DNA from: Candidatus Saccharimonadota bacterium
GTDB taxonomy: Bacteria; Patescibacteriota; Saccharimonadia; Saccharimonadales; Saccharimonadaceae
NCBI GenBank assembly: GCA_017455145.1
Contig: JAFTBP010000002.1
Location: forward strand, 1-64,000
Direction: 5' to 3'
Length of the DNA: 64,000 nt
Shown here: positions 1-64,000 of the stretch, in pieces
How the letters are laid out: every line of letters begins with the position of its first letter
Numbering within the stretch: the stretch's first letter is position 1
Notes under the pieces: generated by a model
What the model saw: only the letters and a program-made list of their open reading frames with translations
What the model was told of the DNA's origin: nothing
The model's database searches: none
Position numbers and translations under genes: made by a program

Positions 1-95
1 GACATCCCCTTACCTTATCCTTGTAGTCACTCAAAGTTTGGTTCATTACTTTATATTATAATGATTTTTCTCAAAAAGTCAAGACAACAAAAAAA

Positions 96-171
96 TGGAG
101 CCACGATCGGGGTTTGAACCCGAGACCTCATCCTTACCATGGATGCGCTCTACCAGCTGAGCTATCGCGGC
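96..171 (-). tRNA. tRNA-Thr (GGU)
   Basis: Cloverleaf read on the minus strand: 7-bp acceptor stem (100-106 with 165-171), D arm, anticodon stem CATCC/GGATG around loop ATGGTAA, giving anticodon GGT, and a TTCAAAC T-loop. The 3' CCA is encoded (96-98). It lies 7 nt downstream of tRNA-Tyr on the same strand, so the two are probably co-transcribed from the promoter at 283-311. A T-run follows the CCA. Confidence 0.97.
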
Positions 172-178
172 ACCTGAA

Positions 179-264
179 TGGTGCTGGAGGTAGGACTCGA
201 ACCTACGATGGGGGAACCCCGGCAGATTTACAGTCTGCTGTCATAGCCACTAGACGACTCCAGC
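179..264 (-). tRNA. tRNA-Tyr (GUA), long variable arm
   Basis: Minus-strand class II tRNA. Anticodon stem GCAGA/TCTGC encloses loop CTGTAAA with anticodon GTA. A long GC-rich variable arm is present, as expected for bacterial tRNA-Tyr. Acceptor stem pairs 183-189 with 258-264 and the CCA end is encoded at 179-181. Confidence 0.96.
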
Positions 265-282
265 ATATTAAGCTACCAGTTT

Positions 283-311
283 ATTATAACAAAACTTGAA
301 AAGATTAGCAA
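283..311 (-). promoter_or_regulatory. promoter of tRNA-Tyr/tRNA-Thr
   Basis: Minus-strand -35 TTGCTA (306-311), 17-nt spacer, -10 TATAAT (283-288). Transcription would start about 275, some 11 nt before tRNA-Tyr. It is interleaved with the divergent plus-strand promoter of the second tRNA-Thr. Confidence 0.8.
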
Positions 312-324
312 GGTCTGGTACAAT
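296..324 (+). promoter_or_regulatory. promoter of tRNA-Thr (UGU)
   Basis: -35 TTGAAA (296-301), 17-nt spacer, -10 TACAAT (319-324). The expected start at about 331 lies 3 nt before the tRNA. Its -35 box falls between the -10 and -35 boxes of the minus-strand promoter at 283-311. Confidence 0.8.
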
Positions 325-333
325 TATTTTGTT

Positions 334-409
334 GCCACCTTAGCTCAGTTGGTAGAGCAACGGTTTTGTAAACCGTAGGTCGTCAGTTCAAGCCTGACAG
401 GTGGCTCCA
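334..409 (+). tRNA. tRNA-Thr (UGU)
   Basis: Plus-strand cloverleaf: acceptor GCCACCT pairs with AGGTGGC, anticodon stem ACGGT/ACCGT encloses loop TTTGTAA with anticodon TGT, the T arm is present and CCA is encoded at 407-409. With the GGU isoacceptor at 96-171 it covers most threonine codons. Confidence 0.97.
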
Positions 410-441
410 TTTTTTATGCAAAATATGTTATAATATATAAA

Positions 442-2713
<2,272 letters not shown>

Positions 2714-2729
2714 TAAAATATAGAGCAAT

Positions 2730-2939
2730 ATGGCAAAAAAGAATAATACTAAGCGCAAACTCGTTGGCCTCGTTTCTGAAGAATCTGGGATTCGTCAGTA
2801 TTATACCAAAAAGAATACTATGAACACCCCTGATAAGCTAACTCTCCGTAAATATGACCCAATCCTAAGAAAGCACGTCAAATTTACCGAGACCAAGAAA
2901 AACCTTGGGCGTAACGAAGTCAAAGAAAAGAAACGCTAA
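2730..2939 (+). CDS. rpmG: 50S ribosomal protein bL33
   Basis: A 69-aa basic protein. The central stretch [20 protein letters not shown] is the bL33 core. It has no CxxC pairs, so it is the zinc-free (C-minus) form. It carries extended N- and C-terminal tails compared with the usual 50-55 aa. A TG-extended TAAAAT box at 2714-2719 overlaps the tgt stop codon and stands 10 nt before the ATG, so the gene probably has its own near-leaderless transcript in addition to read-through from tgt. Confidence 0.92.
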
Positions 2940-2942
2940 TTT

Positions 2943-3052
2943 TACAGAACCACTAAAAGAGCGGAGATTAGTATTTTCTCCATCTGAAGCGCGATTATAC
3001 ATCGAGCAAAGACGGAAAAATGCTAAGATTCGCTCTTTTTAGTGATTCTGTA
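2943..3052. repeat. long inverted repeat between convergent genes
   Basis: Arms 2943-2963 and 3031-3052 are complementary over about 20 bp with one mismatch and one bulged base, separated by 67 nt. The right arm lies in the last codons of the GH57 gene. Inside, GGAGA (2963-2967) pairs with TCTCC (2976-2980); read on the minus strand this small hairpin is followed by GCTCTTTT and may be the GH57 terminator. A structured RNA or a bidirectional terminator are both possible. Confidence 0.5.
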
Positions 3053-4228
3053 TTCAAAATCGCGAAGTACGTTCATATAATACATAAACGCGTCATACGG
3101 ATTATCGTATGCAGAAAAATATGCGTGTACATCACCATCATTCCAATATTTTGTACACATATAATAAGCGTGATCCGAAGTGGTCATTCTTCGCCAGTCG
3201 TCTAACAAATCTCCACCAATTTTCTTGACCTCAGAGGCCATATTGTATAATGCCTCTTGGCTCTCTTGTTGCATATCATTACCAAGCCACGCCGTCAAAT
3301 CTCTCTCTGTATCCGCCCAAGTCACAGTATTTGGCATAGAAATTTCGTCTGCTGGCTCTTCCAAATCCGCCGCCTCGCTCACTGTTACAAATTTATTATC
3401 ATATTCAGACAACCATTTATAGATTAACTCATCCATAAAGTTAAAAATCCCAGAATCAGCCCACTGATGCTCGCCAAACGTCTCAAAATCCATAAATAGA
3501 TTAATCAGATTTCCGCGCAGGCAGTCATCATCTACCCACTTTTGATATTTTTCTACAGTAAGTGGCCATTCTGCCCATTGTCTATTAGAAAACCTAAACG
3601 CAATATCATCCGACAACCTGTAATTTTTAAGTAACAACCGAGTCCGAGTTCCGCCTGCTACCTTATAAACGTGATTTGGGCTTTTCCATCCAAGCACCTT
3701 GTCCCAGCCTTCGGCTAGTACTGCCTTGTACCCCATTTCGTCACACCATTTTCCAAGCTCATTATTATAAGAAAGCTCCGTATTCCTAAATACGCGCGGA
3801 CGCACTCCAAATAATCTTGCGATTAAATCAGAGTGCTTTTTTACTTGCTCTACAAATTCTGTCTTATCAAAGAAAAACGCTAGGGAATGATAATAAGTCT
3901 CGCCCACAATTTCTACTTGTCCAGTAGAAACCATCCGGCGTATCTGTTCTATCAGTTCTGGCTCCCACTCTAACGCCTGTTCTAGCCACGTTCCAGTAAT
4001 AGACAAAGACACCTTAAATCCAGGATATCTTTTTAGATTTCTCTCTAGAAGTGCCAACATTGGCTTATATGATTTTTCGCTAACTTTGCGAAAAATTCGC
4101 TCATTGTTTTGCTTGTCATAATAATCGTTTTCGTACCAATAATTATGATTGTGCGCTACATCAAAAATACTATACCGACGATACCTCCAAGGCTGGTGGA
4201 TATGTAGATACAGACAAATTGCTCGCAC
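3023..4228 (-). CDS. glycoside hydrolase family 57 alpha-amylase-like protein
   Basis: Acts on alpha-1,4 or alpha-1,6 glucans; GH57 includes amylases, 4-alpha-glucanotransferases and branching enzymes. Motifs in the 401-aa protein: HIHQPWR at the N-terminus (about 9-15), GETYYHS (about 109-115), FRNTEL with the nucleophile Glu (about 151) and MDFETFGEH with the acid Asp (about 247). The start is taken as GTG 4228, placed 8 nt after AAGGAG and overlapping the TAG of the upstream GT4 gene by one base; a TTG at 4234 is less likely. No signal peptide is seen, so the enzyme is probably cytoplasmic. The exact substrate cannot be told from sequence. Confidence 0.9.
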   Translation of the reverse strand: MRAICLYLHIHQPWRYRRYSIFDVAHNHNYWYENDYYDKQNNERIFRKVSEKSYKPMLALLERNLKRYPGFKVSLSITGTWLEQALEWEPELIEQIRRMVSTGQVEIVGETYYHSLAFFFDKTEFVEQVKKHSDLIARLFGVRPRVFRNTELSYNNELGKWCDEMGYKAVLAEGWDKVLGWKSPNHVYKVAGGTRTRLLLKNYRLSDDIAFRFSNRQWAEWPLTVEKYQKWVDDDCLRGNLINLFMDFETFGEHQWADSGIFNFMDELIYKWLSEYDNKFVTVSEAADLEEPADEISMPNTVTWADTERDLTAWLGNDMQQESQEALYNMASEVKKIGGDLLDDWRRMTTSDHAYYMCTKYWNDGDVHAYFSAYDNPYDAFMYYMNVLRDFEYRITKKSES

Positions 4229-5451
4229 TAACAAAACTCCTTATGTTTATCAACTCTATTATATACTTGTAGAACCCGCTTTGCAATATCACTCCACGAT
4301 ATTTTCATATATTCTTTTTCAATTCCTTCGCGCAAAGCCTTTTTTAGTGCCTTAGACTCAGCAATCGCGATAATCTCATCCGCCAATTTTTCTGTATCCC
4401 AAAAATCATATCTCATCGCGCTTCTAATTACTTCCGCTACGCCAGATTGTTTAGTCAGAATTAATACATCTCCGTGATGCGCCGCCTCTAGCGCAGTTAG
4501 TCCAAATGGCTCAGAGATAGAACTCATCACAAAAATATCAGAAATTTCATAGATATCGCGCAACTGTTTTCCGCGTACAAAACCCGTAAATACTACATTA
4601 GCAGAAATCCGATATTTAGCCGAAAGCTCTAATAATTCCGAGCGTTGTTCACCATCTCCCGCAAACACAAAAATCAATTTCTTGTTCTTAGAAATCGCCC
4701 GCGCTGCCGCTCGCATCATATTAGCTAAACCTTTTTGTACTGTAAACCGCCCCACCGTAGAAACAATCGTATATCCTAGAGATTTCATTTTTTCTAGGTA
4801 TTTATAATCGTCATCATCATATTTGTAGGCAGATTTTACAAACTCTTCATCTAGGGAATTATATACTACCTCAATTTTATCCGCCGGGATATGATATTTC
4901 TTTACAATAATATCCTTTGTCGCCTGAGACACAGCAATAATCTTGTCTGCATACGTTAAACCTTCGCGTTCAATTTCATGAATCAGCTGATTCCCATATG
5001 TCATTCCAGACCGATCAAATTCCGTTGCGTGCACATGTGCCACTAGCGGAATCCCATAATTCTTCTTAGCGAGCACCCCCGCCTCAAACGTCAACCAATC
5101 ATGCGCGTGCACCACGTCCGGTTTATATTCCATCAGATAATCATTTACAAATTTACAATAATCGTGCTGGATTTCTCTAATACTTACAGTTTTTTCACCT
5201 TCCGGGACCAACGATTTGTCCACGTATTTAGAATCATACGCCCCCGCCCCATAGCGGAATAGCGGATCTACCTTACAGGCGGAAAGTACGTTCATAAAAT
5301 CAATGCCTTCGTGCGGAGCTGTATAGGGAACTACAAAATCAATCTGCGCTCCATTATGCGCCAACGCCCGCGAAAGGTTCAGACACGCCACACCCAGTCC
5401 TCCAGAATTATGTGGTGGCAACTCCCATCCAAGCATTAGTATTTTCATCAT
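4228..5451 (-). CDS. GT4-family glycosyltransferase (glycogen/alpha-glucan synthase-like)
   Basis: GT-B fold transferase, 407 aa. The N-terminus MLGWELPPHNSGGLG is the nucleotide-sugar loop seen in glycogen synthase-like GT4 enzymes; HAHDW (about 118) and the C-terminal block SSISEPFGLTALEAAHHG carry the E-x7-E type donor-binding region. It is translationally coupled to the GH57 gene (TAG/GTG overlap), which suggests joint work on an alpha-glucan. The start is ATG 5451: a TATAAT box at 5457-5462 on the minus strand lies 5 nt upstream, making the mRNA leaderless, and the alternative TTG 5457 lies inside that box. The acceptor is unknown. Confidence 0.88.
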   Translation of the reverse strand: MMKILMLGWELPPHNSGGLGVACLNLSRALAHNGAQIDFVVPYTAPHEGIDFMNVLSACKVDPLFRYGAGAYDSKYVDKSLVPEGEKTVSIREIQHDYCKFVNDYLMEYKPDVVHAHDWLTFEAGVLAKKNYGIPLVAHVHATEFDRSGMTYGNQLIHEIEREGLTYADKIIAVSQATKDIIVKKYHIPADKIEVVYNSLDEEFVKSAYKYDDDDYKYLEKMKSLGYTIVSTVGRFTVQKGLANMMRAAARAISKNKKLIFVFAGDGEQRSELLELSAKYRISANVVFTGFVRGKQLRDIYEISDIFVMSSISEPFGLTALEAAHHGDVLILTKQSGVAEVIRSAMRYDFWDTEKLADEIIAIAESKALKKALREGIEKEYMKISWSDIAKRVLQVYNRVDKHKEFC

Positions 5452-5487
5452 ATTCAATTATAGCACACATATCAATAGAATTCATAG

Positions 5488-5507
5488 AAAAAACGCCCAG
5501 ATGGGCG
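5488..5507 (-). terminator. terminator of tRNA-Trp
   Basis: Minus-strand hairpin CGCCC-ATCT-GGGCG (5494-5507) followed by TTTTTT (5488-5493). The same hairpin with the same loop recurs downstream of tRNA-Gln at 25166-25185. Confidence 0.88.
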
Positions 5508-5522
5508 ATTTTGACATGAATT

Positions 5523-5598
5523 TGGCAGGGGTAGAGAGACTCGAACTCCCGACACCAGGTTTTGGAGACCTGTGCTCTACCAACTGAGCTATACCCCT
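5523..5598 (-). tRNA. tRNA-Trp (CCA)
   Basis: Minus-strand cloverleaf: acceptor AGGGGTA pairs with TACCCCT, anticodon stem CAGGT/ACCTG encloses loop CTCCAAA with anticodon CCA, and the CCA end is encoded at 5523-5525. The promoter is probably the TG-extended box TATGCTAAAAT at 5608-5618 on the minus strand. Confidence 0.97.
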
Positions 5599-5649
5599 AT
5601 CTCCTGTATTTTAGCATAAAAAGCGTTAAAATGCTATACTAGAGACAGC

Positions 5650-6336
5650 ATGAAGCAATTCTTTGACTACTTTCACCGCGTTGATCGCATCTGGCGCGCG
5701 ATTTGGCTTTTTATTTTTGCTGGTTTCATCGCCCTTGATGCCTTTTTCCCGCATTTCTTTGGCGTAACTTTTTTAAAACTGCTCGGCATCGGCCTTTGTC
5801 TGGTCTATGTCGCCCAAAAATATTTCTACGATAAATATCTCCTTCTTGCATTCTGCTTCACTTTTGTCGCAGACCTACTTCTTGCCGTCAATAACACCTC
5901 GCTCTTTGGTGTTTTTACTTTTGCCATCGCTCAATTTATCCATTTTGCCCGCCTAAAAAAGCTCAAGAAAAAATACGTTATTCCTATCGCCCTTATTATC
6001 ATAATTATTTTTATCATCGTTTCTGCTTTCAACCTCTACGCCATCGTCCTCATGGGTGCAATTTATGCCTTTTTCCTCATCGCCAACATTCTCTCCGCCC
6101 TAGAATGGTACAAAAAATCCCACAGGAAAAACCCCGCTTTCTGCGCACTATTTGGATTTATCCTCTTTGCTTGTTGCGATTTCTGCGTCGCCTGCTCTTT
6201 CTTCTCCGGTATCCACGTTCTACCTTTTGTTATGAAGCGTCTCTTTGACTTTTCGGCGTGGGTATTCTACTATCCATCCCAAGTCCTCATCTCTAATTCC
6301 TCTAGACTGACCAAAAAAGTTGAAATAGACGTCTAA
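5650..6336 (+). CDS. YhhN/TMEM86-like multipass membrane protein
   Basis: A 228-aa integral membrane protein with about 7-8 hydrophobic segments. The spacing of FTFVADLLLAV (about 75-85), LFACCDFCVA (about 178) and the C-terminal segment VFYYPSQVLIS resembles the YhhN family (lysoplasmalogenase-like), where conserved acidic residues lie within membrane helices. The catalytic role here is not proven. A TG-extended TATACT box at 5635-5640 stands 9 nt before the ATG, so the transcript is probably leaderless. The next gene starts 22 nt downstream with its own box. Confidence 0.6.
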   Translation: MKQFFDYFHRVDRIWRAIWLFIFAGFIALDAFFPHFFGVTFLKLLGIGLCLVYVAQKYFYDKYLLLAFCFTFVADLLLAVNNTSLFGVFTFAIAQFIHFARLKKLKKKYVIPIALIIIIIFIIVSAFNLYAIVLMGAIYAFFLIANILSALEWYKKSHRKNPAFCALFGFILFACCDFCVACSFFSGIHVLPFVMKRLFDFSAWVFYYPSQVLISNSSRLTKKVEIDV

Positions 6337-6358
6337 CCTGTGTTACAATAAAAGCATT

Positions 6359-6859
6359 ATGGAAGGTAAAAAATCACAAGTTCTGTCGCAACCTCGTGCG
6401 ATCCTAGTCTTCGGGGCCCCGGCTAGTGGTAAAACAACATTTTGCGAAAAATTCTCGCAACAATTCAGGGCGCCATATTACAACCTAACAGAAGTCTGTG
6501 AAGCAAACGGTTTTTCTCGCGATACTATGCTTGCAGTTTTGCAACTCATCGCTAGAACCGGTCAAAACATCATTATTGAAGGTGGTCTAGACACCCAAGC
6601 AGACAGAGAAGAAATTAAGAAACTTCTCATTGATGAAGGCTACAACCCATCTCTTATCTGGATTCAGACCGACGTCAACACTATTAAGTCCCGCTTAAAA
6701 GCCAGACTTAAATCCGTCGCTCGTGCCAAAGAAGAATACGATCGCAAGATTTCCGAGCTAGAAGCTCCAGACGAGGTATTTGAGAAACCAATCGTTCTCT
6801 CTGGTAAACATACCTTTGAGACCCAGCTTTCTCACACCCTCTCTCAGCTCGCCGGCTAA
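6359..6859 (+). CDS. P-loop nucleotide kinase-like protein
   Basis: 166-aa ATPase of the AAA_33/zeta-kinase type. Walker A GAPASGKTTF lies at about 19-28, and IIIEGGLDTQ (about 70-79) fits the second strand with an acidic residue. The region KSRLKARLKSVARAKEEYDRK resembles the arginine-rich lid of small-molecule or nucleotide kinases. The phosphorylated substrate cannot be assigned. A TACAAT box at 6344-6349 lies 9 nt before the ATG. The metallopeptidase gene follows after 1 nt, so the two are co-transcribed. Confidence 0.75.
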   Translation: MEGKKSQVLSQPRAILVFGAPASGKTTFCEKFSQQFRAPYYNLTEVCEANGFSRDTMLAVLQLIARTGQNIIIEGGLDTQADREEIKKLLIDEGYNPSLIWIQTDVNTIKSRLKARLKSVARAKEEYDRKISELEAPDEVFEKPIVLSGKHTFETQLSHTLSQLAG

Positions 6860-6860
6860 A

Positions 6861-7406
6861 ATGATTTTAAAAGACAGTGAATTTGGCGAAGTTATCGTCC
6901 GGAAAAACGCCCTTAGCTCTGGGGTCAGGTTTTCTGTGTCCACCTCTGGTAGATTACAAATGTCCGTCCCCGCTTATACTAGTGCCTTCCTAGCTAAGCG
7001 TTTTCTCGCCCAAAACCGCGACGTCATTAGAGAAAAATTACCCATAAAAGACCCTGCTTCTCAGCGCGCCAGAGACGCCAAAAAGAAAATTTTGATGAAA
7101 AAAGCCAGGGAATATCTCCCTTATCGTTTAGAATACTATGCCAAATTATACGGCTACTCTTATGAAAAGGTCCGCCTATCTCATGCCGGTACGCGCTGGG
7201 GTAGTTGCTCTAGTACTCGCACTATTTCTCTTAATATCGGCCTCATGCAAGTCCCAGAACAACTTCGCGACTACGTTATTTTACACGAACTCGCCCATCT
7301 TAACCATATGGACCACTCTTCCGCTTTTTGGGCTGAGGTCGGCTCCCACGACCCTAGATATAAGGCACATAGAAATAAGCTAAAAAACTTCTCTCCAGGG
7401 GTATAA
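6861..7406 (+). CDS. YgjP/SprT-like zinc metallopeptidase (DUF45)
   Basis: 181-aa protein with HELAHLNHMDHS (zincin HExxH and third His) and the upstream WGSCSS block that defines the YgjP/DUF45 family. No signal peptide, so probably cytoplasmic. A longer frame runs back to 6780 inside the kinase gene, but ATG 6861 directly follows the kinase stop and begins with the expected N-terminal strand. The physiological substrate of the family is poorly known. Confidence 0.88.
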   Translation: MILKDSEFGEVIVRKNALSSGVRFSVSTSGRLQMSVPAYTSAFLAKRFLAQNRDVIREKLPIKDPASQRARDAKKKILMKKAREYLPYRLEYYAKLYGYSYEKVRLSHAGTRWGSCSSTRTISLNIGLMQVPEQLRDYVILHELAHLNHMDHSSAFWAEVGSHDPRYKAHRNKLKNFSPGV

Positions 7407-7426
7407 CAGGGGTAGCTTTTTCACTA

Positions 7427-7444
7427 ACAGGGGTGGACCCCTGT
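7427..7444. repeat. perfect 18-bp palindrome before the sortase promoter
   Basis: ACAGGGGT-GG-ACCCCTGT, an 8-bp inverted repeat with 2-nt centre, ends 8 nt before the -35 box of the sortase gene. Two further AGGGGT copies lie just upstream (7398-7402 and 7408-7413). No T-run follows, so it looks more like an operator than a terminator. Confidence 0.45.
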
Positions 7445-7452
7445 CCCAAGTA

Positions 7453-7481
7453 TTGACTTTTTAGGTCTCTTGTGCTATAAT
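7453..7481 (+). promoter_or_regulatory. promoter of the first sortase
   Basis: -35 TTGACT (7453-7458), 17-nt spacer, TG-extended -10 TATAAT (7476-7481). The expected start is near 7488, giving a leader of about 23 nt that holds the Shine-Dalgarno GGGAG. Confidence 0.8.
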
Positions 7482-7510
7482 AAAAGCATAAACCTTATTT
7501 GGGAGATTTT

Positions 7511-8341
7511 ATGAAAACAGGGAAAAAATACGGTTTTAAATATAACTTTTACAAATATCGCCGTATTTTTAGTGCCAAAAAGGCCAGACTTTATAAGAAA
7601 TATGATACTTCTTATAATACCTCTTTTGACCGCTCCAAGCTTAGTAGTAACGCCGGTTTCTATACTGTCTTTAACGCAGTAAAGTCTCACATGACTAGCC
7701 ACCCAATTTATCATTATTCTGGCGTTGTTGCCGGGTCGTTTATCTTGGGCCTTCTTATTGGCAAGCTTGCTACCCCTGTTTCTCAATCCCAGGCTCTTGC
7801 TACTATTTCTGCCGATACTAACGCCGTTTCTACCTCTGTTATAGAATCCGTTTCTGCCCCAGAAAAAGTCAACATCAGCGAACTTGGTGCCTCTACTACC
7901 GTTTCTACCACTAAATCTACCTCTACTGTCACCCAAAAACCTGTTGAGGTTAAACACAACCAACTCTATATCCCAAAGCTTGGCATTGACACCAATATCG
8001 TCCCGGTCGGCATAGTTGGTAAAACTATCCCAGTCCCTTCTAACCAAATCGGTATTAACGGTACTCTTCTAGTTGGCCACAACCCTGGCGTATTCTCTAG
8101 TATTCTTAACCTCCGTGCCGGTGATACTATTACTCTTTATGGCACCACTTATCAGGTCTATTCTGCTAGCGACTATAAGCTAAAAAGCACTAGCTGGCTT
8201 ACCGGCGCTCTTGGTAACTTTGCCGTTGACAACCTCAACGCTCGTGCCGGAGAAATCGTTCTTATGACTTGTACCGGTTCTTATGATCCAGCCCTAGAGT
8301 CTATGTCTCACCGTCGCCTTGTCTTTGCTCGCGCCATCTAA
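7511..8341 (+). CDS. sortase (class E/F-like), membrane anchored
   Basis: Transpeptidase that joins surface proteins to the envelope or to one another. The 276-aa protein has a basic N-terminus, one membrane segment (about 72-90), a Ser/Thr-rich linker, and a C-terminal sortase beta-barrel. Catalytic candidates: His in VGHNPG (about 190), Cys in MTCTGS (about 254) and Arg in SHRRLV. ATG 7511 is preceded by GGGAG at 7501-7505; a TTG at 7499 is possible but lies before that SD. A second sortase follows 55 nt downstream. A likely substrate in this window is the fibro-slime protein ending near VPDTG (20730-22466); that link is inference. Confidence 0.88.
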   Translation: MKTGKKYGFKYNFYKYRRIFSAKKARLYKKYDTSYNTSFDRSKLSSNAGFYTVFNAVKSHMTSHPIYHYSGVVAGSFILGLLIGKLATPVSQSQALATISADTNAVSTSVIESVSAPEKVNISELGASTTVSTTKSTSTVTQKPVEVKHNQLYIPKLGIDTNIVPVGIVGKTIPVPSNQIGINGTLLVGHNPGVFSSILNLRAGDTITLYGTTYQVYSASDYKLKSTSWLTGALGNFAVDNLNARAGEIVLMTCTGSYDPALESMSHRRLVFARAI

Positions 8342-8396
8342 TTTAGTCTAAAACCATATACATTTTCATCCCGGCTATGCTATAATAAAAGCATAA

Positions 8397-8936
8397 ATGG
8401 GAAGTGTCATATATAGACCACGTTTTTCTGGCGCACGTAAGATTTATCTTGCAATTTTTGCAACTTACTTTCTTTCTGCTATTGCTTTTGTCGTTATCGG
8501 ACTCCAGCCCGTTAGAGAAAATACAGGGGTAGCCTATGCTACCGAAGCTAGCTCCGCTTCTGGCTTACTTACCATAGACAGTATAGATTTAGATGCCCCG
8601 GTTAAGCCGGTCGCGCTTAACGGCAGAGAACTAGAAGTCCCAGACCAGATTGTCGGCTCCTATTCCGCGCATAGCAATAAGACTCTCCTTATCGGTCATT
8701 CCTCTACTATTTTCACCCGCCTAAAGGACGTCAAATTAGGCGACAAAATAACCTATAGTGGCAAATCTTATACCATTACCAATATAGAAGAAAAGCAAAA
8801 ACAAGATATAATAATGTCTGACGTTCTAAAAGAAGAGTCTGTTGATACCCTGGTCCTCATGACCTGCTCCGGCGACGCTATCCCCGGCACCTCCGGCGAC
8901 CACACCCACCGCCTTCTCGTCACCGCAAGGTATTGA
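8397..8936 (+). CDS. sortase, second copy
   Basis: 179-aa sortase with one N-terminal membrane helix (about 16-37) and a catalytic barrel. His101 (IGHSST), Cys157 (MTCSGD) and Arg172 (THRLLV) are the expected catalytic triad. It is much shorter than the preceding sortase because it lacks the long Ser/Thr linker. A TG-extended TATAAT (8381-8386) lies 10 nt before the ATG, so it has its own near-leaderless transcript. A decayed fragment closely matching its last 16 codons lies at 10017-10067. Confidence 0.9.
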   Translation: MGSVIYRPRFSGARKIYLAIFATYFLSAIAFVVIGLQPVRENTGVAYATEASSASGLLTIDSIDLDAPVKPVALNGRELEVPDQIVGSYSAHSNKTLLIGHSSTIFTRLKDVKLGDKITYSGKSYTITNIEEKQKQDIIMSDVLKEESVDTLVLMTCSGDAIPGTSGDHTHRLLVTARY

Positions 8937-8961
8937 CTTTTACGAATGAACGCGCTACAAT
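8933..8961 (+). promoter_or_regulatory. promoter with no gene downstream
   Basis: -35 TTGACT (8933-8938, overlapping the sortase stop), 17-nt spacer, -10 TACAAT (8956-8961). No plus-strand gene follows; a terminator-like hairpin begins about 20 nt after the expected start. Confidence 0.7.
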
Positions 8962-8967
8962 ATAACT

Positions 8968-9019
8968 ATATTCGGGAATACCCGCGTCCCCCTTTCATCT
9001 GAAAGGGGCATATTTTATT
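8968..9019 (+). ncRNA. candidate very short RNA between promoter and hairpin
   Basis: The RNA expected from the promoter at 8933-8961 would hold CGGG-AATA-CCCG (8973-8984) and then the hairpin CCCCTTT-CATCT-GAAAGGGG (about 8989-9008), followed by a T-rich tail. It would be about 50 nt long and reads into the 3' end of the opposing toxin gene. Expression is not shown; it could be a leftover promoter. Confidence 0.4.
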
Positions 9020-9470
9020 TATACAATCTTAAAAATGCCCTTTTGACAATCTCTAAATCCGTTTTTGGTATTTGGCCAATTTTATTATATAATCTTGACG
9101 CGCTCATAACTCTTGCTTGACAAATCGCCGCATACTGAGATTTATTTAAGAAAACGAACTTTGCATACCACGTTCCACTTTTTTCTTGAGACGTCAAAGG
9201 TATACCCATGAACCCCTCTTCACTTAACTTTTTCATTACTAATACAGGGCGAGAGAAACGGCCGCTCTTGCCATTGATTTCTATCCCAACATTCTCCCCA
9301 CACCCACACCACCAAATATCACCTTCTGATATTCTAGGGGCTGATTTCCCATAGTGAATTTTCTCTTTTATTCTAATCCACTCATCAAACCGCTTGATCT
9401 GCCATTCTTCAATACCAGTATCAAAATTAATTAATATTAAAACGCCGATTTTCTTTACAAGTTTTCGCAT
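9015..9470 (-). CDS. PemK/MazF-like toxin
   Basis: 151-aa protein. The core GDIWWCGCGENVGIEI, then FSRPVLVMKKL and GFMGIPLTS, follows the PemK/MazF endoribonuclease fold; the C-terminus holds the SRLYNKIG block. About 45 N-terminal residues precede the core, more than in classical MazF. ATG 9470 follows GAGGAG; a GTG at 9476 is too close to that SD. The promoter is a TG-extended TATAAT at 9536-9541 on the minus strand. No antitoxin gene is visible on either side, so it may be an orphan, may act on host RNA, or may be controlled by RNA; none of these is proven. Confidence 0.78.
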   Translation of the reverse strand: MRKLVKKIGVLILINFDTGIEEWQIKRFDEWIRIKEKIHYGKSAPRISEGDIWWCGCGENVGIEINGKSGRFSRPVLVMKKLSEEGFMGIPLTSQEKSGTWYAKFVFLNKSQYAAICQARVMSASRLYNKIGQIPKTDLEIVKRAFLRLYK

Positions 9471-9545
9471 ATTCACTCCTCTTTCAACTTATTAATCCAA
9501 TCGCTTGGAAGTAGGAGCAAACGTGGATGATGTATATTATATCAC

Positions 9546-9581
9546 AAAAACCCCGCTGAGAGCTTTCGCTCAACACGGGGT
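9546..9581 (-). terminator. terminator upstream of the toxin gene
   Basis: Minus-strand hairpin: ACCCCG and TGAGC, GAAA tetraloop, then GCTC..CGGGGT, followed by TTTTT (9546-9550). It insulates the toxin promoter from transcription entering from the right. Confidence 0.75.
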
Positions 9582-9593
9582 GGTGTCAGTATC

Positions 9594-9622
9594 ATTGTAG
9601 CACGCAAAACAACAGAAGTCCA
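9594..9622 (-). promoter_or_regulatory. promoter facing the terminator at 9546-9581
   Basis: Minus-strand TGGACT (9617-9622), 17-nt spacer, TG-extended TACAAT (9594-9599). The start would be near 9587, so the transcript before the terminator is only about 40 nt. No gene lies in it. Confidence 0.5.
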
Positions 9623-9670
9623 CCATAACCGTAAAACCTCATAGGTATAGACAAAATTCCAAAAACCCTG

Positions 9671-9734
9671 CAAAAACGTGATTTTTCCCACGATTTTGCA
9701 TACAAAAACGTGATTTTTCCCACGATTTTGCATA
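9671..9734. repeat. 32-bp direct repeat, two tandem copies
   Basis: Two identical 32-bp units, 9671-9702 and 9703-9734, each containing CGTG-N8-CACG. They lie exactly at the 5' break of the DUF4143 fragment, so they may mark the junction of the event that truncated that gene. Confidence 0.8.
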
Positions 9735-9736
9735 AT

Positions 9737-9979
9737 TTTACGGATTTAGTTGCCGAAGAAGATCTTCTGGGCATGTTTAAGGGAGCATTTGCTGAACAGC
9801 TGATATTCCAAGAAATGAACGCTACGCTCCTTAACGGGAAAATTTACTATTATTCTAGGGACGATTCTAGGGGTGAAATTGATTTTATGATACAAGGCCA
9901 CCTCGGCAAAGCCATTCCAATAGAGGCCAAATCTGGAAAAAATCGTAAACGCCCCATTGTATTTGGCTGGTGCGGTTGA
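9737..9979 (+). pseudogene. C-terminal fragment of a DUF4143 ATPase
   Basis: The translation after the tandem repeat (LLGMFKGAFAEQ, IYYYSRDDSRGEIDFM, IPIEAKSG) matches the C-terminal DUF4143 nuclease-like region of AAA ATPases of the archaeal-ATPase type. The whole ATPase half (Walker A and B) is missing and the frame ends abnormally shortly after the EAKSG block. It is a remnant and unlikely to be functional. Confidence 0.75.
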
Positions 9980-10016
9980 AAAACTCTAGTGCAGTAAGCT
10001 ACTCCCTCCCCCAGCT

Positions 10017-10067
10017 CCCGACACCTCCGGCGATCACACCCACCGCCTCATCATAACTGCAAAATAG
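10017..10067 (+). pseudogene. 3' fragment of a sortase gene
   Basis: Frame reads PDTSGDHTHRLIITAK followed by TAG. It matches the C-terminal TSGDHTHRLLVTA of the intact sortase at 8397-8936, with high DNA identity. Nothing of the remaining sortase is visible upstream, where the DUF4143 fragment ends. Confidence 0.8.
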
Positions 10068-10369
10068 TTTTTAACCATAAGCGCACGCCAACAAGCCATA
10101 AACACACAAGAAACTCCAAATATTCTACAATAATATTGTCGGGCTGAAATCCCCCGCGACGCGGCCGCCGTGCAATCACTATCGCCTCGGGATAAGCAAC
10201 ACGAAGGAGGCAGAGATATCCCTTCCCCTTGAAGGCTTTACATTGTCTTCGGTCGCTAGGCCGTCCACAATAATAGATATCTCTTTTTGCTACTTGTTAG
10301 ATTGTAAGCGAGTGCACACCTGGTGTATGCGTGATAACAGTTGGATAGGTACAAGACATATCGGTTAGC
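10068..10369. other. gene-free, partly GC-rich stretch before the DGR template repeat
   Basis: No coding sequence is convincing. A TACAAT box (10126-10131) is present without a clear -35. From about 10140 to 10210 the sequence is GC-rich. AGAGATATC (10212-10220) pairs perfectly with GATATCTCT (10276-10284), and smaller stems lie inside. It could be the 5' part of the template-repeat RNA; the boundary and promoter are unknown. Confidence 0.45.
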
Positions 10370-10592
10370 GTTCGTCCTAGCTGGCAACCGGAACGGCGGC
10401 AGTACCAACAATCAAGGTACGAACGGCAACTATTGGTCGCGTACCGCCAACAATAATAGCAACGCGTACAACCTGAACCTGAACAGTTCAAATAGCACGG
10501 TCAACCCCGCGAACAACAACAACAAGTACAACGGGTTCTCAGTCCGTTGCATAGCAGAGCAGTAGTCCTAGTTTGCCCTGCCCCAGACTCCT
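10370..10592 (+). repeat. DGR template repeat (TR)
   Basis: 223 bp that align without gaps to the 3' end of the target gene (VR, 12688-12910, opposite strand). Within the coding part there are 20 differences, all at TR adenines: 11 A-to-T and 9 A-to-G. They change 18 Asn codons (AAC/AAT) and make one silent change. One more A-to-C lies past the stop (10587). The last part of the repeat, from the GGGTTCTCAG block to GCCCCAG, is identical in both and would hold the initiation-of-mutagenic-homing site. The A-rich sense is on the plus strand, so the template RNA must be transcribed rightward, against the RT gene. A chance ORF (10341-10565) here is only the template read in the target frame. Confidence 0.97.
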
Positions 10593-10600
10593 TTACTCAG

Positions 10601-10680
10601 CCCGACGCCAAAACCGAAAGCCCGACGCCAAAACCGAAAGCCCGACGCCAAAACCGAAAGCCCGACACCAAAACAAAACC
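10601..10680. repeat. 20-bp tandem repeat, four copies
   Basis: CCCGACGCCAAAACCGAAAG occurs three times exactly (10601-10660) and once degenerate (10661-10680). It fills the gap between the TR and the stop codon of the reverse transcriptase. A role in ending or structuring the template RNA is possible but unproven. Confidence 0.9.
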
Positions 10681-11838
10681 CTAATAGTCCCACCCCATCC
10701 TATCAAACACCCTTTTTGCCAGTGCCTTAGAACTAAAATGCGTACTATGCCCCAAGTACGATACCACGGAATCTATCTCACGTTGCCCCATACCCACTTC
10801 TGCCGCCGCTTGGTAAAAATTCCGCTTAAATCTTTTTCCCATCACAACATGATACGGATATATCACCACGCCCAAAAACTCCACACCTTTTTGTACTTCC
10901 TGAATATAGTACTTTTTTGGATGCAACGTAAGGTCGATACCGTAAAGAAACTCCCTAATTTTTGTGATATCCTTTTTCGCTTGAGGAAATTCCTCCTCCG
11001 TCACTACAATATAAAAATCATCCACGTATCGCCCATAATGTTTATAACCCAGCCCATATTGCACAAATTTATCTAGCTGGTTTAAATAAATATTGGACAA
11101 AAGCTGCGAGGACAAATTCCCAATCACAATCCCTTTGCCGGGCGGCTGGCAAAACAGACTTTTATTTTTTGGTAATCTGTCCCACCTAGACAGTGGAGGC
11201 CGTCGTTTTACCCCTTTTACCGGATCATCAAAAATAATTTTCTCCCAGATATAAGTTATTAAGCCCCCAAGGTCCGGCCGATCCTTAAACTGCTCTTTTG
11301 CGCCCTCTCTTACCAAGTCATACAACGCTTTTCTTGGTAAACTCATAAAATAACCCTGGATGTCTAATTTTATTACGTACGCCCTTCTTGTATAGTTCCT
11401 AGAAACGCTGGCAATATGATGTTGCAAACGTTTTATTCCAAGCAAAGTACCTTTACCTTTTCTGCAAGAATAAGAATCGTAAATAAATTTTCTATCCCAC
11501 CACTCTGCCACCATGTTATACAAAAAGTGGTGCACCACCCTGTCCCTAAACGGTGCCGCAAAAATCTCCCTAAGGACGGGCTTAGTCGTTACAAATGCTA
11601 TACCACGACTAGGCGTATATCTTTTATGCAAAATGTCATCCCGAAGCGTCACCAAATTCTCCAAAAGATACGCCTCAAACCTATATTCGTCGCGCGACCT
11701 GCGCTTGCCTTTTCTGGCGTCCAAATACGCTATTTCTAGTTGATGCAGCAGCCACTCCGAAAAATCATAATCAGACGGTGGCAAATCATCTGGCAGTTTT
11801 ATTTCTGTGCTTTTCGTAGTCTTTACTTGCTTTTTCAT
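10681..11838 (-). CDS. DGR reverse transcriptase
   Basis: 385-aa group II intron-like RT without maturase or endonuclease domain, as in DGRs. Motifs: KLDIQGYF with catalytic Asp159, IGNLSSQ (239-245), YVDDF (271-275) with the catalytic Asp pair, and GVEFLG (318-323). The IGxxxSQ form of motif 4 replaces the QG of other RTs and is typical of DGR enzymes, which misincorporate opposite template adenines. The start codon lies 53 nt inside the Avd-like gene, so translation is coupled. It would copy the TR at 10370-10592 and seed the VR at 12688-12910. Gene order on this strand is target, accessory protein, RT. Confidence 0.95.
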   Translation of the reverse strand: MKKQVKTTKSTEIKLPDDLPPSDYDFSEWLLHQLEIAYLDARKGKRRSRDEYRFEAYLLENLVTLRDDILHKRYTPSRGIAFVTTKPVLREIFAAPFRDRVVHHFLYNMVAEWWDRKFIYDSYSCRKGKGTLLGIKRLQHHIASVSRNYTRRAYVIKLDIQGYFMSLPRKALYDLVREGAKEQFKDRPDLGGLITYIWEKIIFDDPVKGVKRRPPLSRWDRLPKNKSLFCQPPGKGIVIGNLSSQLLSNIYLNQLDKFVQYGLGYKHYGRYVDDFYIVVTEEEFPQAKKDITKIREFLYGIDLTLHPKKYYIQEVQKGVEFLGVVIYPYHVVMGKRFKRNFYQAAAEVGMGQREIDSVVSYLGHSTHFSSKALAKRVFDRMGWDY

Positions 11839-12625
11839 AATCTTGCTCTACTTTTAGTAATGCGTCATTTAATCGTATTAACACCTTATGATCTATTAGC
11901 CTAAACGTCGCAAGTAGCGAAATATTAGCTAGAAGCTCCGATACTTGCCTACTTAACGCACTAAACACCTCTGGCCACTCTATGTGGCCTCTTTCCGCCA
12001 TAATCAGCTGCATCGCCATCGTTTTTGATATTTCTAGCATTCTTTGACCAAAAAACTCTCTATCCGTCCGTTCCATTTTTCTGGCCACAAAATAAATCAG
12101 CTTGGCCGCTTCTTGTACATCCACGCCCAAGTTTGGAAAGACGGCTTTGGGAGTAATAATTGTATTTGCTTTGTTCCAAAGCTCTTCTTCATCGTGCCGA
12201 ATTTTCCAAAACTCATCTTTTGTCATCTCTCGGTCTAATTTATAGGCCACCACGTTTTCTCCGCCCACTCCGCTCACGCGAACCTTTTTGGCTCCCGTAG
12301 TCAAAATAATTCTCTCTGGAGTTTCTAGATTCCGAAAATTAATCACCCCAATCGGCGCCTTATACCGAAAATCCGAATCCGCCGTCAATTTTGGCGCTCG
12401 TTTTACCATTTCCAGCCTATCTCTAGCTATCGGCCAAACATAGTAGAGATATATCAGAGCAGAATGCGCCATCATCTTGTACCAGTCGTTTTGCGTTTTT
12501 AACAAAAACACATGACCATAATTTTCTTTTTCTAGTTCTAATAGCTTCTGTTTGGTCTTTTCGTACATACTCTTGCGCAAAGCGCCAGCTCTTCTTCTTG
12601 CTGTGAGTTCTTCTGCCGTAGTCAT
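11786..12625 (-). CDS. Avd-like DGR accessory protein
   Basis: 279-aa, mostly helical protein between target and RT. In DGRs the accessory variability determinant (Avd) is a small four-helix-bundle protein that binds RT and template RNA. The C-terminal half (about 190-270) has long amphipathic helices, e.g. SRQVSELLANISLLATFRL and LNDALLKVEQDYEKA, resembling the S23/Avd bundle. The protein is about twice the usual length, with an N-terminal basic helix (ARRRAGALRKS) and a middle region with beta character. ATG 12625 follows GAGGAGG at good spacing. Assignment rests on position, size of helices and operon; the family match is inferred. Confidence 0.75.
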   Translation of the reverse strand: MTTAEELTARRRAGALRKSMYEKTKQKLLELEKENYGHVFLLKTQNDWYKMMAHSALIYLYYVWPIARDRLEMVKRAPKLTADSDFRYKAPIGVINFRNLETPERIILTTGAKKVRVSGVGGENVVAYKLDREMTKDEFWKIRHDEEELWNKANTIITPKAVFPNLGVDVQEAAKLIYFVARKMERTDREFFGQRMLEISKTMAMQLIMAERGHIEWPEVFSALSRQVSELLANISLLATFRLIDHKVLIRLNDALLKVEQDYEKASKDYEKHRNKTAR

Positions 12626-12648
12626 ATCATCCTCCTCATTATCAAATT

Positions 12649-12680
12649 GTTAACTCCTCGCCCCGAGGCGAGGAGTTAAC
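12649..12680. promoter_or_regulatory. DGR hairpin next to the variable repeat
   Basis: Perfect 14-bp inverted repeat (12649-12662 and 12667-12680) with a 4-nt loop, 7 nt beyond the 3' end of VR. DGRs such as that of phage BPP-1 need a hairpin or cruciform just after the mutagenic-homing site for efficient target recognition. There is no T-run, so a simple terminator is less likely. Confidence 0.85.
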
Positions 12681-12687
12681 GCTCTCC

Positions 12688-12910
12688 AGGAGGCTGGGGC
12701 AGGGCAAACTAGGACTACTGCTCTGCTATGCAACGGACTGAGAACCCGTAGTACTTGTAGTAGCCGCTCGCGGGGTAGACCGTGCTATTCGAACTGCTCA
12801 GGTACAGGTCGTACGCGTAGCTACTACTGTAGGCGGTACGCGACCAATAGTAGCCGTACGTACCTTGATTGTAGGTACTGCCGCCGTACCGGTCGCCAGC
12901 TAGGACGAAC
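12688..12910 (-). repeat. DGR variable repeat (VR)
   Basis: Counterpart of the TR. It covers the last 65 or so codons of the target gene plus about 27 nt past the stop. Variable residues run from Asp519 to Tyr567 of the target; each changed codon is AAC or AAT in the TR and Tyr, Ser, Asp or Gly here. Flanking positions without TR adenine are identical. Confidence 0.97.
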
Positions 12911-14448
12911 TTAGGACCGCTAGTATTAGTTACCATGTTAGCATAAGAATTGTAAGCATTGTATAAGTATTGGAAATCGCCAGAGGAACCACCTTTTGGC
13001 AATACCCAACCCTTAGGGCAGATGGAGCCGGAGGCATCAACATTAGCGCCAGTGCTACGTGTACCAGTGCCAGCCGTTGCGGCATACCAGTTGTAGAGAA
13101 CGCCATAGGTAGAGCCAGTATTTATGACCATGGATTGGTTATCGCAGGCATCACTGTCGCTGGTGCACCAGGTACCGGTGTTGCTGGCGGTGAGGGTGAA
13201 GCCAGAAGCTGGATGATCAGTATCTGAACTGGTTGGAGTAAAGGAGCCAACAAGAGCAAGGTTATCTACCATCCAACAAGCACCATAGGTAGAAGTGCCA
13301 TTGTTCATGTTTAACTTCTTTACGGTATAGCTCTTATATGGCGTACTGCCACGATCGTCAATTAGCGCCTTGCTTGTACCTATCGCAGTATTAGCACAAA
13401 TGTCCGCAGTCATCTCGCGCATATACGTAATCCCCGTAATATCGCTGACCTTGTATTCAAACGCCACAGTATAGTTCTTTTCGTACTTCGGTACATCTAC
13501 ATATACCTCATAATTTCCGGCAGCTTTGGCCGGCGTAGTACAAGTGTACGTTAGCGGAGCATAAGACGTCCTATTACACGTCATTTGTGTACTTACGTTG
13601 CCTTGTCTCATATAGATATTCGCATCTATCGCGCTCGTCGTAAACAGCGTAGTCTCTATCGTAATGGTTTCTCCGCCATCCGGCTTGCCCGTGGCCGGAG
13701 ATACGCTCGCGCTTGGCGTTGTTGCTGCATCCGCTACGGCCGTCCAGAGTACAGAATTAGTATAAGTTCCTACCGTCGCCGTGTCACTCTTGGCTTTTAG
13801 CCCATAATACACCTGGAATTCATCTGTCGTAGTGTTTGGCGTAGAGGTCGCGTTAATAAGTGTGGCTGGATTAGTCCCGCTGGCCGGTATCCCCGCAAAC
13901 TGCGAGACAGAATACCCGTTCTCAAACGCTACATAACTCGCGTCAAAGTGGTTGGTTTCGCTGATTTGTCCGCTCGGAATGGCAAACCCCCATTCTCCGC
14001 TGTTTAACTCTGCCGGGCTAGCCAGCGTTCCCGTCGTTGACGCAATCGTCGCCGACCCGCCAGATAACTTTAGCGCGTTGCTCGTGTCGTTCATGCTAAC
14101 ATATAGTTTATAGCCATTAGGTGCCGTAGTGCTGGCGGTTACATCGGTTTCTGCCACGGTCATCATATCAGTTTCATCTACCACGCTTAGATTGAGGTCT
14201 ATACTAGGCGCCGCTGAGAGGCTGAGGGAATACCCCTTTGCGGTTGAGTCTTCCGAGGTGTTTACCGCACTAGATTCCTGTATCGGCGCTAGAATCGATG
14301 ACGCCAAAAACGCCCCCAAAAAGGCCAGGGAAAACACACCAAGACCGGTGGAAAGTATCCTCCATCTGACATTTGACCTCTGCATGCCAAGCTGTTTCCA
14401 CTTGCGCTTTAATGCTTTTTTACCATCCCCCGACCTCCGGTAAAACAT
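12715..14448 (-). CDS. DGR target: membrane-anchored surface protein with FISUMP/C-type-lectin-like variable domain
   Basis: 577-aa protein diversified by the retroelement. Order: basic cytoplasmic tail (1-28), one membrane helix (about 31-54) that would place the rest outside, a Ser/Thr-rich beta region (about 60-245), an IPT/TIG-like domain with two Cys (about 250-340), and a C-terminal FISUMP (Fibrobacter major domain) region starting near ITYMREM and ending in the VR. GACWMVDNLAL and GFSVRCIAEQ mark the domain, which belongs to the C-type-lectin-like folds used by DGRs. AGGAGGT stands 8 nt before the ATG, and the promoter lies at 14520-14549. A ligand-binding role at the cell surface is inferred. 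Confidence 0.93.
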   Translation of the reverse strand: MFYRRSGDGKKALKRKWKQLGMQRSNVRWRILSTGLGVFSLAFLGAFLASSILAPIQESSAVNTSEDSTAKGYSLSLSAAPSIDLNLSVVDETDMMTVAETDVTASTTAPNGYKLYVSMNDTSNALKLSGGSATIASTTGTLASPAELNSGEWGFAIPSGQISETNHFDASYVAFENGYSVSQFAGIPASGTNPATLINATSTPNTTTDEFQVYYGLKAKSDTATVGTYTNSVLWTAVADAATTPSASVSPATGKPDGGETITIETTLFTTSAIDANIYMRQGNVSTQMTCNRTSYAPLTYTCTTPAKAAGNYEVYVDVPKYEKNYTVAFEYKVSDITGITYMREMTADICANTAIGTSKALIDDRGSTPYKSYTVKKLNMNNGTSTYGACWMVDNLALVGSFTPTSSDTDHPASGFTLTASNTGTWCTSDSDACDNQSMVINTGSTYGVLYNWYAATAGTGTRSTGANVDASGSICPKGWVLPKGGSSGDFQYLYNAYNSYANMVTNTSGPKFVLAGDRYGGSTYNQGTYGYYWSRTAYSSSYAYDLYLSSSNSTVYPASGYYKYYGFSVRCIAEQ

Positions 14449-14519
14449 GTAAAATTGACCTCCTCGTCCTCGGCCAGCGATTTTTAGCCTCAGACACCTA
14501 ATTGTTATAGCTTATTTCC

Positions 14520-14549
14520 ATTATAGCACAAGCTTTTCCAAAATCACAA
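14520..14549 (-). promoter_or_regulatory. promoter of the DGR target operon
   Basis: Minus-strand TTGTGA (14544-14549), 18-nt spacer, -10 TATAAT (14520-14525) with a preceding TG. The leader would be about 65 nt and ends with the SD AGGAGGT. Target, accessory gene and RT have no other obvious promoter. Confidence 0.7.
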
Positions 14550-14591
14550 GCATTTTTATTGTGGAAAACTATGTGGTAGAATTATAAGACT

Positions 14592-15170
14592 ATGTATGGA
14601 TACATGGATGAATCTGGCGCACCAGGCGTCGCAAGCTACTATAACGACTATCTTCTTGTTAGCCTCGTAGTTTTTGATTCAGAAGAAGCGCGAAATAAAA
14701 GTATCCTCGCCATAGAAAGACTTAGAGAGAAGCTCCACCTCCCAGAAGATTACGAATTCCATTGCAACAGCAACTCCACGAGGCCACAGACGGAATTTAT
14801 TAAACTTTTATCCTCTATGGATTTTCATTTTATTACTGTCTCTATTCGCAAAAATGACTTTAGAAAGACCGCATCATACGCCAGAATTTCTGCCCTTATC
14901 GTGGACGAAATAGAAAAGAGATTCCCAAAAATTAAAATAGAGATGGACAAAAACCCAACTCTCCACGCCGAACTTCGTAAAAAGATTAAAGAAAGAAAGC
15001 TAAAAGACCTCAAAATCCGCGAAAGAAATTCTCGCCACAGTAGATTAGTTCAGGTCGCTGATTACGTCGTAAACATTTCCGCCAAAAGAGTCAAAAATAC
15101 TCCAAAGTCTAAAGAGCTATATAAAAATATTTCTAAAAAAGTTTTAGCCTTTATAGAAATCGCAGACTGA
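14592..15170 (+). CDS. DUF3800 protein
   Basis: 192-aa cytoplasmic protein. The N-terminus MYGYMDESG and the C-terminal block SRHSRLVQVADYVV define DUF3800, which has an RNase H-like fold with conserved acidic residues (Asp6, Glu7 and Asp near 155). Members are common near mobile elements and defence genes; the reaction is unknown. The TG-extended TAGAAT (14577-14582) lies 9 nt before the ATG. It stands divergent to the DGR operon, but nothing shows that they work together. Confidence 0.85.
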   Translation: MYGYMDESGAPGVASYYNDYLLVSLVVFDSEEARNKSILAIERLREKLHLPEDYEFHCNSNSTRPQTEFIKLLSSMDFHFITVSIRKNDFRKTASYARISALIVDEIEKRFPKIKIEMDKNPTLHAELRKKIKERKLKDLKIRERNSRHSRLVQVADYVVNISAKRVKNTPKSKELYKNISKKVLAFIEIAD

Positions 15171-15189
15171 CATTGAGCTATTTATTATA

Positions 15190-15290
15190 AACAAAAAGCC
15201 CCAAAAAGGGGATTTTTGGCGCTGTGACCTACATAAGATCTTCATCATTATGTCGCAGGGGTAAACCATCTACTTACCAGTCACTGCATT
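15190..15290 (-). ncRNA. candidate structured small RNA of about 97 nt
   Basis: A complete minus-strand unit with no ORF: promoter (15297-15325), expected start about 15290, terminator at 15193-15211. Predicted stems form a three-way junction: P1 pairs 15280-15287 with 15221-15228 (7 bp, one A-A mismatch), P2 pairs 15274-15278 with 15260-15264, P3 pairs 15248-15253 with 15231-15236. It does not match 4.5S, 6S, tmRNA or a riboswitch I know. Confidence 0.55.
15193..15217. terminator. bidirectional terminator
   Basis: CCCC-AAAAA-GGGG (15199-15211) with ATTTTT to the right (ending DUF3800) and AAAAA to the left, which is a T-run for minus-strand transcription (ending the candidate RNA). Confidence 0.8.
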
Positions 15291-15296
15291 AACCTT

Positions 15297-15325
15297 ATTA
15301 TAGCACGCTCACCTCAAAAATACAA
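15297..15325 (-). promoter_or_regulatory. promoter of the candidate small RNA
   Basis: Minus-strand TTGTAT (15320-15325), 17-nt spacer, TG-extended TATAAT (15297-15302). It abuts the stop codon of the GH97 gene, so the RNA has its own start independent of that gene. Confidence 0.7.
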
Positions 15326-17302
15326 TCATTTCTTTTTTAGCCTGACCGCAAACCCGCCCCCTGGTGCCATATATATATCCATATAATCATTCTTCGTTAC
15401 GTCGCGACTTTCTATCTCTATTGACAACTGATTCTCACGGTAATGCGCGTCCGGCCCATCGCGATAAATCTCCGCCGTATATACTCCGTCGTCTAGGAAT
15501 TCTAGTGTAATCCTAACTCTCCTGCCTTCCTCATTAGTTACGCCCCCAACATACCAATCTTCACTCTCTCTGTCTTTTCTAGCGACCACATAGTATTGTC
15601 CAATCTGGCCCAGAATCGGAAGCGTCCTATCCCAAGATACTGGCACGTCGCGAATAAACTTATATACGTCCGGATGTACCTCTTCATAAATTTTTGGCCT
15701 GTCCGACGCCATCTGCATCGCAGAGAATATCGTTACATAATACGCAATCTGGCGCGCTAGTGTCGTCGCCATTCTTTTTACGCTATTTCCCACGTCCAAT
15801 ATTCCGCTCGTATAATCCATCCCACCAGAAAGTAACCGTGTATAAGGTAGAATCGTCGCGTGCGAAGGGAATAGCGCTCCGCCTTCATATTCCTGGCCCC
15901 GCGCGCCCTCGCGCGTGAGCAGATTTGGCCATGTCCGCTCTAGCCCTGTGCCCTTTATCGGCTCGTGCACATCCAGACAAATATGGTATTTTGTTGCTAA
16001 CTCTAGCGCTTTTTGATAATGCCGTACACCTACCTGAGAATGGTGGAATTCTCTACGCCCCTGTACCGTCATCCATGCCCCCGCATACCCCGGTTTTACA
16101 TACATAATATTATGGTCTGCATAGTATTTATATGCTTCTTCTAGCTGTTTCTCATAGTTATCAATATATCCCACGGTTTCGTGATGACCAACTAATTTTA
16201 TGCCCTTATCCGTGGCATAACTCGCTACTTTGTCTAGATCAAAATCCGGTGTCGCATGCGTAAAATCATTTGTCGGGCCGTTTGAAAGCCAATCCCCATT
16301 CCAGCCTTTATTCCAGCCTTCCACTAATAGCCCCTCTATGCCTAGCCTCTTACAAGCATCAATATATTCTTCTGCGTGTTTAGTTGTGGCGCCGTGTCTC
16401 TCGCCTTCGGCCCATGTGTATTCGCCTACATACATCGCCCACCATATCCCCATGAACTTTAGCGGTTTTACCCAAGAGAAATCTTCCTTTGGCGGGTCAT
16501 TAAGATTCAATATCATGCGGTTAGTCGTCAGCTCTGTTGCATTATCCGCCACCATTATTACTCGCCACGGCGTATTAAACGGCAACTCTACATATGCCCG
16601 CGCCCCATCCGATAGTGGTGTAATATCCGACACTAGCGCCCCACGCTGATTTAATTTCAGTGTCATCGAGCCATAATTATATAGCGCGGCTTCGTGGATA
16701 GAAAGAAAATATCCCGTCGGATGCTCCAAGGTTAGCGGGGTATGTACCGACCCCTCTAGCATATACACCGCGTCGCGATTATAGTTGTACTCATACCGGT
16801 CCGGCTGATACGCTGGAATGTGCCACGCATAACTATTACTATCTACATTAAACTCCGTCAGCTCGTCCTGGACTACTAGCCTCTGGAACTCCGGCTGTGG
16901 CGGAATTTCATACCGAAACGCCACGCCTTCGTTAAATACGCGCACGCGGAGCGTAAACAACCGCTTTTTCCCGCCCGACTCCGAGAGGTATAGCGCTATC
17001 TCGCTATAATTATTACGAATATACCGCTCTTCGCCCCATTTTGTCTCCCACGTTTCATCAAACCCTTTTATCACTGCGCGCACTAGAATTAGTCCGTTAT
17101 ATAACGGCTCGTCGCCACGAAGCGCCATACCTAGGTGGGATTCCTTAACTAGCACCTTCTTGTCCTTTAGGACGCTATACATTATCTGGCCGTTTTTAAG
17201 CTCTAGTGAACACGCCGTCCGCCCGTCCGGAGAATCTATCGTATTGCTATATTCTAGCAATGGTTTGCCCAGATGAAAAAGCCACCTAAAGAATCTAAAC
17301 AT
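15326..17302 (-). CDS. glycoside hydrolase family 97 (alpha-glucosidase-like)
   Basis: 658-aa protein related to SusB-type GH97 enzymes, which remove glucose from alpha-glucosides. The N-terminal beta-sandwich (about 10-270) is followed by a TIM barrel with WWAMYVGEYTW, IEGLLVEGWNKGW, KLVGHHETVGY and LDVHEPIKGTGLERTWPN, the expected catalytic strands, and a C-terminal beta domain. No signal peptide is present although many GH97 enzymes are exported. The start ATG 17302 is preferred over 17329 because a TATAAT box (17309-17314) lies 6 nt before it, giving a leaderless mRNA. Mechanism (retaining or inverting) cannot be settled here. Confidence 0.9.
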   Translation of the reverse strand: MFRFFRWLFHLGKPLLEYSNTIDSPDGRTACSLELKNGQIMYSVLKDKKVLVKESHLGMALRGDEPLYNGLILVRAVIKGFDETWETKWGEERYIRNNYSEIALYLSESGGKKRLFTLRVRVFNEGVAFRYEIPPQPEFQRLVVQDELTEFNVDSNSYAWHIPAYQPDRYEYNYNRDAVYMLEGSVHTPLTLEHPTGYFLSIHEAALYNYGSMTLKLNQRGALVSDITPLSDGARAYVELPFNTPWRVIMVADNATELTTNRMILNLNDPPKEDFSWVKPLKFMGIWWAMYVGEYTWAEGERHGATTKHAEEYIDACKRLGIEGLLVEGWNKGWNGDWLSNGPTNDFTHATPDFDLDKVASYATDKGIKLVGHHETVGYIDNYEKQLEEAYKYYADHNIMYVKPGYAGAWMTVQGRREFHHSQVGVRHYQKALELATKYHICLDVHEPIKGTGLERTWPNLLTREGARGQEYEGGALFPSHATILPYTRLLSGGMDYTSGILDVGNSVKRMATTLARQIAYYVTIFSAMQMASDRPKIYEEVHPDVYKFIRDVPVSWDRTLPILGQIGQYYVVARKDRESEDWYVGGVTNEEGRRVRITLEFLDDGVYTAEIYRDGPDAHYRENQLSIEIESRDVTKNDYMDIYMAPGGGFAVRLKKK

Positions 17303-17357
17303 AACCTTATTATATCGCAAAATCAGCACTCGCGCTACATTATGTTATAATCATCTT

Positions 17358-18614
17358 ATGAATCCCCATCGTCGCCATCCCGACAAACTTAAATTCCCAC
17401 TCACTTTTATCTTTGTTGCAATTCTTGTATTTTGTGGTCTAATATTTTACAAAGCCTACAAGAATTCTCCACTCTATTCCGTCATTCATACAGAAGAGCC
17501 AGAGCCAGAAATTCTGGTCGCCGTTACAGATTTTTATGACCCGACCTCTGGCATCTCTAGTGCTGATTTAGAAAATTACGAACAAATTCCAATAGACGAA
17601 ATCACTCCAGACAAAAAGGTCCTCTCTGTAGATGGTATATATCCACTAGATGATTATGATGCGGAGCATATTTTCACCATCAACCAAACTGGCACCACCG
17701 CTATCGCCCGACGCCTGTTATACAAAATGCGCGAAGTCGGAAACGGCGCTTATTTTGCCGAAAACATCAAAGATTTCTTGAGTAAAACCGACCTCACCCA
17801 CATTAGTAACGAAGTTAGCTTTGCGACAGATTGCGATTCTGGACTTACTATGACTTTTTGTACTGATTACAGCGCTTATGACACGATAGAAGCTATTGGC
17901 GTCGACGTAGTAGAGCTAACCGGAAACCACAACAACGACTGGGGTGCTTCCGCCAATCTCGCCACCATTGATTTTTATCACGAAAAAGGTCTCAAAACTT
18001 TTGGTGGTGGCAAAAACGAAGACGAGGCAAGTGTCCCACTAGAATTTAACGAAAAAGGCACCGGACTTACCTGGATTGCTATTAACAATTCCACTTCATC
18101 TAAAGAGAACGGGCAAGGCGCTTCCGCAAATCATCCTGGCGCCAACATTTATAATGAATCCACCACCCGCACTCAAATCACCGAAGCCAAAGCAAAAGGG
18201 AACTACGTTATAGTTGATGTCCAATACGCCGAATGTTATTGTTACCCAGAATACGGCGAAGAATACCCAACTTGTGATGCCCCTATTTCCGGTCAAACTG
18301 AATTCTTCCGCAGTTTAATTGACGCGGGTGCCGATATGGTCGTCGGAACTTCCGCCCACCAGCCTCAAACTTACGAACTCTATAACGGCAAACCTATTTA
18401 TTATGGTCTTGGCAATCTTTTCTTTGATCAAACTATGTGGCCCGACACCGCCAAGGGCTATGTCCTTACTCACTATTTTAGAGATGGCAAGTTATTACAA
18501 ACCCGTATTTCTCCTACAATTTATGACACGTCTTATCAGACTACTTTAATGGATACTACTTCTGCTTTTAATTTCCTTAAGCGTTTAATCGCTTCTAGCC
18601 CACGCGGAAATTAG
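17358..18614 (+). CDS. CapA-family (poly-gamma-glutamate capsule-type) metallophosphatase-like protein
   Basis: 418-aa protein with an N-terminal membrane helix (about 12-32) and an external domain. VVELTGNHNNDWG (about 190-200), GTSAHQPQTYELYNGKPIYY and GLGNLFFDQ are conserved CapA blocks in a calcineurin-like fold. CapA is linked with capsule polymer synthesis, but no capB or capC neighbour is visible, so the role is uncertain. TATAAT (17346-17351) lies 6 nt before the ATG; the divergent GH97 promoter is close by, so both genes start from one 55-nt intergenic region. Confidence 0.85.
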   Translation: MNPHRRHPDKLKFPLTFIFVAILVFCGLIFYKAYKNSPLYSVIHTEEPEPEILVAVTDFYDPTSGISSADLENYEQIPIDEITPDKKVLSVDGIYPLDDYDAEHIFTINQTGTTAIARRLLYKMREVGNGAYFAENIKDFLSKTDLTHISNEVSFATDCDSGLTMTFCTDYSAYDTIEAIGVDVVELTGNHNNDWGASANLATIDFYHEKGLKTFGGGKNEDEASVPLEFNEKGTGLTWIAINNSTSSKENGQGASANHPGANIYNESTTRTQITEAKAKGNYVIVDVQYAECYCYPEYGEEYPTCDAPISGQTEFFRSLIDAGADMVVGTSAHQPQTYELYNGKPIYYGLGNLFFDQTMWPDTAKGYVLTHYFRDGKLLQTRISPTIYDTSYQTTLMDTTSAFNFLKRLIASSPRGN

Positions 18615-18625
18615 ACTTGTAAATT

Positions 18626-18646
18626 ATATTTTTCTTATGCTAAAAT
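18626..18646 (+). promoter_or_regulatory. promoter shared with the paralogue at 26533
   Basis: 21 bp ending in a TG-extended TAAAAT are identical to 26486-26506, in front of the paralogous receptor-like gene. A -35 box is not obvious. Confidence 0.65.
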
Positions 18647-18670
18647 TAGGTAAATGGAGGTTATTATACT

Positions 18671-19744
18671 GTGCAGTTAATCTCTCTGATTTTGGTAATA
18701 ATTATGATGCTATCCCTAGCGTCTGGTATTATCATTTTTCTTGGTGTAGAAAAAGGCTACCGACTCCGCGGAGCTATGTATCTCCTTGCTATGGTTGGCT
18801 TTTCTATTATGCTACTTAGCCGCATCGACAATTTTATGGAAAACATTCTTGCTGTTATTTGGCTGTTCTATCTTACCTATATCGCATTTATGGTTAGAAA
18901 AAGCAAAAAAACTATGGTTTCTCGCGGATGGATGATGATGCTATCCACCGTCGGCATCCTCGGTGGCGCCAGCGTACTTTTTAGCGTAGCCTTGCCTCAT
19001 TTTAACGTCCACCTAGAGTGGATTACACCATTTCTAGTCTGGCTAATGATTTTAGGCCACTATTTCATTGTCCTAAAATACGAAATCATCTCCCTAAAAA
19101 TCCTAGCTCTTCGCGCTTGGACTTACGCCATTTTTGGCTCCGTCGCAATTATTTCTTATATGTTGATTTTTACCGGTATTGGCACTGGGCTTTTCCATAT
19201 AGAAATGAGTGGAGACATTTTAGTTCTTAGTCTTATTATGATTATTATTGTTTGTATGGTCCTACCCGTCATCAACGAAATGTATATGAAAATCCGCATT
19301 TTTATTTCCACCGACAAGCTAGACACCGTTTATTTAGTAAAAAAGCTAAACAAGCTTGCCACTAGGAACGTCTCTCTATCCGAATTGTCACAGACTCTTG
19401 CTAGATACGCTCGCTTTGAATATGTAGGTATCATCTTGGGTAGCAAAGTTTACGGCTCCAAACCCCAAAAATTTTCTCGCGAACAGATAATAGAAATTGG
19501 TTTACTTGAAACAGAAAAAGATTCTGTTTGGCTAAAATTATCTGGCCACGCCAAAAAATATCTTGCTGAAAAAGAGATTATCCGCGTTGCCGAATTGAGA
19601 GATATCAAAGGCGTCTGTATCGGTCAACTTCTTATCGGCAGACCAAGAGGCAAATCCGACATCTTAAAAGCGGATTTAGACGAGCTTGATGCTGTAGTTA
19701 ATTTAATTGCATCTATTGTTGATTCTAAGGAGAAGTCAAAGTAA
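18671..19744 (+). CDS. receptor-like membrane protein with C-terminal GAF-like domain, no kinase
   Basis: 357 aa. Seven or so hydrophobic segments (about 1-215) resemble the N-terminal sensor half of some histidine kinases, followed by a cytoplasmic GAF-like region (about 220-350: KLDTVYLVKKLNKLA, FEYVGIILGSKVYG, IGQLLIGRP). There is no dimerisation His box or ATPase domain. A paralogue with the same design is at 26533-27873. The start is GTG 18671, with GGAGG ten nt upstream; the paralogue also uses GTG. CAP and fibro-slime genes follow within 13 nt, so it heads a surface-protein operon. A signalling role is inferred. Confidence 0.72.
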   Translation: MQLISLILVIIMMLSLASGIIIFLGVEKGYRLRGAMYLLAMVGFSIMLLSRIDNFMENILAVIWLFYLTYIAFMVRKSKKTMVSRGWMMMLSTVGILGGASVLFSVALPHFNVHLEWITPFLVWLMILGHYFIVLKYEIISLKILALRAWTYAIFGSVAIISYMLIFTGIGTGLFHIEMSGDILVLSLIMIIIVCMVLPVINEMYMKIRIFISTDKLDTVYLVKKLNKLATRNVSLSELSQTLARYARFEYVGIILGSKVYGSKPQKFSREQIIEIGLLETEKDSVWLKLSGHAKKYLAEKEIIRVAELRDIKGVCIGQLLIGRPRGKSDILKADLDELDAVVNLIASIVDSKEKSK

Positions 19745-19745
19745 T

Positions 19746-20717
19746 ATGTCTGCCACAATGCCAAAACAAACCAGAATGACGATTCTTCTATCGTTAAACG
19801 CCGTAGCAATTCTTGTTGCTGGGATTTTGATTGCTAGCGCTATCGGCTTTAATGGCGGAGGTCATTTCCGCGTAGTTGACGAAAAATCTGATACCGTAGA
19901 AGGCGAAGAAGAATCCGCCGAATTAATTGACCCCGCCACAGAAACTATTGAAGCCCCAAAACCAGCCACCGGTGGCTCCGGCGACGTTTCTACCAACTAT
20001 ACCGCCACTACTCCTACCGGCGGAAGCTTTGATACCGGCACCGTTTCTGGAAACGAACTCTGGAATGCTACCGCTGTCACTATTTACCAAACCGCCAACA
20101 TAGATCTCTGCGTTAATGATTCTGTCGGTAACCCTGGAGAAATGTATTGGCAGACCAGTAATCCCGCCGTCATCAAAGGTTTTTATACTGATGCTAGAAC
20201 TAGGCTCGGCTATGATTCTTCTCGTTGTCGCTATCCTGCCATTGTCGGTACTGGCACCACCACCATTACTGCCGGTACTACCGACGGCCTACGACGCGAT
20301 TCTATCACGGTTACAGTTATCACCCCACCAGTAGACCAATGGAAGAGGGAAGTGCTAGATTTGGTTAACGCCGAACGTGCCAAAGTTGGACTCCCTGCTC
20401 TTGCTTGGGGTTCTACCTGCGAAGCCGGCGCCGAAATTCGCGCCAAAGAAATTATGAGCCTATACGCCCATCAACGCCCTGATGGGTCATCTTGGGATAC
20501 CGTTTGTAAACCTACTGCCGGAGGCACTGCCGGAGAAAACCTCGCCGCTGGTAATACTGCAGTCTCTCCAGCCACCGTCGTCCAAGCCTGGATGGGCTCT
20601 GAAACACACCGCGCCAACATTCTTTCTGACAAATTTACCAAAATGGCGGTGGGCTTTGTCTTTGATCCAAATTCCCAGTACAAAACTTACTGGTCCCAGT
20701 TCTTCTCAACCTATTAA
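19746..20717 (+). CDS. secreted CAP/SCP-domain protein (YkwD-like)
   Basis: 323 aa. One N-terminal hydrophobic helix (about 14-35) acts as signal or anchor, followed by a low-complexity acidic linker, an Ig-like beta region with Cys (about 95-195), and a C-terminal CAP domain: LVNAERAKVGLPALAW, AEIRAKEIMSLYAHQRPDG, GENLAAG and WMGSETHRANIL. CAP family members have His/Glu residues and varied extracellular functions. ATG 19746 follows AAGGAGA; the longer frame from 19707 overlaps the upstream gene and lacks an SD. Confidence 0.88.
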   Translation: MSATMPKQTRMTILLSLNAVAILVAGILIASAIGFNGGGHFRVVDEKSDTVEGEEESAELIDPATETIEAPKPATGGSGDVSTNYTATTPTGGSFDTGTVSGNELWNATAVTIYQTANIDLCVNDSVGNPGEMYWQTSNPAVIKGFYTDARTRLGYDSSRCRYPAIVGTGTTTITAGTTDGLRRDSITVTVITPPVDQWKREVLDLVNAERAKVGLPALAWGSTCEAGAEIRAKEIMSLYAHQRPDGSSWDTVCKPTAGGTAGENLAAGNTAVSPATVVQAWMGSETHRANILSDKFTKMAVGFVFDPNSQYKTYWSQFFSTY

Positions 20718-20729
20718 CAAAGGAGGCTT

Positions 20730-22466
20730 ATGCCTAAAAAATCAACTCTAAGAAAAATCGCAAAAACCGCAAAGCTAATACTAATTGCCTCGTTCGTCTC
20801 ACTAGTTTTAATTGGTGCTACCGGCGCCGCCCGCGCTTTTACGCTTATTTCATTAGCCAGCGAAAACGGTCTCCCAAAGTCCTGGCAGGTCGGCTCCGTT
20901 GGGAGTCCCGACACTATCACAGTCAACATGACCTACTTTGACCAAAAAATGGACCCTTGTAGCGCCACCGTCCGTCAATTTGAATGGTGTAGCTGTGGCC
21001 AGTGTAACGGTGGGTTACAACAGGGGATCGTCCGCGACAGATTAGGCGCCGACGGCCTCCCCGTGCCAGCTTATTCCACCCAAACCGCCACCAAATCAGC
21101 CGGTTTTAATAAAGCCTCCCAGTGGATAACCGGTAACAATCCCGTCCAGCCAGACGACAATTTCTATCGCTGGTTCCACGAAATAAGTGGCATTAGTAAA
21201 CGCTATGACAGAACCATAACCTTTAATCGGAAAGGAAATACTAATGCTTATATCTATGGCGGTAGTGGTATTTTCCCACTAGACGATATTACTAATAACG
21301 CTGATAGCGTTAGTAGAAACGATTCAAATTCCAAAAAACATAATTTCAACTTCACCGCACATATGTCCATTCCAATCAAAGCCGAAATGAATGGTCAAGA
21401 AACTTTCTCTTTCTCTGGAGACGACGACGTTTGGGTCTATCTCAACGGCGTATTAGTGATGGACATCGGAGGTTTACACGAGGCTATTGGTGGAAGTTTC
21501 ACCATCAATACCGATGGCACCATTACTTCTACTGTCCAAAACCACACCAAGTCAATTGATGCTGGACTTATCAAAAACCGCGTCTATACTCTAGATTTCT
21601 TCTACGCAGAACGCAGCACCTCAGAATCTAATACCGAAATTACCATTTCCAATATGAACTGGCCAATTTCTGCAGAAGCTTCCGTTGGCGGAGAAATTAT
21701 TGAAAACAAACTTATTGCTTATACCAGCAATTTAAAAAATATTGACCCAAAAAACCCACTCTATCTCACGCATCTATCTTCATTTATTAACGACAATGAT
21801 TCTCAAGTAGGATTCTTGCCGTTGAACAATCGAACAGTCTATTATACATACACGCCAGACGACAATAGTTCCTGGAAGCCACTAGAAATCACCGCTCCAG
21901 GAGCCACACTAGACAATTTCCGCCTAACCACTCCGCTCTATCTCGGACCAGCCGGCTCCGCTAGCGACACGCTTTATTTCCGCTATAATATGCTCCCAGA
22001 AGACACAGACGGCACTGTCTATAATAAAATTGCCTACCTCACAGAGAATATTTATGGCGATACTGGAATATCTTACGACAATATTGTTCTAGAATATGAG
22101 CATATGGAAGCGGTTGAACCAATTTATGCCGAAATCGCTCAGGCACTTGAAAAAGATCCAGAACCAACGCCTACACCTTCAGAACCAACACCTACGCCAG
22201 CAGAACCAACGCCTACGCCAGCAGAACCAAAACCTACTATTGATATGAGCGACGCCACGATTTTTGGCTCCGCCGAATTTGCCTTCTTGGATCCACTCGG
22301 CGTCGTTTCCTACGTTCCTGACACTGGCGTCGTCTCCAAAATTGCTTCAGCCATCTTTAACAGCCAATCCTTTGCGTCCATCGTATTGTCGCAACCATTT
22401 ATCCTCGGCAACCTCGCCATTTTTGCCTTCAGCTTCTCTGTCTACTTCCCACTCCGCAGATACTAG
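20730..22466 (+). CDS. fibro-slime/PA14-like surface protein with sortase-like C-terminus
   Basis: 578-aa exported protein. A signal peptide (about 1-37, ending ARA) is followed by a PA14/fibro-slime domain: IFPLDDI, then FSFSGDDDVWVYLNGVLV and MDIGGLHEAIGGSF (about 225-255). A Pro/Thr/Glu repeat (PTPAEPTPTPAEP, about 475-495) forms a stalk. The tail has VPDTG (about 530), a hydrophobic segment and a final RRY, an arrangement like a degenerate sortase sorting signal. AGGAGG stands just before ATG 20730. Carbohydrate or matrix binding is a guess from the domain family. Confidence 0.87.
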   Translation: MPKKSTLRKIAKTAKLILIASFVSLVLIGATGAARAFTLISLASENGLPKSWQVGSVGSPDTITVNMTYFDQKMDPCSATVRQFEWCSCGQCNGGLQQGIVRDRLGADGLPVPAYSTQTATKSAGFNKASQWITGNNPVQPDDNFYRWFHEISGISKRYDRTITFNRKGNTNAYIYGGSGIFPLDDITNNADSVSRNDSNSKKHNFNFTAHMSIPIKAEMNGQETFSFSGDDDVWVYLNGVLVMDIGGLHEAIGGSFTINTDGTITSTVQNHTKSIDAGLIKNRVYTLDFFYAERSTSESNTEITISNMNWPISAEASVGGEIIENKLIAYTSNLKNIDPKNPLYLTHLSSFINDNDSQVGFLPLNNRTVYYTYTPDDNSSWKPLEITAPGATLDNFRLTTPLYLGPAGSASDTLYFRYNMLPEDTDGTVYNKIAYLTENIYGDTGISYDNIVLEYEHMEAVEPIYAEIAQALEKDPEPTPTPSEPTPTPAEPTPTPAEPKPTIDMSDATIFGSAEFAFLDPLGVVSYVPDTGVVSKIASAIFNSQSFASIVLSQPFILGNLAIFAFSFSVYFPLRRY

Positions 22467-22519
22467 ACTGGGTATTACCCCTTAAACCTGATATAATTAG
22501 AAGAGGAGACAGGTCAGCA

Positions 22520-23308
22520 ATGGGAAGAATAAACGATATTGATTTATCTAAGTGGCGAGAAAGCGACGTCTGGACAGATAGCCTCTGGATTATTAATGAA
22601 AGAGATAAAAGTGGAAAGCACGACGGTTTCTACCATGGTAATTTTGTTCCCCAAGTTCCAAGACAACTTATCAAAAAATATACAAAGAAAGACGACGTTG
22701 TTTTAGACTTATTTTTAGGCAGTGGTACCACAGCTTTTGAAGCGGAAACACTAAAAAGAAATTTTATCGGTGTAGACATCGTTCCAGAAATGGTAGCATA
22801 TACCAAAGAGAAACTTGACGACCATAAAGATTATTTTTATGAGGTAATTGAAGGCGATAGTTCTAGCAAAGATATAAAAGAAAAAGTCCAAGCATTATTA
22901 GAAGCCAATAATAAAAGCACTGCGCAATTAGTTATACTTCACCCACCTTATGCAAATATCATAAAGTTTAGCAACAACAAAAATGACCTATCAAACGCAA
23001 CTTGCCTAAGCGATTTTATAAAAATGTTTTCAAAAGTTCTCAAAAATGCCTCCGAATTATTGGAAAATGGTCGTTATTTAGCAATAGTTATCGGCGATAT
23101 ATACAAAAACAGCGAGTGGGTGCCGCTAGGTTTTTATTGTATGAACGCCGCCCAAAAACAAGGTTTCAAATTAAAAAGTATTGTCGTCAAAAATATGTCT
23201 GGCAATAGAGGCAAACGAAATCAGGAAGGCATATGGAAATATCGCTCGCTAGCAAACGATTATTATGTTTTCAAACATGAATACATTTTGATTTTTAAGA
23301 AAGGGTGA
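22520..23308 (+). CDS. DNA methyltransferase of the R-M locus (N6-adenine or N4-cytosine)
   Basis: 262-aa Rossmann-fold methyltransferase. Motif I LFLGSGTTAFEA (about 63-74) binds S-adenosylmethionine; motif IV is HPPY (about 141-144). The order and sequence suit an amino-group (N4/N6) enzyme. The HPPY form is less common than DPPY or SPPY. The gene converges with the nuclease gene and overlaps it by 14 nt. The recognition site cannot be read from the sequence. Confidence 0.83.
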   Translation: MGRINDIDLSKWRESDVWTDSLWIINERDKSGKHDGFYHGNFVPQVPRQLIKKYTKKDDVVLDLFLGSGTTAFEAETLKRNFIGVDIVPEMVAYTKEKLDDHKDYFYEVIEGDSSSKDIKEKVQALLEANNKSTAQLVILHPPYANIIKFSNNKNDLSNATCLSDFIKMFSKVLKNASELLENGRYLAIVIGDIYKNSEWVPLGFYCMNAAQKQGFKLKSIVVKNMSGNRGKRNQEGIWKYRSLANDYYVFKHEYILIFKKG

Positions 23309-24020
23309 GTTTATTCTTCTTCAATAGTTCGGCAACACCAGCCATATTAAAACGGAACTTGAAATTATCTCGGTTGTTGTGAACCTGAAATTCGCCAATC
23401 GTCACACCGTCATATTTTACAGTAGTGCTCTCATTCCACTCTGCCACAGTGCTTTTAGTAAATGAAACTTTACTTTTGTCCCAGACTGGGCTACTTGATT
23501 TTTTAAATACGACAAATTGAGGATTATTGGTCGGGTTATCGCTTCTATCTACGACATTATAAAAGTGAACCAAGTAATCACAATCAAACATATTCTCCCA
23601 ATATAAAGCAAGTAATTCATCAATTCTGGTCAAAGCGATCTGCTTAAATAAGCGTGCTTTCTCCGCATAAGTCGAAGGAACGGTTTCTATTGATAATGCT
23701 TCAGCAAGATGACTGTACCAAGTACTAGATGAAGCCTGGCCAATTTTCTGTGGAGCAGCCTTTCCTAGTGCTTGTTTGTTTGTTTTTACCGATAAGGTTT
23801 TACCACCAGAAAGATTAAAATCAACTGCGTTCTGACCTTCAGCGATATGCTTGATTGGACTTGGGATATTATAGGAAGCAAAAATACCACCGACAATTGG
23901 CTTAATTGATTGGGTTATACTACTAACGCCTCTTGAACGATAAGTCGGATTAACACTAACACCAAAGACATCTGCAATAGCAATTTCCGCCGAGATGCCA
24001 ACCTGTTCATTGTTCAACAT
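23295..24020 (-). CDS. putative type II restriction endonuclease
   Basis: 241-aa protein flanked by two methyltransferases. The stretch NAVDFNLSGGKTLSVKTNK (about 64-82) fits an acidic residue followed by an x-V-K triad of a PD-(D/E)xK core, with Ser in place of the usual Glu. The C-terminus FKFRFNMAGVAELL is typical of family members seen near R-M genes. ATG 24020 has GAAAGGAG upstream and a TATAAT about 34 nt upstream on the minus strand. It reads against the first methyltransferase and divergent to the second. Nuclease activity is inferred from context and weak motif. Confidence 0.7.
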   Translation of the reverse strand: MLNNEQVGISAEIAIADVFGVSVNPTYRSRGVSSITQSIKPIVGGIFASYNIPSPIKHIAEGQNAVDFNLSGGKTLSVKTNKQALGKAAPQKIGQASSSTWYSHLAEALSIETVPSTYAEKARLFKQIALTRIDELLALYWENMFDCDYLVHFYNVVDRSDNPTNNPQFVVFKKSSSPVWDKSKVSFTKSTVAEWNESTTVKYDGVTIGEFQVHNNRDNFKFRFNMAGVAELLKKNKLTLS

Positions 24021-24123
24021 TGGATAGCTCCTTTCTCAATAAACTTTTCTTTATTATAACATATTTTATCAACAAAGTAAACATAAGCTCCAATGCATCC
24101 ATTTCGTGATAAAATAAAAGAGT

Positions 24124-25167
24124 ATGAACTATATTGGCAGTAAACTATCCTTACTAGATTTTATTGAAAAGTCCGTAAATGAAGTTACTTCAGGCGATTA
24201 TGCTTCTGTTTGCGATTTATTTGCTGGAACTGGAGCAGTCGGAAAACACTTCAAAAAGAAGGGCAAAAAGATTGTTTCCAATGACATACAAACATACAGT
24301 TATGTCCTAAATCGCCATTATATCGGCAATCATAAGCCTCTAGAGTTTAATGGCCTTAAGCAAGAAATTAGCGATCTAGATAAAAGCGATAATAAAATTG
24401 CTACTGTTTGCGACTATCTCACGAATATTCCTGGGGAGGATGGCTTTATTTTTACAAATTATTGCCTCGGCGGCGGTCAAGGAAGACAATATTTTTCCGA
24501 TGAAAATGGGAAGAAATGTGATGCAATTAGAAATACAATTGAAACTTGGTATAAGGCCGGCAAAATAAATGAAGATGAATACTACTGTCTTCTTTGTTCT
24601 CTTCTTGAAAGCATTGATAAGGTAGCAAACACGGCAAGCGTATATGGCGCATTCTTGAAATCACTAAAAAAATCCGCACAGAAGCCACTTGAACTTATTC
24701 CAGCAGAACTTATTTTAAACGAACAAGAGCACTTGGTATTTAATGAGGATGCAAACAAAATAGCAAGCGAGCAATGTGTCGACGTCTTATATCTAGACCC
24801 GCCATATAACCAGCGTCAATATGCCACGAATTACCATCTGCTGGAGACTATCGCAAAAAACGATAATCCTGAAATCCATGGCAAGACTGGGCTTCGTGAG
24901 TATAAGCAACAAAAATCGCTATATTGTTCTCGTTCCCAAGTTAAAAAAGCATTCTCTGATTTGATAGCAAATGCAAAAGCAAAATATATTTTCTTAAGTT
25001 ATAACAATGAAGGCCTTCTTTCGCTAGAAGATATCAAAGAAATCATGAGTAGCCGTGGAGAATATGGCTTCTTCACGAAAGATTATCATCGCTTCAAGGC
25101 AGACTCTAACAGGGGATATTCAGCAGACGAAACAATTGAATACTTACACTACGTAAAATGTCATTAA
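24124..25167 (+). CDS. D12-class N6-adenine DNA methyltransferase
   Basis: 347-aa enzyme. NYIGSK at the N-terminus is motif X, CDLFAGTGAVGKHF (about 36-49) is motif I and YLDPPYNQRQY (about 224-234) is the catalytic motif IV of the Dam/D12 class. A second methyltransferase for the same nuclease suggests that each strand of an asymmetric site has its own enzyme, as in many type IIS systems; this is inference. A TG-extended TAAAAT (24110-24115) lies 8 nt before the ATG, so methyltransferase mRNA may be leaderless whereas the nuclease gene has a leader with SD. Confidence 0.9.
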   Translation: MNYIGSKLSLLDFIEKSVNEVTSGDYASVCDLFAGTGAVGKHFKKKGKKIVSNDIQTYSYVLNRHYIGNHKPLEFNGLKQEISDLDKSDNKIATVCDYLTNIPGEDGFIFTNYCLGGGQGRQYFSDENGKKCDAIRNTIETWYKAGKINEDEYYCLLCSLLESIDKVANTASVYGAFLKSLKKSAQKPLELIPAELILNEQEHLVFNEDANKIASEQCVDVLYLDPPYNQRQYATNYHLLETIAKNDNPEIHGKTGLREYKQQKSLYCSRSQVKKAFSDLIANAKAKYIFLSYNNEGLLSLEDIKEIMSSRGEYGFFTKDYHRFKADSNRGYSADETIEYLHYVKCH

Positions 25168-25185
25168 AAAACGCCCAGATGGGCG
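25166..25185 (-). terminator. terminator of tRNA-Gln (CUG)
   Basis: Minus-strand CGCCC-ATCT-GGGCG followed by six T. The stem, loop and T-run equal those at 5488-5507. The opposite side carries ATTTT and may also stop the methyltransferase transcript. Confidence 0.85.
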
Positions 25186-25198
25186 ATTTTAACAACTA

Positions 25199-25273
25199 TG
25201 GCTGGGGATGAGGGATTCGAACCCCCGAATGCTGGGACCAGAACCCAGTGCCTTACCACTTGGCGAATCCCCA
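25199..25273 (-). tRNA. tRNA-Gln (CUG)
   Basis: Minus strand: acceptor TGGGGAT/ATCCCCA, anticodon stem CTGGG/CCCAG around TTCTGGT with anticodon CTG, T-loop TTCGAAT, encoded CCA (25199-25201). A UUG isoacceptor is at 45970-46044. Confidence 0.96.
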
Positions 25274-25284
25274 ACGCTCCGTTC

Positions 25285-25313
25285 ATTATACCACATCTTG
25301 ATTTTTTTCGCAA
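25285..25313 (-). promoter_or_regulatory. promoter of tRNA-Gln (CUG)
   Basis: Minus-strand TTGCGA (25308-25313), 17-nt spacer, TG-extended TATAAT (25285-25290). Interleaved with the divergent promoter 25298-25326. Confidence 0.75.
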
Positions 25314-25326
25314 GGTGTGGTATAAT
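25298..25326 (+). promoter_or_regulatory. promoter of the methyltransferase-like gene at 25368
   Basis: TTGATT (25298-25303), 17-nt spacer, TG-extended TATAAT (25321-25326). The leader would be about 35 nt and contains AGGAGG before the ATG. Confidence 0.72.
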
Positions 25327-25367
25327 ATAGATATACGTGGGGTGAGTCGCACATTAGGAGGTGTTAT

Positions 25368-26432
25368 ATGGATATTAATAGCTGGTATATGTTTAGAGAG
25401 CTTCTCCCTTCTATGAAGAAGGAAGATTTATTCGTAAAATATGCCGAGTCGGCTGGAAGCCGAGACAAAAATTATCTCTGGGAAAAGATTAAAGAAATAC
25501 ACAATTTAGATGACCCAGAAAAGCCAAGTGACGCCAGGGAGTTTGCCAAAAACGCCTGCGCCAAATTCGTGAAACTTGCAGTAGAAAATCCTGCACTTTA
25601 TGATTTTGTGCTGGATACCGACTGCGATGAATACTGGAACATTGTTGATCCAGAGGGAAAAGTCAAAAACCGTTCGCGCCTTGCGTCTGAGTTCTTTATC
25701 CCTTGGGTAGCAGTTTGTGTTCCGCGTTCAATCGCACTTGAAGTAGTCTATGGCTATGGTATTGATATCTACGGAAACTATCGTGAAATTCCGCAGGATG
25801 ACCCGTTCTATTATTTCGTATATAAGAACGAGCTCTTTGCTGCCATAGCTGAACGCGGCATCGCTACGGTTGGTTTCTTGGGCGAAATCCATCCTAAGAA
25901 AATCGGATTTTTGGCTGCCGGTATGGCGCCAGAATTTAGACACTTAGGACTGCGCCTGAGCAAAGACCAGGAAGCTATTTTAGCAGACAATGACCCGACC
26001 ATAAACAGTGCCGACCTTTTGAAAAATTTGCCAGAGAAGGATCAGATTACCTATCTGGAAGGAGAATCCGGAAACTTAATCAACATACTTTCTTCTGACG
26101 TCTTAAAAGGTTCTGATGCTATTATAGCAAACGGCATTATCTGCTATGTCTGGGATAGATTCCCCCAGATTCTTGGAGCGGCGAAACGACTACTGAACCC
26201 TGGTGGAACATTCATCTTTGAGCTCTATCCCAAGCATTGGGAATGGGCTAGAAACCGCGACATCAAAGGCTTCTATCTTCCGCTTAAACTATTTGAAAGC
26301 AACAAAGACGCCGAAAATAGCGTTAAGTCAGTAGCAAAAAGCTTAGGCATTGAAGATATTTCCACGTTGTACTACTTTGATGATTTCAATAATGAAATAA
26401 TGGTACTTTTTAAAGTTACCATGCCAGAATAA
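25368..26432 (+). CDS. class I SAM-dependent methyltransferase-like protein
   Basis: 354 aa. The C-terminal half (about 200-350) shows a partial Rossmann methyltransferase pattern: an acidic strand, GSDAIIANGIICYVWDRF and LLNPGGTFIFELYPKH, the post-motif strand of class I enzymes. The N-terminal 190 residues are not recognised and contain several aromatic-rich helices. A clean GxGxG motif I is not evident, so catalysis is uncertain. AGGAGG precedes ATG 25368, and a strong terminator closes the unit, so it is monocistronic. Confidence 0.55.
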   Translation: MDINSWYMFRELLPSMKKEDLFVKYAESAGSRDKNYLWEKIKEIHNLDDPEKPSDAREFAKNACAKFVKLAVENPALYDFVLDTDCDEYWNIVDPEGKVKNRSRLASEFFIPWVAVCVPRSIALEVVYGYGIDIYGNYREIPQDDPFYYFVYKNELFAAIAERGIATVGFLGEIHPKKIGFLAAGMAPEFRHLGLRLSKDQEAILADNDPTINSADLLKNLPEKDQITYLEGESGNLINILSSDVLKGSDAIIANGIICYVWDRFPQILGAAKRLLNPGGTFIFELYPKHWEWARNRDIKGFYLPLKLFESNKDAENSVKSVAKSLGIEDISTLYYFDDFNNEIMVLFKVTMPE

Positions 26433-26446
26433 CACTCACCCCAATT

Positions 26447-26473
26447 TACCCCCTCATCCTGAGGGGGTATTTT
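26447..26473 (+). terminator. terminator after the methyltransferase-like gene
   Basis: TACCCCCTC-ATCCT-GAGGGGGTA followed by TTTTAT. Confidence 0.9.
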
Positions 26474-26485
26474 ATGCTTGTCTCA

Positions 26486-26506
26486 ATATTTTTCTTATGC
26501 TAAAAT
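26486..26506 (+). promoter_or_regulatory. promoter of the second receptor-like gene
   Basis: 21 bp identical to 18626-18646, ending in the TG-extended TAAAAT (26501-26506). AAGGAGG follows before the GTG start. Confidence 0.65.
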
Positions 26507-26532
26507 ATACTTAAAGCTAAGGAGGTTTCGGG

Positions 26533-27873
26533 GTGCAACTAATCGTAATTCTCTTAATTATGGTGTCAGTATTGGCACTATTATCTGGTTTTGCTGTATT
26601 TTTGGGTTCTTCTAAAGGCTCACGCGCGCACGCCTTCTCTTTTCTAGTTACTACTATTGGCGTCTTTGGCTGGTCACTTTCTATGGGTATCTTCCTCACG
26701 CTCGGAGAAGATGCTACTACTTTTGCCCAAATTCCTATTTTTGGCATTTACCTCTTTACACTAGTGATGGACCTCTTTGTTCTGATTTATACTGGCTGGA
26801 AAGTAAAGTGGAGCATTATCCCTATTGTCATCTCTGCTCTCGCCTCACTTTTCTTGGGCGGAATCTTAATTTATAATCCTAATCTCTTATATGATAGCTT
26901 CACTCTTAGCGCAAGCGGAAACAGTGTTGCAGTTCGTCTTGACTGGTACTATATTTCCTATATTGCGCTTATGCTATTTGAAGGCATTAGCGTTATATCC
27001 TGTATTCTTTCTCGCATCAAACATACCACAAGCAGAAACATCAAAAGAGGCTGGACAGGGTTCCTCATTTGTCTTGGTATCGGCTGGGCCGCTGCTGGTA
27101 TTTTTGACCTTTATCTCCCGCTCTTCCGCTATGACTTAATCTGGATTGGACCACTCTTTATTGCTATTGATTTCGTCATTCACTACTACGCCATCTTAAA
27201 ATACCATCTACTAGATTTATCTTCTTCGTGGCTCAAAGTTTTGTCCCACATTATCGTAATGTCGCTTGCCGCCATTATCTACCTTACTCTCTTCTTCGTT
27301 ATCTTTATTGCGCTATTCAAAGTCCCAAGCCCATCTTCCGCAGTAATCATTCTTAACGTCGTGATGATTCTCATCGTCCTTTTGATGTTCCCAGCCTTAA
27401 ACGAACTCAGCAATTATTTCCGCTCACTTTCTTCTATGAAAGAAATTGACTTGGTTTACTTTATCAAAAAGATTAGACAAATGTCTAGGAATTACATTAA
27501 CTACCGCGAACTTGCCGACTTTCTATCCGACCATCTTCATTTTCAATACGTCGGACTTATCATTGACAAAAAACTCTACGGCTCCAAACAGACCAAACTA
27601 TCAAACGCCGAAATTACACACATCGCCAACTTCCGTACTCCAATGAAAGGAGTCTGGTTAGCCGTTGATGATGCCACTTCTGCAGAGCTCAAGAAAAACG
27701 GCATTGAGGCGATCGCCATTCTTCGCGACGGCACCGGCGACGTTGTAGGGAAAATTCTCTTAGGGCGCCCAATGGGCAACATTAGCTTTAGAAATCGTGA
27801 CGTTTCTGCAATAGAAACCGCACTAACATTAACCGCATCTGCAATCAGTTCAGAGAAAGGACCAAAAAATTAA
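26533..27873 (+). CDS. receptor-like membrane protein with C-terminal GAF-like domain, no kinase (paralogue)
   Basis: 446 aa with about eight or nine hydrophobic segments over 1-300 and a cytoplasmic GAF-like region (FQYVGLIIDKKLYG, VGKILLGRP). It shares its start (MQLI, GTG codon), promoter and C-terminal pattern with the protein at 18671-19744, but has a longer membrane part. No kinase, phosphatase or effector domain is attached. It overlaps the glucan phosphorylase gene by one base (TAATG), and a two-component pair follows, so it could sense a signal for that operon. Confidence 0.72.
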   Translation: MQLIVILLIMVSVLALLSGFAVFLGSSKGSRAHAFSFLVTTIGVFGWSLSMGIFLTLGEDATTFAQIPIFGIYLFTLVMDLFVLIYTGWKVKWSIIPIVISALASLFLGGILIYNPNLLYDSFTLSASGNSVAVRLDWYYISYIALMLFEGISVISCILSRIKHTTSRNIKRGWTGFLICLGIGWAAAGIFDLYLPLFRYDLIWIGPLFIAIDFVIHYYAILKYHLLDLSSSWLKVLSHIIVMSLAAIIYLTLFFVIFIALFKVPSPSSAVIILNVVMILIVLLMFPALNELSNYFRSLSSMKEIDLVYFIKKIRQMSRNYINYRELADFLSDHLHFQYVGLIIDKKLYGSKQTKLSNAEITHIANFRTPMKGVWLAVDDATSAELKKNGIEAIAILRDGTGDVVGKILLGRPMGNISFRNRDVSAIETALTLTASAISSEKGPKN

Positions 27874-29627
27874 TGAAAGATTTGGTGGGCAAACTTATGG
27901 CACATCCTCTAGATAATATTGAAGATGTTAAGGAATTTTATGAGGCAATTGATCGCCAGCATCTAACAAAGGCGCTCACTCCAGAACGTCCATATACCTA
28001 CTGGACTATTGAGCTCTATGACAAGAAAAACGGTATTAGAGGCGGTGGTGGCCTAGGCGTCCTTGCTGCCGATACTCGTCGCGTCGCCGAGCAAAGTAGC
28101 GTCCCATTTGTACTTATCACGCCATTCTATCCATCCGAACAGCACCAACACTACGAAAAAGTTGGCGACCATTTTAGAAATTTTACCAGCCACGAGCCAG
28201 TAGATTATACCAAATACGACTTTTGCTTTATTGACACCATTAATATTAAATGTAATAACACAATTATTAGTTTAGACGTTATAGAAAAGAAGCTAGGCAG
28301 TACACGTCTTCTCTGCGTTACGGAACCAGGTTTTGGCGAACTCTATTCCGGCGAATCCGGCGGAGACCATCGCTTATACCAAGAAGTTGCTTTAGGCTTT
28401 GGCGGTTACCAAGCCCTAAAGCTAGTCGGCCTTAAACCTTCCATTATGCAACTAAACGAAGTCGCAACTTTCTTTGCTGCACTTGCTCGTCTTGACGAAC
28501 TAGCAAGTAACGGCATGGATTTCTATGAGGCGGTTGTCTATACCAGAAAACATACTCTCTATACTAACCACACTCTCGTCCAAGCCGCCGAAGCCGAATT
28601 TAACTACGACCAATTTGAGCGCTACGTCTTTCCAAATCTCAAATCTATGGCCGTCAAAAAATGGCTTTCTGACAAATTTGAAAATGGCCGTATCCGTCTT
28701 TCTACTATCACTATAGAAATCGCCGAGCTTCGTTCCGGTGTATCAAAACTTCACGCTCGCGTCGCTAACTACCGCGACCTTGCCGGTAACAAAGTCAAGT
28801 TTAAAGCTATTACCAACGGCATAGACATTCCGACTTGGACCGCACCAGGTATCGTTAATTATTACACCAGTAAAAACATCCTGGACAAATTCTGTCTCCC
28901 AACCGCCGATTATAAAGAAAAAATTAGTACTATTACCGCCGAAGATATTCGCACCCAAAAACAAAAGGGACGCGACGAGCTCAATACCGTTCTTGCTCAT
29001 CGCCCAGACCAATACGGTAACTATATTAAAATCCCAGATGATGCACTAGTATTCCAATTCAAACGTCGTTTCGTTGACTATAAACGTCCTTGGCTCGCCT
29101 TTACTCGCCCAGAAACCCTGAAAGCAATCCTAGAAAAACACAATGCTTATTATATTCTCTGCGGACGCGTCCACGAAGGCGACACGGCTATGTCCGGACA
29201 GCTAGAACGTTTATTAAAGCTCGTTGACAGTGACCCAGTATTAAAAGAACGTGTCCACTATCTTCCAGATTACGACGAGGAACTTGGGCGCGCGCTTTCC
29301 ATTGGTTCCAACGTTTCCATTAACAACCCTATTGTTGGACTAGAAGCCTGTGGTACATCCTGGATGAAAGACATTATCAATCTAGGTCTCTTAGTTAGCA
29401 CCCACGACGGCGGAGTAGCCGACTGTCCAGCCGACAGTTATTTAAGCGTTTCTGGCGACACTCCCGAAGAAGAACTAGACAGCCTTTATGCTCGTATGGA
29501 AGAAGGCGCTTCTGCTTGGGAGAACGATTTTGACCTAGAATTCTTTATCAAAAAAGAACTAGAAAATTACCTGCCAGTCATATCTGGTACTAGAATGCTT
29601 AGAGACTACCTTGACTATCTGTTTTAA
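27873..29627 (+). CDS. glgP: alpha-glucan phosphorylase (GT35)
   Basis: Releases glucose-1-phosphate from alpha-1,4-glucan using phosphate and pyridoxal phosphate. The 584-aa protein is the short bacterial/archaeal form. GGGGLGVLAADT (about 53-64) is the N-terminal glycine loop, QLNEVATFFAAL the substrate strand, FKRRFVDYKRPWL (about 393-405) the phosphate site, and EACGTSWMKDIINLGLLVSTHDGG (in parts, about 490-513) the region of the PLP-linked lysine. It starts within the stop of the receptor-like gene. With GH57, GH97 and GT4 it makes a glucan turnover set; glycogen branching and ADP-glucose genes are not visible here. Confidence 0.88.
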   Translation: MKDLVGKLMAHPLDNIEDVKEFYEAIDRQHLTKALTPERPYTYWTIELYDKKNGIRGGGGLGVLAADTRRVAEQSSVPFVLITPFYPSEQHQHYEKVGDHFRNFTSHEPVDYTKYDFCFIDTINIKCNNTIISLDVIEKKLGSTRLLCVTEPGFGELYSGESGGDHRLYQEVALGFGGYQALKLVGLKPSIMQLNEVATFFAALARLDELASNGMDFYEAVVYTRKHTLYTNHTLVQAAEAEFNYDQFERYVFPNLKSMAVKKWLSDKFENGRIRLSTITIEIAELRSGVSKLHARVANYRDLAGNKVKFKAITNGIDIPTWTAPGIVNYYTSKNILDKFCLPTADYKEKISTITAEDIRTQKQKGRDELNTVLAHRPDQYGNYIKIPDDALVFQFKRRFVDYKRPWLAFTRPETLKAILEKHNAYYILCGRVHEGDTAMSGQLERLLKLVDSDPVLKERVHYLPDYDEELGRALSIGSNVSINNPIVGLEACGTSWMKDIINLGLLVSTHDGGVADCPADSYLSVSGDTPEEELDSLYARMEEGASAWENDFDLEFFIKKELENYLPVISGTRMLRDYLDYLF

Positions 29628-29685
29628 AGGATAAATGGTATAATATTTTAAGGAACTTTTAAGGTTTCTAAGGTATCCTATTGCT

Positions 29686-30354
29686 ATGAGAATATTATAT
29701 GTAGAAGACGAAAAATACCTAGCCGATGCCGTAATTCACGTTTTAGAAAAATCCGGCATCTCCGTTGACCACGCCGAGGACGGAGAGGAAGGGCTGAATC
29801 TCGCGCTTAAACCAATCTATGACGCCATAGTCCTAGATATTATGTTGCCAAAATTATCTGGTATTGATATTTTACGCGACGTAAGAGAACGGGGAATCAA
29901 AACACCGATTATTATGCTATCCGCTCTCTCTCAGGTAGAAGACAAAATCAAAGGTCTAAACTATGGCGCTGATGACTATCTTGCTAAACCATTTAAAACT
30001 GCCGAACTTGCCGCACGTCTTCGCGCTCTTGTGCGTCGCCCCGCTCTAAATGACGAGAAAATCATCTGCTATTCCGATCTATATTACAATCTAGAAGACC
30101 GCACACTAAACGAGCTTCCTCTTTCCGAAAAAGAAGCTGGCATTATAGAAGCTCTACTTAAAAATCCTGAACACGTCCTAAACAAAGAGTATCTACTTTC
30201 TCACGTCTGGGGTAGTGATGCTTCCGGAGAAGATAATTATGTAGAAGTTTATATTAGCTATCTACGCAAAAAACTTGAAAAACTAAAAAGTAAAGCTAAA
30301 ATTAAAACCATAAGAGGATTAGGTTACAAACTATGTTCAAAAAACTCAAGCTAA
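29686..30354 (+). CDS. OmpR-family response regulator
   Basis: 222 aa. Receiver domain with VEDE (5-8), phospho-acceptor Asp51 (VLDIM) and Lys101 (LAKPF), then a winged-helix DNA-binding domain ending NYVEVYISYLRKKLEK and KTIRGLGYKL. It overlaps the kinase gene by 22 nt (30333-30354), so both are translated from one mRNA. A TATAAT-like box just before 29650 may start this unit, separate from glgP. Targets are unknown. Confidence 0.95.
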   Translation: MRILYVEDEKYLADAVIHVLEKSGISVDHAEDGEEGLNLALKPIYDAIVLDIMLPKLSGIDILRDVRERGIKTPIIMLSALSQVEDKIKGLNYGADDYLAKPFKTAELAARLRALVRRPALNDEKIICYSDLYYNLEDRTLNELPLSEKEAGIIEALLKNPEHVLNKEYLLSHVWGSDASGEDNYVEVYISYLRKKLEKLKSKAKIKTIRGLGYKLCSKNSS

Positions 30355-31319
30355 AATTTATCTTAACCAATATAATTACTAGCGCTAGTATTATTTTAGT
30401 TACCTTTAGCAGTATTTATTTTGTCGCACTAAATACTAGTAACGGTCGCGATACTAGACCAGAATTTGAGCCAGGCCAGGCTTTCCCATCTTTCCAGCCC
30501 CAAGAACGCAACGAAATCGCCGAGCGTTTTAATGCCGAAATTGCTGAGCAAATGAAAGCAGAACGCCAAGCTTCATTAAATACGCTTCTTGTTTCTCTAA
30601 TTATCTCTGGCATCACCGTTGAAGCTATCGTCGCACTTCTTTCTATTTACTTGGCTGAAAAATCCATAGAGCCTGTTCGTGATGCTTATAACGCCCAAAA
30701 AGATTTCATCGCCAACGCTTCCCACGAAATTAAAACCCCACTCGCCGTCATCCAAGCCAACCTAGAAGCTTCCGACATCAAGAATAACAAATGGATTGAC
30801 AACGCCATGAAAAAAGCCGAAGACCTCGCCGAACTTAACAGCCAGCTCCTAGCCCTAGCTAGTAGTGAGTCTATCCCCGGAAGTAATAGCGCCAAAGAAT
30901 TTAATCTCAAAAAGTCCGTCACAAGCTGTATCTCCGCCTTTGACGCTAAAGCCGACGAACAAGGGAAAAGTATTACCTTTTCTTTCAATATCCCAGACAA
31001 CTACAAAATTAAGCTAAACCAAAAGGCCTTTGAGCAAATCTTAAACATCTACCTAGACAACGGCATTAAATATGCCAAATCTACCGTTGGTGTTAACATT
31101 AAAAAAGACAAAATCTCTGTTATTTCCGACGGCAAACCAATCGCAAAAAGCAAACTCCCACATCTGTTTGAACGCTTCTATCAAGCCGACAAAACCACCG
31201 AAGGCGTAGGACTAGGCCTTGCCATTGCCAAATCTCTTGCTGATAAAAACGGTTGGAAAGTCTCTGCCGAAGTAGAGCCAGAATTAAAAACCAATATCTT
31301 TATACTAGAATTTAAGTAG
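30333..31319 (+). CDS. sensor histidine kinase
   Basis: 328 aa. Two membrane helices (about 9-33 and 85-106) enclose a 50-residue acidic external loop; then HisKA with NASHEIKTPLAV (His131) and HATPase_c with LDNGIKYA (N box) and GVGLGLAIAK (G box). It pairs with the response regulator upstream. Its end overlaps tmk on the opposite strand by 15 nt. Confidence 0.95.
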   Translation: MFKKLKLKFILTNIITSASIILVTFSSIYFVALNTSNGRDTRPEFEPGQAFPSFQPQERNEIAERFNAEIAEQMKAERQASLNTLLVSLIISGITVEAIVALLSIYLAEKSIEPVRDAYNAQKDFIANASHEIKTPLAVIQANLEASDIKNNKWIDNAMKKAEDLAELNSQLLALASSESIPGSNSAKEFNLKKSVTSCISAFDAKADEQGKSITFSFNIPDNYKIKLNQKAFEQILNIYLDNGIKYAKSTVGVNIKKDKISVISDGKPIAKSKLPHLFERFYQADKTTEGVGLGLAIAKSLADKNGWKVSAEVEPELKTNIFILEFK

Positions 31320-31916
31320 CTTCTGAATCTCGGCCTGAATTTCTTCTATTGTACCCGACGCATCTACTACTGGGATATTAAATTCTTCTGCAATTTTTGG
31401 GTATGCATGATTAACCTTTTCTTGGAATTCGTCTGGTTTTACCTCAAATGTTTCCTTAGCCTTGCCACGATCCGACTGCCTAGCTAACCTTACTTCGTCC
31501 GAAGTCGTTAAAATTACGCCACAATCCGGCTCAACATATTGTTTTGGCAAAAGTTCGCGAGTCAAACGGATAATCTTGCTTCTAGAAATTCCTTCGCCAT
31601 ATCCCTGATATGCTAACGTGCTCCACCAGTTCCTCGCAGAAATCACTACGCCGTCCTCCCTTAATACCGGCTCCGCAATTTTCTTCCAAAGCTCCATCCT
31701 GGAGGCCGTAAAAAGCAACACATTCGTCATCGGCTCCAGTCCATAATCTTTACCTTTAATTAAGATTAAATCGTGTAATTCGTGTGCCTGTGGCAAATCC
31801 CCATCCGGCTCGTCCATTACTACTACTTTTTTACCATTACTCTCAAAATACTCTTGTAATAATCTAACCTGTGTAGATTTACCAGTTCCATCTTGCCCCT
31901 CAATTACAATATACAT
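31305..31916 (-). CDS. tmk: thymidylate kinase-like (dTMP kinase)
   Basis: 203 aa. Walker A EGQDGTGKST (7-16) and the RNWWSTLAYQGYG block near 95-107 (DR-like substrate region with Asn-Trp) fit dTMP kinases; the LID region holds SDRGKAKETFE. It phosphorylates dTMP to dTDP and follows tdk with a 1-nt overlap, so thymidine is salvaged in two steps from one operon. Confidence 0.85.
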   Translation of the reverse strand: MYIVIEGQDGTGKSTQVRLLQEYFESNGKKVVVMDEPDGDLPQAHELHDLILIKGKDYGLEPMTNVLLFTASRMELWKKIAEPVLREDGVVISARNWWSTLAYQGYGEGISRSKIIRLTRELLPKQYVEPDCGVILTTSDEVRLARQSDRGKAKETFEVKPDEFQEKVNHAYPKIAEEFNIPVVDASGTIEEIQAEIQKLLKF

Positions 31917-32506
31917 TATTCATTCTCCTCTAAATTCTTATAGAAACACGCTGGACAAAGCGCCCGATATTCTATCTTGCTCTTTCCATCATCTATTAAA
32001 ATATCTGGTCCATCTACCACCATCTTACCATTCAAGAATCTACAATTAAGTGTAGCCTTGTGTCCACATTCACAAATCGTTTTAATTTCTTCAATATCGT
32101 GCGCCACCTGAAGTAGCCTCGTCGCACCATCAAATCCACCGTCTTCCATCCGGAAATTTAAGCGTAAGCCATACGCCATTACCGGAATTTTTAGCTTAAT
32201 CGTAATTTTAAGTAGCTGGTCCACCTGCTCTTTAGTTAGAAATTGCGCTTCATCTACCAATACGCAATCTACGTCTTTGTATTTTTCTGATATTTTTTCA
32301 TACAAATCATCATCACGTTTAAAACAAAAATCCGTCTCCCTCTCCGGGCCAATCCGCGTCAATAGTTTGTCACCATTTTTTGTATCCGTCGCCGGTTTAA
32401 TTACGCATACTTTTTGTCCACGTTCTTCATAGTTAAATGCCACCTGAAGTAGTTGCATTGTCTTTCCACACCCCATCGCCCCATATCTAAAGTATAGTTT
32501 TGACAT
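31916..32506 (-). CDS. tdk: thymidine kinase
   Basis: 196-aa type II thymidine kinase: P-loop YGAMGCGKT (about 8-16), VDEAQFL (about 86-92) with the Asp-Glu pair, substrate lasso YGLRLNFR, and a zinc site in CECGHKA plus CPACF near the C-terminus. AGAGGT lies before ATG 32506. It shares a 48-nt region with the divergent ung gene. Confidence 0.94.
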   Translation of the reverse strand: MSKLYFRYGAMGCGKTMQLLQVAFNYEERGQKVCVIKPATDTKNGDKLLTRIGPERETDFCFKRDDDLYEKISEKYKDVDCVLVDEAQFLTKEQVDQLLKITIKLKIPVMAYGLRLNFRMEDGGFDGATRLLQVAHDIEEIKTICECGHKATLNCRFLNGKMVVDGPDILIDDGKSKIEYRALCPACFYKNLEENE

Positions 32507-32554
32507 ATTACCTCTCTAATTTGAGTATATTATAGCATAGTGTATAATATCGTT

Positions 32555-33202
32555 ATGCACGAAAGTTGGAAACCATTTCTAAATTCTGAATTTAATAAAC
32601 CATACTTTAAAGAACTGTCAAAATTTCTCCACTCCGAATATGAAAACAAGGTCATTTTCCCTAAAAAGACCCAAGTTTTTCGCGCTTTTACTACCGATTT
32701 AAACAACGTTACCGTTGTTATCCTCGGCCAAGATCCATACCACACGCCAGGTTCCGCTCATGGCCTGGCTTTTTCCGTTCCGGACACCCAGCCCATCCCG
32801 CCGTCATTAGTTAATATTTATAAAGAAATTGACAACGAATACGGCTCTCACGCCAACAAAACCGGAAATCTAAAAAGCTGGCAAAACCAAGGTGTCCTAC
32901 TCCTAAATAACGTTCTCACCGTCGAAGCCCACCGTGCCGGCTCCCATAGAGGGCATGGCTGGGAAACTTTTACCGAAGCCGTAATTAAATACCTAGATAA
33001 AACCCGCCCGCATTTAGTTTTTATGCTTTGGGGGCGCGACGCTAGGAACAAAGCCCCGCTGATTAACAGAGAGAAACACCTTGTCCTAGAATCTCCTCAC
33101 CCATCGCCACTCTCCGCCCATTCTGGCTTTTTTGGTAATGGCCATTTTAAATCCGCTAATGCTTTTCTCAAGCAAAACCATTTACCAGAAATAAAATGGT
33201 AG
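32555..33202 (+). CDS. ung: uracil-DNA glycosylase
   Basis: 215-aa family 1 enzyme: GQDPYHTPGSAHGLAF carries the water-activating Asp, and HPSPLSAHSGFFG the uracil-binding loop with His. It removes uracil from DNA. ATG 32555 is chosen over 32540 because TATAAT (32543-32548) lies 6 nt before it, which would put the transcription start on the A of the ATG. Confidence 0.95.
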   Translation: MHESWKPFLNSEFNKPYFKELSKFLHSEYENKVIFPKKTQVFRAFTTDLNNVTVVILGQDPYHTPGSAHGLAFSVPDTQPIPPSLVNIYKEIDNEYGSHANKTGNLKSWQNQGVLLLNNVLTVEAHRAGSHRGHGWETFTEAVIKYLDKTRPHLVFMLWGRDARNKAPLINREKHLVLESPHPSPLSAHSGFFGNGHFKSANAFLKQNHLPEIKW

Positions 33203-33263
33203 CGCCTATAATTATTTTGCCTATGCTTGCATTTTTATCTAGATAGATTTATATTGTCGCCAT

Positions 33264-34679
33264 ATGAGCGAGGTAAAAAATTTACAGCGTTGGTTCAAGA
33301 CAAATGTCAAAGATAAAGACGTGCCTTATGGCTTAGACAAAAATCAGGCGCGCATTGTTTTTGATAGCCACAAAAACACCCTCGTTACCGCTCGCGCCGG
33401 CTCCGGCAAAACCAGAACCATCGTCGCCAAAATCGTCTATCTATTAGCCCACGAGAATATCAAGCCAGAAGAAATTATCGTCTTTGCCTTCAACAAAAAA
33501 GCCTGTACAGAAATCAACGAACGCCTTACCAGTATTACCTACAAAGACCAACCTCTTTTTAGCAAACCCCCTTGTATTGCCACAACTTTTCACGCTTTTG
33601 CGTACCTTATTCTTGGTGGAACAAAAGCCCTAAAAAACCGCCTCATTGCCGAAGAAGAATCAGAATCCTGCTCTCAATTCATCACTCGCGCCGAGCAAAA
33701 ATTTTTCAAAGATTATAACGCTCTGCTTTCAAAAATCAAAAATCAAAAAAATCCCGAAACCAGAAAAATCCTACTTAAAGAATTCAAAAATTTAGAAAAA
33801 TATCATCAAAATTTAGCAACCAAAAATCAAATTAACTTCAACCAACTTATTGCTCTGGCTTCAGAAAAATTAACAAAATCCAATCATAAAACTCCCTACA
33901 AATATATTTTCGTAGATGAATATCAAGATTTTTCTTTACTTTTTCTAACTCTTACAAAAGCCCTCAGAAAAACTTGCAAACACGCTCATCTTCTTGCGGT
34001 GGGTGACGACTGGCAGGCCATTAATCGCTTTGCTGGCTCTGACGTAGAATATTTTAAAAATTTCAAAAAATATTTTCCCGAAGATTGTATAAACTTAAGA
34101 ATTCCCACTAATTATCGCTCTGGCAAAAGAATTGTAAAAAACGCCAATTATTTTATGTCGCGCTCCCTGAAAGATTTTGCCGGTTGTAAAGCCAAAAACA
34201 AAACAAAAAGTACAATTTTCTACCAAAAATCCGAAAATTATTTTGAAATTGTTCAAAAAATCGTAAATAACTGCCAAAACAAATCCATTAAGATCTTAAG
34301 TCGCAACAACGATTTACGTTTTCGCCATTTGTCACTAGAAAATTTCGTCAAAAAAATTGAGCCAGGGAACAATATGCTCTCATTTTCCACCATCCATCGT
34401 TCCAAAGGTCTAGAGGCTGACGTTGTAATTTTGTTAGAAATTGATGCCGAAAAATTCCCATCAAAAGACAAAACCGGTGGGCTCTACGAAATTTTTGGCG
34501 ACACAAGCGAAATTTTATTCGCTGATGAGGCTAGATTATTTTATGTCGCGCTCACTCGCGCCAAAGAGAAACTCTATATTTTGTCCAAAAATCCCAAATC
34601 TACTAAAGAAAAACAAAAATACAACTTCTTCTCGTACTTAAGCCCAGATTTTTTAACGCCCCTAGATCCACTTCTCTAA
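33264..34679 (+). CDS. small UvrD/Rep-like superfamily 1 helicase
   Basis: 471 aa, shorter than UvrD (about 700). Motif I ARAGSGKTR (about 43-51), Ia TTFHAFAYL, II VDEYQDFS, III VGDDWQAINRF, IV NYRSGKRI, V/VI with STIHRSKGLEADVV and YVALTRAKEKL. The 1B and 2B inserts are reduced. ATP-driven 3'-5' unwinding is expected; the pathway is not evident. TATATT (33250-33255) is 8 nt before the ATG. The tail overlaps the deaminase gene by 18 nt on the other strand. Confidence 0.9.
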   Translation: MSEVKNLQRWFKTNVKDKDVPYGLDKNQARIVFDSHKNTLVTARAGSGKTRTIVAKIVYLLAHENIKPEEIIVFAFNKKACTEINERLTSITYKDQPLFSKPPCIATTFHAFAYLILGGTKALKNRLIAEEESESCSQFITRAEQKFFKDYNALLSKIKNQKNPETRKILLKEFKNLEKYHQNLATKNQINFNQLIALASEKLTKSNHKTPYKYIFVDEYQDFSLLFLTLTKALRKTCKHAHLLAVGDDWQAINRFAGSDVEYFKNFKKYFPEDCINLRIPTNYRSGKRIVKNANYFMSRSLKDFAGCKAKNKTKSTIFYQKSENYFEIVQKIVNNCQNKSIKILSRNNDLRFRHLSLENFVKKIEPGNNMLSFSTIHRSKGLEADVVILLEIDAEKFPSKDKTGGLYEIFGDTSEILFADEARLFYVALTRAKEKLYILSKNPKSTKEKQKYNFFSYLSPDFLTPLDPLL

Positions 34680-35210
34680 ACGTTTTCTCTCTTCGGAGCC
34701 TTCTTCGTACGAATCCAAAATGTCTTGTGTATAAGTTTTTCCATTTGAAAGATTCAGCGTTTCTACATTCGGCATTGATGCAAGTAATCTAATAATCGCC
34801 TCGTCCGTATCTATGTTGGTCATACTCTTTGCCGAGCCGGATTTATGCGAATTAACCCTTAGTTCCTTATATACAAACCTAGTAATCCCCGCTTGCAAAC
34901 AATATTTGAGACAGTTTTCACAACTCGCCATTTTATTATAGAGCGTGCAACCAGACACATCTCTATGCGCGAACAAAAGCGCATTCATTTCCGAGTGAAT
35001 CGCAAAATAATATTTCATCGGGCGCTCCGTCAAAGTCATCTTGCTTTCGTCTGCACCCTGAAGCATTCCGTTGTACCCAAAAGAAACCGGACGATGTTTA
35101 CTATCTACTATAACACACCCATTTTTAGAGGAAGGGTCTTTACTTCGTTTTGCCACCTCGTCCGCAATATTCATAAAATATTCATCCCATCCCATCTGTT
35201 TGTCGCTCAT
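34662..35210 (-). CDS. dCMP deaminase (ComEB-like)
   Basis: 182 aa. Zinc-dependent deaminase with HSE (72-74) and SCENC (96-100; Cys97 and Cys100), matching HAE/PCxxC of the family. It makes dUMP from dCMP. ATG 35210 follows TGGAGGT at good spacing; the track to 35270 is a longer frame without SD. With tdk and tmk it fits pyrimidine deoxynucleotide supply. No thymidylate synthase is seen in the window. Confidence 0.9.
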   Translation of the reverse strand: MSDKQMGWDEYFMNIADEVAKRSKDPSSKNGCVIVDSKHRPVSFGYNGMLQGADESKMTLTERPMKYYFAIHSEMNALLFAHRDVSGCTLYNKMASCENCLKYCLQAGITRFVYKELRVNSHKSGSAKSMTNIDTDEAIIRLLASMPNVETLNLSNGKTYTQDILDSYEEGSEERKRLEKWI

Positions 35211-35324
35211 AAAACCTCCATTTGTTCCATTATACCAAATTTTTAAAAAGTATCGTGCTAGCGCTTGCATTTAAAATTTTGCTCACATATACTTGGACTC
35301 ACACTTTAACAAATAAGGAGATTT

Positions 35325-37295
35325 ATGCGAAAAAATATTTTCACATATATAGCCGCCAGTGCTGTAGCCTTCACTGTCGTCTGTTCTCCCCTAGCTACGT
35401 CCACATTCGCTACTTCCTGCGATGACGTAAAGTTCATCTTTGCCAGAGGCTCTGGTCAAAAATTAAAAGAGCCAGAATACTCTGAGTTTAAATATCGTAT
35501 AGCCTCAGAGCTAGACAACACCAAATCAAGCCTAAAATACGGGTTTTATGAGCTCGGTACTAATTCTGTTGGTGGCGCTAAATATCCTGCCGTTAACGCA
35601 GGTGGTCTAAATTTGCTCGGTGCCGCCGTTTCTGCCGGAACCGCCTACGAGTTCGGTAAAAGCGTAGAACAAGGCGTCGCCGAACTAACCAACTATGTCA
35701 AAGAAATCTCAGCCAGCTGTCCCAACACCAAATTCGTTCTTGCCGGCTATTCTCAAGGTGCCATGGTCGTGATGAACGCCACAAACACTATTGATCCTAA
35801 TAAAGTTATTTACGTTGCCACCTTTGGCGATCCAAAATTATATCTACCCGAAGGGAAGGGTATTATTCCCGACGCCTGTCGTGGCAAAAACCTCTCGCCT
35901 TACCGAATTTTTGCGCCCAATTGTCGCACTTCTGCTGGCTCGCTCGGAGAGAGAAACCCCTACGTGCTAGACGGCTGGTCTGGCAAAATCGGCCTCTGGT
36001 GTAAAGACAAAGACCTAGTCTGTGGCGCCGGCATTAGCTTGTCCGGTCTTAGCTCTGCCGACGGGAATGCACTGGAAAAACTTATTAACACCGCTTTAGC
36101 TTCCCATACTTCATATACTGCGGATGGTATTTTTGTGATGAGCGCCAAAACTATCGCAGAAAAAGTCGCCCTTGCCTTTCCAACTAGAATCACTCTAAAT
36201 ATCGCTACAAAAAGTTCTAATCGCGACACCGTAATATTACTAGACCGTACCGGGTCTATGTCGCCCTATATTGATAGCTACAAAGAAGAAGCTCGTCGCC
36301 TAGCCCGCGAAACTTTAAATGCTGGTGGACGTATCGCGCTCTATACCTATGGAGACCTACTCTATAAAGAGGAGCCTGTTCGCCTAGTTGATTTTGGAGC
36401 AAACTATACAGAATTTGATAGCGCCCTGAATTCCGTTTCTACAGACGGTGGTGGCGACGAACCAGAATCTTTCTACTCAGCCCTTCTTACCGTAATGAAT
36501 AACCAATCTTGGCGCGCCGGAGCCACCAAGTCTATTATCGCCCTAACCGACGCTCCAGCGCTTAATCCCGACCGCGACAATGTTACACCAGAAAAAGTCG
36601 TAAAACGCTCTTTAGAAATTGACCCGGTCAACGTTTATCTTATTTGCGATAATTCTTTTATCACAAACGAATATACCGATTTTATTTCCGCCACCAGTGG
36701 TAAAATTTTTAACACCCTAGGCAGTTTTAGTACAGATTACTTACTCACTCGCCCTAGCGCCAATTTTCCACTCACCGATTATTACGGTACTCCTGGCGAC
36801 GAATTTAACTTTACCGCTACGGTTTCATCGGGAATCTCTAAATATGAATGGGATTTAGATTTTGATGGGATTTTTGAAACAGAAACCACCACTCCTTCCG
36901 TGTCTAAAATCTATCCTAACGCCACCTCTGGATTTATCCAACTCAAAGTTACAGCAACAGATGGTACTACCAGCACCGCCTCTGCCAAAGTTAGTATTAA
37001 AAATTCCGAATCTATTACTGCGAGTATTAAAAATTTATCTGCTAGTATTTCCGGCGATTCTGCCAATGTTAGTTATGAACTAGGAGAAAATACTATTGGC
37101 GCAGTTGTTTCTCTAAACGAATCCACACTGGGCTTAACAGACAAAACCAGTTTCACTCTGACAGATTTGGCTGAAGAATCTATCCTTACCTTAACACCAA
37201 TTTCTAGTGCCGGAGAACTAGGAAAGCCCGTCTCTATTACCCTCAAACCAGACAAAGTAGCTATCCCTCTGACACCAAAAACCGGTCAAAAATAA
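35325..37295 (+). CDS. secreted cutinase-VWA-PKD fusion protein
   Basis: 656 aa with a signal peptide (1-29, TFA cleavage). Domain order: cutinase-type alpha/beta-hydrolase (about 30-280) with GYSQG (Ser143) and GDPK near 174; VWA domain (about 300-470) with the MIDAS-like DRTGSMS (about 305) and TDGGGDEPES; PKD-like beta domain (about 490-570); and a last beta segment. The end PLTPKTGQK resembles a sortase motif without a membrane helix. Cutinases are typical of Actinobacteria, where they act on lipid esters; Saccharibacteria often live on actinobacterial hosts. AAGGAG precedes the ATG. Host-directed activity is inference. Confidence 0.87.
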   Translation: MRKNIFTYIAASAVAFTVVCSPLATSTFATSCDDVKFIFARGSGQKLKEPEYSEFKYRIASELDNTKSSLKYGFYELGTNSVGGAKYPAVNAGGLNLLGAAVSAGTAYEFGKSVEQGVAELTNYVKEISASCPNTKFVLAGYSQGAMVVMNATNTIDPNKVIYVATFGDPKLYLPEGKGIIPDACRGKNLSPYRIFAPNCRTSAGSLGERNPYVLDGWSGKIGLWCKDKDLVCGAGISLSGLSSADGNALEKLINTALASHTSYTADGIFVMSAKTIAEKVALAFPTRITLNIATKSSNRDTVILLDRTGSMSPYIDSYKEEARRLARETLNAGGRIALYTYGDLLYKEEPVRLVDFGANYTEFDSALNSVSTDGGGDEPESFYSALLTVMNNQSWRAGATKSIIALTDAPALNPDRDNVTPEKVVKRSLEIDPVNVYLICDNSFITNEYTDFISATSGKIFNTLGSFSTDYLLTRPSANFPLTDYYGTPGDEFNFTATVSSGISKYEWDLDFDGIFETETTTPSVSKIYPNATSGFIQLKVTATDGTTSTASAKVSIKNSESITASIKNLSASISGDSANVSYELGENTIGAVVSLNESTLGLTDKTSFTLTDLAEESILTLTPISSAGELGKPVSITLKPDKVAIPLTPKTGQK

Positions 37296-37296
37296 C

Positions 37297-37491
37297 TTAA
37301 GTTGAAGACAAGTGCCAGTGATCCCCAAACTCACACTTATAAACCGAAAGACGCGGCGCATTATAATCGTGCTCTGCCACTCGCGCCGCCATTTCGGCTT
37401 CTTCACGCGTAGCATAACATATCTTATGCGTTTCTCCCACCCAACATCTTTCCGGCTCAAAATGAGTGTTTAAATTCAACTTCTTAGACAT
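37297..37491 (-). CDS. small conserved hypothetical protein
   Basis: 64 aa. Contains CYATREEAEMAARVAEHDY and a C-terminal CEFGDHWHLSS, i.e. two Cys and several His/Trp residues that could bind metal. TATAAT (37498-37503 on the minus strand) lies 6 nt before the ATG, which supports a real leaderless gene. Its stop lies 2 nt from the cutinase-fusion stop on the other strand. Function unknown. Confidence 0.7.
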   Translation of the reverse strand: MSKKLNLNTHFEPERCWVGETHKICYATREEAEMAARVAEHDYNAPRLSVYKCEFGDHWHLSST

Positions 37492-37528
37492 TGTTACATT
37501 ATACCAAAAAAATATAGAATAATTTTAA

Positions 37529-37795
37529 GATTCCTTAATAACTTCTTCCGGCGACCAAGGCTCCACCCGCGTCAATGATATACTACATCAATTCCCATTC
37601 TCACTGCCGTATTCAGGCGGCGTGAACAGAGAATCTGGCGCTACCGTCCTTCAGGGTACGCTCGGCGGCTGGTGGTCTGCTGGATCTAACTTTAATACCA
37701 CCGCCCGCCACCTGCGCATCTACGGTAATTATACCTACCCGGAGTACGACTACTATAAGACCAACGGCTTTTCTGTCCGCTGCGTCGCCCAGTAG
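37529..37795 (+). pseudogene. orphan C-terminal fragment of a DGR-target-like (FISUMP/C-type-lectin) protein
   Basis: Open frame after a stop at 37526-37528 and ending at TAG 37793-37795, with no start. The translation contains LQGTLGGWWSAGSNF and ends DYYKTNGFSVRCVAQ, the same domain end as the DGR target (GFSVRCIAEQ). The first 200 or more residues, the membrane anchor and promoter are missing. Near CAGGGTACG the DNA resembles TR 10410-10440, with 6 of 7 mismatches at TR adenines. It probably derives from a second variable gene. Confidence 0.68.
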
Positions 37796-37894
37796 CATAC
37801 CACATTAGCATCCTAAGAAATTCACACCTCCTTTTAAAAGAGACGGTACAAAGTGCCGTTGTAAATATTACAACAATTTTAGCCATAAAAACTA

Positions 37895-37947
37895 TTGACA
37901 CGCTATATCTAGTGTCATACAATAATCACAGACACTAAATATAGCGT
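37895..37947 (+). promoter_or_regulatory. nrdD promoter with two NrdR-like boxes
   Basis: -35 TTGACA (37895-37900), 17-nt spacer, -10 TACAAT (37918-37923). Two 16-bp sites, ACGCTATATCTAGTGT (37900-37915) and ACACTAAATATAGCGT (37932-37947), each match the NrdR box ACACwATATATwGTGT at about 14 of 16 positions and start 32 bp apart, three helical turns. Box 1 fills the spacer and box 2 lies at the transcription start, so binding would block RNA polymerase. nrdR itself is not in this window. Confidence 0.82.
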
Positions 37948-38006
37948 CAGTAAGTATCAGAGAAAACAAAAATTAGAACATATTGCATTAAGGAGGTATA
38001 ATTTTT

Positions 38007-40388
38007 ATGTTCAAAAAAATCAAGAAACGTGACGGCAAAATCGTCAATTTTAACCCAGAAAAAATTGCTGACGCTATCGCAGCGGCCGGAGCTAGTACAG
38101 AAGAATTCAAATACGACCGCGCTAAACAGTTAGCCGACAAAGTTGTCGCCCGTGCAGAAAAAGAAATCACTGCACGCACACCAAAGGTGGAACAGATTCA
38201 AGATATCGTAGAACAAGTCTTAATGGAATCTAGCTTCAAACGCACTGCTAAGGCTTATATTACTTACCGTCAAGAAAGAAACCGTACCAGAGAAGCCAAA
38301 TCCAACTTAATGGAAGGCTACAAGAAAATTGCACTTGCTGACGCATCCGAAGATTCTGACATTAAACGTTCCAACGCTAACGTAGACGGCAACTCCGCTA
38401 TGGGCAAAATGCTCCAATTCGGCGCAGAAGGCTCCAAAGAGTTTGCCAAAGCCGTACTTATGGATCCGCGCTTTGCAGCCGCTCACGACAATGGCGACAT
38501 CCATATCCACGACCTAGATTTTTACGCCACCGGCACACTCACTTGTTGTCAAACCGACCCACTAAAACTTTTCGCAAATGGTGGATTTAATACTGGACAC
38601 GGTCATCTTCGCACGCCTAATTCTATCGGCTCTTATGCTGCTCTTGCTGCCATCATTTTACAAGCTAACCAGAACGAGCAACACGGTGGTCAAAGTATCC
38701 CTAACTTTGACTACGCTATGGCACCAGGCGTTGACAAAACCTATAGAAAAGCCTTAAAGCGTAATCTAGAAAAATACAACAAATATACTGGCAAGAGCAT
38801 CAAAGCCGAAGTCGCAGACGATCTAACTTATGGTGACGACGAGAAAGCCAAAAAAGCCAAATTCCCACAAACCGTTATTGAAACTTCCAAAGAAGATACC
38901 GAAAAACAGACTTTCCAAGCTATGGAAGGCTTCATCCACAACCTTAACACTATGCACTCTCGTGCTGGCGCACAGGTTCCATTTACATCTATCAACTTTG
39001 GTACTGATACTACCCCATCTGGTCGCCTAGTTAGCAAATACCTGCTTGAAGCCACTATGAACGGCCTAGGTAAGGGCGAAACTCCTATCTTCCCAATCAG
39101 CATTTTCAAAGTCAAAGAGGGAATCAACTATAATCCAGAAGATCCTAACTACGACCTTTTCAAACGTTCTATGGAAGTATCCGCCAAACGTCTCTTCCCG
39201 AACTTTACCTTTATTGATGCGCCATTTAATTTACAGTATTACAAACCAGGCGACTACGATACCGAAATTGCTACTATGGGCTGTCGCACCCGCGTCTTTG
39301 GTTCCTGTTTCAAAGAATCTGACGGACATGTATCTGGTCGTGGCAACCTATCCTTTACCACTATCAACCTCGTCCGCATCGGTATTAAACACGGTATTTG
39401 CTTGAAAGAGCGCAAAGAGGCTGACTGGTCCGGTTTCTACAAAGAACTTGACGAAAAACTTGAACTCGTAAAAGATCAACTTCTTGAACGCTATGATTTC
39501 CAAGCCAATCAACACGTCAGGAACTTCCCATTCTTGATGGGTCAAGGCAACTGGTTTGATTCTGAGAAGCTTGGTTGGAACGATCAACTTCGCGACGTTA
39601 TTAAACACGGCACTCTCTCTATCGGCTTCATTGGCCTAGCAGAAACCTTAGTCGCTATGACCGGCAAACACCACGGCGAATCCGAAGAGTCCCGTGAACT
39701 TGGCCTTGATATCATTACCCATATGCGTGAAAAGACTGATGAATTTACCAAAAAATATAAACTCAACTTCTCTCTCCTCGCTACTCCAGCAGAAGGCTTA
39801 GCCGGACGCTTTACTGCTATTGACCGCAAAGAATATGGCAAAATCAAAGGTGTTACCGACAGGGACTTCTACACTAACTCCTTCCACGTTCCAGTTTATT
39901 ATCCAATCTCTGCCTTTGACAAAATTGACATTGAAGCCCCATATCACGCCCTCTGTAATGCTGGCCACATCAGCTATATTGAGCTAGACGGCGACCCATC
40001 CGAAAATATTGAAGCATTTGAAGCAGTTATTCGCCATATGCACGATGCAGGTATCGGTTATGGTTCTGTCAACCACCCAGTAGATAGAGATCCAGTCTGT
40101 GGATTTGCTGGAATCATCAAAGGCGACAGATGCCCATCCTGTGGCAGATTAGAATCAGAAGGAGATGTCCTCTTTGAAAGACTTCGTCGCATTACTGGTT
40201 ACCTCGTTGGCTCACTAGAACGTTGGAATGATGGTAAAAAAGCCGAAGAAGCTGCCCGTGTCAAACACTGCGTTAGCGAAAAAGATATTGCTTGCGAAAA
40301 CAAACGAAACGGCGTATTCTCAAAAGAAGAAAAAGCCGAGCGCGAAAAGAAAAAAGCAAATGCCAAAGTCGCATTAGGAAAGGAATAA
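38007..40388 (+). CDS. nrdD: anaerobic (class III) ribonucleoside-triphosphate reductase
   Basis: 793 aa. N-terminal ATP-cone (KIKKRDGKIVNFNPEKI, allosteric), then the 10-stranded barrel with YATGTLTCC (about 172-180) and CRTRVFGSC as candidate cysteine sites, a C-terminal zinc finger (DPVCGF..CPSCG, about 695-712), and the glycyl radical block RRITGYLVGS near 730. It reduces NTP to dNTP without oxygen. AAGGAGG precedes the ATG. The promoter carries NrdR-like boxes, and nrdG follows 1 nt after the stop. Confidence 0.96.
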   Translation: MFKKIKKRDGKIVNFNPEKIADAIAAAGASTEEFKYDRAKQLADKVVARAEKEITARTPKVEQIQDIVEQVLMESSFKRTAKAYITYRQERNRTREAKSNLMEGYKKIALADASEDSDIKRSNANVDGNSAMGKMLQFGAEGSKEFAKAVLMDPRFAAAHDNGDIHIHDLDFYATGTLTCCQTDPLKLFANGGFNTGHGHLRTPNSIGSYAALAAIILQANQNEQHGGQSIPNFDYAMAPGVDKTYRKALKRNLEKYNKYTGKSIKAEVADDLTYGDDEKAKKAKFPQTVIETSKEDTEKQTFQAMEGFIHNLNTMHSRAGAQVPFTSINFGTDTTPSGRLVSKYLLEATMNGLGKGETPIFPISIFKVKEGINYNPEDPNYDLFKRSMEVSAKRLFPNFTFIDAPFNLQYYKPGDYDTEIATMGCRTRVFGSCFKESDGHVSGRGNLSFTTINLVRIGIKHGICLKERKEADWSGFYKELDEKLELVKDQLLERYDFQANQHVRNFPFLMGQGNWFDSEKLGWNDQLRDVIKHGTLSIGFIGLAETLVAMTGKHHGESEESRELGLDIITHMREKTDEFTKKYKLNFSLLATPAEGLAGRFTAIDRKEYGKIKGVTDRDFYTNSFHVPVYYPISAFDKIDIEAPYHALCNAGHISYIELDGDPSENIEAFEAVIRHMHDAGIGYGSVNHPVDRDPVCGFAGIIKGDRCPSCGRLESEGDVLFERLRRITGYLVGSLERWNDGKKAEEAARVKHCVSEKDIACENKRNGVFSKEEKAEREKKKANAKVALGKE

Positions 40389-40389
40389 T

Positions 40390-40875
40390 ATGAAAATACG
40401 GTTGAGCGGGCCATTAGAACACGACAATATCGTCAATGGCTATGGCCTGCGCGCCGTCCTCTGGACACAGGGCTGTTACAAACACTGCAAAGGTTGCCAG
40501 AACCCTGAAACTTGGGATTTTAACGGTGGCTTTGAGGTAGATACTGAAGAAATTAAACAACGCCTGAGTGAATTTAGAGGACAAGCCGGCATTACCTTCT
40601 GTGGTGGAGAGCCATTTGAACAGCCAGAAGCTTGTAAGGAAATTGCCGATTATTGTAAAAAAGAACTTGGCTGGAATGTCTGGAGTTTTTCCGGATATAC
40701 CTACGAAGAATTAAAAGACGCTGGTGGCGCCAAATGGGCCTTTTTAAAATCGCTTGATGCGCTTATTGACGGACCATTTATTTTGGCAGAACGCGATTTG
40801 ACGCTTAAATTCCGCGGTTCCAGAAACCAAAGATTACTACACCTAGATAACGGAAAGATTACCAAGGTGGAATAA
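40390..40875 (+). CDS. nrdG: anaerobic ribonucleotide reductase-activating protein
   Basis: 161-aa radical SAM enzyme with CYKHCKGC (C-x3-C-x2-C, about 29-36) for a [4Fe-4S] cluster, and FCGGEPFEQ (about 73-81). It generates the glycyl radical on NrdD. It shares one base (TAATG) with the cysteine desulfurase gene downstream, so activator and iron-sulfur assembly genes are co-translated. Confidence 0.96.
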   Translation: MKIRLSGPLEHDNIVNGYGLRAVLWTQGCYKHCKGCQNPETWDFNGGFEVDTEEIKQRLSEFRGQAGITFCGGEPFEQPEACKEIADYCKKELGWNVWSFSGYTYEELKDAGGAKWAFLKSLDALIDGPFILAERDLTLKFRGSRNQRLLHLDNGKITKVE

Positions 40876-42074
40876 TGGTTTACCTAGATTATTCCGCAAC
40901 CTCTCCGCTACTGCCAGAGGTTAAAACGGCTATGCTTTCTGCCATGGAAATGACGGGCAATGCCTCATCTCTACATACGCCAGGGCATCTCACTATGAAC
41001 ATTATTGAAGATGCCCGCGAAGAAATCGCCAAACTAATTGGCGCTAAGCCAGAAGAAATTTTATTTACTTCTGGTGGAACCGAGAGTAACAATACTGTCA
41101 CAAATATTTTTGCCGGCAAAAACGTCGCCGTTTCTGCCATTGAACACCCTTCTTTACTTGAAAGTGCGAAGCTTCGTTGTAACACCACCATCATTCCCGT
41201 TGACAAAGATGGCCGCGTGAGTGGGCGAGCTTTTCCAGCGTATGACGTGCCGGATTTTGATGGCGAGACCAAAAAAGATATTAACAAAGCTCACCTCTCA
41301 CTCGTAAGCGTTATGCTTGCCAACAACGAAATTGGCACAATTAACGACATCAAGGCTTTAGCAAAAGAAGCTCACGCACATGGCGCACTATTCCATACTG
41401 ACGCCACCCAAGCTCTTGGCAAAATCAAAATCAATGTCAAAGATTTAGATGTTGACTATATGACGATATCAAGCCACAAGATCGGCGGACCAATCGGTAT
41501 TGGCGCGCTCTACATTAAAAAGGGCAGTCCATTTACGCCACTTATTATCGGCGGACACCAAGAGCACGGTCGCCGTGCCGGCACCTATCAAACTGTTAAC
41601 ATTGCCGGATTTGGCGCCGCTGCCAAGTATGCTAACAATCATCAAACTTGGGAAATTTATAACGACAAGATTAAGCCTCTTCGCGACGAGCTCCGCAAAC
41701 GTATTCTAGCAGAGATTCCATATTCTTCTAGCAACACACCAAAGAATCACTCTCTACCTCATCTTTTGAACTGCTCTTTTGAAGCCGCCGAAGGCGAATC
41801 TATTCAACTCTATCTAGACGCCGAAGGCGATATTATCGTTTCTACCGGCTCCGCCTGTGCCTCTGGCGACGGCAAACCTTCTCACGTTATTATGGCAACC
41901 AAAAATGATGCCGAAATCGCCCACTCTTCCGTCCGTTTCTCTTTAGGTCTAGATACTACAGAAAACGACATTAACCACGTTATGAAATATTTACCCGGAA
42001 TAGTTAAAAGATTACAGGGAATTAGCACGCTTACGGCTGGCAAAATTAAAAAGGAGGATAGTTATTATGCCTAA
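40875..42074 (+). CDS. iscS: cysteine desulfurase (IscS/NifS)
   Basis: 399-aa PLP enzyme that takes sulfur from cysteine for iron-sulfur clusters. FTSGGTESNN (about 63-72) is the PLP phosphate region, HTDATQALGK the cofactor-binding Asp block, SSHKIGGP the PLP lysine (Lys near 201) and STGSACASG the loop with the catalytic Cys (near 327). It overlaps nrdG by one base and iscU by 8 nt. Confidence 0.95.
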   Translation: MVYLDYSATSPLLPEVKTAMLSAMEMTGNASSLHTPGHLTMNIIEDAREEIAKLIGAKPEEILFTSGGTESNNTVTNIFAGKNVAVSAIEHPSLLESAKLRCNTTIIPVDKDGRVSGRAFPAYDVPDFDGETKKDINKAHLSLVSVMLANNEIGTINDIKALAKEAHAHGALFHTDATQALGKIKINVKDLDVDYMTISSHKIGGPIGIGALYIKKGSPFTPLIIGGHQEHGRRAGTYQTVNIAGFGAAAKYANNHQTWEIYNDKIKPLRDELRKRILAEIPYSSSNTPKNHSLPHLLNCSFEAAEGESIQLYLDAEGDIIVSTGSACASGDGKPSHVIMATKNDAEIAHSSVRFSLGLDTTENDINHVMKYLPGIVKRLQGISTLTAGKIKKEDSYYA

Positions 42075-42522
42075 AAAATCCACCAAAACTTCTGCAAATG
42101 GCTTCTCGGCCGGTACACCCTGGATTTATTCTGATATCGTTAAAGAGCACTTTCTAAACCCACGCAATTTCTTAATGGGTGACGAAAATAAGTATGATTA
42201 TGACGCTAAAGGCATTGTTGGTAATCCTATCTGTGGAGACCAAATGCTTATGATGATAAAAGTTGATGAAAAAACCAAAAAAATCACTGACGTCAAATGG
42301 AAAACCTACGGCTGTGCTTCCGCTATTGCTAGTACTTCCGCCCTCTCCGAACTCGCAAAGGGAAGAACTCTAGACGACGCATTGAAAATTACCGCCGAAG
42401 AAATTGAAGAATTTCTTGGTGGGCTACCTAAGCACAAATTCCATTGCTCAGTTTTAGGACACGAAGCTCTAGCCAGTGCCATAGCAGACTATAAGAAAAA
42501 CATTCCTTGTAAAAATCACTAA
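42067..42522 (+). CDS. iscU: IscU/NifU-type iron-sulfur scaffold protein
   Basis: 151 aa. Three conserved cysteines: PICGD (with the Asp), YGCAS and HCSVLG. It would assemble clusters with IscS. AAAGGAGG is 12 nt upstream of ATG 42067. Placement behind nrdG suggests supply of the NrdG cluster; other clients are likely as well. Confidence 0.93.
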   Translation: MPKKSTKTSANGFSAGTPWIYSDIVKEHFLNPRNFLMGDENKYDYDAKGIVGNPICGDQMLMMIKVDEKTKKITDVKWKTYGCASAIASTSALSELAKGRTLDDALKITAEEIEEFLGGLPKHKFHCSVLGHEALASAIADYKKNIPCKNH

Positions 42523-42545
42523 TCTAAGATATAATCATAAGCAAT

Positions 42546-45500
42546 ATGGACGATGAATCAGAGCCTAAATCTTTGGGTGCCTACGAAAATATGGAAGGTC
42601 CAGAAATTCGCCCTGATTTTGATGCTGACGCAGAAGGGGAGGATACTTCAAAAAAGAATAACATTGGTCAAACCGCCAGCAATATTGCTAAGCGCGCTTT
42701 AAGAGACGGCGAGAATAACGCTGCCAAATCTGTCGGAAATGTTGCTGGAAAAGCAACTGGAAAAGCCGCCGCCGGAAAAGCAGCCGAAGTAGGCCTTAAC
42801 GCCGCCACTGGCGGAATCGCTGGTACGGCCCTGAAAGTAGCCGAAAAAACTGGTGTTGCTGACAAAATCAAACCTGGTACTATACTTCCCGGAAAAATCA
42901 GTCTAAAAAAAGCCGCGCCTCTACTTACTATCCTTGTAGTTCTAATTGTCCTCTATATTATTTTATCTTTCACCGGTCAGTCGCTTTTTGCAATTGCTTT
43001 CGTGTCCCGAATGAAACAGACCTGGAATTCTACCACTTGGTCTAACCACGAAATTACAGATTACCAAACCAACAATTCACAGCTCGCCGAAGCCGAAACT
43101 TCCGAATTTGGTGATGTAGTTTTTAATGAAATGGGCTTTACTGACGACCAAATTAGAAGCTTTGAACAAGCTGGGCTAGAATACGAAGAAGGCGAAGATG
43201 GCACTAAAGCCCTAGTCCATTACGACGTTAATGGGAAAAAAGTTTATATCGTCGCAGACAAAGCCGTCAGTGGCGAAGCCTATGTCAAAGACAGTATCAT
43301 CGCAAACGATAATCAAACCATTTCTGATAGTGGCATAGACGCCGAGCGCGAAGCTGAGAATATTGCCAAACTTACCGTCGCCCTAGACGTAGAAGAAGGC
43401 GGCCGCATTATGAAATTCTCTGAAGCTTTAAAAGATCGTGCTATCCGCCGAGAATATATTACTGCTACCAACTCTTGGCGTGGTGACATATCTGGTTGGT
43501 TTAATGAGATGGCCGAAACCGTCACATCCCGCCTTGGTATTTCTAGAAACAACTGGAAAGATTTTACCACGACCGGCGATAATGATGCCGACGAAAAAGC
43601 CGTCATAGATATGGCTAAGGAATTGCCATCCGCCACAAACGGAAGCGACGTCGGAGACCTATCTTATTCTGATATGGTCAAAGATATCAGCGAAAAATCT
43701 GGCGGAGCCGGCTGTGGTGCCAGCTCGGCTTTCTCCACCGTAGAAAGCGTAGCCAATGCCGACCAAACCGCTCGCCAAGTTTCTGCTGGCTCGCTCTGGC
43801 TAGAATCCATAGACAAAACCGTCGCTGGCGAAGGTACTGGTGCTCCACTTAACGCATCCACTAATATTGTCGTTCGTTCTGGTGGCGCCGATACTGAAGG
43901 TATGCACTACCTCTTTGGTAGCGAACAAATGAACCAAGGCGATGAAGCTATCCAACTCATCTCCGCCCAAGCTAACGGCGGTCAAACAAAGGGGAAAGGT
44001 TCTATTGACCTTGATCAAATTCCAGAAGAAGAACGACCGGCTTACCAAACTTGCATTTATGAAGGAGATATTCACGATCACGAAAGCAAAGGCCCAATCT
44101 CTGCCATCGGTTCTATGTTTAAGCGTATTGGTAGCTGGATTGCTGGCAAAGCTAAAGATTTTATTTCATTTATTAAAAAAATCTTTTCTGGTGCCACTGA
44201 AGGCTTTTCGGAAGCCATCGTTGCTGCAATGGAGCCGACCGTCGCACGTTTTAATCAAATGAAAAACCAAAAATACTTTACCGGCGAAGATACTAAACTC
44301 CTCGGCGAAGCTATGGTTTCTTCTACTGAGCGCATCCTCGCAGAAAAAGCCAAATCTGGTGGTCAAACCGCCGGCGACACTGGCGCAGTAAAGACCGCCT
44401 ACCGCATTCAGCAAGAAGTTATCGCCGAGCAGGCCGAATACGACCGCGACACTAAGAGTCAATTCGACCCTACGTCAGAGCATACTTTCCTTGGCAAAAT
44501 TGCCTACTCGCTCATTCCTTTCGCTACTTCTACATCTTCCATCTCGCTTACTTCTACTGTCTCTAGCCTTGGCAACCTCATTTCAAAATCTATGGCTAGC
44601 TTACTTCCAACTTCTAATGCCATCTCGGAAACAGAACTTGCAATTTCCCAGGGCGAGTGTGTTAACAGCAACTCTATTGCCGGTTTTAGTAATGCCCATT
44701 GCAACGACTATCGTACCTTTGATGCCGAAATGACCCAAAAATCCGGAGCTAAGATTTTTGACGAGGTCGCTAGAATGCGCTTTGATGATGGCGGATACAA
44801 ATATTCCATCAGCGAAGCCGAGGGGAGAATAGGGATAGTTGAGGACGCCAGAATGCCAAACGAGCCAGACTATGGTAACGAGCCACTCAATCCAGTTGAA
44901 AGCGAATTACCGCTTCATTGGAGTCCAAGAGGCGATTGGGGGGAAGGTACACCAAACGGCTGCGAATCTAATTGGGAATACATTATGAAGGGAACTGGCC
45001 AATATGATGAGAATGGCAAAGAAATAGAAAAACCGTATTATTACTGGGACTACCCAACCGAGTGGAGTTATTCTCGCATTACTAACTTTGAGTATAATGG
45101 CTATAAAACTGGCTGGCCTAACCGCATTTCCAAAGACGAAGCTGGCAAAGAGGAAGCCAAAAACGACGACGACCCAGGCGGATGTATGCTTGACCTCTCT
45201 ATCGGCAAAGAAAAACAACCAGTCATCAACAAGCGTGGCGCCTATCATCTCTTTAACCTAATGTCCGGTCAACGTGGTAGCGAAAATGGTGTCGGCGACG
45301 CCACTAATGCCGAACTTGTCGCCAAAAATGATTTTACAAAAGGCCGCATTCATCCGTGCCTTGTCGGAGCTAGAGCCTGCGCAACCTATATGAGTGAATA
45401 CAAGTGGCCAGCCGACCAAGACGAAGTTTTATCTAGCATAATTATGTCTCGCTGGATAGGTGGCAGTAGTTACGTTTATAAAACAGATGACGATTCTATG

Positions 45501-45938
45501 ATGCAAAAAGGATACGAAAATGACGAAATTTTCAGCGACCCCACTCGTGGAGGAAAGCCTTTTTGGGAAGAAACTAAACTTTATCAAGCCTATACCGAGC
45601 TCCTAGAATGGCTAGAAAACATCGGCAAAATCCAAAAGTCCAGCGCCTACGAAAAAGTCGCCGAATACTACGAAGAAAATCCTTTGGATAATTCTTATGA
45701 AGGCATCCTTGCGCGCTTCTCTGGGCTTAAAAAAGACACAGTTGTCGCAGTGCTTAATCTCGTCAACTATTCCGAGTTCCTAGCAAATTACGACGCCACC
45801 AATCTCTATCCTCTCGGCGCCCCAGCTGAAGAGACGATAGAATATGACAATACAGAAATCGTCGCTGAGGCCGAAAAAGCCATTCAATCTACTGGCATCG
45901 TCTATGATGAACTTAGAAACCGTACGGTAGTAGCATAA
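42546..45938 (+). CDS. large membrane-anchored protein of unknown function
   Basis: 1130 aa. An acidic start (1-30), an Ala/Gly/Lys-rich region (about 40-110), one strong membrane helix (about 120-147), a long hydrophilic part, an amphipathic stretch (FKRIGSWIAGKAKDFISFIKKIF, in parts, about 520-545), a weaker hydrophobic region (about 660-695) and a C-terminal domain with several Cys. Nothing matches a family that I can name. The helix pattern and size could fit a secretion-linked or surface protein. TATAAT (42530-42535) is 10 nt before the ATG. No operon partner is visible. Confidence 0.75.
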   Translation: MDDESEPKSLGAYENMEGPEIRPDFDADAEGEDTSKKNNIGQTASNIAKRALRDGENNAAKSVGNVAGKATGKAAAGKAAEVGLNAATGGIAGTALKVAEKTGVADKIKPGTILPGKISLKKAAPLLTILVVLIVLYIILSFTGQSLFAIAFVSRMKQTWNSTTWSNHEITDYQTNNSQLAEAETSEFGDVVFNEMGFTDDQIRSFEQAGLEYEEGEDGTKALVHYDVNGKKVYIVADKAVSGEAYVKDSIIANDNQTISDSGIDAEREAENIAKLTVALDVEEGGRIMKFSEALKDRAIRREYITATNSWRGDISGWFNEMAETVTSRLGISRNNWKDFTTTGDNDADEKAVIDMAKELPSATNGSDVGDLSYSDMVKDISEKSGGAGCGASSAFSTVESVANADQTARQVSAGSLWLESIDKTVAGEGTGAPLNASTNIVVRSGGADTEGMHYLFGSEQMNQGDEAIQLISAQANGGQTKGKGSIDLDQIPEEERPAYQTCIYEGDIHDHESKGPISAIGSMFKRIGSWIAGKAKDFISFIKKIFSGATEGFSEAIVAAMEPTVARFNQMKNQKYFTGEDTKLLGEAMVSSTERILAEKAKSGGQTAGDTGAVKTAYRIQQEVIAEQAEYDRDTKSQFDPTSEHTFLGKIAYSLIPFATSTSSISLTSTVSSLGNLISKSMASLLPTSNAISETELAISQGECVNSNSIAGFSNAHCNDYRTFDAEMTQKSGAKIFDEVARMRFDDGGYKYSISEAEGRIGIVEDARMPNEPDYGNEPLNPVESELPLHWSPRGDWGEGTPNGCESNWEYIMKGTGQYDENGKEIEKPYYYWDYPTEWSYSRITNFEYNGYKTGWPNRISKDEAGKEEAKNDDDPGGCMLDLSIGKEKQPVINKRGAYHLFNLMSGQRGSENGVGDATNAELVAKNDFTKGRIHPCLVGARACATYMSEYKWPADQDEVLSSIIMSRWIGGSSYVYKTDDDSMMQKGYENDEIFSDPTRGGKPFWEETKLYQAYTELLEWLENIGKIQKSSAYEKVAEYYEENPLDNSYEGILARFSGLKKDTVVAVLNLVNYSEFLANYDATNLYPLGAPAEETIEYDNTEIVAEAEKAIQSTGIVYDELRNRTVVA

Positions 45939-45958
45939 AAATAAGACCCGTAGGTCCT
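45937..45958 (-). terminator. terminator of tRNA-Gln (UUG)
   Basis: Minus-strand AGGACC-TACG-GGTCTT with a T-rich tail (45937-45944). The stem is short with one G-T pair. Confidence 0.6.
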
Positions 45959-45969
45959 CATTTAATACT

Positions 45970-46044
45970 TGGCTGGACCGGCAGGATTCGAACCTGCGAA
46001 TGACGGGACCAAAACCCGTTGCCTTACCACTTGGCGACGGTCCA
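45970..46044 (-). tRNA. tRNA-Gln (UUG)
   Basis: Minus strand: acceptor TGGACCG/CGGTCCA, anticodon stem ACGGG/CCCGT around loop TTTTGGT with anticodon TTG, T-loop TTCGAAT, CCA encoded at 45970-45972. Confidence 0.96.
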
Positions 46045-46054
46045 ACGCCACCTC

Positions 46055-46083
46055 ATTATATCATAAAAAAATAGCCCTGACAA
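46055..46083 (-). promoter_or_regulatory. promoter of tRNA-Gln (UUG)
   Basis: Minus-strand TTGTCA (46078-46083), 17-nt spacer, TG-extended TATAAT (46055-46060). The -35 box is part of the terminator hairpin of the upstream gene. Confidence 0.75.
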
Positions 46084-46096
46084 TTACTCTGTCAGG
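46065..46096 (-). terminator. terminator of the gene at 46110
   Basis: Minus-strand CCTGACA-N7-TGTCAGG (46076-46096), followed within a few bases by a run of seven T (46065-46071). Confidence 0.85.
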
Positions 46097-46109
46097 ACTA
46101 CTCCTTTGT

Positions 46110-47039
46110 TTACTTCAGGTCTTTTCCAACCGCCGTTAAGAGAAGCTCACGCAAATCAATGATTGTCCCATCTGTTTGCTGGGCAAGCACTGTATCTGTA
46201 TATTCTAAGCTAGAATCTTCCGTCTCTTTTACGGTTTCTTGTGCGTGATAGAATTTCACTACATCCTTTATTTCGCCCAATTTACCATAATCTTTAATAG
46301 CATATCCCTCCAATGCCGCCCGAATTGGCATATACTCTATTGTGCCGTCCGCCATTAAAATCAAAAGCACATCATCCGTGACGTATTTAGAAGCCCGACC
46401 AATCGTAACGTCCGCTATCGGTTGAGTTGTTGCGATAGGGAACATCTCAACATCTACACGCGAAGAATTAAGCTTATAATAATCTTTTGCGAACTCCCAG
46501 TTCACCGTAAAATCAATGCCATTATTAGATACAATAATTAGCGCAGAAACTACGGCCTGATCATCCGAATTATAGACGTCTGCATTAAGTTTATAGATCG
46601 CATTCTCGGTTGGATTTTCAATCTTTTTAGTGAAGAACCCAAGCGTGGTTGATTCCATTTCAGAAAGGGAAATACTCTGGACCTGAGGGCGCTCCTGAAC
46701 GGCCGTCTCTGGCTTTTTAACTGCAATTGCGATAGTCGTAACCAAAAATACTAGCGCTAATATTCCAAATATTACCGTCAGACCCGTTAAAACCTGTTCG
46801 CGCGATAGGGTTGTAAAAAATCCCGGCTTTTTTTGTTTTGACATCATTGGTTGCACTGACTGAACAGGTTGTGTGATCTGGTTTTTTGAACCAAAATCTG
46901 GCTCAAAATTAAAACTCGGCTCAGAGTTACCACCCATTGCCGGACCCTGATTATAGCCATTCGGTCTTACTGACCTAAACATATCCATACTCTGACTATG
47001 GTTATGCGCACCAAACTGTGGCATATTTTTGTTTTGCAT
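46110..47039 (-). CDS. hypothetical membrane-anchored protein
   Basis: 309 aa. The first 75 residues are rich in Asn, Gln, Pro and Gly (low complexity), followed by a basic patch (KQKKPG), a membrane helix (about 84-108) and a soluble C-terminal domain of about 200 residues with mixed alpha/beta character. No known motif. TAGGAGGT lies before ATG 47039, and the terminator at 46065-46096 follows. Confidence 0.75.
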   Translation of the reverse strand: MQNKNMPQFGAHNHSQSMDMFRSVRPNGYNQGPAMGGNSEPSFNFEPDFGSKNQITQPVQSVQPMMSKQKKPGFFTTLSREQVLTGLTVIFGILALVFLVTTIAIAVKKPETAVQERPQVQSISLSEMESTTLGFFTKKIENPTENAIYKLNADVYNSDDQAVVSALIIVSNNGIDFTVNWEFAKDYYKLNSSRVDVEMFPIATTQPIADVTIGRASKYVTDDVLLILMADGTIEYMPIRAALEGYAIKDYGKLGEIKDVVKFYHAQETVKETEDSSLEYTDTVLAQQTDGTIIDLRELLLTAVGKDLK

Positions 47040-47090
47040 AAACCTCCTATTTGATTTAATTATACCATAAACAATATAAATTTATGCAAG

Positions 47091-47113
47091 AAAAAGCACC
47101 CAGGTTAGGGTGC
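47091..47113 (-). terminator. terminator of the lipoprotein gene
   Basis: Minus-strand GCACCC-TAACCT-GGGTGC followed by TTTTT (47091-47095). Confidence 0.88.
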
Positions 47114-47124
47114 TTTTGGGGTGG

Positions 47125-47997
47125 TTATTCATAGACGTGATAGCTTGTTGCTATCTCTTCATTGCCATTAGTTGCCGCCTGGTCGTAAAAATAGGTCAAA
47201 TCTTTGTCTAGCGGAATAAAATTTTCCGGAACGTTTATCAAGTACTTGTGCGAGAGTGGCATTTTTGCCAAATCAACATCATTGTGCGACAAAGAATATG
47301 CTACAGCTACGTTACCCTTCAGTTCTTCAATTGAGTTGCCATTACAAATCGCCATCCTTTCAACATAGAAGCTACAATCAGTTATAATATCATCCTCTCC
47401 AATACTGTCTCTTAATATGTCACTAGCAATAGCAGATTTATTTCCGCTGGACGCATAAATTAAGAACATACCATTATCTACCAAAAAATAACAGATTTTA
47501 ACGCCGTTTCGCTCAATCCACCATGCAGCCATTTTGTAGTAATTCGGAGCATCAAATCCACCGATATTCTCATACCCACACGCTTCCATGAAACCATCCA
47601 TATCAAAATGTGTTCTACCAGTTTCGCTTGTACTAAAATAATCTTGATAATTTACTTTAGCATTAGCGAGATAGTTATCTATATCTGATTCGGAATACAT
47701 TTCACTGGAGCCAGGAATAGGCTGAGTAAAAAGTGAGGTATTGCTGGCTTCTTCTGATGTCTCTTGAGTGTCATCCCAAAGCGCATCAGCCTCAATTTCA
47801 GGTTCGTCATACTCAAATTCCTCAGCGGTATCTGCTGCCGAGCCATAAGGCTCATTAATAGATATCTCAGACTCGGCGTTGGGGGTTTTAACTGTATCCT
47901 CGGATGTCGCAACAGTGGTGGAACCATTGTTTGCACCACATCCGGCAAGCCCTATTATAAGAGCAGTTGACAGTAACATCGTTGCTATTTTACGCAT
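47125..47997 (-). CDS. lipoprotein of unknown function
   Basis: 290 aa. Lipobox LAGC (17-20) after a hydrophobic signal, then a Ser/Thr/Glu-rich linker (about 25-105) and a soluble domain (about 105-290). The Cys would be lipidated. The fold is not recognised. AGGAGG precedes the ATG, and TATAAT (about 48060-48065, minus strand) gives a leader of about 55 nt. A MacB-like exporter is divergent to it and may handle such proteins, which is only a guess. Confidence 0.8.
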   Translation of the reverse strand: MRKIATMLLSTALIIGLAGCGANNGSTTVATSEDTVKTPNAESEISINEPYGSAADTAEEFEYDEPEIEADALWDDTQETSEEASNTSLFTQPIPGSSEMYSESDIDNYLANAKVNYQDYFSTSETGRTHFDMDGFMEACGYENIGGFDAPNYYKMAAWWIERNGVKICYFLVDNGMFLIYASSGNKSAIASDILRDSIGEDDIITDCSFYVERMAICNGNSIEELKGNVAVAYSLSHNDVDLAKMPLSHKYLINVPENFIPLDKDLTYFYDQAATNGNEEIATSYHVYE

Positions 47998-48110
47998 AAT
48001 TCCACCTCCTAAGGTTCTTATATTGCGGGCTAATGCCTCATATACTATCTTATGCCTTCATTATACCACAGATTAGCCAAAAAGTCAAGATGTGCTATAA
48101 TAGATAAGAT

Positions 48111-48878
48111 ATGGACACTATTATAGAAGTAAAAAATCTTACCAAAGTTTACGGTAAGCGCAATACTGCTTTTACCGCCTTAAACGACATTGATTTAAGC
48201 ATTAAAAAGGGAGAATCTGTTGCTATTGTTGGTAAATCCGGCTCCGGCAAATCTACTCTAATGCACCTCTTGGCGCTTCTTGATAAGCCGACCAAGGGTC
48301 AAATCTTCATTGACGGCATCAACTCTACTAAATTAGGTAGCCACGCCCTAAATCGCATTAGAAACCGCAAGTTTGGCTTCGTTTTTCAGCAATTCTTTAT
48401 GAACGCCAATGATACTGTCCTAGAAAACGTGCTTTTACCTCTAAAAATCGCCAAAATTGGTCGTTTTAAGCGTAAAAAACTAGCCGAAGAAGCCCTAAAA
48501 ACCGTTGATCTAGAGACCAAAGCCAAAAATAAAGCCAAAGATCTCTCTGGTGGCCAAAAACAACGCGTTTGTATCGCTCGCGCCATTGTCAACAACCCAG
48601 AAATCATCTTTGCAGATGAGCCTACTGGCAATCTTGACTCCGCTACCGGCGACAAAATCACCGATTTATTATTTAGATTAAACAAAGAAAAAGGCGTTAC
48701 CCTAATTATCGTTACTCACGACGAAGATTTAGCCAAGCTATGCTCCCGTATCGTCCGTATTTCTGATGGCCGAATTATCTCCGATAAATCCGTCAGAAAA
48801 GACGTCCAACAAAAATCTAGCGAACGCTGGGAAAAAGAAGCCGCACGCGTCAAAAAAGCTAACGAAAAAGGAGCTTAG
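48111..48878 (+). CDS. ABC transporter ATP-binding protein (MacB/LolD type)
   Basis: 255 aa: Walker [10 protein letters not shown] (about 42-50), Q-loop QQFF, signature LSGGQKQR, Walker [13 protein letters not shown] and switch His in VTHDED. The closest type is the MacB/LolD/FtsE set. The C-terminal tail is longer than usual ([15 protein letters not shown]). TG-extended TATAAT (48096-48101) lies 9 nt before the ATG. The permease gene follows 3 nt after the stop. Confidence 0.94.
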
Positions 48879-48881
48879 ATT

Positions 48882-50183
48882 ATGAAAATCTCTGATTTAA
48901 TTCTTACCGCTAATCACAATTTATTTAGAAACAAAACTCGCACTTTTCTTACCATTCTTGCTATTTTTATTGGTAGTTTTACGATTATTTTAAGCAACGC
49001 AATTAATACTGGTGTCAATGATTTTATTGACAAACAAGTAGAAAGTATCGGTGACGACGGCTACATAGAAGTTGCGCCCAAAGCCGTCTACGAACAGCTA
49101 GAAGCCCTCACTAGTGCCAAAGTCCAAGAATACAGCGAAGACGCCAAAACCGTAGAAAATTCTACTTTTGACGACGAAACGCTAAAAAAACTCCGCGCTG
49201 TTGACGGTGTAGATAGTCTTAATCCTTACAATATGATTACTGTTGATTACATCACGACTAACAAAACCGACAAAAACTACAAAGTCTCTCTTACAATTTT
49301 GCCAGATGATAGCCTGACCGTTGATATGGTTGCCGGCAAACAGGTCTCTAATAATACTTCCGAATATGAGATTATGATTACCGAAGATTATGTTGAGCCT
49401 CTCGGGTTTGAGAGCGCCGAGTCTGCCGTCGACCAAGAGCTTCAAATCGCCGTTCCTAACACCCTAAAATGTATGATGACTGACAATCGCAAAGATTGCC
49501 AAACTATCGTCACCACCAAAATCTCCGGCGTCGCCACTACTGGCGTAATGAGTGTTGGCGCTGGTACTCGCGCTAACACCGCACTTTATAATCACCTCGT
49601 AGATCTCCAATACGACGGTCTTCCAGAATCCCAAAAAATGGCTTACATGGCCACCGGCCACATCGACCCAGTAAAAGAAGACGCCATTAGAAAAGCATTT
49701 GAAGACGAAGGTTTTACCATTATGACTATTGACGACGAAGTCGGCATGGTTCGCACCTTCTTTGATGTCATTCTAGTTGTCTTTAATATCTTTGGCGGTA
49801 TCGCATTACTCGCCGCCGCTATTGGTATTATTAACACGCTCTTTATGTCTGTCCAAGAACGCACCCGCGAAATCGGCCTAGAAAAAGCTATGGGTATGAG
49901 TAACACTAAGATTTTCCTTAGCTTCTCTTGCGAAGCAATCCTACTCGGTTTCTGGGGCTCTGTTATCGGTATCCTTATTTCTATGGCTATCGGCTATGGC
50001 GCCAACGCTCTTGCGCACCAGACCTTCCTCTCTGACTTCCCAACCTTCCAGCTAGTTGTCTTTAATCCTGTCAATATGGCTGTTATTACTGGTATTATTA
50101 TGCTAATCGCCTTTATTGCTGGTACCGCTCCTGCCTATCGCGCCAGCAAGCAAAACCCAATCAATTCTCTCCGCTATGAATAA
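48882..50183 (+). CDS. ABC transporter permease (MacB/FtsX type)
   Basis: 433 aa. One N-terminal helix (about 20-40), a large extracytoplasmic MacB_PCD-like domain (about 45-280) and three C-terminal helices, with the conserved MSVQERTREIGLEKAMG loop (about 318-334). Such transporters move lipids, peptides or lipoproteins or act mechanically. The partner ATPase is the gene upstream. AAGGAG lies before the ATG. Confidence 0.92.
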   Translation: MKISDLILTANHNLFRNKTRTFLTILAIFIGSFTIILSNAINTGVNDFIDKQVESIGDDGYIEVAPKAVYEQLEALTSAKVQEYSEDAKTVENSTFDDETLKKLRAVDGVDSLNPYNMITVDYITTNKTDKNYKVSLTILPDDSLTVDMVAGKQVSNNTSEYEIMITEDYVEPLGFESAESAVDQELQIAVPNTLKCMMTDNRKDCQTIVTTKISGVATTGVMSVGAGTRANTALYNHLVDLQYDGLPESQKMAYMATGHIDPVKEDAIRKAFEDEGFTIMTIDDEVGMVRTFFDVILVVFNIFGGIALLAAAIGIINTLFMSVQERTREIGLEKAMGMSNTKIFLSFSCEAILLGFWGSVIGILISMAIGYGANALAHQTFLSDFPTFQLVVFNPVNMAVITGIIMLIAFIAGTAPAYRASKQNPINSLRYE

Positions 50184-50247
50184 TTAGCGCCAAGGCAATA
50201 AATATTGACATGCTCGCCCAGTGGATGCAAACTACTAATCTCAGCAG

Positions 50248-50276
50248 AGCCCAGCCTTGAAAAACAGGCTGGGCTA
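50248..50276 (+). terminator. terminator of the ABC transporter operon
   Basis: AGCCCAGCCT-N8-AGGCTGGGCT, a perfect 10-bp stem, followed by a short T/A-rich tail. Confidence 0.75.
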
Positions 50277-50291
50277 TTGTATTATATACGT

Positions 50292-50558
50292 ATGAATCCA
50301 AGAGAAATTGTAGAAGATCTTAATCGTATTATTCTTCTCATTGCCTCCACTAATCCCAAAAATCTTGATATATCCGAAGCTGACGAGCTCAGTTATCTTA
50401 TTGAGCAATATTTTGAGACATCACCAGACACCGACGTCTATCTAGAATCTATGGCCGAAGAATGTGAAAAAATCATTTCAGACAACGATGATTCTACTGC
50501 CAAAGAAGACCTACATCTTCTTTGTAAAGAATACCTAGAACAATATTCAATGCAATAA
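50292..50558 (+). CDS. small acidic hypothetical protein
   Basis: 88 aa, mostly helical and acidic, ending EDLHLLCKEYLEQYSMQ. No motif recognised. ATG 50292 is preferred because it follows the terminator hairpin of the previous gene; a TATTAT box (50280-50285) lies 6 nt upstream. The longer frame from 50205 reads through that hairpin. The methyltransferase follows after 3 nt. Confidence 0.65.
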   Translation: MNPREIVEDLNRIILLIASTNPKNLDISEADELSYLIEQYFETSPDTDVYLESMAEECEKIISDNDDSTAKEDLHLLCKEYLEQYSMQ

Positions 50559-50561
50559 ATT

Positions 50562-51719
50562 ATGCCTAATATCAAAATTGAAAAACTAGTTCCGGGCGGG
50601 CAGGGAATTGGCGTAAGCGACGACGGCAAAAAGGGGTTTTTCTGGAACGCTTTGCCGGGAGAAATCGTCACAGAATATACCATAACCAAAAACAAATCCC
50701 ATTATTTTGAAGCAATAGCGGAAAAAATCAAAAGTCCCTCACCCTATCGCATCGCGCCAGCCGACCCATGTTTCCTCTCTACTTCTCCATGGCAAATTAT
50801 GGGCTACGATTACGAGCTAGAACAAAAAGCCCTGCTCCTAGAAGAACAGTTTCGTCAGTTTGGAATTGACTTGCCAGGCGAACAAGTCCAAACCGATGGC
50901 AACGATTTCCATTATCGGAACAAAATGGAATATTCTCTGTATTGGGACAACGAAACCGAAAAAATCTCCCTCGCCTTCCATCAACGCGGTTCTCATAAGA
51001 AAATCCCAGTCACAAAATCCTCTATTGAGCGTCCAGAAATTTTTGCCCACGCCAAAAAGATTGTTGATGACTTAAACGCGTGCCACGAAGAAGCTAGAAA
51101 ATACCAATCCCTGCTTCTACGTTGCAATCAACAAGGCGAAGTTTCTGGCGGATTATACGAGAATAAAAAGCCTCATCCCACGTTCAAAAATCTCACTGAC
51201 ACCATTCTCGGTAATGCTTATTCCTATTCCCCTAATGGTTTTTTCCAAATCAATTTACCCGTCTATGAAATGGCGCTTTTAGAAATCAAAAAGCACATCA
51301 AAACCGATAAAGTTCTAGACCTCTACGCTGGCGTTGGCACCATCGGTCTTTCCGTCGCAAAAGATAAAAACTTGACACTCGTTGAATGCAACAAGTTCGC
51401 CTACACAGAATTAGAAAAAAATTCTGACGGCAAAAAAACTATATTAGCCAACTCTGAAGGCACCCTTAATTACATTACTCCCGACACCACCGTCATCATT
51501 GACCCTCCTCGCGCCGGTTGCGATGCTAAACTTTTGAATCGCTTCATTGAAATCACCCCTCCTACCATTATTTACCTTTCTTGCAACCCTGCCACCCAGG
51601 CTCGCGATGTTAAGATTCTTTTAGATTCTAAAAAATATCAAATCAAATCCTACACGCCATTCAACTTTTTCCCACGCACTCCACATCTAGAAAATCTCAT
51701 CATCTTAGAAAAAATCTAG
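50562..51719 (+). CDS. RlmD/TrmA-type RNA (uracil-5-)-methyltransferase
   Basis: 385 aa. N-terminal TRAM-like domain (about 1-60), central domain with a C-poor insert, and a C-terminal Rossmann domain: DLYAGVGTIGLSVAK (about 249-263), IDPPRAGCD (about 311-319) and LSCNPATQARD with the nucleophile Cys (about 339). It methylates C5 of a uridine in rRNA or tRNA; the exact target is uncertain. Only two of the Fe-S cysteines of RlmD-like members are visible. It is coupled to the gene upstream. Confidence 0.87.
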   Translation: MPNIKIEKLVPGGQGIGVSDDGKKGFFWNALPGEIVTEYTITKNKSHYFEAIAEKIKSPSPYRIAPADPCFLSTSPWQIMGYDYELEQKALLLEEQFRQFGIDLPGEQVQTDGNDFHYRNKMEYSLYWDNETEKISLAFHQRGSHKKIPVTKSSIERPEIFAHAKKIVDDLNACHEEARKYQSLLLRCNQQGEVSGGLYENKKPHPTFKNLTDTILGNAYSYSPNGFFQINLPVYEMALLEIKKHIKTDKVLDLYAGVGTIGLSVAKDKNLTLVECNKFAYTELEKNSDGKKTILANSEGTLNYITPDTTVIIDPPRAGCDAKLLNRFIEITPPTIIYLSCNPATQARDVKILLDSKKYQIKSYTPFNFFPRTPHLENLIILEKI

Positions 51720-51743
51720 TCTGATAAGTGCTATAATAATCTT

Positions 51744-52574
51744 ATGAAAATCACATTTTTAGGTGCAGGTGTTTTTGGTACGGCACTTGCCAACATTGCT
51801 AAAGACAACGGCCACGAAACCCGTTTTTATGATCCATACAAATATCCTGATGTTTCCCTAGGCGACGCCACAAACGGCTCTGACCTTAATATTTATACTG
51901 CGCCAAGTTCCGCCACAAAAGACATCTTAGAAAACTTAGATAAGAACACACCTCTAATCTGCGCCAGCAAAGGCTTTTTAAGCATTAAACCATTCAAAGA
52001 TTTTAAAGATTTTTCTGCTCTAGGCGGCGCAGGTTTTGCAAACGAAATTGAACTCGCCGAAAAAGCCGAAAACGCCGACAACGGGGAAACAGCAGTCAAA
52101 AAAATCACTTTTACTACCAGTTCAGAAACTGCCGAAACCGTCTTTTCTACCGAAAACATTCAGCTAGAATACACTAAAGACGCTCTTGGAATTATGCTCT
52201 GTGGCGCACTTAAAAACGTCTATGCTATCGGCGCCGGACTATATGGCGAAGCAGATTCTACTTCCGCACCTATGTCATATTTAGAATCCGCCATCACAGA
52301 AATGCAAACCATTCTTAGCGCCAACAACGCCAATCCAGACACGCTTCGTCTGTCTTGTGGTGCGGCCGATTTAGTGCTGTCTTGCACCCAGGACAGCCGT
52401 AATTTCCGCTATGGCGCCAGTCTTAAAAACCACCAATCTCCAGAAGGCGCCACCGTCGAAGGTCTTTCCGTTATTAATTCGCTAGAAGATTATCCAGAAT
52501 TTGTCATCCCAGAATCTTGCGACCTTATAAAAGACATCATTAAAACCGTAAAGGAGGTCTATGCCACTAAATAA
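51744..52574 (+). CDS. GpsA-like NAD(P)-dependent glycerol-3-phosphate dehydrogenase
   Basis: 276 aa, shorter than usual (about 330). Rossmann GAGVFGTALA (about 7-16), GALKNVYAIGAG (about 152-163) with the catalytic Lys, and GAADLVLSCTQDSRN (about 207-221). The middle strand region FANEIE is shortened. Role: sn-glycerol-3-phosphate for lipids. Starts 6 nt after TATAAT (51732-51737). It overlaps the helicase gene by 14 nt. Confidence 0.8.
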   Translation: MKITFLGAGVFGTALANIAKDNGHETRFYDPYKYPDVSLGDATNGSDLNIYTAPSSATKDILENLDKNTPLICASKGFLSIKPFKDFKDFSALGGAGFANEIELAEKAENADNGETAVKKITFTTSSETAETVFSTENIQLEYTKDALGIMLCGALKNVYAIGAGLYGEADSTSAPMSYLESAITEMQTILSANNANPDTLRLSCGAADLVLSCTQDSRNFRYGASLKNHQSPEGATVEGLSVINSLEDYPEFVIPESCDLIKDIIKTVKEVYATK

Positions 52575-55500
52575 AAATCAGAAAAAAGCCGTAGAATATT
52601 TATCCGGACCACTTCTAGTTATGGCTGGTCCAGGCACCGGCAAGACTCAGCTCCTCTCGTCCAAGGTGGCTTATATTTTAGAAAAAACCGACGCCACCCC
52701 AGATTCAATTTTATGCCTCACTTTTACCGAATCCGGCGCCCAAAATATGCGCGACCGTCTCTATTCTATGATTGGCTCCGCCGCTGGTCGCGTCCATATT
52801 CATACTTATCACGCTTTTGGTTCTACTATTCTCGCCGAATACAAAAATTACGCCACCGAATTTGACCGCAATCTAGACGACGCAATTGATGGTGTTACCC
52901 AACACAAAATCATCAAATCCATTCAAGATTCTCTTAGCACTTTTGATATTTTGCGTTTCGCTAATACTTCCGATATTATTTCTACTATTTCTTCCGCTAA
53001 GTCCGCCCGTCTGTCTGGCAAAGACCTAGAAAATATCGCAAAAGACAACATAGAAACCACAGAAAAACTAAATCCACTATTAAATTCTCATCTCCAGAAT
53101 CTAAAACGTGGCATGAAATTCGCTGACGGCGTAGCCGAAGTTTATCAACCAATCATGGAGACCCTCGCTACATTTACTAGCACTAAATTACTTGCTCCCG
53201 GCATAGAAAAAGAAGCAAACGCTCTACTTTTTGAGTTGAACACCATTATAGAAACAGAAGGGAAAAAGGCCAAACCATCTATCTCCGCACTTACTTATTG
53301 GAAAAACAAACGTTTTGAAAAGGACGAAAACGGCAACTTCCGTTTATCAAATCGTATCGCCAACAAAAAACTCCTAAGCCTGTCGCACGTCATGCAAGAA
53401 TACGAAAAATACTTAAACGATTCTGGTCTGTACGACTTTGCAGATATGATTCAACAAGCTATTAGTATCCTCCAAAAAGACGAAGGTTTTAAGTTGACCT
53501 TAGAGGAACGTTATCAATACATCCTGCTCGACGAATTCCAGGATACCAACTCCGCCCAAGCCGAGCTAATTTTCCGTCTCACCGACTACGAAAATCCTAA
53601 CATTATGGCCGTAGGCGACGACGACCAAGCCATCTTTGCCTTCCAGGGCGCCAACGTTTCTAATATGCATGATTATAAAGAGCGTTACAACGCCGAAGTC
53701 ATTACGCTTACAGAAAATTACCGTAGCCGTTCTGGCATTCTATCTACCGCACACAATATTCGCGAACAAATTACCGACTCTTTTGCCAAAGCTCGTGGCA
53801 TTATCAAAAAATTAATCCCAAAAAAAGAAGGCGAAGCCAAGATTTCTCGTCACGAATTCTTAGAGGCTTCTGCCGAATATCATTGGATCGCCTCCGAGAT
53901 TCACGAACTAATCAATTCTGGCGTCAAACAATCCGACATCGCTATTATTACCCCAAAGCACAAATACGTCGCACCACTTTTGCCATATCTTAAATCTTAT
54001 TCCAATATTAATATCGCCTACGAAAAACGCGACAACCTCTTTGAGGACGAAAAAATCCACCAAATCTTAACACTCTCTCGTTTTATCTACGAACTATCAA
54101 ACGGCAAAAATCCAGCCCATTTGCTCTTTGAAATTCTTTCATTCCCATTCTTTGAAGTAGACCCGAATGTCGCCATTACCGCCATAGAACATGTCTACAA
54201 AAAACCAGCCCTAGATTATTTACGATGCGCCGAAGACGAAAAACTAAAAACTATTGGCACATATCTCGCCAAACTCACCACACTCAGCGTTAATAGTCCT
54301 CTGGAATTATTCCTAGATTATCTCGTTGGTACTGCCGAATACGAAGAAGGGAAACATTCACCATTCCTAGATTACTACGCCAAAACTTCTGACGGATTCA
54401 CCACCTTTGAACTCTACGAAAACCTCTCCGTCCTGCGTGAAGCCATCATTAAACATACTACGTCTTCCGCGCCAAAGCTAAAAGACCTCATTGACTTTGT
54501 TGACGATTATGAATCCGCCGAAGAACCACTAATTAACACTAGCCCATACCAAGATTCTGCCGACTCCGTCCAAATCCTCACCGCACATAAGTCCAAAGGT
54601 CTGGAATTTGAATATGTCTTTATTGTCGCCACGGATGACCGCTCCTGGGGTAACGCAAAGGGCAACAATAACATGATGACCCTACCTTCTAATGTCGTTT
54701 CTATCCGCCACACCGGCGTAACCGAGGACGAGAGGCTCCGTCTGTTCTTTGTTGCGCTTACCCGCGCCAAGACTCATCTCATTATGACTAACTCTATCAA
54801 AGATTTTTCTGGCAAAACTCCGGCTCGTTTGCAATACCTCGCCGAATACGAAAAAGACGACAAGGTTATTTCGCCATACCTCCCGCCAGAGTCCCAAGAG
54901 GTTATTAAACATTATGAAAATCTCCCGACCGACCAAGAAAAAAGTGATCTCAAAACTTCTTGGGCCTCCCATTATGCCAAACTTTCCGGCAACCTAAAAG
55001 AGCTCTTACTAAAGCGCCTAGAAAATTACCAACTCAATGCTTCTGATTTGACCAATTTCATTGACATTTCTTATGGTGGGCCTTTGAACTTCTATAAGAA
55101 CAAGGTTCTCCGCGCCCCAGACGAATCCTATTCTGGCGCCATGACTTTTGGTAATCTCATTCACGCCACCTTTGAAAAAGTTACCAACGACAAGTTATCC
55201 GACGAAGACGCTCTAGAATTTTTCGAAAAAGAGCTCGCTTCCGCCTCTATTCCAGAAGAAGACCTAGAAGAACTCCGCGAACGCGGTACTGGCACCCTTA
55301 AAGCATCCCTCAAGAAATTTGGTGACCTCCTTCGCGCTGACGGAGCTCGCGCCGAGGTCAATCTCTTTCACGATCATCTCGCACTAGGCGACGTTCCATT
55401 GACCGGTAAAATCGACCATATCCACGTCGACAAAGACGCCAAAACTATTGAAATCTATGATTTCAAAACTTCCGGATTTAAGGACAACAAGTGGGATTCT

Positions 55501-55821
55501 CATCCTACGCTCTATAAATACAAACTCCAGCTCGGTTTTTATAAATTATTATTAAATCTCTCCCCAGAATTTAGTAAATACAAAATTGAGCGCGCCCACA
55601 TCCTCTTTGTCGTGCCAGACGACGAATCAACCGTCCACGACAAAGTCTATGAATTTAATGATGCTGACGAAAATCTATTAAAAGAACTCATTCCAGTCGT
55701 TTATCGCCATATTAAGACGCTTGATTTTGTGGACGACCCAGAATTGTTTGTTGAACCAGACAAAAACAAGGGGATTAAGGAAATTCGCGAATTCATTAAA
55801 AAACTACTTGACAATAATTAA
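52561..55821 (+). CDS. UvrD-like helicase with C-terminal PD-(D/E)XK nuclease
   Basis: 1086 aa. Motif I GPGTGKTQ (about 20-27), II DEFQDTN (about 324), III GDDDQAIFAFQG, IV NYRS, VI FFVALTRAKTHL. The C-terminal nuclease (about 880-1086) has GKIDHIHVD and EIYDFKTSG, the RecB-like G-x2-D and D-x-K. Such single chains resemble AddA- or AdnB-like recombination enzymes. AAGGAGG lies before ATG 52561, inside the previous gene. The second subunit of an AddAB-type pair is not seen. Confidence 0.9.
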   Translation: MPLNKNQKKAVEYLSGPLLVMAGPGTGKTQLLSSKVAYILEKTDATPDSILCLTFTESGAQNMRDRLYSMIGSAAGRVHIHTYHAFGSTILAEYKNYATEFDRNLDDAIDGVTQHKIIKSIQDSLSTFDILRFANTSDIISTISSAKSARLSGKDLENIAKDNIETTEKLNPLLNSHLQNLKRGMKFADGVAEVYQPIMETLATFTSTKLLAPGIEKEANALLFELNTIIETEGKKAKPSISALTYWKNKRFEKDENGNFRLSNRIANKKLLSLSHVMQEYEKYLNDSGLYDFADMIQQAISILQKDEGFKLTLEERYQYILLDEFQDTNSAQAELIFRLTDYENPNIMAVGDDDQAIFAFQGANVSNMHDYKERYNAEVITLTENYRSRSGILSTAHNIREQITDSFAKARGIIKKLIPKKEGEAKISRHEFLEASAEYHWIASEIHELINSGVKQSDIAIITPKHKYVAPLLPYLKSYSNINIAYEKRDNLFEDEKIHQILTLSRFIYELSNGKNPAHLLFEILSFPFFEVDPNVAITAIEHVYKKPALDYLRCAEDEKLKTIGTYLAKLTTLSVNSPLELFLDYLVGTAEYEEGKHSPFLDYYAKTSDGFTTFELYENLSVLREAIIKHTTSSAPKLKDLIDFVDDYESAEEPLINTSPYQDSADSVQILTAHKSKGLEFEYVFIVATDDRSWGNAKGNNNMMTLPSNVVSIRHTGVTEDERLRLFFVALTRAKTHLIMTNSIKDFSGKTPARLQYLAEYEKDDKVISPYLPPESQEVIKHYENLPTDQEKSDLKTSWASHYAKLSGNLKELLLKRLENYQLNASDLTNFIDISYGGPLNFYKNKVLRAPDESYSGAMTFGNLIHATFEKVTNDKLSDEDALEFFEKELASASIPEEDLEELRERGTGTLKASLKKFGDLLRADGARAEVNLFHDHLALGDVPLTGKIDHIHVDKDAKTIEIYDFKTSGFKDNKWDSHPTLYKYKLQLGFYKLLLNLSPEFSKYKIERAHILFVVPDDESTVHDKVYEFNDADENLLKELIPVVYRHIKTLDFVDDPELFVEPDKNKGIKEIREFIKKLLDNN

Positions 55822-55836
55822 TTTTTGCAGTAAAAT
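55808..55836 (+). promoter_or_regulatory. strong promoter at the end of the helicase gene
   Basis: Consensus -35 TTGACA (55808-55813), 17-nt spacer, -10 TAAAAT (55831-55836). Transcription should start about 55843. It is one of the best sigma-70 matches in the window and precedes only a small ORF. Confidence 0.75.
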
Positions 55837-55862
55837 ATCAAACATCTCTTCATAAAACATTT

Positions 55863-55899
55863 GGAGGGCCGGTTCGCATACTATGCGATAAGGCCCTCC
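55863..55899 (+). promoter_or_regulatory. double-stem leader hairpin
   Basis: GGAGGGCC (55863-55870) pairs with GGCCCTCC, and TCGCAT with ATGCGA inside, leaving a small loop. It lies in the leader just before an SD-like AAGGGGG (55907-55913). AAGGGGGT could also pair with ACCCCCTT at 56143-56150. Confidence 0.65.
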
Positions 55900-55921
55900 G
55901 CACACAAAGGGGGTGATTTAT

Positions 55922-56128
55922 GTGGGATTATTTGGAGCGTTTGGCTCTGACGATTTAATTATTAGAGATTCTCAGACTGGGGAATCACGCACATTTACCG
56001 CATCGTCCATAGGATACCAGCAAGCTGCACAATTCCGTGAGAGCATCACATCAAAAGGCCACGTCGCTACAGACGATCACAGTGGCTCGCTTGGTAGGCT
56101 ATCTACGATATACCCAGAACAACGCTAA
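55922..56128 (+). CDS. small hypothetical protein behind the structured leader
   Basis: 68 aa from GTG 55922 (8 nt after AAGGGGG); GTG 55913 is a less well spaced alternative. Sequence GLFGAFGSDDLIIRDSQTGE, then a Ser/Thr-rich middle; no known motif. The strong promoter upstream and the terminator after it make a separate transcript of about 390 nt. It could also be a structured RNA in which the ORF is accidental. Confidence 0.45.
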   Translation: MGLFGAFGSDDLIIRDSQTGESRTFTASSIGYQQAAQFRESITSKGHVATDDHSGSLGRLSTIYPEQR

Positions 56129-56212
56129 CACTAGAAAGGAGGACCCCCTTCATACTACGCACCGTTCTGGAGAACTCATGGAGACCCTCCTAGGGCACCA
56201 ACAGGAAACTGG

Positions 56213-56240
56213 GCGACACAATTTGTGTCGCTCTATTTCA
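56213..56240 (+). terminator. terminator before dus
   Basis: GCGACACA-ATT-TGTGTCGC (56213-56231), followed by a T-rich stretch. Separates the small transcript from dus. Confidence 0.7.
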
Positions 56241-56272
56241 TTTCCGACATTTTATGTTATAATATATTGTAT

Positions 56273-57310
56273 ATGGTTACTAATTTTTGGAACAATTTAC
56301 CCCACGGATTCACCGTCCTCGCCCCAATGGAAGGCGTTACGGACGTAGTTTTCCGTAAAGTAATCTCTCGCGCCGGTGCGCCAGATGTCTTTTTTACTGA
56401 GTTTACCAATGTCTCTAGTTTTGCTTCCGAAAAAGGCCGAAATAATGCTTTGGAGCGCCTTGACCTAGAAATCACAAAAGCTCCAAAATCCGCCAAAAAT
56501 TCCAAAAATCCTGACCGCGCTCTAAACACCACCCCTGTCGTAGCCCAAGTTTGGGGTAAAAATCCTGCGCATTTTAAAGAATTAGCCTCCGCGCTAGAAA
56601 ATTTGGGCTTTTCTGGGCTAGATATTAATATGGGTTGCCCAGACCGCCACGTCAACAAAGCTGGTGGTGGTGCCGCTATGATTAAAACCCCAGGCCTCGC
56701 CATAGAATGTATTAAGTCCGCCAAATCCGCAACTAGCCTCCCCGTCTCCGTCAAAACTCGTCTCGGTTTTACGTATATAGACGAATACAAAACCTGGCTC
56801 CCGCTCCTTCTAGAACAAAATCTTTCTGCCCTTACCGTACATTTGCGCACTAGAAAAGAAATGAGCAAAGTTCCCGCGCATTTTGAACTTATTCCAGAAA
56901 TCATCAAACTCCGCGATAAAATCTCCCCAGATACCAAACTCATTATCAACGGCGATATTAACGATATTAAACACGTTCAAGAATTATCAAAAACCTATCC
57001 CGAAGTTGATGGCTTCATGATTGGTCGTGGTGTTTTTAAAAATCCATTTTGTTTCAATAAAGAATATATTGATAAGAAGCCATCTAAAGAAGACCTCCAA
57101 GACCTCCTAGAATATCATTTATCCCTTTTTGATAAGCGACAAAAAGAACTAGAAAAACGTAACTCACGTTATCCTTATGAGCCCCTAAAGCACTTTTTCA
57201 AAATTTATATCAATAATTTCCCGGGCGCGTCAGGCCTCCGCGCCAAACTTATGGAATGTCACGATACGGCCAGCGTCCGTGCGCTTCTAAAATCCGAAAC
57301 TACATTATAA
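56273..57310 (+). CDS. dus: tRNA-dihydrouridine synthase
   Basis: 345-aa FMN enzyme that reduces uridine in tRNA. LAPMEGVTD (about 16-24), NMGCPDRHVNKAGGGAAM (about 122-139, with the catalytic Cys) and the strand with MIGRGVFKNPF. The start ATG 56273 is chosen over 56225 because TATAAT (56258-56263, TG-extended) stands 9 nt before it and the earlier frame reads through the terminator region. Its end overlaps the opposing exchanger gene by 11 nt. Confidence 0.92.
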   Translation: MVTNFWNNLPHGFTVLAPMEGVTDVVFRKVISRAGAPDVFFTEFTNVSSFASEKGRNNALERLDLEITKAPKSAKNSKNPDRALNTTPVVAQVWGKNPAHFKELASALENLGFSGLDINMGCPDRHVNKAGGGAAMIKTPGLAIECIKSAKSATSLPVSVKTRLGFTYIDEYKTWLPLLLEQNLSALTVHLRTRKEMSKVPAHFELIPEIIKLRDKISPDTKLIINGDINDIKHVQELSKTYPEVDGFMIGRGVFKNPFCFNKEYIDKKPSKEDLQDLLEYHLSLFDKRQKELEKRNSRYPYEPLKHFFKIYINNFPGASGLRAKLMECHDTASVRALLKSETTL

Positions 57311-58262
57311 ATACGGCTGTATAGTAACAGATAAATGCCGTAAATAATATCACGCCTTCCGCACGCGATATCTTGTGTTGCGTAAGCGAAAATATGAATA
57401 GCAATACTGATGACCCCACTAGCATCGCTAAGTCAATTACCTGGAATCCGCCAGGCGTCACTGTCCCAAAAATCGCCACCGGGATACCAAGCACTATACA
57501 AATATTAAATATATTTGAGCCTAAAATATTTCCAAGCACTAATTCCGTCTCGCCCTTCCTAGCTGACACGATCGTCGTTACAAGCTCTGGCAAAGATGTG
57601 CCCAGCGCAATTACAGTTAGCGATATAATCCTCTCAGAAACCCCAATAGCAGACGCAATATTAGATGCTGACTCTACTACAAAATTAGATCCAAAAATAA
57701 TTCCAGCAAGACCTAAGCCAGTTATGCCAAGCGAGGGCAAAACCCGCCAACGCGGTTTTTCTACTACGCTCTTGTTTTTGTGGTCGCGCATCGCCATGTT
57801 GATAAGATAATAAAGAAAAATACAAAAGAACAGCAAAATTGCTATACCATCAGACCGCGTAATTTGGTTAACATCGCCAGATTTTAATTGAATATCTAAA
57901 AACAACACAACAAGAAGTGTGGAAATTAATATCGTAATCGGAATTTCCTTCCTAATAGTGTTGTTCTTAATTCTCAGCGGCCGAATCATTGCCGCTACAC
58001 CCAAAATCAATAAAATGTTTAAAATATTTGAACCAATCACATTGCCAAGTACCATATCAGTCTCACCCGACGCCAATGCTTTAATAGACACCGCAAGCTC
58101 CGGTGCCGACGTACCAAACGCAATAATCGTAAGTCCAATCAAAATTTTTGGTACACGAAGATTTGAGGCCGTACTGGAAGCTCCATCTACAAAGAAATCC
58201 GCACCTTTAATAAGAAGAGTAAACCCGACAATCAGAATCAAAATATTTAAGAAAATATCCAT
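57300..58262 (-). CDS. Ca2+/Na+ (CaCA family, YrbG-like) antiporter
   Basis: 320 aa, ten membrane helices in two homologous halves. Each half carries the alpha-repeat: GTSAPELAVS with GNVIGSN, and GTSLPELVTT with GNILGSN. Exchanges Ca2+ or a similar cation for Na+ or H+. ATG 58262 is preferred over 58268: TATAAT (58269-58274, minus strand) lies 6 nt before it, so transcription would start on this codon; the earlier ATG abuts the box. Confidence 0.93.
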   Translation of the reverse strand: MDIFLNILILIVGFTLLIKGADFFVDGASSTASNLRVPKILIGLTIIAFGTSAPELAVSIKALASGETDMVLGNVIGSNILNILLILGVAAMIRPLRIKNNTIRKEIPITILISTLLVVLFLDIQLKSGDVNQITRSDGIAILLFFCIFLYYLINMAMRDHKNKSVVEKPRWRVLPSLGITGLGLAGIIFGSNFVVESASNIASAIGVSERIISLTVIALGTSLPELVTTIVSARKGETELVLGNILGSNIFNICIVLGIPVAIFGTVTPGGFQVIDLAMLVGSSVLLFIFSLTQHKISRAEGVILFTAFICYYTAVFIM

Positions 58263-58320
58263 AAGCATATTATACCATATAAGATGTGTTATAATAAAAG
58301 TATATTAATTGGAGTTTATT

Positions 58321-58863
58321 ATGTTTGACACCAAAGAAGAAAAAGCCAAGATGGACAAGGTAGTTGACCGTTTCCGCGAAGAAATGAAAAAAGTCCGTAC
58401 TGGTCGCGCTCATCCTGATATGCTTGCCGGCATCAAAGTAGAAGCCTATGGTCAATTTATGCCACTAAACCAAGTTGCTAACGTTACCATCGGTGATGCT
58501 ACTATGTTAGTTATTACTCCGTTTGATCCTGCTAATATTAATAATATTTCTTCCGCCATTCGCGCCGATTCTACACTTGGGCTTAACCCTTCTGATGATG
58601 GTCGCGTAGTTCGCGTTCCTATTCCTCCACTTACCGAGGAGCGTAGAAAAGAAATCGTCAAAACCGCTTCCGAAAAAGTTGAAGATGCCAAAATCGCCAT
58701 CAGAAACGTCAGGGAAGACGCTAGAAAAGACATCAAAGAAGCCAAACTCCCAGAAGATGCTACGAAGCGCGCCGAAAAAGAAATTGACGATCTAACTCGC
58801 GAATATAGTGACAAGATTGACGAAGAGTTTAAGAATAAAGAGTCAGAAATTATGAAAATCTAA
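58321..58863 (+). CDS. frr: ribosome recycling factor
   Basis: 180 aa, normal length. VRTGRAHPDMLAGIKVE (about 26-42) is the RRF signature and the C-terminal part forms the three-helix bundle. It splits ribosomes after termination with EF-G. GGAG (58311-58314) precedes ATG 58321; TTG 58309 is not preferred. TATAAT (58290-58295) gives a leader of about 19 nt, an exception to the leaderless pattern. Confidence 0.96.
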   Translation: MFDTKEEKAKMDKVVDRFREEMKKVRTGRAHPDMLAGIKVEAYGQFMPLNQVANVTIGDATMLVITPFDPANINNISSAIRADSTLGLNPSDDGRVVRVPIPPLTEERRKEIVKTASEKVEDAKIAIRNVREDARKDIKEAKLPEDATKRAEKEIDDLTREYSDKIDEEFKNKESEIMKI

Positions 58864-58892
58864 TCACATTTCATATGTGATATAATAGGCTT

Positions 58893-60185
58893 ATGAATAT
58901 TGTTGTAGGTGTTATCATTGGTTTCTTAATCTTGATGGCGCTTGTTGTTGTACACGAGCTCGGTCATTTTATTGCCGCAAGACGCAACGGTGTCACCGTT
59001 GAAGAATTCGGCATCGGCTTTCCGCCTCGTGCCATCGCCTGGGTTAAAAATCCAGAATATGAGAAATGGAAAAAAGATAAATCTGGTGAAAAACCTAAAA
59101 AATGGCTCCGTTTCCCACGTGAAGATTGGGACAAAAAACAAAAAACTCTCATCTTTTCATTAAACTACCTTCCAATTGGTGGCTTCTGTGCTATGAAAGG
59201 CGAGAGCGACAGCGACACCACTCCACACAGTTTTGGCTCTGCTAGCCTCTGGGCTAAAACCAAAATTCTCTTTGCCGGCGTCACAATGAACTGGCTCGCT
59301 GCCTTTATTATTCTAACTGGTCTAGCCATTACTGGGATGCCAGAATTTATGGATAATCAATTTGGCATCACGCCTACCGCTAAAACTACGCCGGCGCATA
59401 TATCTATAAAGAATGTCGTAGAAAATAGTCCAGCCGAAAAAGCCGGTCTTACTAGCGGAGAGTATATTGTTTGGGCATCAAGCGAAAAAGAGTGTCTAAG
59501 CGACGTCTGCACCCCTATTAAAACCACCAGCGATTTAACCATCTTTAATAACAAACACGCCGGCCAAACCGTTTATTATGGTGTCGCCAAAGATATCCAC
59601 GCAGAACCAGACAGTACCAAAGAAAACGTCCGCCTAGTAGAAGCTACTCTTAATCCTACTGATGCCGAATATCTTCTTGGTATTACTATGGAACAAGATG
59701 GTATGGTACGCTACATATTCCCTTGGTATCAAGCTCCTGTTGTCGCCGCCGTCAACACCGTCCAACTTACTGGCGAAACCTATCGTGGACTTGGTAATAT
59801 GGTTGGCTCATTCTTTTCTGGCGTTACAAAACAGTTCAGTGGCGACGACGCTACTCGCTCCGAAGGTCAAAAGGAAATCAAAGCCGCTGGCGATTCCGTC
59901 TCTGGCCCTGTCGGAATCATTGGCATATTATTCCCGAGTTCCGTTGAATCTGGACCTACTACCCTAGCATTTCTTGCTGCCATTATCTCCATCTCTCTCG
60001 CGTGTATGAACGTCCTACCTATTCCAGCTCTTGATGGTGGTCGCTTCTTCTTGATTATGCTTTATCGTCTACGCGGCAAAAAACTAGAAAAAGCCACTGA
60101 AGAAAAAATTGTTTCTCGCGCCTTTATCTTCCTTCTTATCCTTATCGTCCTCGTCACTATTCTTGACATTACGAGGTTCTTCTAA
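58893..60185 (+). CDS. rseP: RseP-like site-2 zinc metalloprotease (M50)
   Basis: 430 aa. HELGH in the first membrane helix (about 22-26) and NVLPIPALDGG near 375 form the zinc site; a PDZ domain (about 165-250) lies between, with a longer loop than usual. It cleaves membrane-spanning regulators or signal peptides. TATAAT (58881-58886) is 6 nt before the ATG, and the CAAX protease gene overlaps by one base. Confidence 0.93.
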   Translation: MNIVVGVIIGFLILMALVVVHELGHFIAARRNGVTVEEFGIGFPPRAIAWVKNPEYEKWKKDKSGEKPKKWLRFPREDWDKKQKTLIFSLNYLPIGGFCAMKGESDSDTTPHSFGSASLWAKTKILFAGVTMNWLAAFIILTGLAITGMPEFMDNQFGITPTAKTTPAHISIKNVVENSPAEKAGLTSGEYIVWASSEKECLSDVCTPIKTTSDLTIFNNKHAGQTVYYGVAKDIHAEPDSTKENVRLVEATLNPTDAEYLLGITMEQDGMVRYIFPWYQAPVVAAVNTVQLTGETYRGLGNMVGSFFSGVTKQFSGDDATRSEGQKEIKAAGDSVSGPVGIIGILFPSSVESGPTTLAFLAAIISISLACMNVLPIPALDGGRFFLIMLYRLRGKKLEKATEEKIVSRAFIFLLILIVLVTILDITRFF

Positions 60186-60943
60186 TGCCTCGCAAGAACA
60201 AAGCCCGCTCTATTATTATCAAAATCCTACTTTGTATTACTTGGGCGTTTTGGGTTTGTGGAGTAATGTTGCTTACGCAATTTGTTCTTGCTAAATTATT
60301 GTCCTGGCTAAGAAGCATCCTGCCATTTTATATTTCATCCTCTGCCCTACAAATGATTTATTCCGCATTATCTTATACCCTAGGCTTCTTCCTCGCAATT
60401 TTTATCCCCCAAAAAATCAGCAAAAAATGGCATACTTCTAAATCTGATTTGGGGTTAAACGAACTCCCTACCTGGACCGATATCGGTCTGGCGCCCGTCG
60501 GACTAATCGTCTACGTGCTTTTAGCCGCTCTTATTACTAGTATTTTTTCCGTTTTTCCTTGGTTTAACGTCAGCGAAACCCAGGACGTCGGCTTTAATAG
60601 TCTTATTGTTCCGTCAGACCGCGTCTTTGCCTTTATTTCGCTTGTAGTTATCGCACCTATCGCCGAAGAGCTAATTTTCCGCGGTTTACTCTATCAGAAA
60701 ATCAAAGGACTTTTCTCAAAAGACAAAAAGCGCCTCGCCATTATAGTTGCTACAATTATTACTTCTGTAGCCTTTGGCTTTATGCACGGCCAATGGAATG
60801 TTGGCGTAAACGTCTTTGCGCTTTCTGTTGTCCTTTGTGTCCTTAGGGAAATCACCGGCTCTATTTATTCCGGCATTTTAGTTCATATGCTAAAGAACGC
60901 TATTGCCTTCTATATCCTCTATATTGCCACTATTGGCTTTTGA
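60185..60943 (+). CDS. CPBP-family (CAAX-type) membrane protease
   Basis: 252 aa with seven or so helices. APIAEELIFRGLLY (about 157-170, the Glu-Glu-x3-Arg motif), FGFMHGQWN with a His (about 197) and the third block SIYSGILVHMLKNAI. Family members cleave membrane peptides or process bacteriocins. It shares the TAATG junction with rseP, suggesting a linked membrane-protein quality or signalling role. Confidence 0.88.
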   Translation: MPRKNKARSIIIKILLCITWAFWVCGVMLLTQFVLAKLLSWLRSILPFYISSSALQMIYSALSYTLGFFLAIFIPQKISKKWHTSKSDLGLNELPTWTDIGLAPVGLIVYVLLAALITSIFSVFPWFNVSETQDVGFNSLIVPSDRVFAFISLVVIAPIAEELIFRGLLYQKIKGLFSKDKKRLAIIVATIITSVAFGFMHGQWNVGVNVFALSVVLCVLREITGSIYSGILVHMLKNAIAFYILYIATIGF

Positions 60944-60958
60944 TGTTAAAATAGCCGT

Positions 60959-62194
60959 ATGAAACTATCGCGATCATTCACCAGAACTCTTAGAAACGCA
61001 CCAAAAGACGAAACTGCCCGCTCCGCACAGTATTTAATTCGCGCAGGCTTCGTCAATAAAGAAATGGCCGGTGTGTATGATTTTCTACCACTTGGCCTCA
61101 GAACACTTAAAAACATTGAACAAATTATCCGCGAAGAAATGAACGCTATTGGTGCCGAAGAGCTCCAAATGAGTGCTTTACAAAATCCCGAACTCTGGGA
61201 AAAGACAGATCGCTGGAGCGACCAAGAAGTTGATATCTGGTTTAAAACAGAGTTGTCCGCCGGTGGAGAGCTAGGCCTTGCCCCAACTCACGAAGAGCCT
61301 ATCACTAACCTTATGAAAACTTACATCAAAAGTTATAAAGACCTTCCTGTTTTTGCTTACCAGTTCCAGACCAAATTTAGAAACGAGCTTCGCGCCAAAT
61401 CTGGCATTATGAGAACTCGCGAATTCTTAATGAAAGATATGTATTCTTTCTGCGCCGATGAAGAAACTCACAACGAATTCTACCACAAAGCCGAAGAAGC
61501 TTACAAACGTGTCTATGAACGTGTAGGACTAGGAGACTGCACTCATCAGACTTTTGCCTCGGGTGGAATTTTTGCCAAATTCTCACATGAATTTCAAACC
61601 GAACTCCCTGTCGGCGAAGATACTATTTATTATAATGATGACAAATCTATCGTCCTAAACGAAGAAGTAGTTTTGCCAGAAGTACTAGACGAATTTGGTG
61701 TCAAAAAAGAAGATTTAAAGTCAGAAAATGCCGCCGAAGTTGGAAATATCTTTACTTTGAAATACAAATATTCCGAGCCACTTGGTCTCAAATTTGACAG
61801 CAAAGATGGCAAAGAGCAAACCGTCTTTATGGGATGCTACGGTATCGGAGTTTCCCGCGTTATGGGTGTTATCGCCGAGAAATTCGCCGACGACAAAGGT
61901 CTGGTCTGGCCAGAAAATATCGCACCATACAAATACTATATTATCGCAATTGGCGAAGCTGGAAACAAAATCGCTTCCGAACTAGAAAAAGAACATCCTG
62001 AAACAATTCTTTTAGACGACCGTGATGCTCGTGTAGGCGAAAAATTTGCTGATGCCGAGCTTATGGGTATCCCATATCGTATCGTTATTTCCGACAAAAC
62101 CATAGCCGAAGAAAAGGTTGAGTGGGCCGATAGAAAAACCGGCGAAACCAAGCTATTGACAATGGGCGAGCTAACCGCTATACTTCAAAAGTGA
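60959..62194 (+). CDS. proS: prolyl-tRNA synthetase, editing-domain-less
   Basis: 411 aa, class II enzyme. Motif 1 GVYDFLPLG, motif 2 FRNELRAKSGIMRTREFLMKD (in parts, about 140-158), motif 3 GCYGIGVSR (about 298-306). The roughly 180-residue INS editing insert of bacterial ProS is absent, so it is the small type; the C-terminal anticodon-binding domain is present. TAAAAT (60947-60952) is 6 nt before the ATG. greA overlaps by one base. Confidence 0.95.
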   Translation: MKLSRSFTRTLRNAPKDETARSAQYLIRAGFVNKEMAGVYDFLPLGLRTLKNIEQIIREEMNAIGAEELQMSALQNPELWEKTDRWSDQEVDIWFKTELSAGGELGLAPTHEEPITNLMKTYIKSYKDLPVFAYQFQTKFRNELRAKSGIMRTREFLMKDMYSFCADEETHNEFYHKAEEAYKRVYERVGLGDCTHQTFASGGIFAKFSHEFQTELPVGEDTIYYNDDKSIVLNEEVVLPEVLDEFGVKKEDLKSENAAEVGNIFTLKYKYSEPLGLKFDSKDGKEQTVFMGCYGIGVSRVMGVIAEKFADDKGLVWPENIAPYKYYIIAIGEAGNKIASELEKEHPETILLDDRDARVGEKFADAELMGIPYRIVISDKTIAEEKVEWADRKTGETKLLTMGELTAILQK

Positions 62195-62640
62195 TGAAAA
62201 AGACAGTAAGTTTAACCAAACAAGGCAAGGCTGATTTAGAAACAGAGCTAAAAGAGTTAATCGGCCGTCGTCCTGCTATTGCTGAGCGTCTTCAGACCGC
62301 TCGTGCCTTTGGTGATTTATCAGAAAACCAAGAATACACCGACGCTCGTTCCGAACAAAAAACCGTAGAAAATCGCATTGCAGAAATTGAAGAAATTTTA
62401 AAAAATGCCAAGGTCATTAGAAACGCTTCCCACGACAAAGTTGCGATGGGTGCTACCGTCACCGTTACACTTTCCGGCAAGAAATTTACCTATTCTATCG
62501 TCGGTCCAGTAGAAGCAAATCCTTTGGAAGGTAAAATTTCCGACAAATCCCCAATCGGCCAAGCCCTAATGGGCAAAAAAGTCGGCGACACCTACGAACT
62601 CCCAAATGGCAACAAAGGCAAAATCACTAACATTGAATAA
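62194..62640 (+). CDS. greA: transcription elongation factor GreA
   Basis: 148 aa. N-terminal coiled coil with FGDLSENQEYTDAR at the tip (the acidic Asp/Glu pair that enters RNA polymerase) and a C-terminal FKBP-like domain (SPIGQALMGKKVGD). It rescues backtracked polymerase. ATG 62194 overlaps the proS stop (TGATG). Confidence 0.95.
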   Translation: MKKTVSLTKQGKADLETELKELIGRRPAIAERLQTARAFGDLSENQEYTDARSEQKTVENRIAEIEEILKNAKVIRNASHDKVAMGATVTVTLSGKKFTYSIVGPVEANPLEGKISDKSPIGQALMGKKVGDTYELPNGNKGKITNIE

Positions 62641-62643
62641 ATC

Positions 62644-62666
62644 TAGCCCTTCGGGGCTATTTTTTA
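62644..62666 (+). terminator. terminator after greA
   Basis: TAGCCC-TTCG-GGGCTA with TTTTTT(A); a UUCG tetraloop stem. Confidence 0.92.
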
Positions 62667-62696
62667 TTTTAGATAAATTATGGTATAATTAAAAAC

Positions 62697-64000
62697 ATGA
62701 CAACATTAGCCGATTATCGCGATGAGCGTTTAAGAAAACTATCAGAAATTAAAGAGCAGGGAATTAACCCCTACCCTTCCAAATCTTCTAGAAATACTAC
62801 GATTGACAAAGTCGTAAAAGATTTTGATGAATTTGACGGCAAAGAAGTTACTATCGCTGGTCGTATTACCGCTATTAGAAGTTTCGGTAAATTGGCTTTT
62901 GTAAAAATTCGCGACTACTTCGGCGAAGTCCAGATTTTTATGCAACAAGAAGACGAAAAAGATGGACTTTTCAACACTAAAAAACTAAAACTCTTAGACA
63001 CCGGCGATTTTATTGAAGCTACCGGCAAAGTTGGCAAAAGTTCCACTGGTGAAATTTCTGTTTTTGCGAACCAACTAAGACTTTTGGCCAAAGCCCTCCG
63101 TCCGCTTCCTGGTCGTGACGGCTTCACCAACAAAGAAGAACGCTATCGCCGTCGCTATGTTGATATGAACGTCAATACCGAAGTTCGCGAACGTATGGTT
63201 CGTCGCTCCAAATTCTGGCAAGCCACTAGAAAATTTATGCTAGACCATGGTTTTATTGAAATTAACGTCCCCGTACTAGAGCATACTACTGGTGGTGCTG
63301 ACGCCAACCCATTCGTTACCCATATGGACGCACTAGACGAAGATTTCTATCTCCGCATCTCTCACGAGTTACCCCTAAAGCGTCTTATCGGTGCCGGTTT
63401 TGAAAAGGTCTTTGACATTGGTCCACGTTTTAGAAACGAAGGTGTTGACGACGAGCACCTCCCAGAACATATCGCTTTTGAATCTTACTCTGCCTACGAA
63501 GATTACGAGCAGGGTATGGATTTCTACGAAGAAATGATTAAATATGTCGCCAAAGAAACTTGGGGAACTTTACAGTTTAAAGTCGGTGGTTTTGACATTG
63601 ATTTGTCTGGCAAATGGCCACGCGTTAAATATGCCGACCTTCTTCGCGAAAAATTTAATGTTGATGTCTTTAACCCAGACCGCGAGCAAATGCTAAACAT
63701 TCTAAAAGATAATGGCGTTGACATTGAGCCACTGAAAAAAGCTACTGACGCTCGCCTCATTGACCATATCTGGAAGCTCATTAGAAAAACTTCCGGTGGT
63801 CCATATTGGTTAGTAGAAGAGCCAACCGCGCTTTCTCCGCTCGCCAAGGTTAGCCCAGAAAACCCTCTTGTAACTGAGCGCTTCCACCCAATTATCGCAG
63901 GTACAGAAATGGGCAACGGCTTCTCCGAGCTAAACGATCCACTAGACCAGCTCGCCCGTTTCAAAGAACAACAAGCTGCTCGCGACGCCGGCGATACCGA
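62697..64000 (+). CDS. lysS: lysyl-tRNA synthetase (class II), cut by the window end
   Basis: 434 residues seen, no stop. OB-fold anticodon domain (about 45-140), then motif 2 FDIGPRFRNEGVDDEH (about 240-255) and the lysine-type GADANPF and EYSAYEDY-like AFESYSAYEDYE blocks. The 3' part with motif 3 is just entered at GTEMGNGFSELNDP. TATAAT (62684-62689) lies 7 nt before the ATG, i.e. leaderless. Confidence 0.95.
   Translation, partial: MTTLADYRDERLRKLSEIKEQGINPYPSKSSRNTTIDKVVKDFDEFDGKEVTIAGRITAIRSFGKLAFVKIRDYFGEVQIFMQQEDEKDGLFNTKKLKLLDTGDFIEATGKVGKSSTGEISVFANQLRLLAKALRPLPGRDGFTNKEERYRRRYVDMNVNTEVRERMVRRSKFWQATRKFMLDHGFIEINVPVLEHTTGGADANPFVTHMDALDEDFYLRISHELPLKRLIGAGFEKVFDIGPRFRNEGVDDEHLPEHIAFESYSAYEDYEQGMDFYEEMIKYVAKETWGTLQFKVGGFDIDLSGKWPRVKYADLLREKFNVDVFNPDREQMLNILKDNGVDIEPLKKATDARLIDHIWKLIRKTSGGPYWLVEEPTALSPLAKVSPENPLVTERFHPIIAGTEMGNGFSELNDPLDQLARFKEQQAARDAGDT

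What the first reader, a model, noticed from the sequence alone, without database searches (positions are those of the whole stretch)
10370..14448. Complete diversity-generating retroelement with 20/20 adenine-specific differences
Seen: TR (10370-10592) and VR (12688-12910) align over 223 bp without gaps; 20 differences lie in the coding part, all at TR adenines (11 A-to-T, 9 A-to-G), changing 18 Asn codons and making one silent change. RT with IGNLSSQ and YVDDF, an Avd-like gene, a hairpin and a surface target gene are all present. Known: such A-specific mutagenic homing defines DGRs, and CPR genomes are rich in them. Inference: the element is intact and has acted recently.
Basis: partly seen in the sequence, partly recalled or inferred. 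Interest (0 to 1): 0.95.

Follow-up and report, generated by a model that had tools for sequence, protein, structure and literature searches.

The report
Self-mutating surface gene, flipped template
This is a real gene-diversifying element in an ultra-small gut bacterium: a reverse transcriptase copies a template and rewrites the end of a surface-protein gene only at template adenines; the kind is known, but here the template is flipped in almost every member of the bacterium's group, and related genomes hold dozens of stray copies of rewritten segments.

Summary
Confirmed. TR 10370-10592 (+) and VR 12688-12910 (-) align over 223 columns without gaps; all 21 differences lie at TR adenines (P = 8.5e-13). 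Twenty are mutagenic (11 A>T, 9 A>G; 18 Asn codons, one silent change). The 21st (A>C, after the stop codon) recurs as a fixed TR/VR difference in the nearest relative and looks like an IMH*/IMH mark. RT, accessory gene, FISUMP target and a 14-bp hairpin are intact. The host belongs to Nanosyncoccus-like Saccharibacteria. Additions: (1) The TR is flipped relative to RT, accessory gene, VR and target, 3' of the RT. This holds in 57 of 58 Saccharibacteria loci; 68 of 69 virus-contig relatives have the TR on the RT strand. (2) The "Avd-like" protein has two domains: an Avd-fold bundle (Z 14) behind an N-terminal domain, perhaps like MutS domain I (inconclusive). (3) The genome holds a second such DGR and 16 copies of VR2-type segments, mostly outside complete genes, one in this window (37532-37815) at a site empty in relatives. 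One related species has about 90. Recent copies vary chiefly at TR adenines, and some distant copies share one allele: possibly an archive of DGR variants.

The parts
10370..10592 (+). template repeat (TR1), opposite strand to all other parts
   Evidence: 223-column gapless match to VR1, 21 differences, all at TR adenines
10599..10674 (+). 3.8 tandem copies of a 20-bp unit (AGCCCGACGCCAAAACCGAA) between TR end and RT stop; not seen after the TR of L063
   Evidence: Tandem Repeats Finder; L063 comparison
10681..11838 (-). reverse transcriptase, 385 aa, IGNLSSQ and YVDDF
   Evidence: Pfam RVT_1 E 3.6e-12; phrog_1423 RT E 3.1e-83; best solved relative of the family profile is the Bordetella phage DGR RT 8ub7 E 1e-36
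11786..12625 (-). accessory protein, 279 aa: N-terminal alpha/beta domain plus C-terminal Avd-fold four-helix bundle; overlaps RT start
   Evidence: model pLDDT 94; residues about 160-277 match Avd 4dwl/8ub8 at Z 14
12649..12680 (-). hairpin after VR, 14-bp perfect stem, 4-nt loop; L063 has a hairpin of the same size with different stem sequence
12688..12714 (-). non-coding 3' end of VR after the stop codon, holding the putative IMH; fixed A (TR) versus C (VR) difference at TR 10587 / VR 12693
12688..12910 (-). variable repeat (VR1): last 65 codons of the target and 27 nt beyond
12715..14448 (-). target gene, 577 aa: hydrophobic N-terminal segment (read from sequence), IPT/TIG domain, C-terminal FISUMP (Fib_succ_major) domain holding VR1
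   Evidence: Pfam TIG E 3.5e-8, Fib_succ_major E 8.9e-11; NCBIfam TIGR02145 E 1.4e-11
37532..37815 (+). gene-less VR2-type cassette belonging to the second DGR of this genome (G000 C10:85160-87502), in an intergenic stretch upstream of an anaerobic ribonucleotide reductase-like gene
   Evidence: 91% match to another cassette; 16 of its 19 differences from TR2 at TR adenines; insertion absent at the matching site of relatives

Best explanation
A complete, recently active diversity-generating retroelement. The flipped TR would be transcribed on its own from the + strand; RT plus the Avd-fold accessory protein would reverse-transcribe the TR RNA, misincorporating at adenines; the cDNA would replace the VR at the 3' end of the FISUMP surface-protein gene next to the hairpin, changing mainly Asn (AAY) codons in the exposed end of the protein while the TR stays unchanged. 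Shown: all the parts, the adenine-only differences, the change of VR at A sites between species, and the same layout across the clade. Inferred: transcription of the TR, cDNA synthesis, homing and surface exposure.
For: 21 of 21 differences at TR adenines, P 8.5e-13. Intact RT, accessory, target and hairpin. VR1 and VR63 differ at 21/56 shared-A sites against 2/119 shared non-A sites. In 36 loci of the genus 774 of 2182 TR adenines are changed in the VR against 59 of 5992 other bases (loci were chosen by A bias, so this describes and does not test). Family profile's best solved match is a DGR RT, E 1e-36.
Against: No expression, read-level or strain data. No strong promoter-like or structured-RNA signal found for the TR. 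The hairpin loop (TCGG on the coding strand) does not fit the GRNA loop described for phage DGRs (PMC3240598).
Confidence: 0.94

Rival explanations
1. A decayed or frozen DGR: built by past mutagenesis, no longer homing.
For: Only one genome of this species was at hand; a single snapshot cannot show present activity.
Against: All reading frames are open and both RT motifs intact. No non-adenine difference has built up between TR and VR. The two nearest species differ at A sites of the VR.
Confidence: 0.05
2. The match is an ordinary inverted duplication of the target's 3' end that diverged by point mutation.
For: The TR is a copy of the target's 3' end on the other strand.
Against: 21 of 21 differences at A, P 8.5e-13; a DGR-type RT lies between the copies; the same pattern recurs in dozens of related loci.
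Confidence: 0.01
3. For the dispersed VR2-type cassettes: they are decaying fragments of former target genes, or a MITE/REP-like non-autonomous repeat derived from a VR, with no role in diversification.
For: Sharp unit borders and tail-to-tail pairs in G013; many copies are old, with changes spread over all bases. A cassette next to the TR of DGR2 is also present in L166, as a remnant of a second target gene would be.
Against: Recent copies differ from the local TR almost only at adenines, and some distant copies share one diversified allele: variants are copied among loci rather than merely decaying.
Confidence: 0.5

Closest known systems
Bordetella phage BPP-1 DGR (bRT, Avd, TR, VR, IMH, hairpin)
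   Same: RT family (family profile best solved match 8ub7, E 1e-36), Avd-fold accessory (Z 14), adenine-only TR/VR differences, VR at the 3' end of the target, hairpin a few bases past the VR.
   Different: TR on the opposite strand and 3' of the RT; accessory has an extra N-terminal domain; hairpin has a 14-bp stem and a loop outside the GRNA pattern of phage DGRs; target has a FISUMP domain.
'Inverted' DGRs of Shewanella, Vibrio and Photobacterium (DiGReF, PMC3521204)
   Same: RT and TR on opposite strands.
   Different: There TR, VR and target lie together on one strand and only the RT is flipped; here the TR alone is flipped in the main layout. That paper wrote that TR and VR on opposite strands might theoretically be possible, and noted two distant VRs of that kind in Pseudogulbenkiania.
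DGRs of Patescibacteria/CPR (clade 2 of PMC8144416)
   Same: Cellular DGRs of the same superphylum.
   Different: The text of that paper does not mention TR orientation (word search); its CPR targets mostly lacked recognisable domains, whereas this target has TIG and FISUMP domains. Placement of this RT in that clade was not tested.
vls silent-cassette system of Lyme Borrelia (as an analogy for the dispersed cassettes only)
   Same: Many start-less copies of the variable segment of a surface gene, with constant borders.
   Different: Here the variation is at TR adenines, made by a DGR; transfer of a cassette into an expressed gene has not been shown.

Membership tests
Diversity-generating retroelement | TR/VR pair with differences confined to TR adenines | tested here: met
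   21 of 21 at A, P 8.5e-13
Diversity-generating retroelement | RT of the DGR group (YxDD, and IGxxxSQ in motif 4; the motif rule is from own knowledge) | tested here: met
   IGNLSSQ and YVDDF; phrog_1423 E 3.1e-83; profile best solved match is DGR RT 8ub7 E 1e-36
Diversity-generating retroelement | Avd-type accessory protein | tested here: met
   residues about 160-277 match Avd 4dwl (Z 14.1) and 8ub8 (Z 14.3), rmsd 2.0-2.1 over about 110 residues; unrelated bundles start at Z 12. NCBIfam Avd model matches 3 of 24 family members, best E 0.0047. Fold, not function
Diversity-generating retroelement | VR at the 3' end of a target gene whose variable end has a C-type lectin or similar fold | tested here: inconclusive
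   VR is the 3' end and holds a FISUMP domain; the fold was not predicted
Diversity-generating retroelement | IMH at the VR end followed by a hairpin/cruciform | tested here: met
   fixed A/C difference shared with L063; 14-bp perfect hairpin 7 nt past the VR. The match is by position; IMH function not tested
Diversity-generating retroelement | mutagenic retrohoming in cells | not testable with these tools
   needs an experiment or read data
BPP-1-type cassette order (a layout, not the family) | TR on the RT strand, 5' of the RT | tested here: not met
   TR on the + strand, 3' of a minus-strand RT; 57 of 58 Saccharibacteria loci with a detected TR have it opposite
MutS domain I (N-terminal part of the accessory protein) | sequence or fold match to MutS_I | tested here: inconclusive
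   Pfam MutS_I E 0.035 in 1 of 24 members; VIA rows mostly MutS at Z 3.5-5.1 but KCTD and GFRP domains tie at 4-4.6; no MutS in a profile search of PDB sequences
vls-like silent-cassette system (dispersed cassettes) | cassettes lack a gene start and have constant borders | tested here: met
   short open frames in G000, G008, G011 and G013; constant borders
vls-like silent-cassette system (dispersed cassettes) | one-way gene conversion from cassette into an expressed gene | tested here: inconclusive
   allele sharing between copies shows copying, but neither direction nor an expressed recipient is shown

The most novel reading that the evidence does not exclude
In Nanosyncoccus-like Saccharibacteria, DGRs feed a genome-wide archive: VR segments rewritten by the DGR are copied, with constant borders and without a gene start, into intergenic sites (16 VR2-type copies in this incomplete genome, about 90 VR-type matches in G013), and alleles are exchanged among copies and perhaps into expressed surface genes. 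This would join DGR mutagenesis to vls-like cassette switching. DGR1 itself has no such copies in the assembled part of the genome.
Probability: 0.35. Interest if true: 0.85.

Novelty: new variant of a known kind. Interest (0 to 1): 0.6.

Why it matters
DGRs are the one known bacterial system that rewrites chosen codons on purpose. A TR that is flipped in one whole clade shows that template and RT need not share a transcript in any member of it, and gives a natural test of how the TR RNA is made and recognised. A two-domain accessory protein in hosts in which no MutS above cut-off was found (0 of 40 genomes) raises a testable question on how the rewritten heteroduplex is handled. If the dispersed cassettes are an archive, a small-genome episymbiont would keep a memory of variants made by mutagenesis, which the literature held here does not describe.

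Tried and rejected
VR1 end sequence in viral contigs: no match; RT relatives in viral contigs and phage records are only 34-44% and at most about 37% identical, so nothing points to a phage origin of this copy. TR RNA structure: folds no better than shuffles (z +0.78). Promoter scan: 9 found against 7.6 +/- 2.9 expected, uninformative. Rfam: only tRNAs. Accessory protein in Pfam: no family for the window member. The N-terminal domain as MutS_I: left open, see Membership tests; the strongest sequence rows in PDB were not MutS. DGR1-type gene-less cassettes: TR1 finds only VR1 and distant target ends in the own genome; three of those lie at or near contig ends or belong to other target genes. 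Direct insertion of TR cDNA as the source of cassettes: disfavoured, since their 5' part comes from the target gene and is absent from the TR. Wu et al. 2018 (NAR) and Paul et al. 2017, which I recall as describing further accessory genes and CPR layouts, could not be checked: the first is not held, the second was not looked up by id.

Full report
Observation. TR 10370-10592 (+) and VR 12688-12910 (-) match over 223 columns without gaps; all 21 differences are at TR adenines: 11 A>T, 9 A>G, 1 A>C. With 67 adenines among 223 bases the chance of this is 8.5e-13. The 20 coding differences change 18 Asn codons and make one silent change. The A>C difference lies after the stop codon and recurs between TR and VR of the nearest relative, L063, so it is a fixed mark of the two ends (IMH* and IMH by position).

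Parts. RT 10681-11838 (-) is RVT_1 and phrog_1423 (E 3e-83); a profile of ten relatives has the Bordetella phage DGR RT as its best solved match (E 1e-36). The accessory gene 11786-12625 (-) has no Pfam family. Its model (pLDDT 94) has a C-terminal four-helix bundle that matches Avd (4dwl, 8ub8) at Z 14 with rmsd 2.0-2.1 over about 110 residues; two other S23-like bundles score 15-17 and unrelated bundles begin at 12. The N-terminal domain, modelled alone, has no significant Foldseek match. In the second look MutS domain I fills most rows at Z 3.5-5.1, tied with KCTD and GFRP domains; Pfam MutS_I reaches E 0.035 in one of 24 members. This stays a lead. No MutS_I match over the cut-off was found in 40 genomes of the order, while 11 of 14 control genomes have one. 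The target 12715-14448 (-) has TIG and FISUMP domains. A perfect 14-bp hairpin lies 7 nt past the VR; the one in L063 has the same size and a different stem sequence.

Host and activity. Loci of the same RT family come from Saccharibacteria of ruminant guts, among them Ca. Nanosyncoccus alces. In L063 (RT 84-85% identical; water deer ileum) the TR keeps most adenines while the VR differs: 21 of 56 sites where both TRs have A, 2 of 119 where both share another base, P 3e-10. This is what continued adenine mutagenesis predicts. Present activity was not testable.

Flipped template. TR/VR pairs were sought in the RT neighbourhoods by an adenine-biased match (at least 75 or 80% of differences at A). 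Of 58 Saccharibacteria loci from named genomes with a pair, 57 have the TR on the strand opposite to the RT, 56 of them 3' of it; of 69 viral-contig relatives with a pair, 68 have it on the RT strand. L103 to L182 include loci already seen, and some genomes give two loci, so the counts are of loci and not of independent events. The RT tree separates the two groups with full support (32 and 25 rows, drawn at the midpoint), which fits one change of layout. Published 'inverted' DGRs flip the RT against TR and VR together (PMC3521204), and one survey lists 122 layouts including inversions (PMC6642488). So a layout of this kind may be listed somewhere; its conservation across a clade was not found in the held literature.

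Second DGR and cassettes. The same contig holds a second DGR with the same layout (G000 C10:85160-87502). Sixteen further copies of its VR-type segment lie in the 395-kb assembly (62% complete). One is the VR of a complete target gene (C3:71748-73739), one is cut by a contig end, and the others have only short open frames. For 15 of 16 the share of changed sites is higher at TR2 adenines than elsewhere at P < 0.05, one-sided and uncorrected; the clearest are C10:84360 (17 of 18 differences at A) and the copy in this window (16 of 19). The window copy is missing at the matching site upstream of the ribonucleotide reductase-like gene in relatives; L284, L285, L286 and L288 match on both sides of the site, L287 and L289 only on one. 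VR-domain matches in G008, G011 and G013 (29, 29 and 90) are nearly all in short frames; other species hold mostly complete genes. In G013 the units I read have constant borders, with a 5' part from the target gene that the TR lacks. Twelve recent G013 copies differ from the local TR at 258 of 612 A and 76 of 1514 other sites, seven G011 copies at 193 of 395 and 45 of 1014; copies were chosen by identity to the TR. Two G013 copies on different contigs agree at 36 of 37 variable A sites (P 1e-6 among 78 pairs), so alleles are copied as DNA. In L166 the orthologous DGR2 has a complete target gene and a cassette next to the TR, so at least that cassette is older than the species split and may be a remnant of a second target.

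Verdict. DGR1 is a genuine and ordinary DGR in its mechanism, with an unusual layout that marks its clade. The cassettes concern DGR2 and its relatives, not DGR1; an archive role is a hypothesis with copying shown and function not shown.

Noticed in passing
window 37532-37815 (+): Gene-less VR2-type cassette inserted upstream of an anaerobic ribonucleotide reductase-like gene; the site is empty in relatives that match on both sides.
   Followed up: yes
L004 5160-7502 (G000 C10:85160-87502): Second DGR with flipped TR; its RT is 52% identical to RT1; the contig ends inside its VR.
   Followed up: yes
L183-L192 (G013): About 90 short VR-type units in one related genome, many as tail-to-tail inverted pairs with sharp borders; how they spread is unknown.
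   Followed up: partly
L070, L071, L076, L079, L081 (accessory genes): Accessory proteins of several related DGRs start with what reads like a helix-turn-helix (Xre-type) segment; read by eye, not tested.
   Followed up: no
40 Saccharibacteria genomes: No MutS_I match over the family cut-off, although 11 of 14 control genomes have one; mismatch repair may be missing in hosts rich in DGRs.
   Followed up: partly
window 9671-9734: Two perfect 32-bp direct copies (CAAAAACGTGATTTTTCCCACGATTTTGCATA), followed at 9710-9979 by a short frame that reads like a gene remnant.
   Followed up: no
window 7499-8341 and 8397-8936 (+): Two sortase-domain genes side by side, upstream of the DGR.
   Followed up: no
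window 9015-9476 (-): PemK/MazF-like gene near the DGR; a similar frame lies near the second DGR (L004 3759-4148), read by eye.
   Followed up: no
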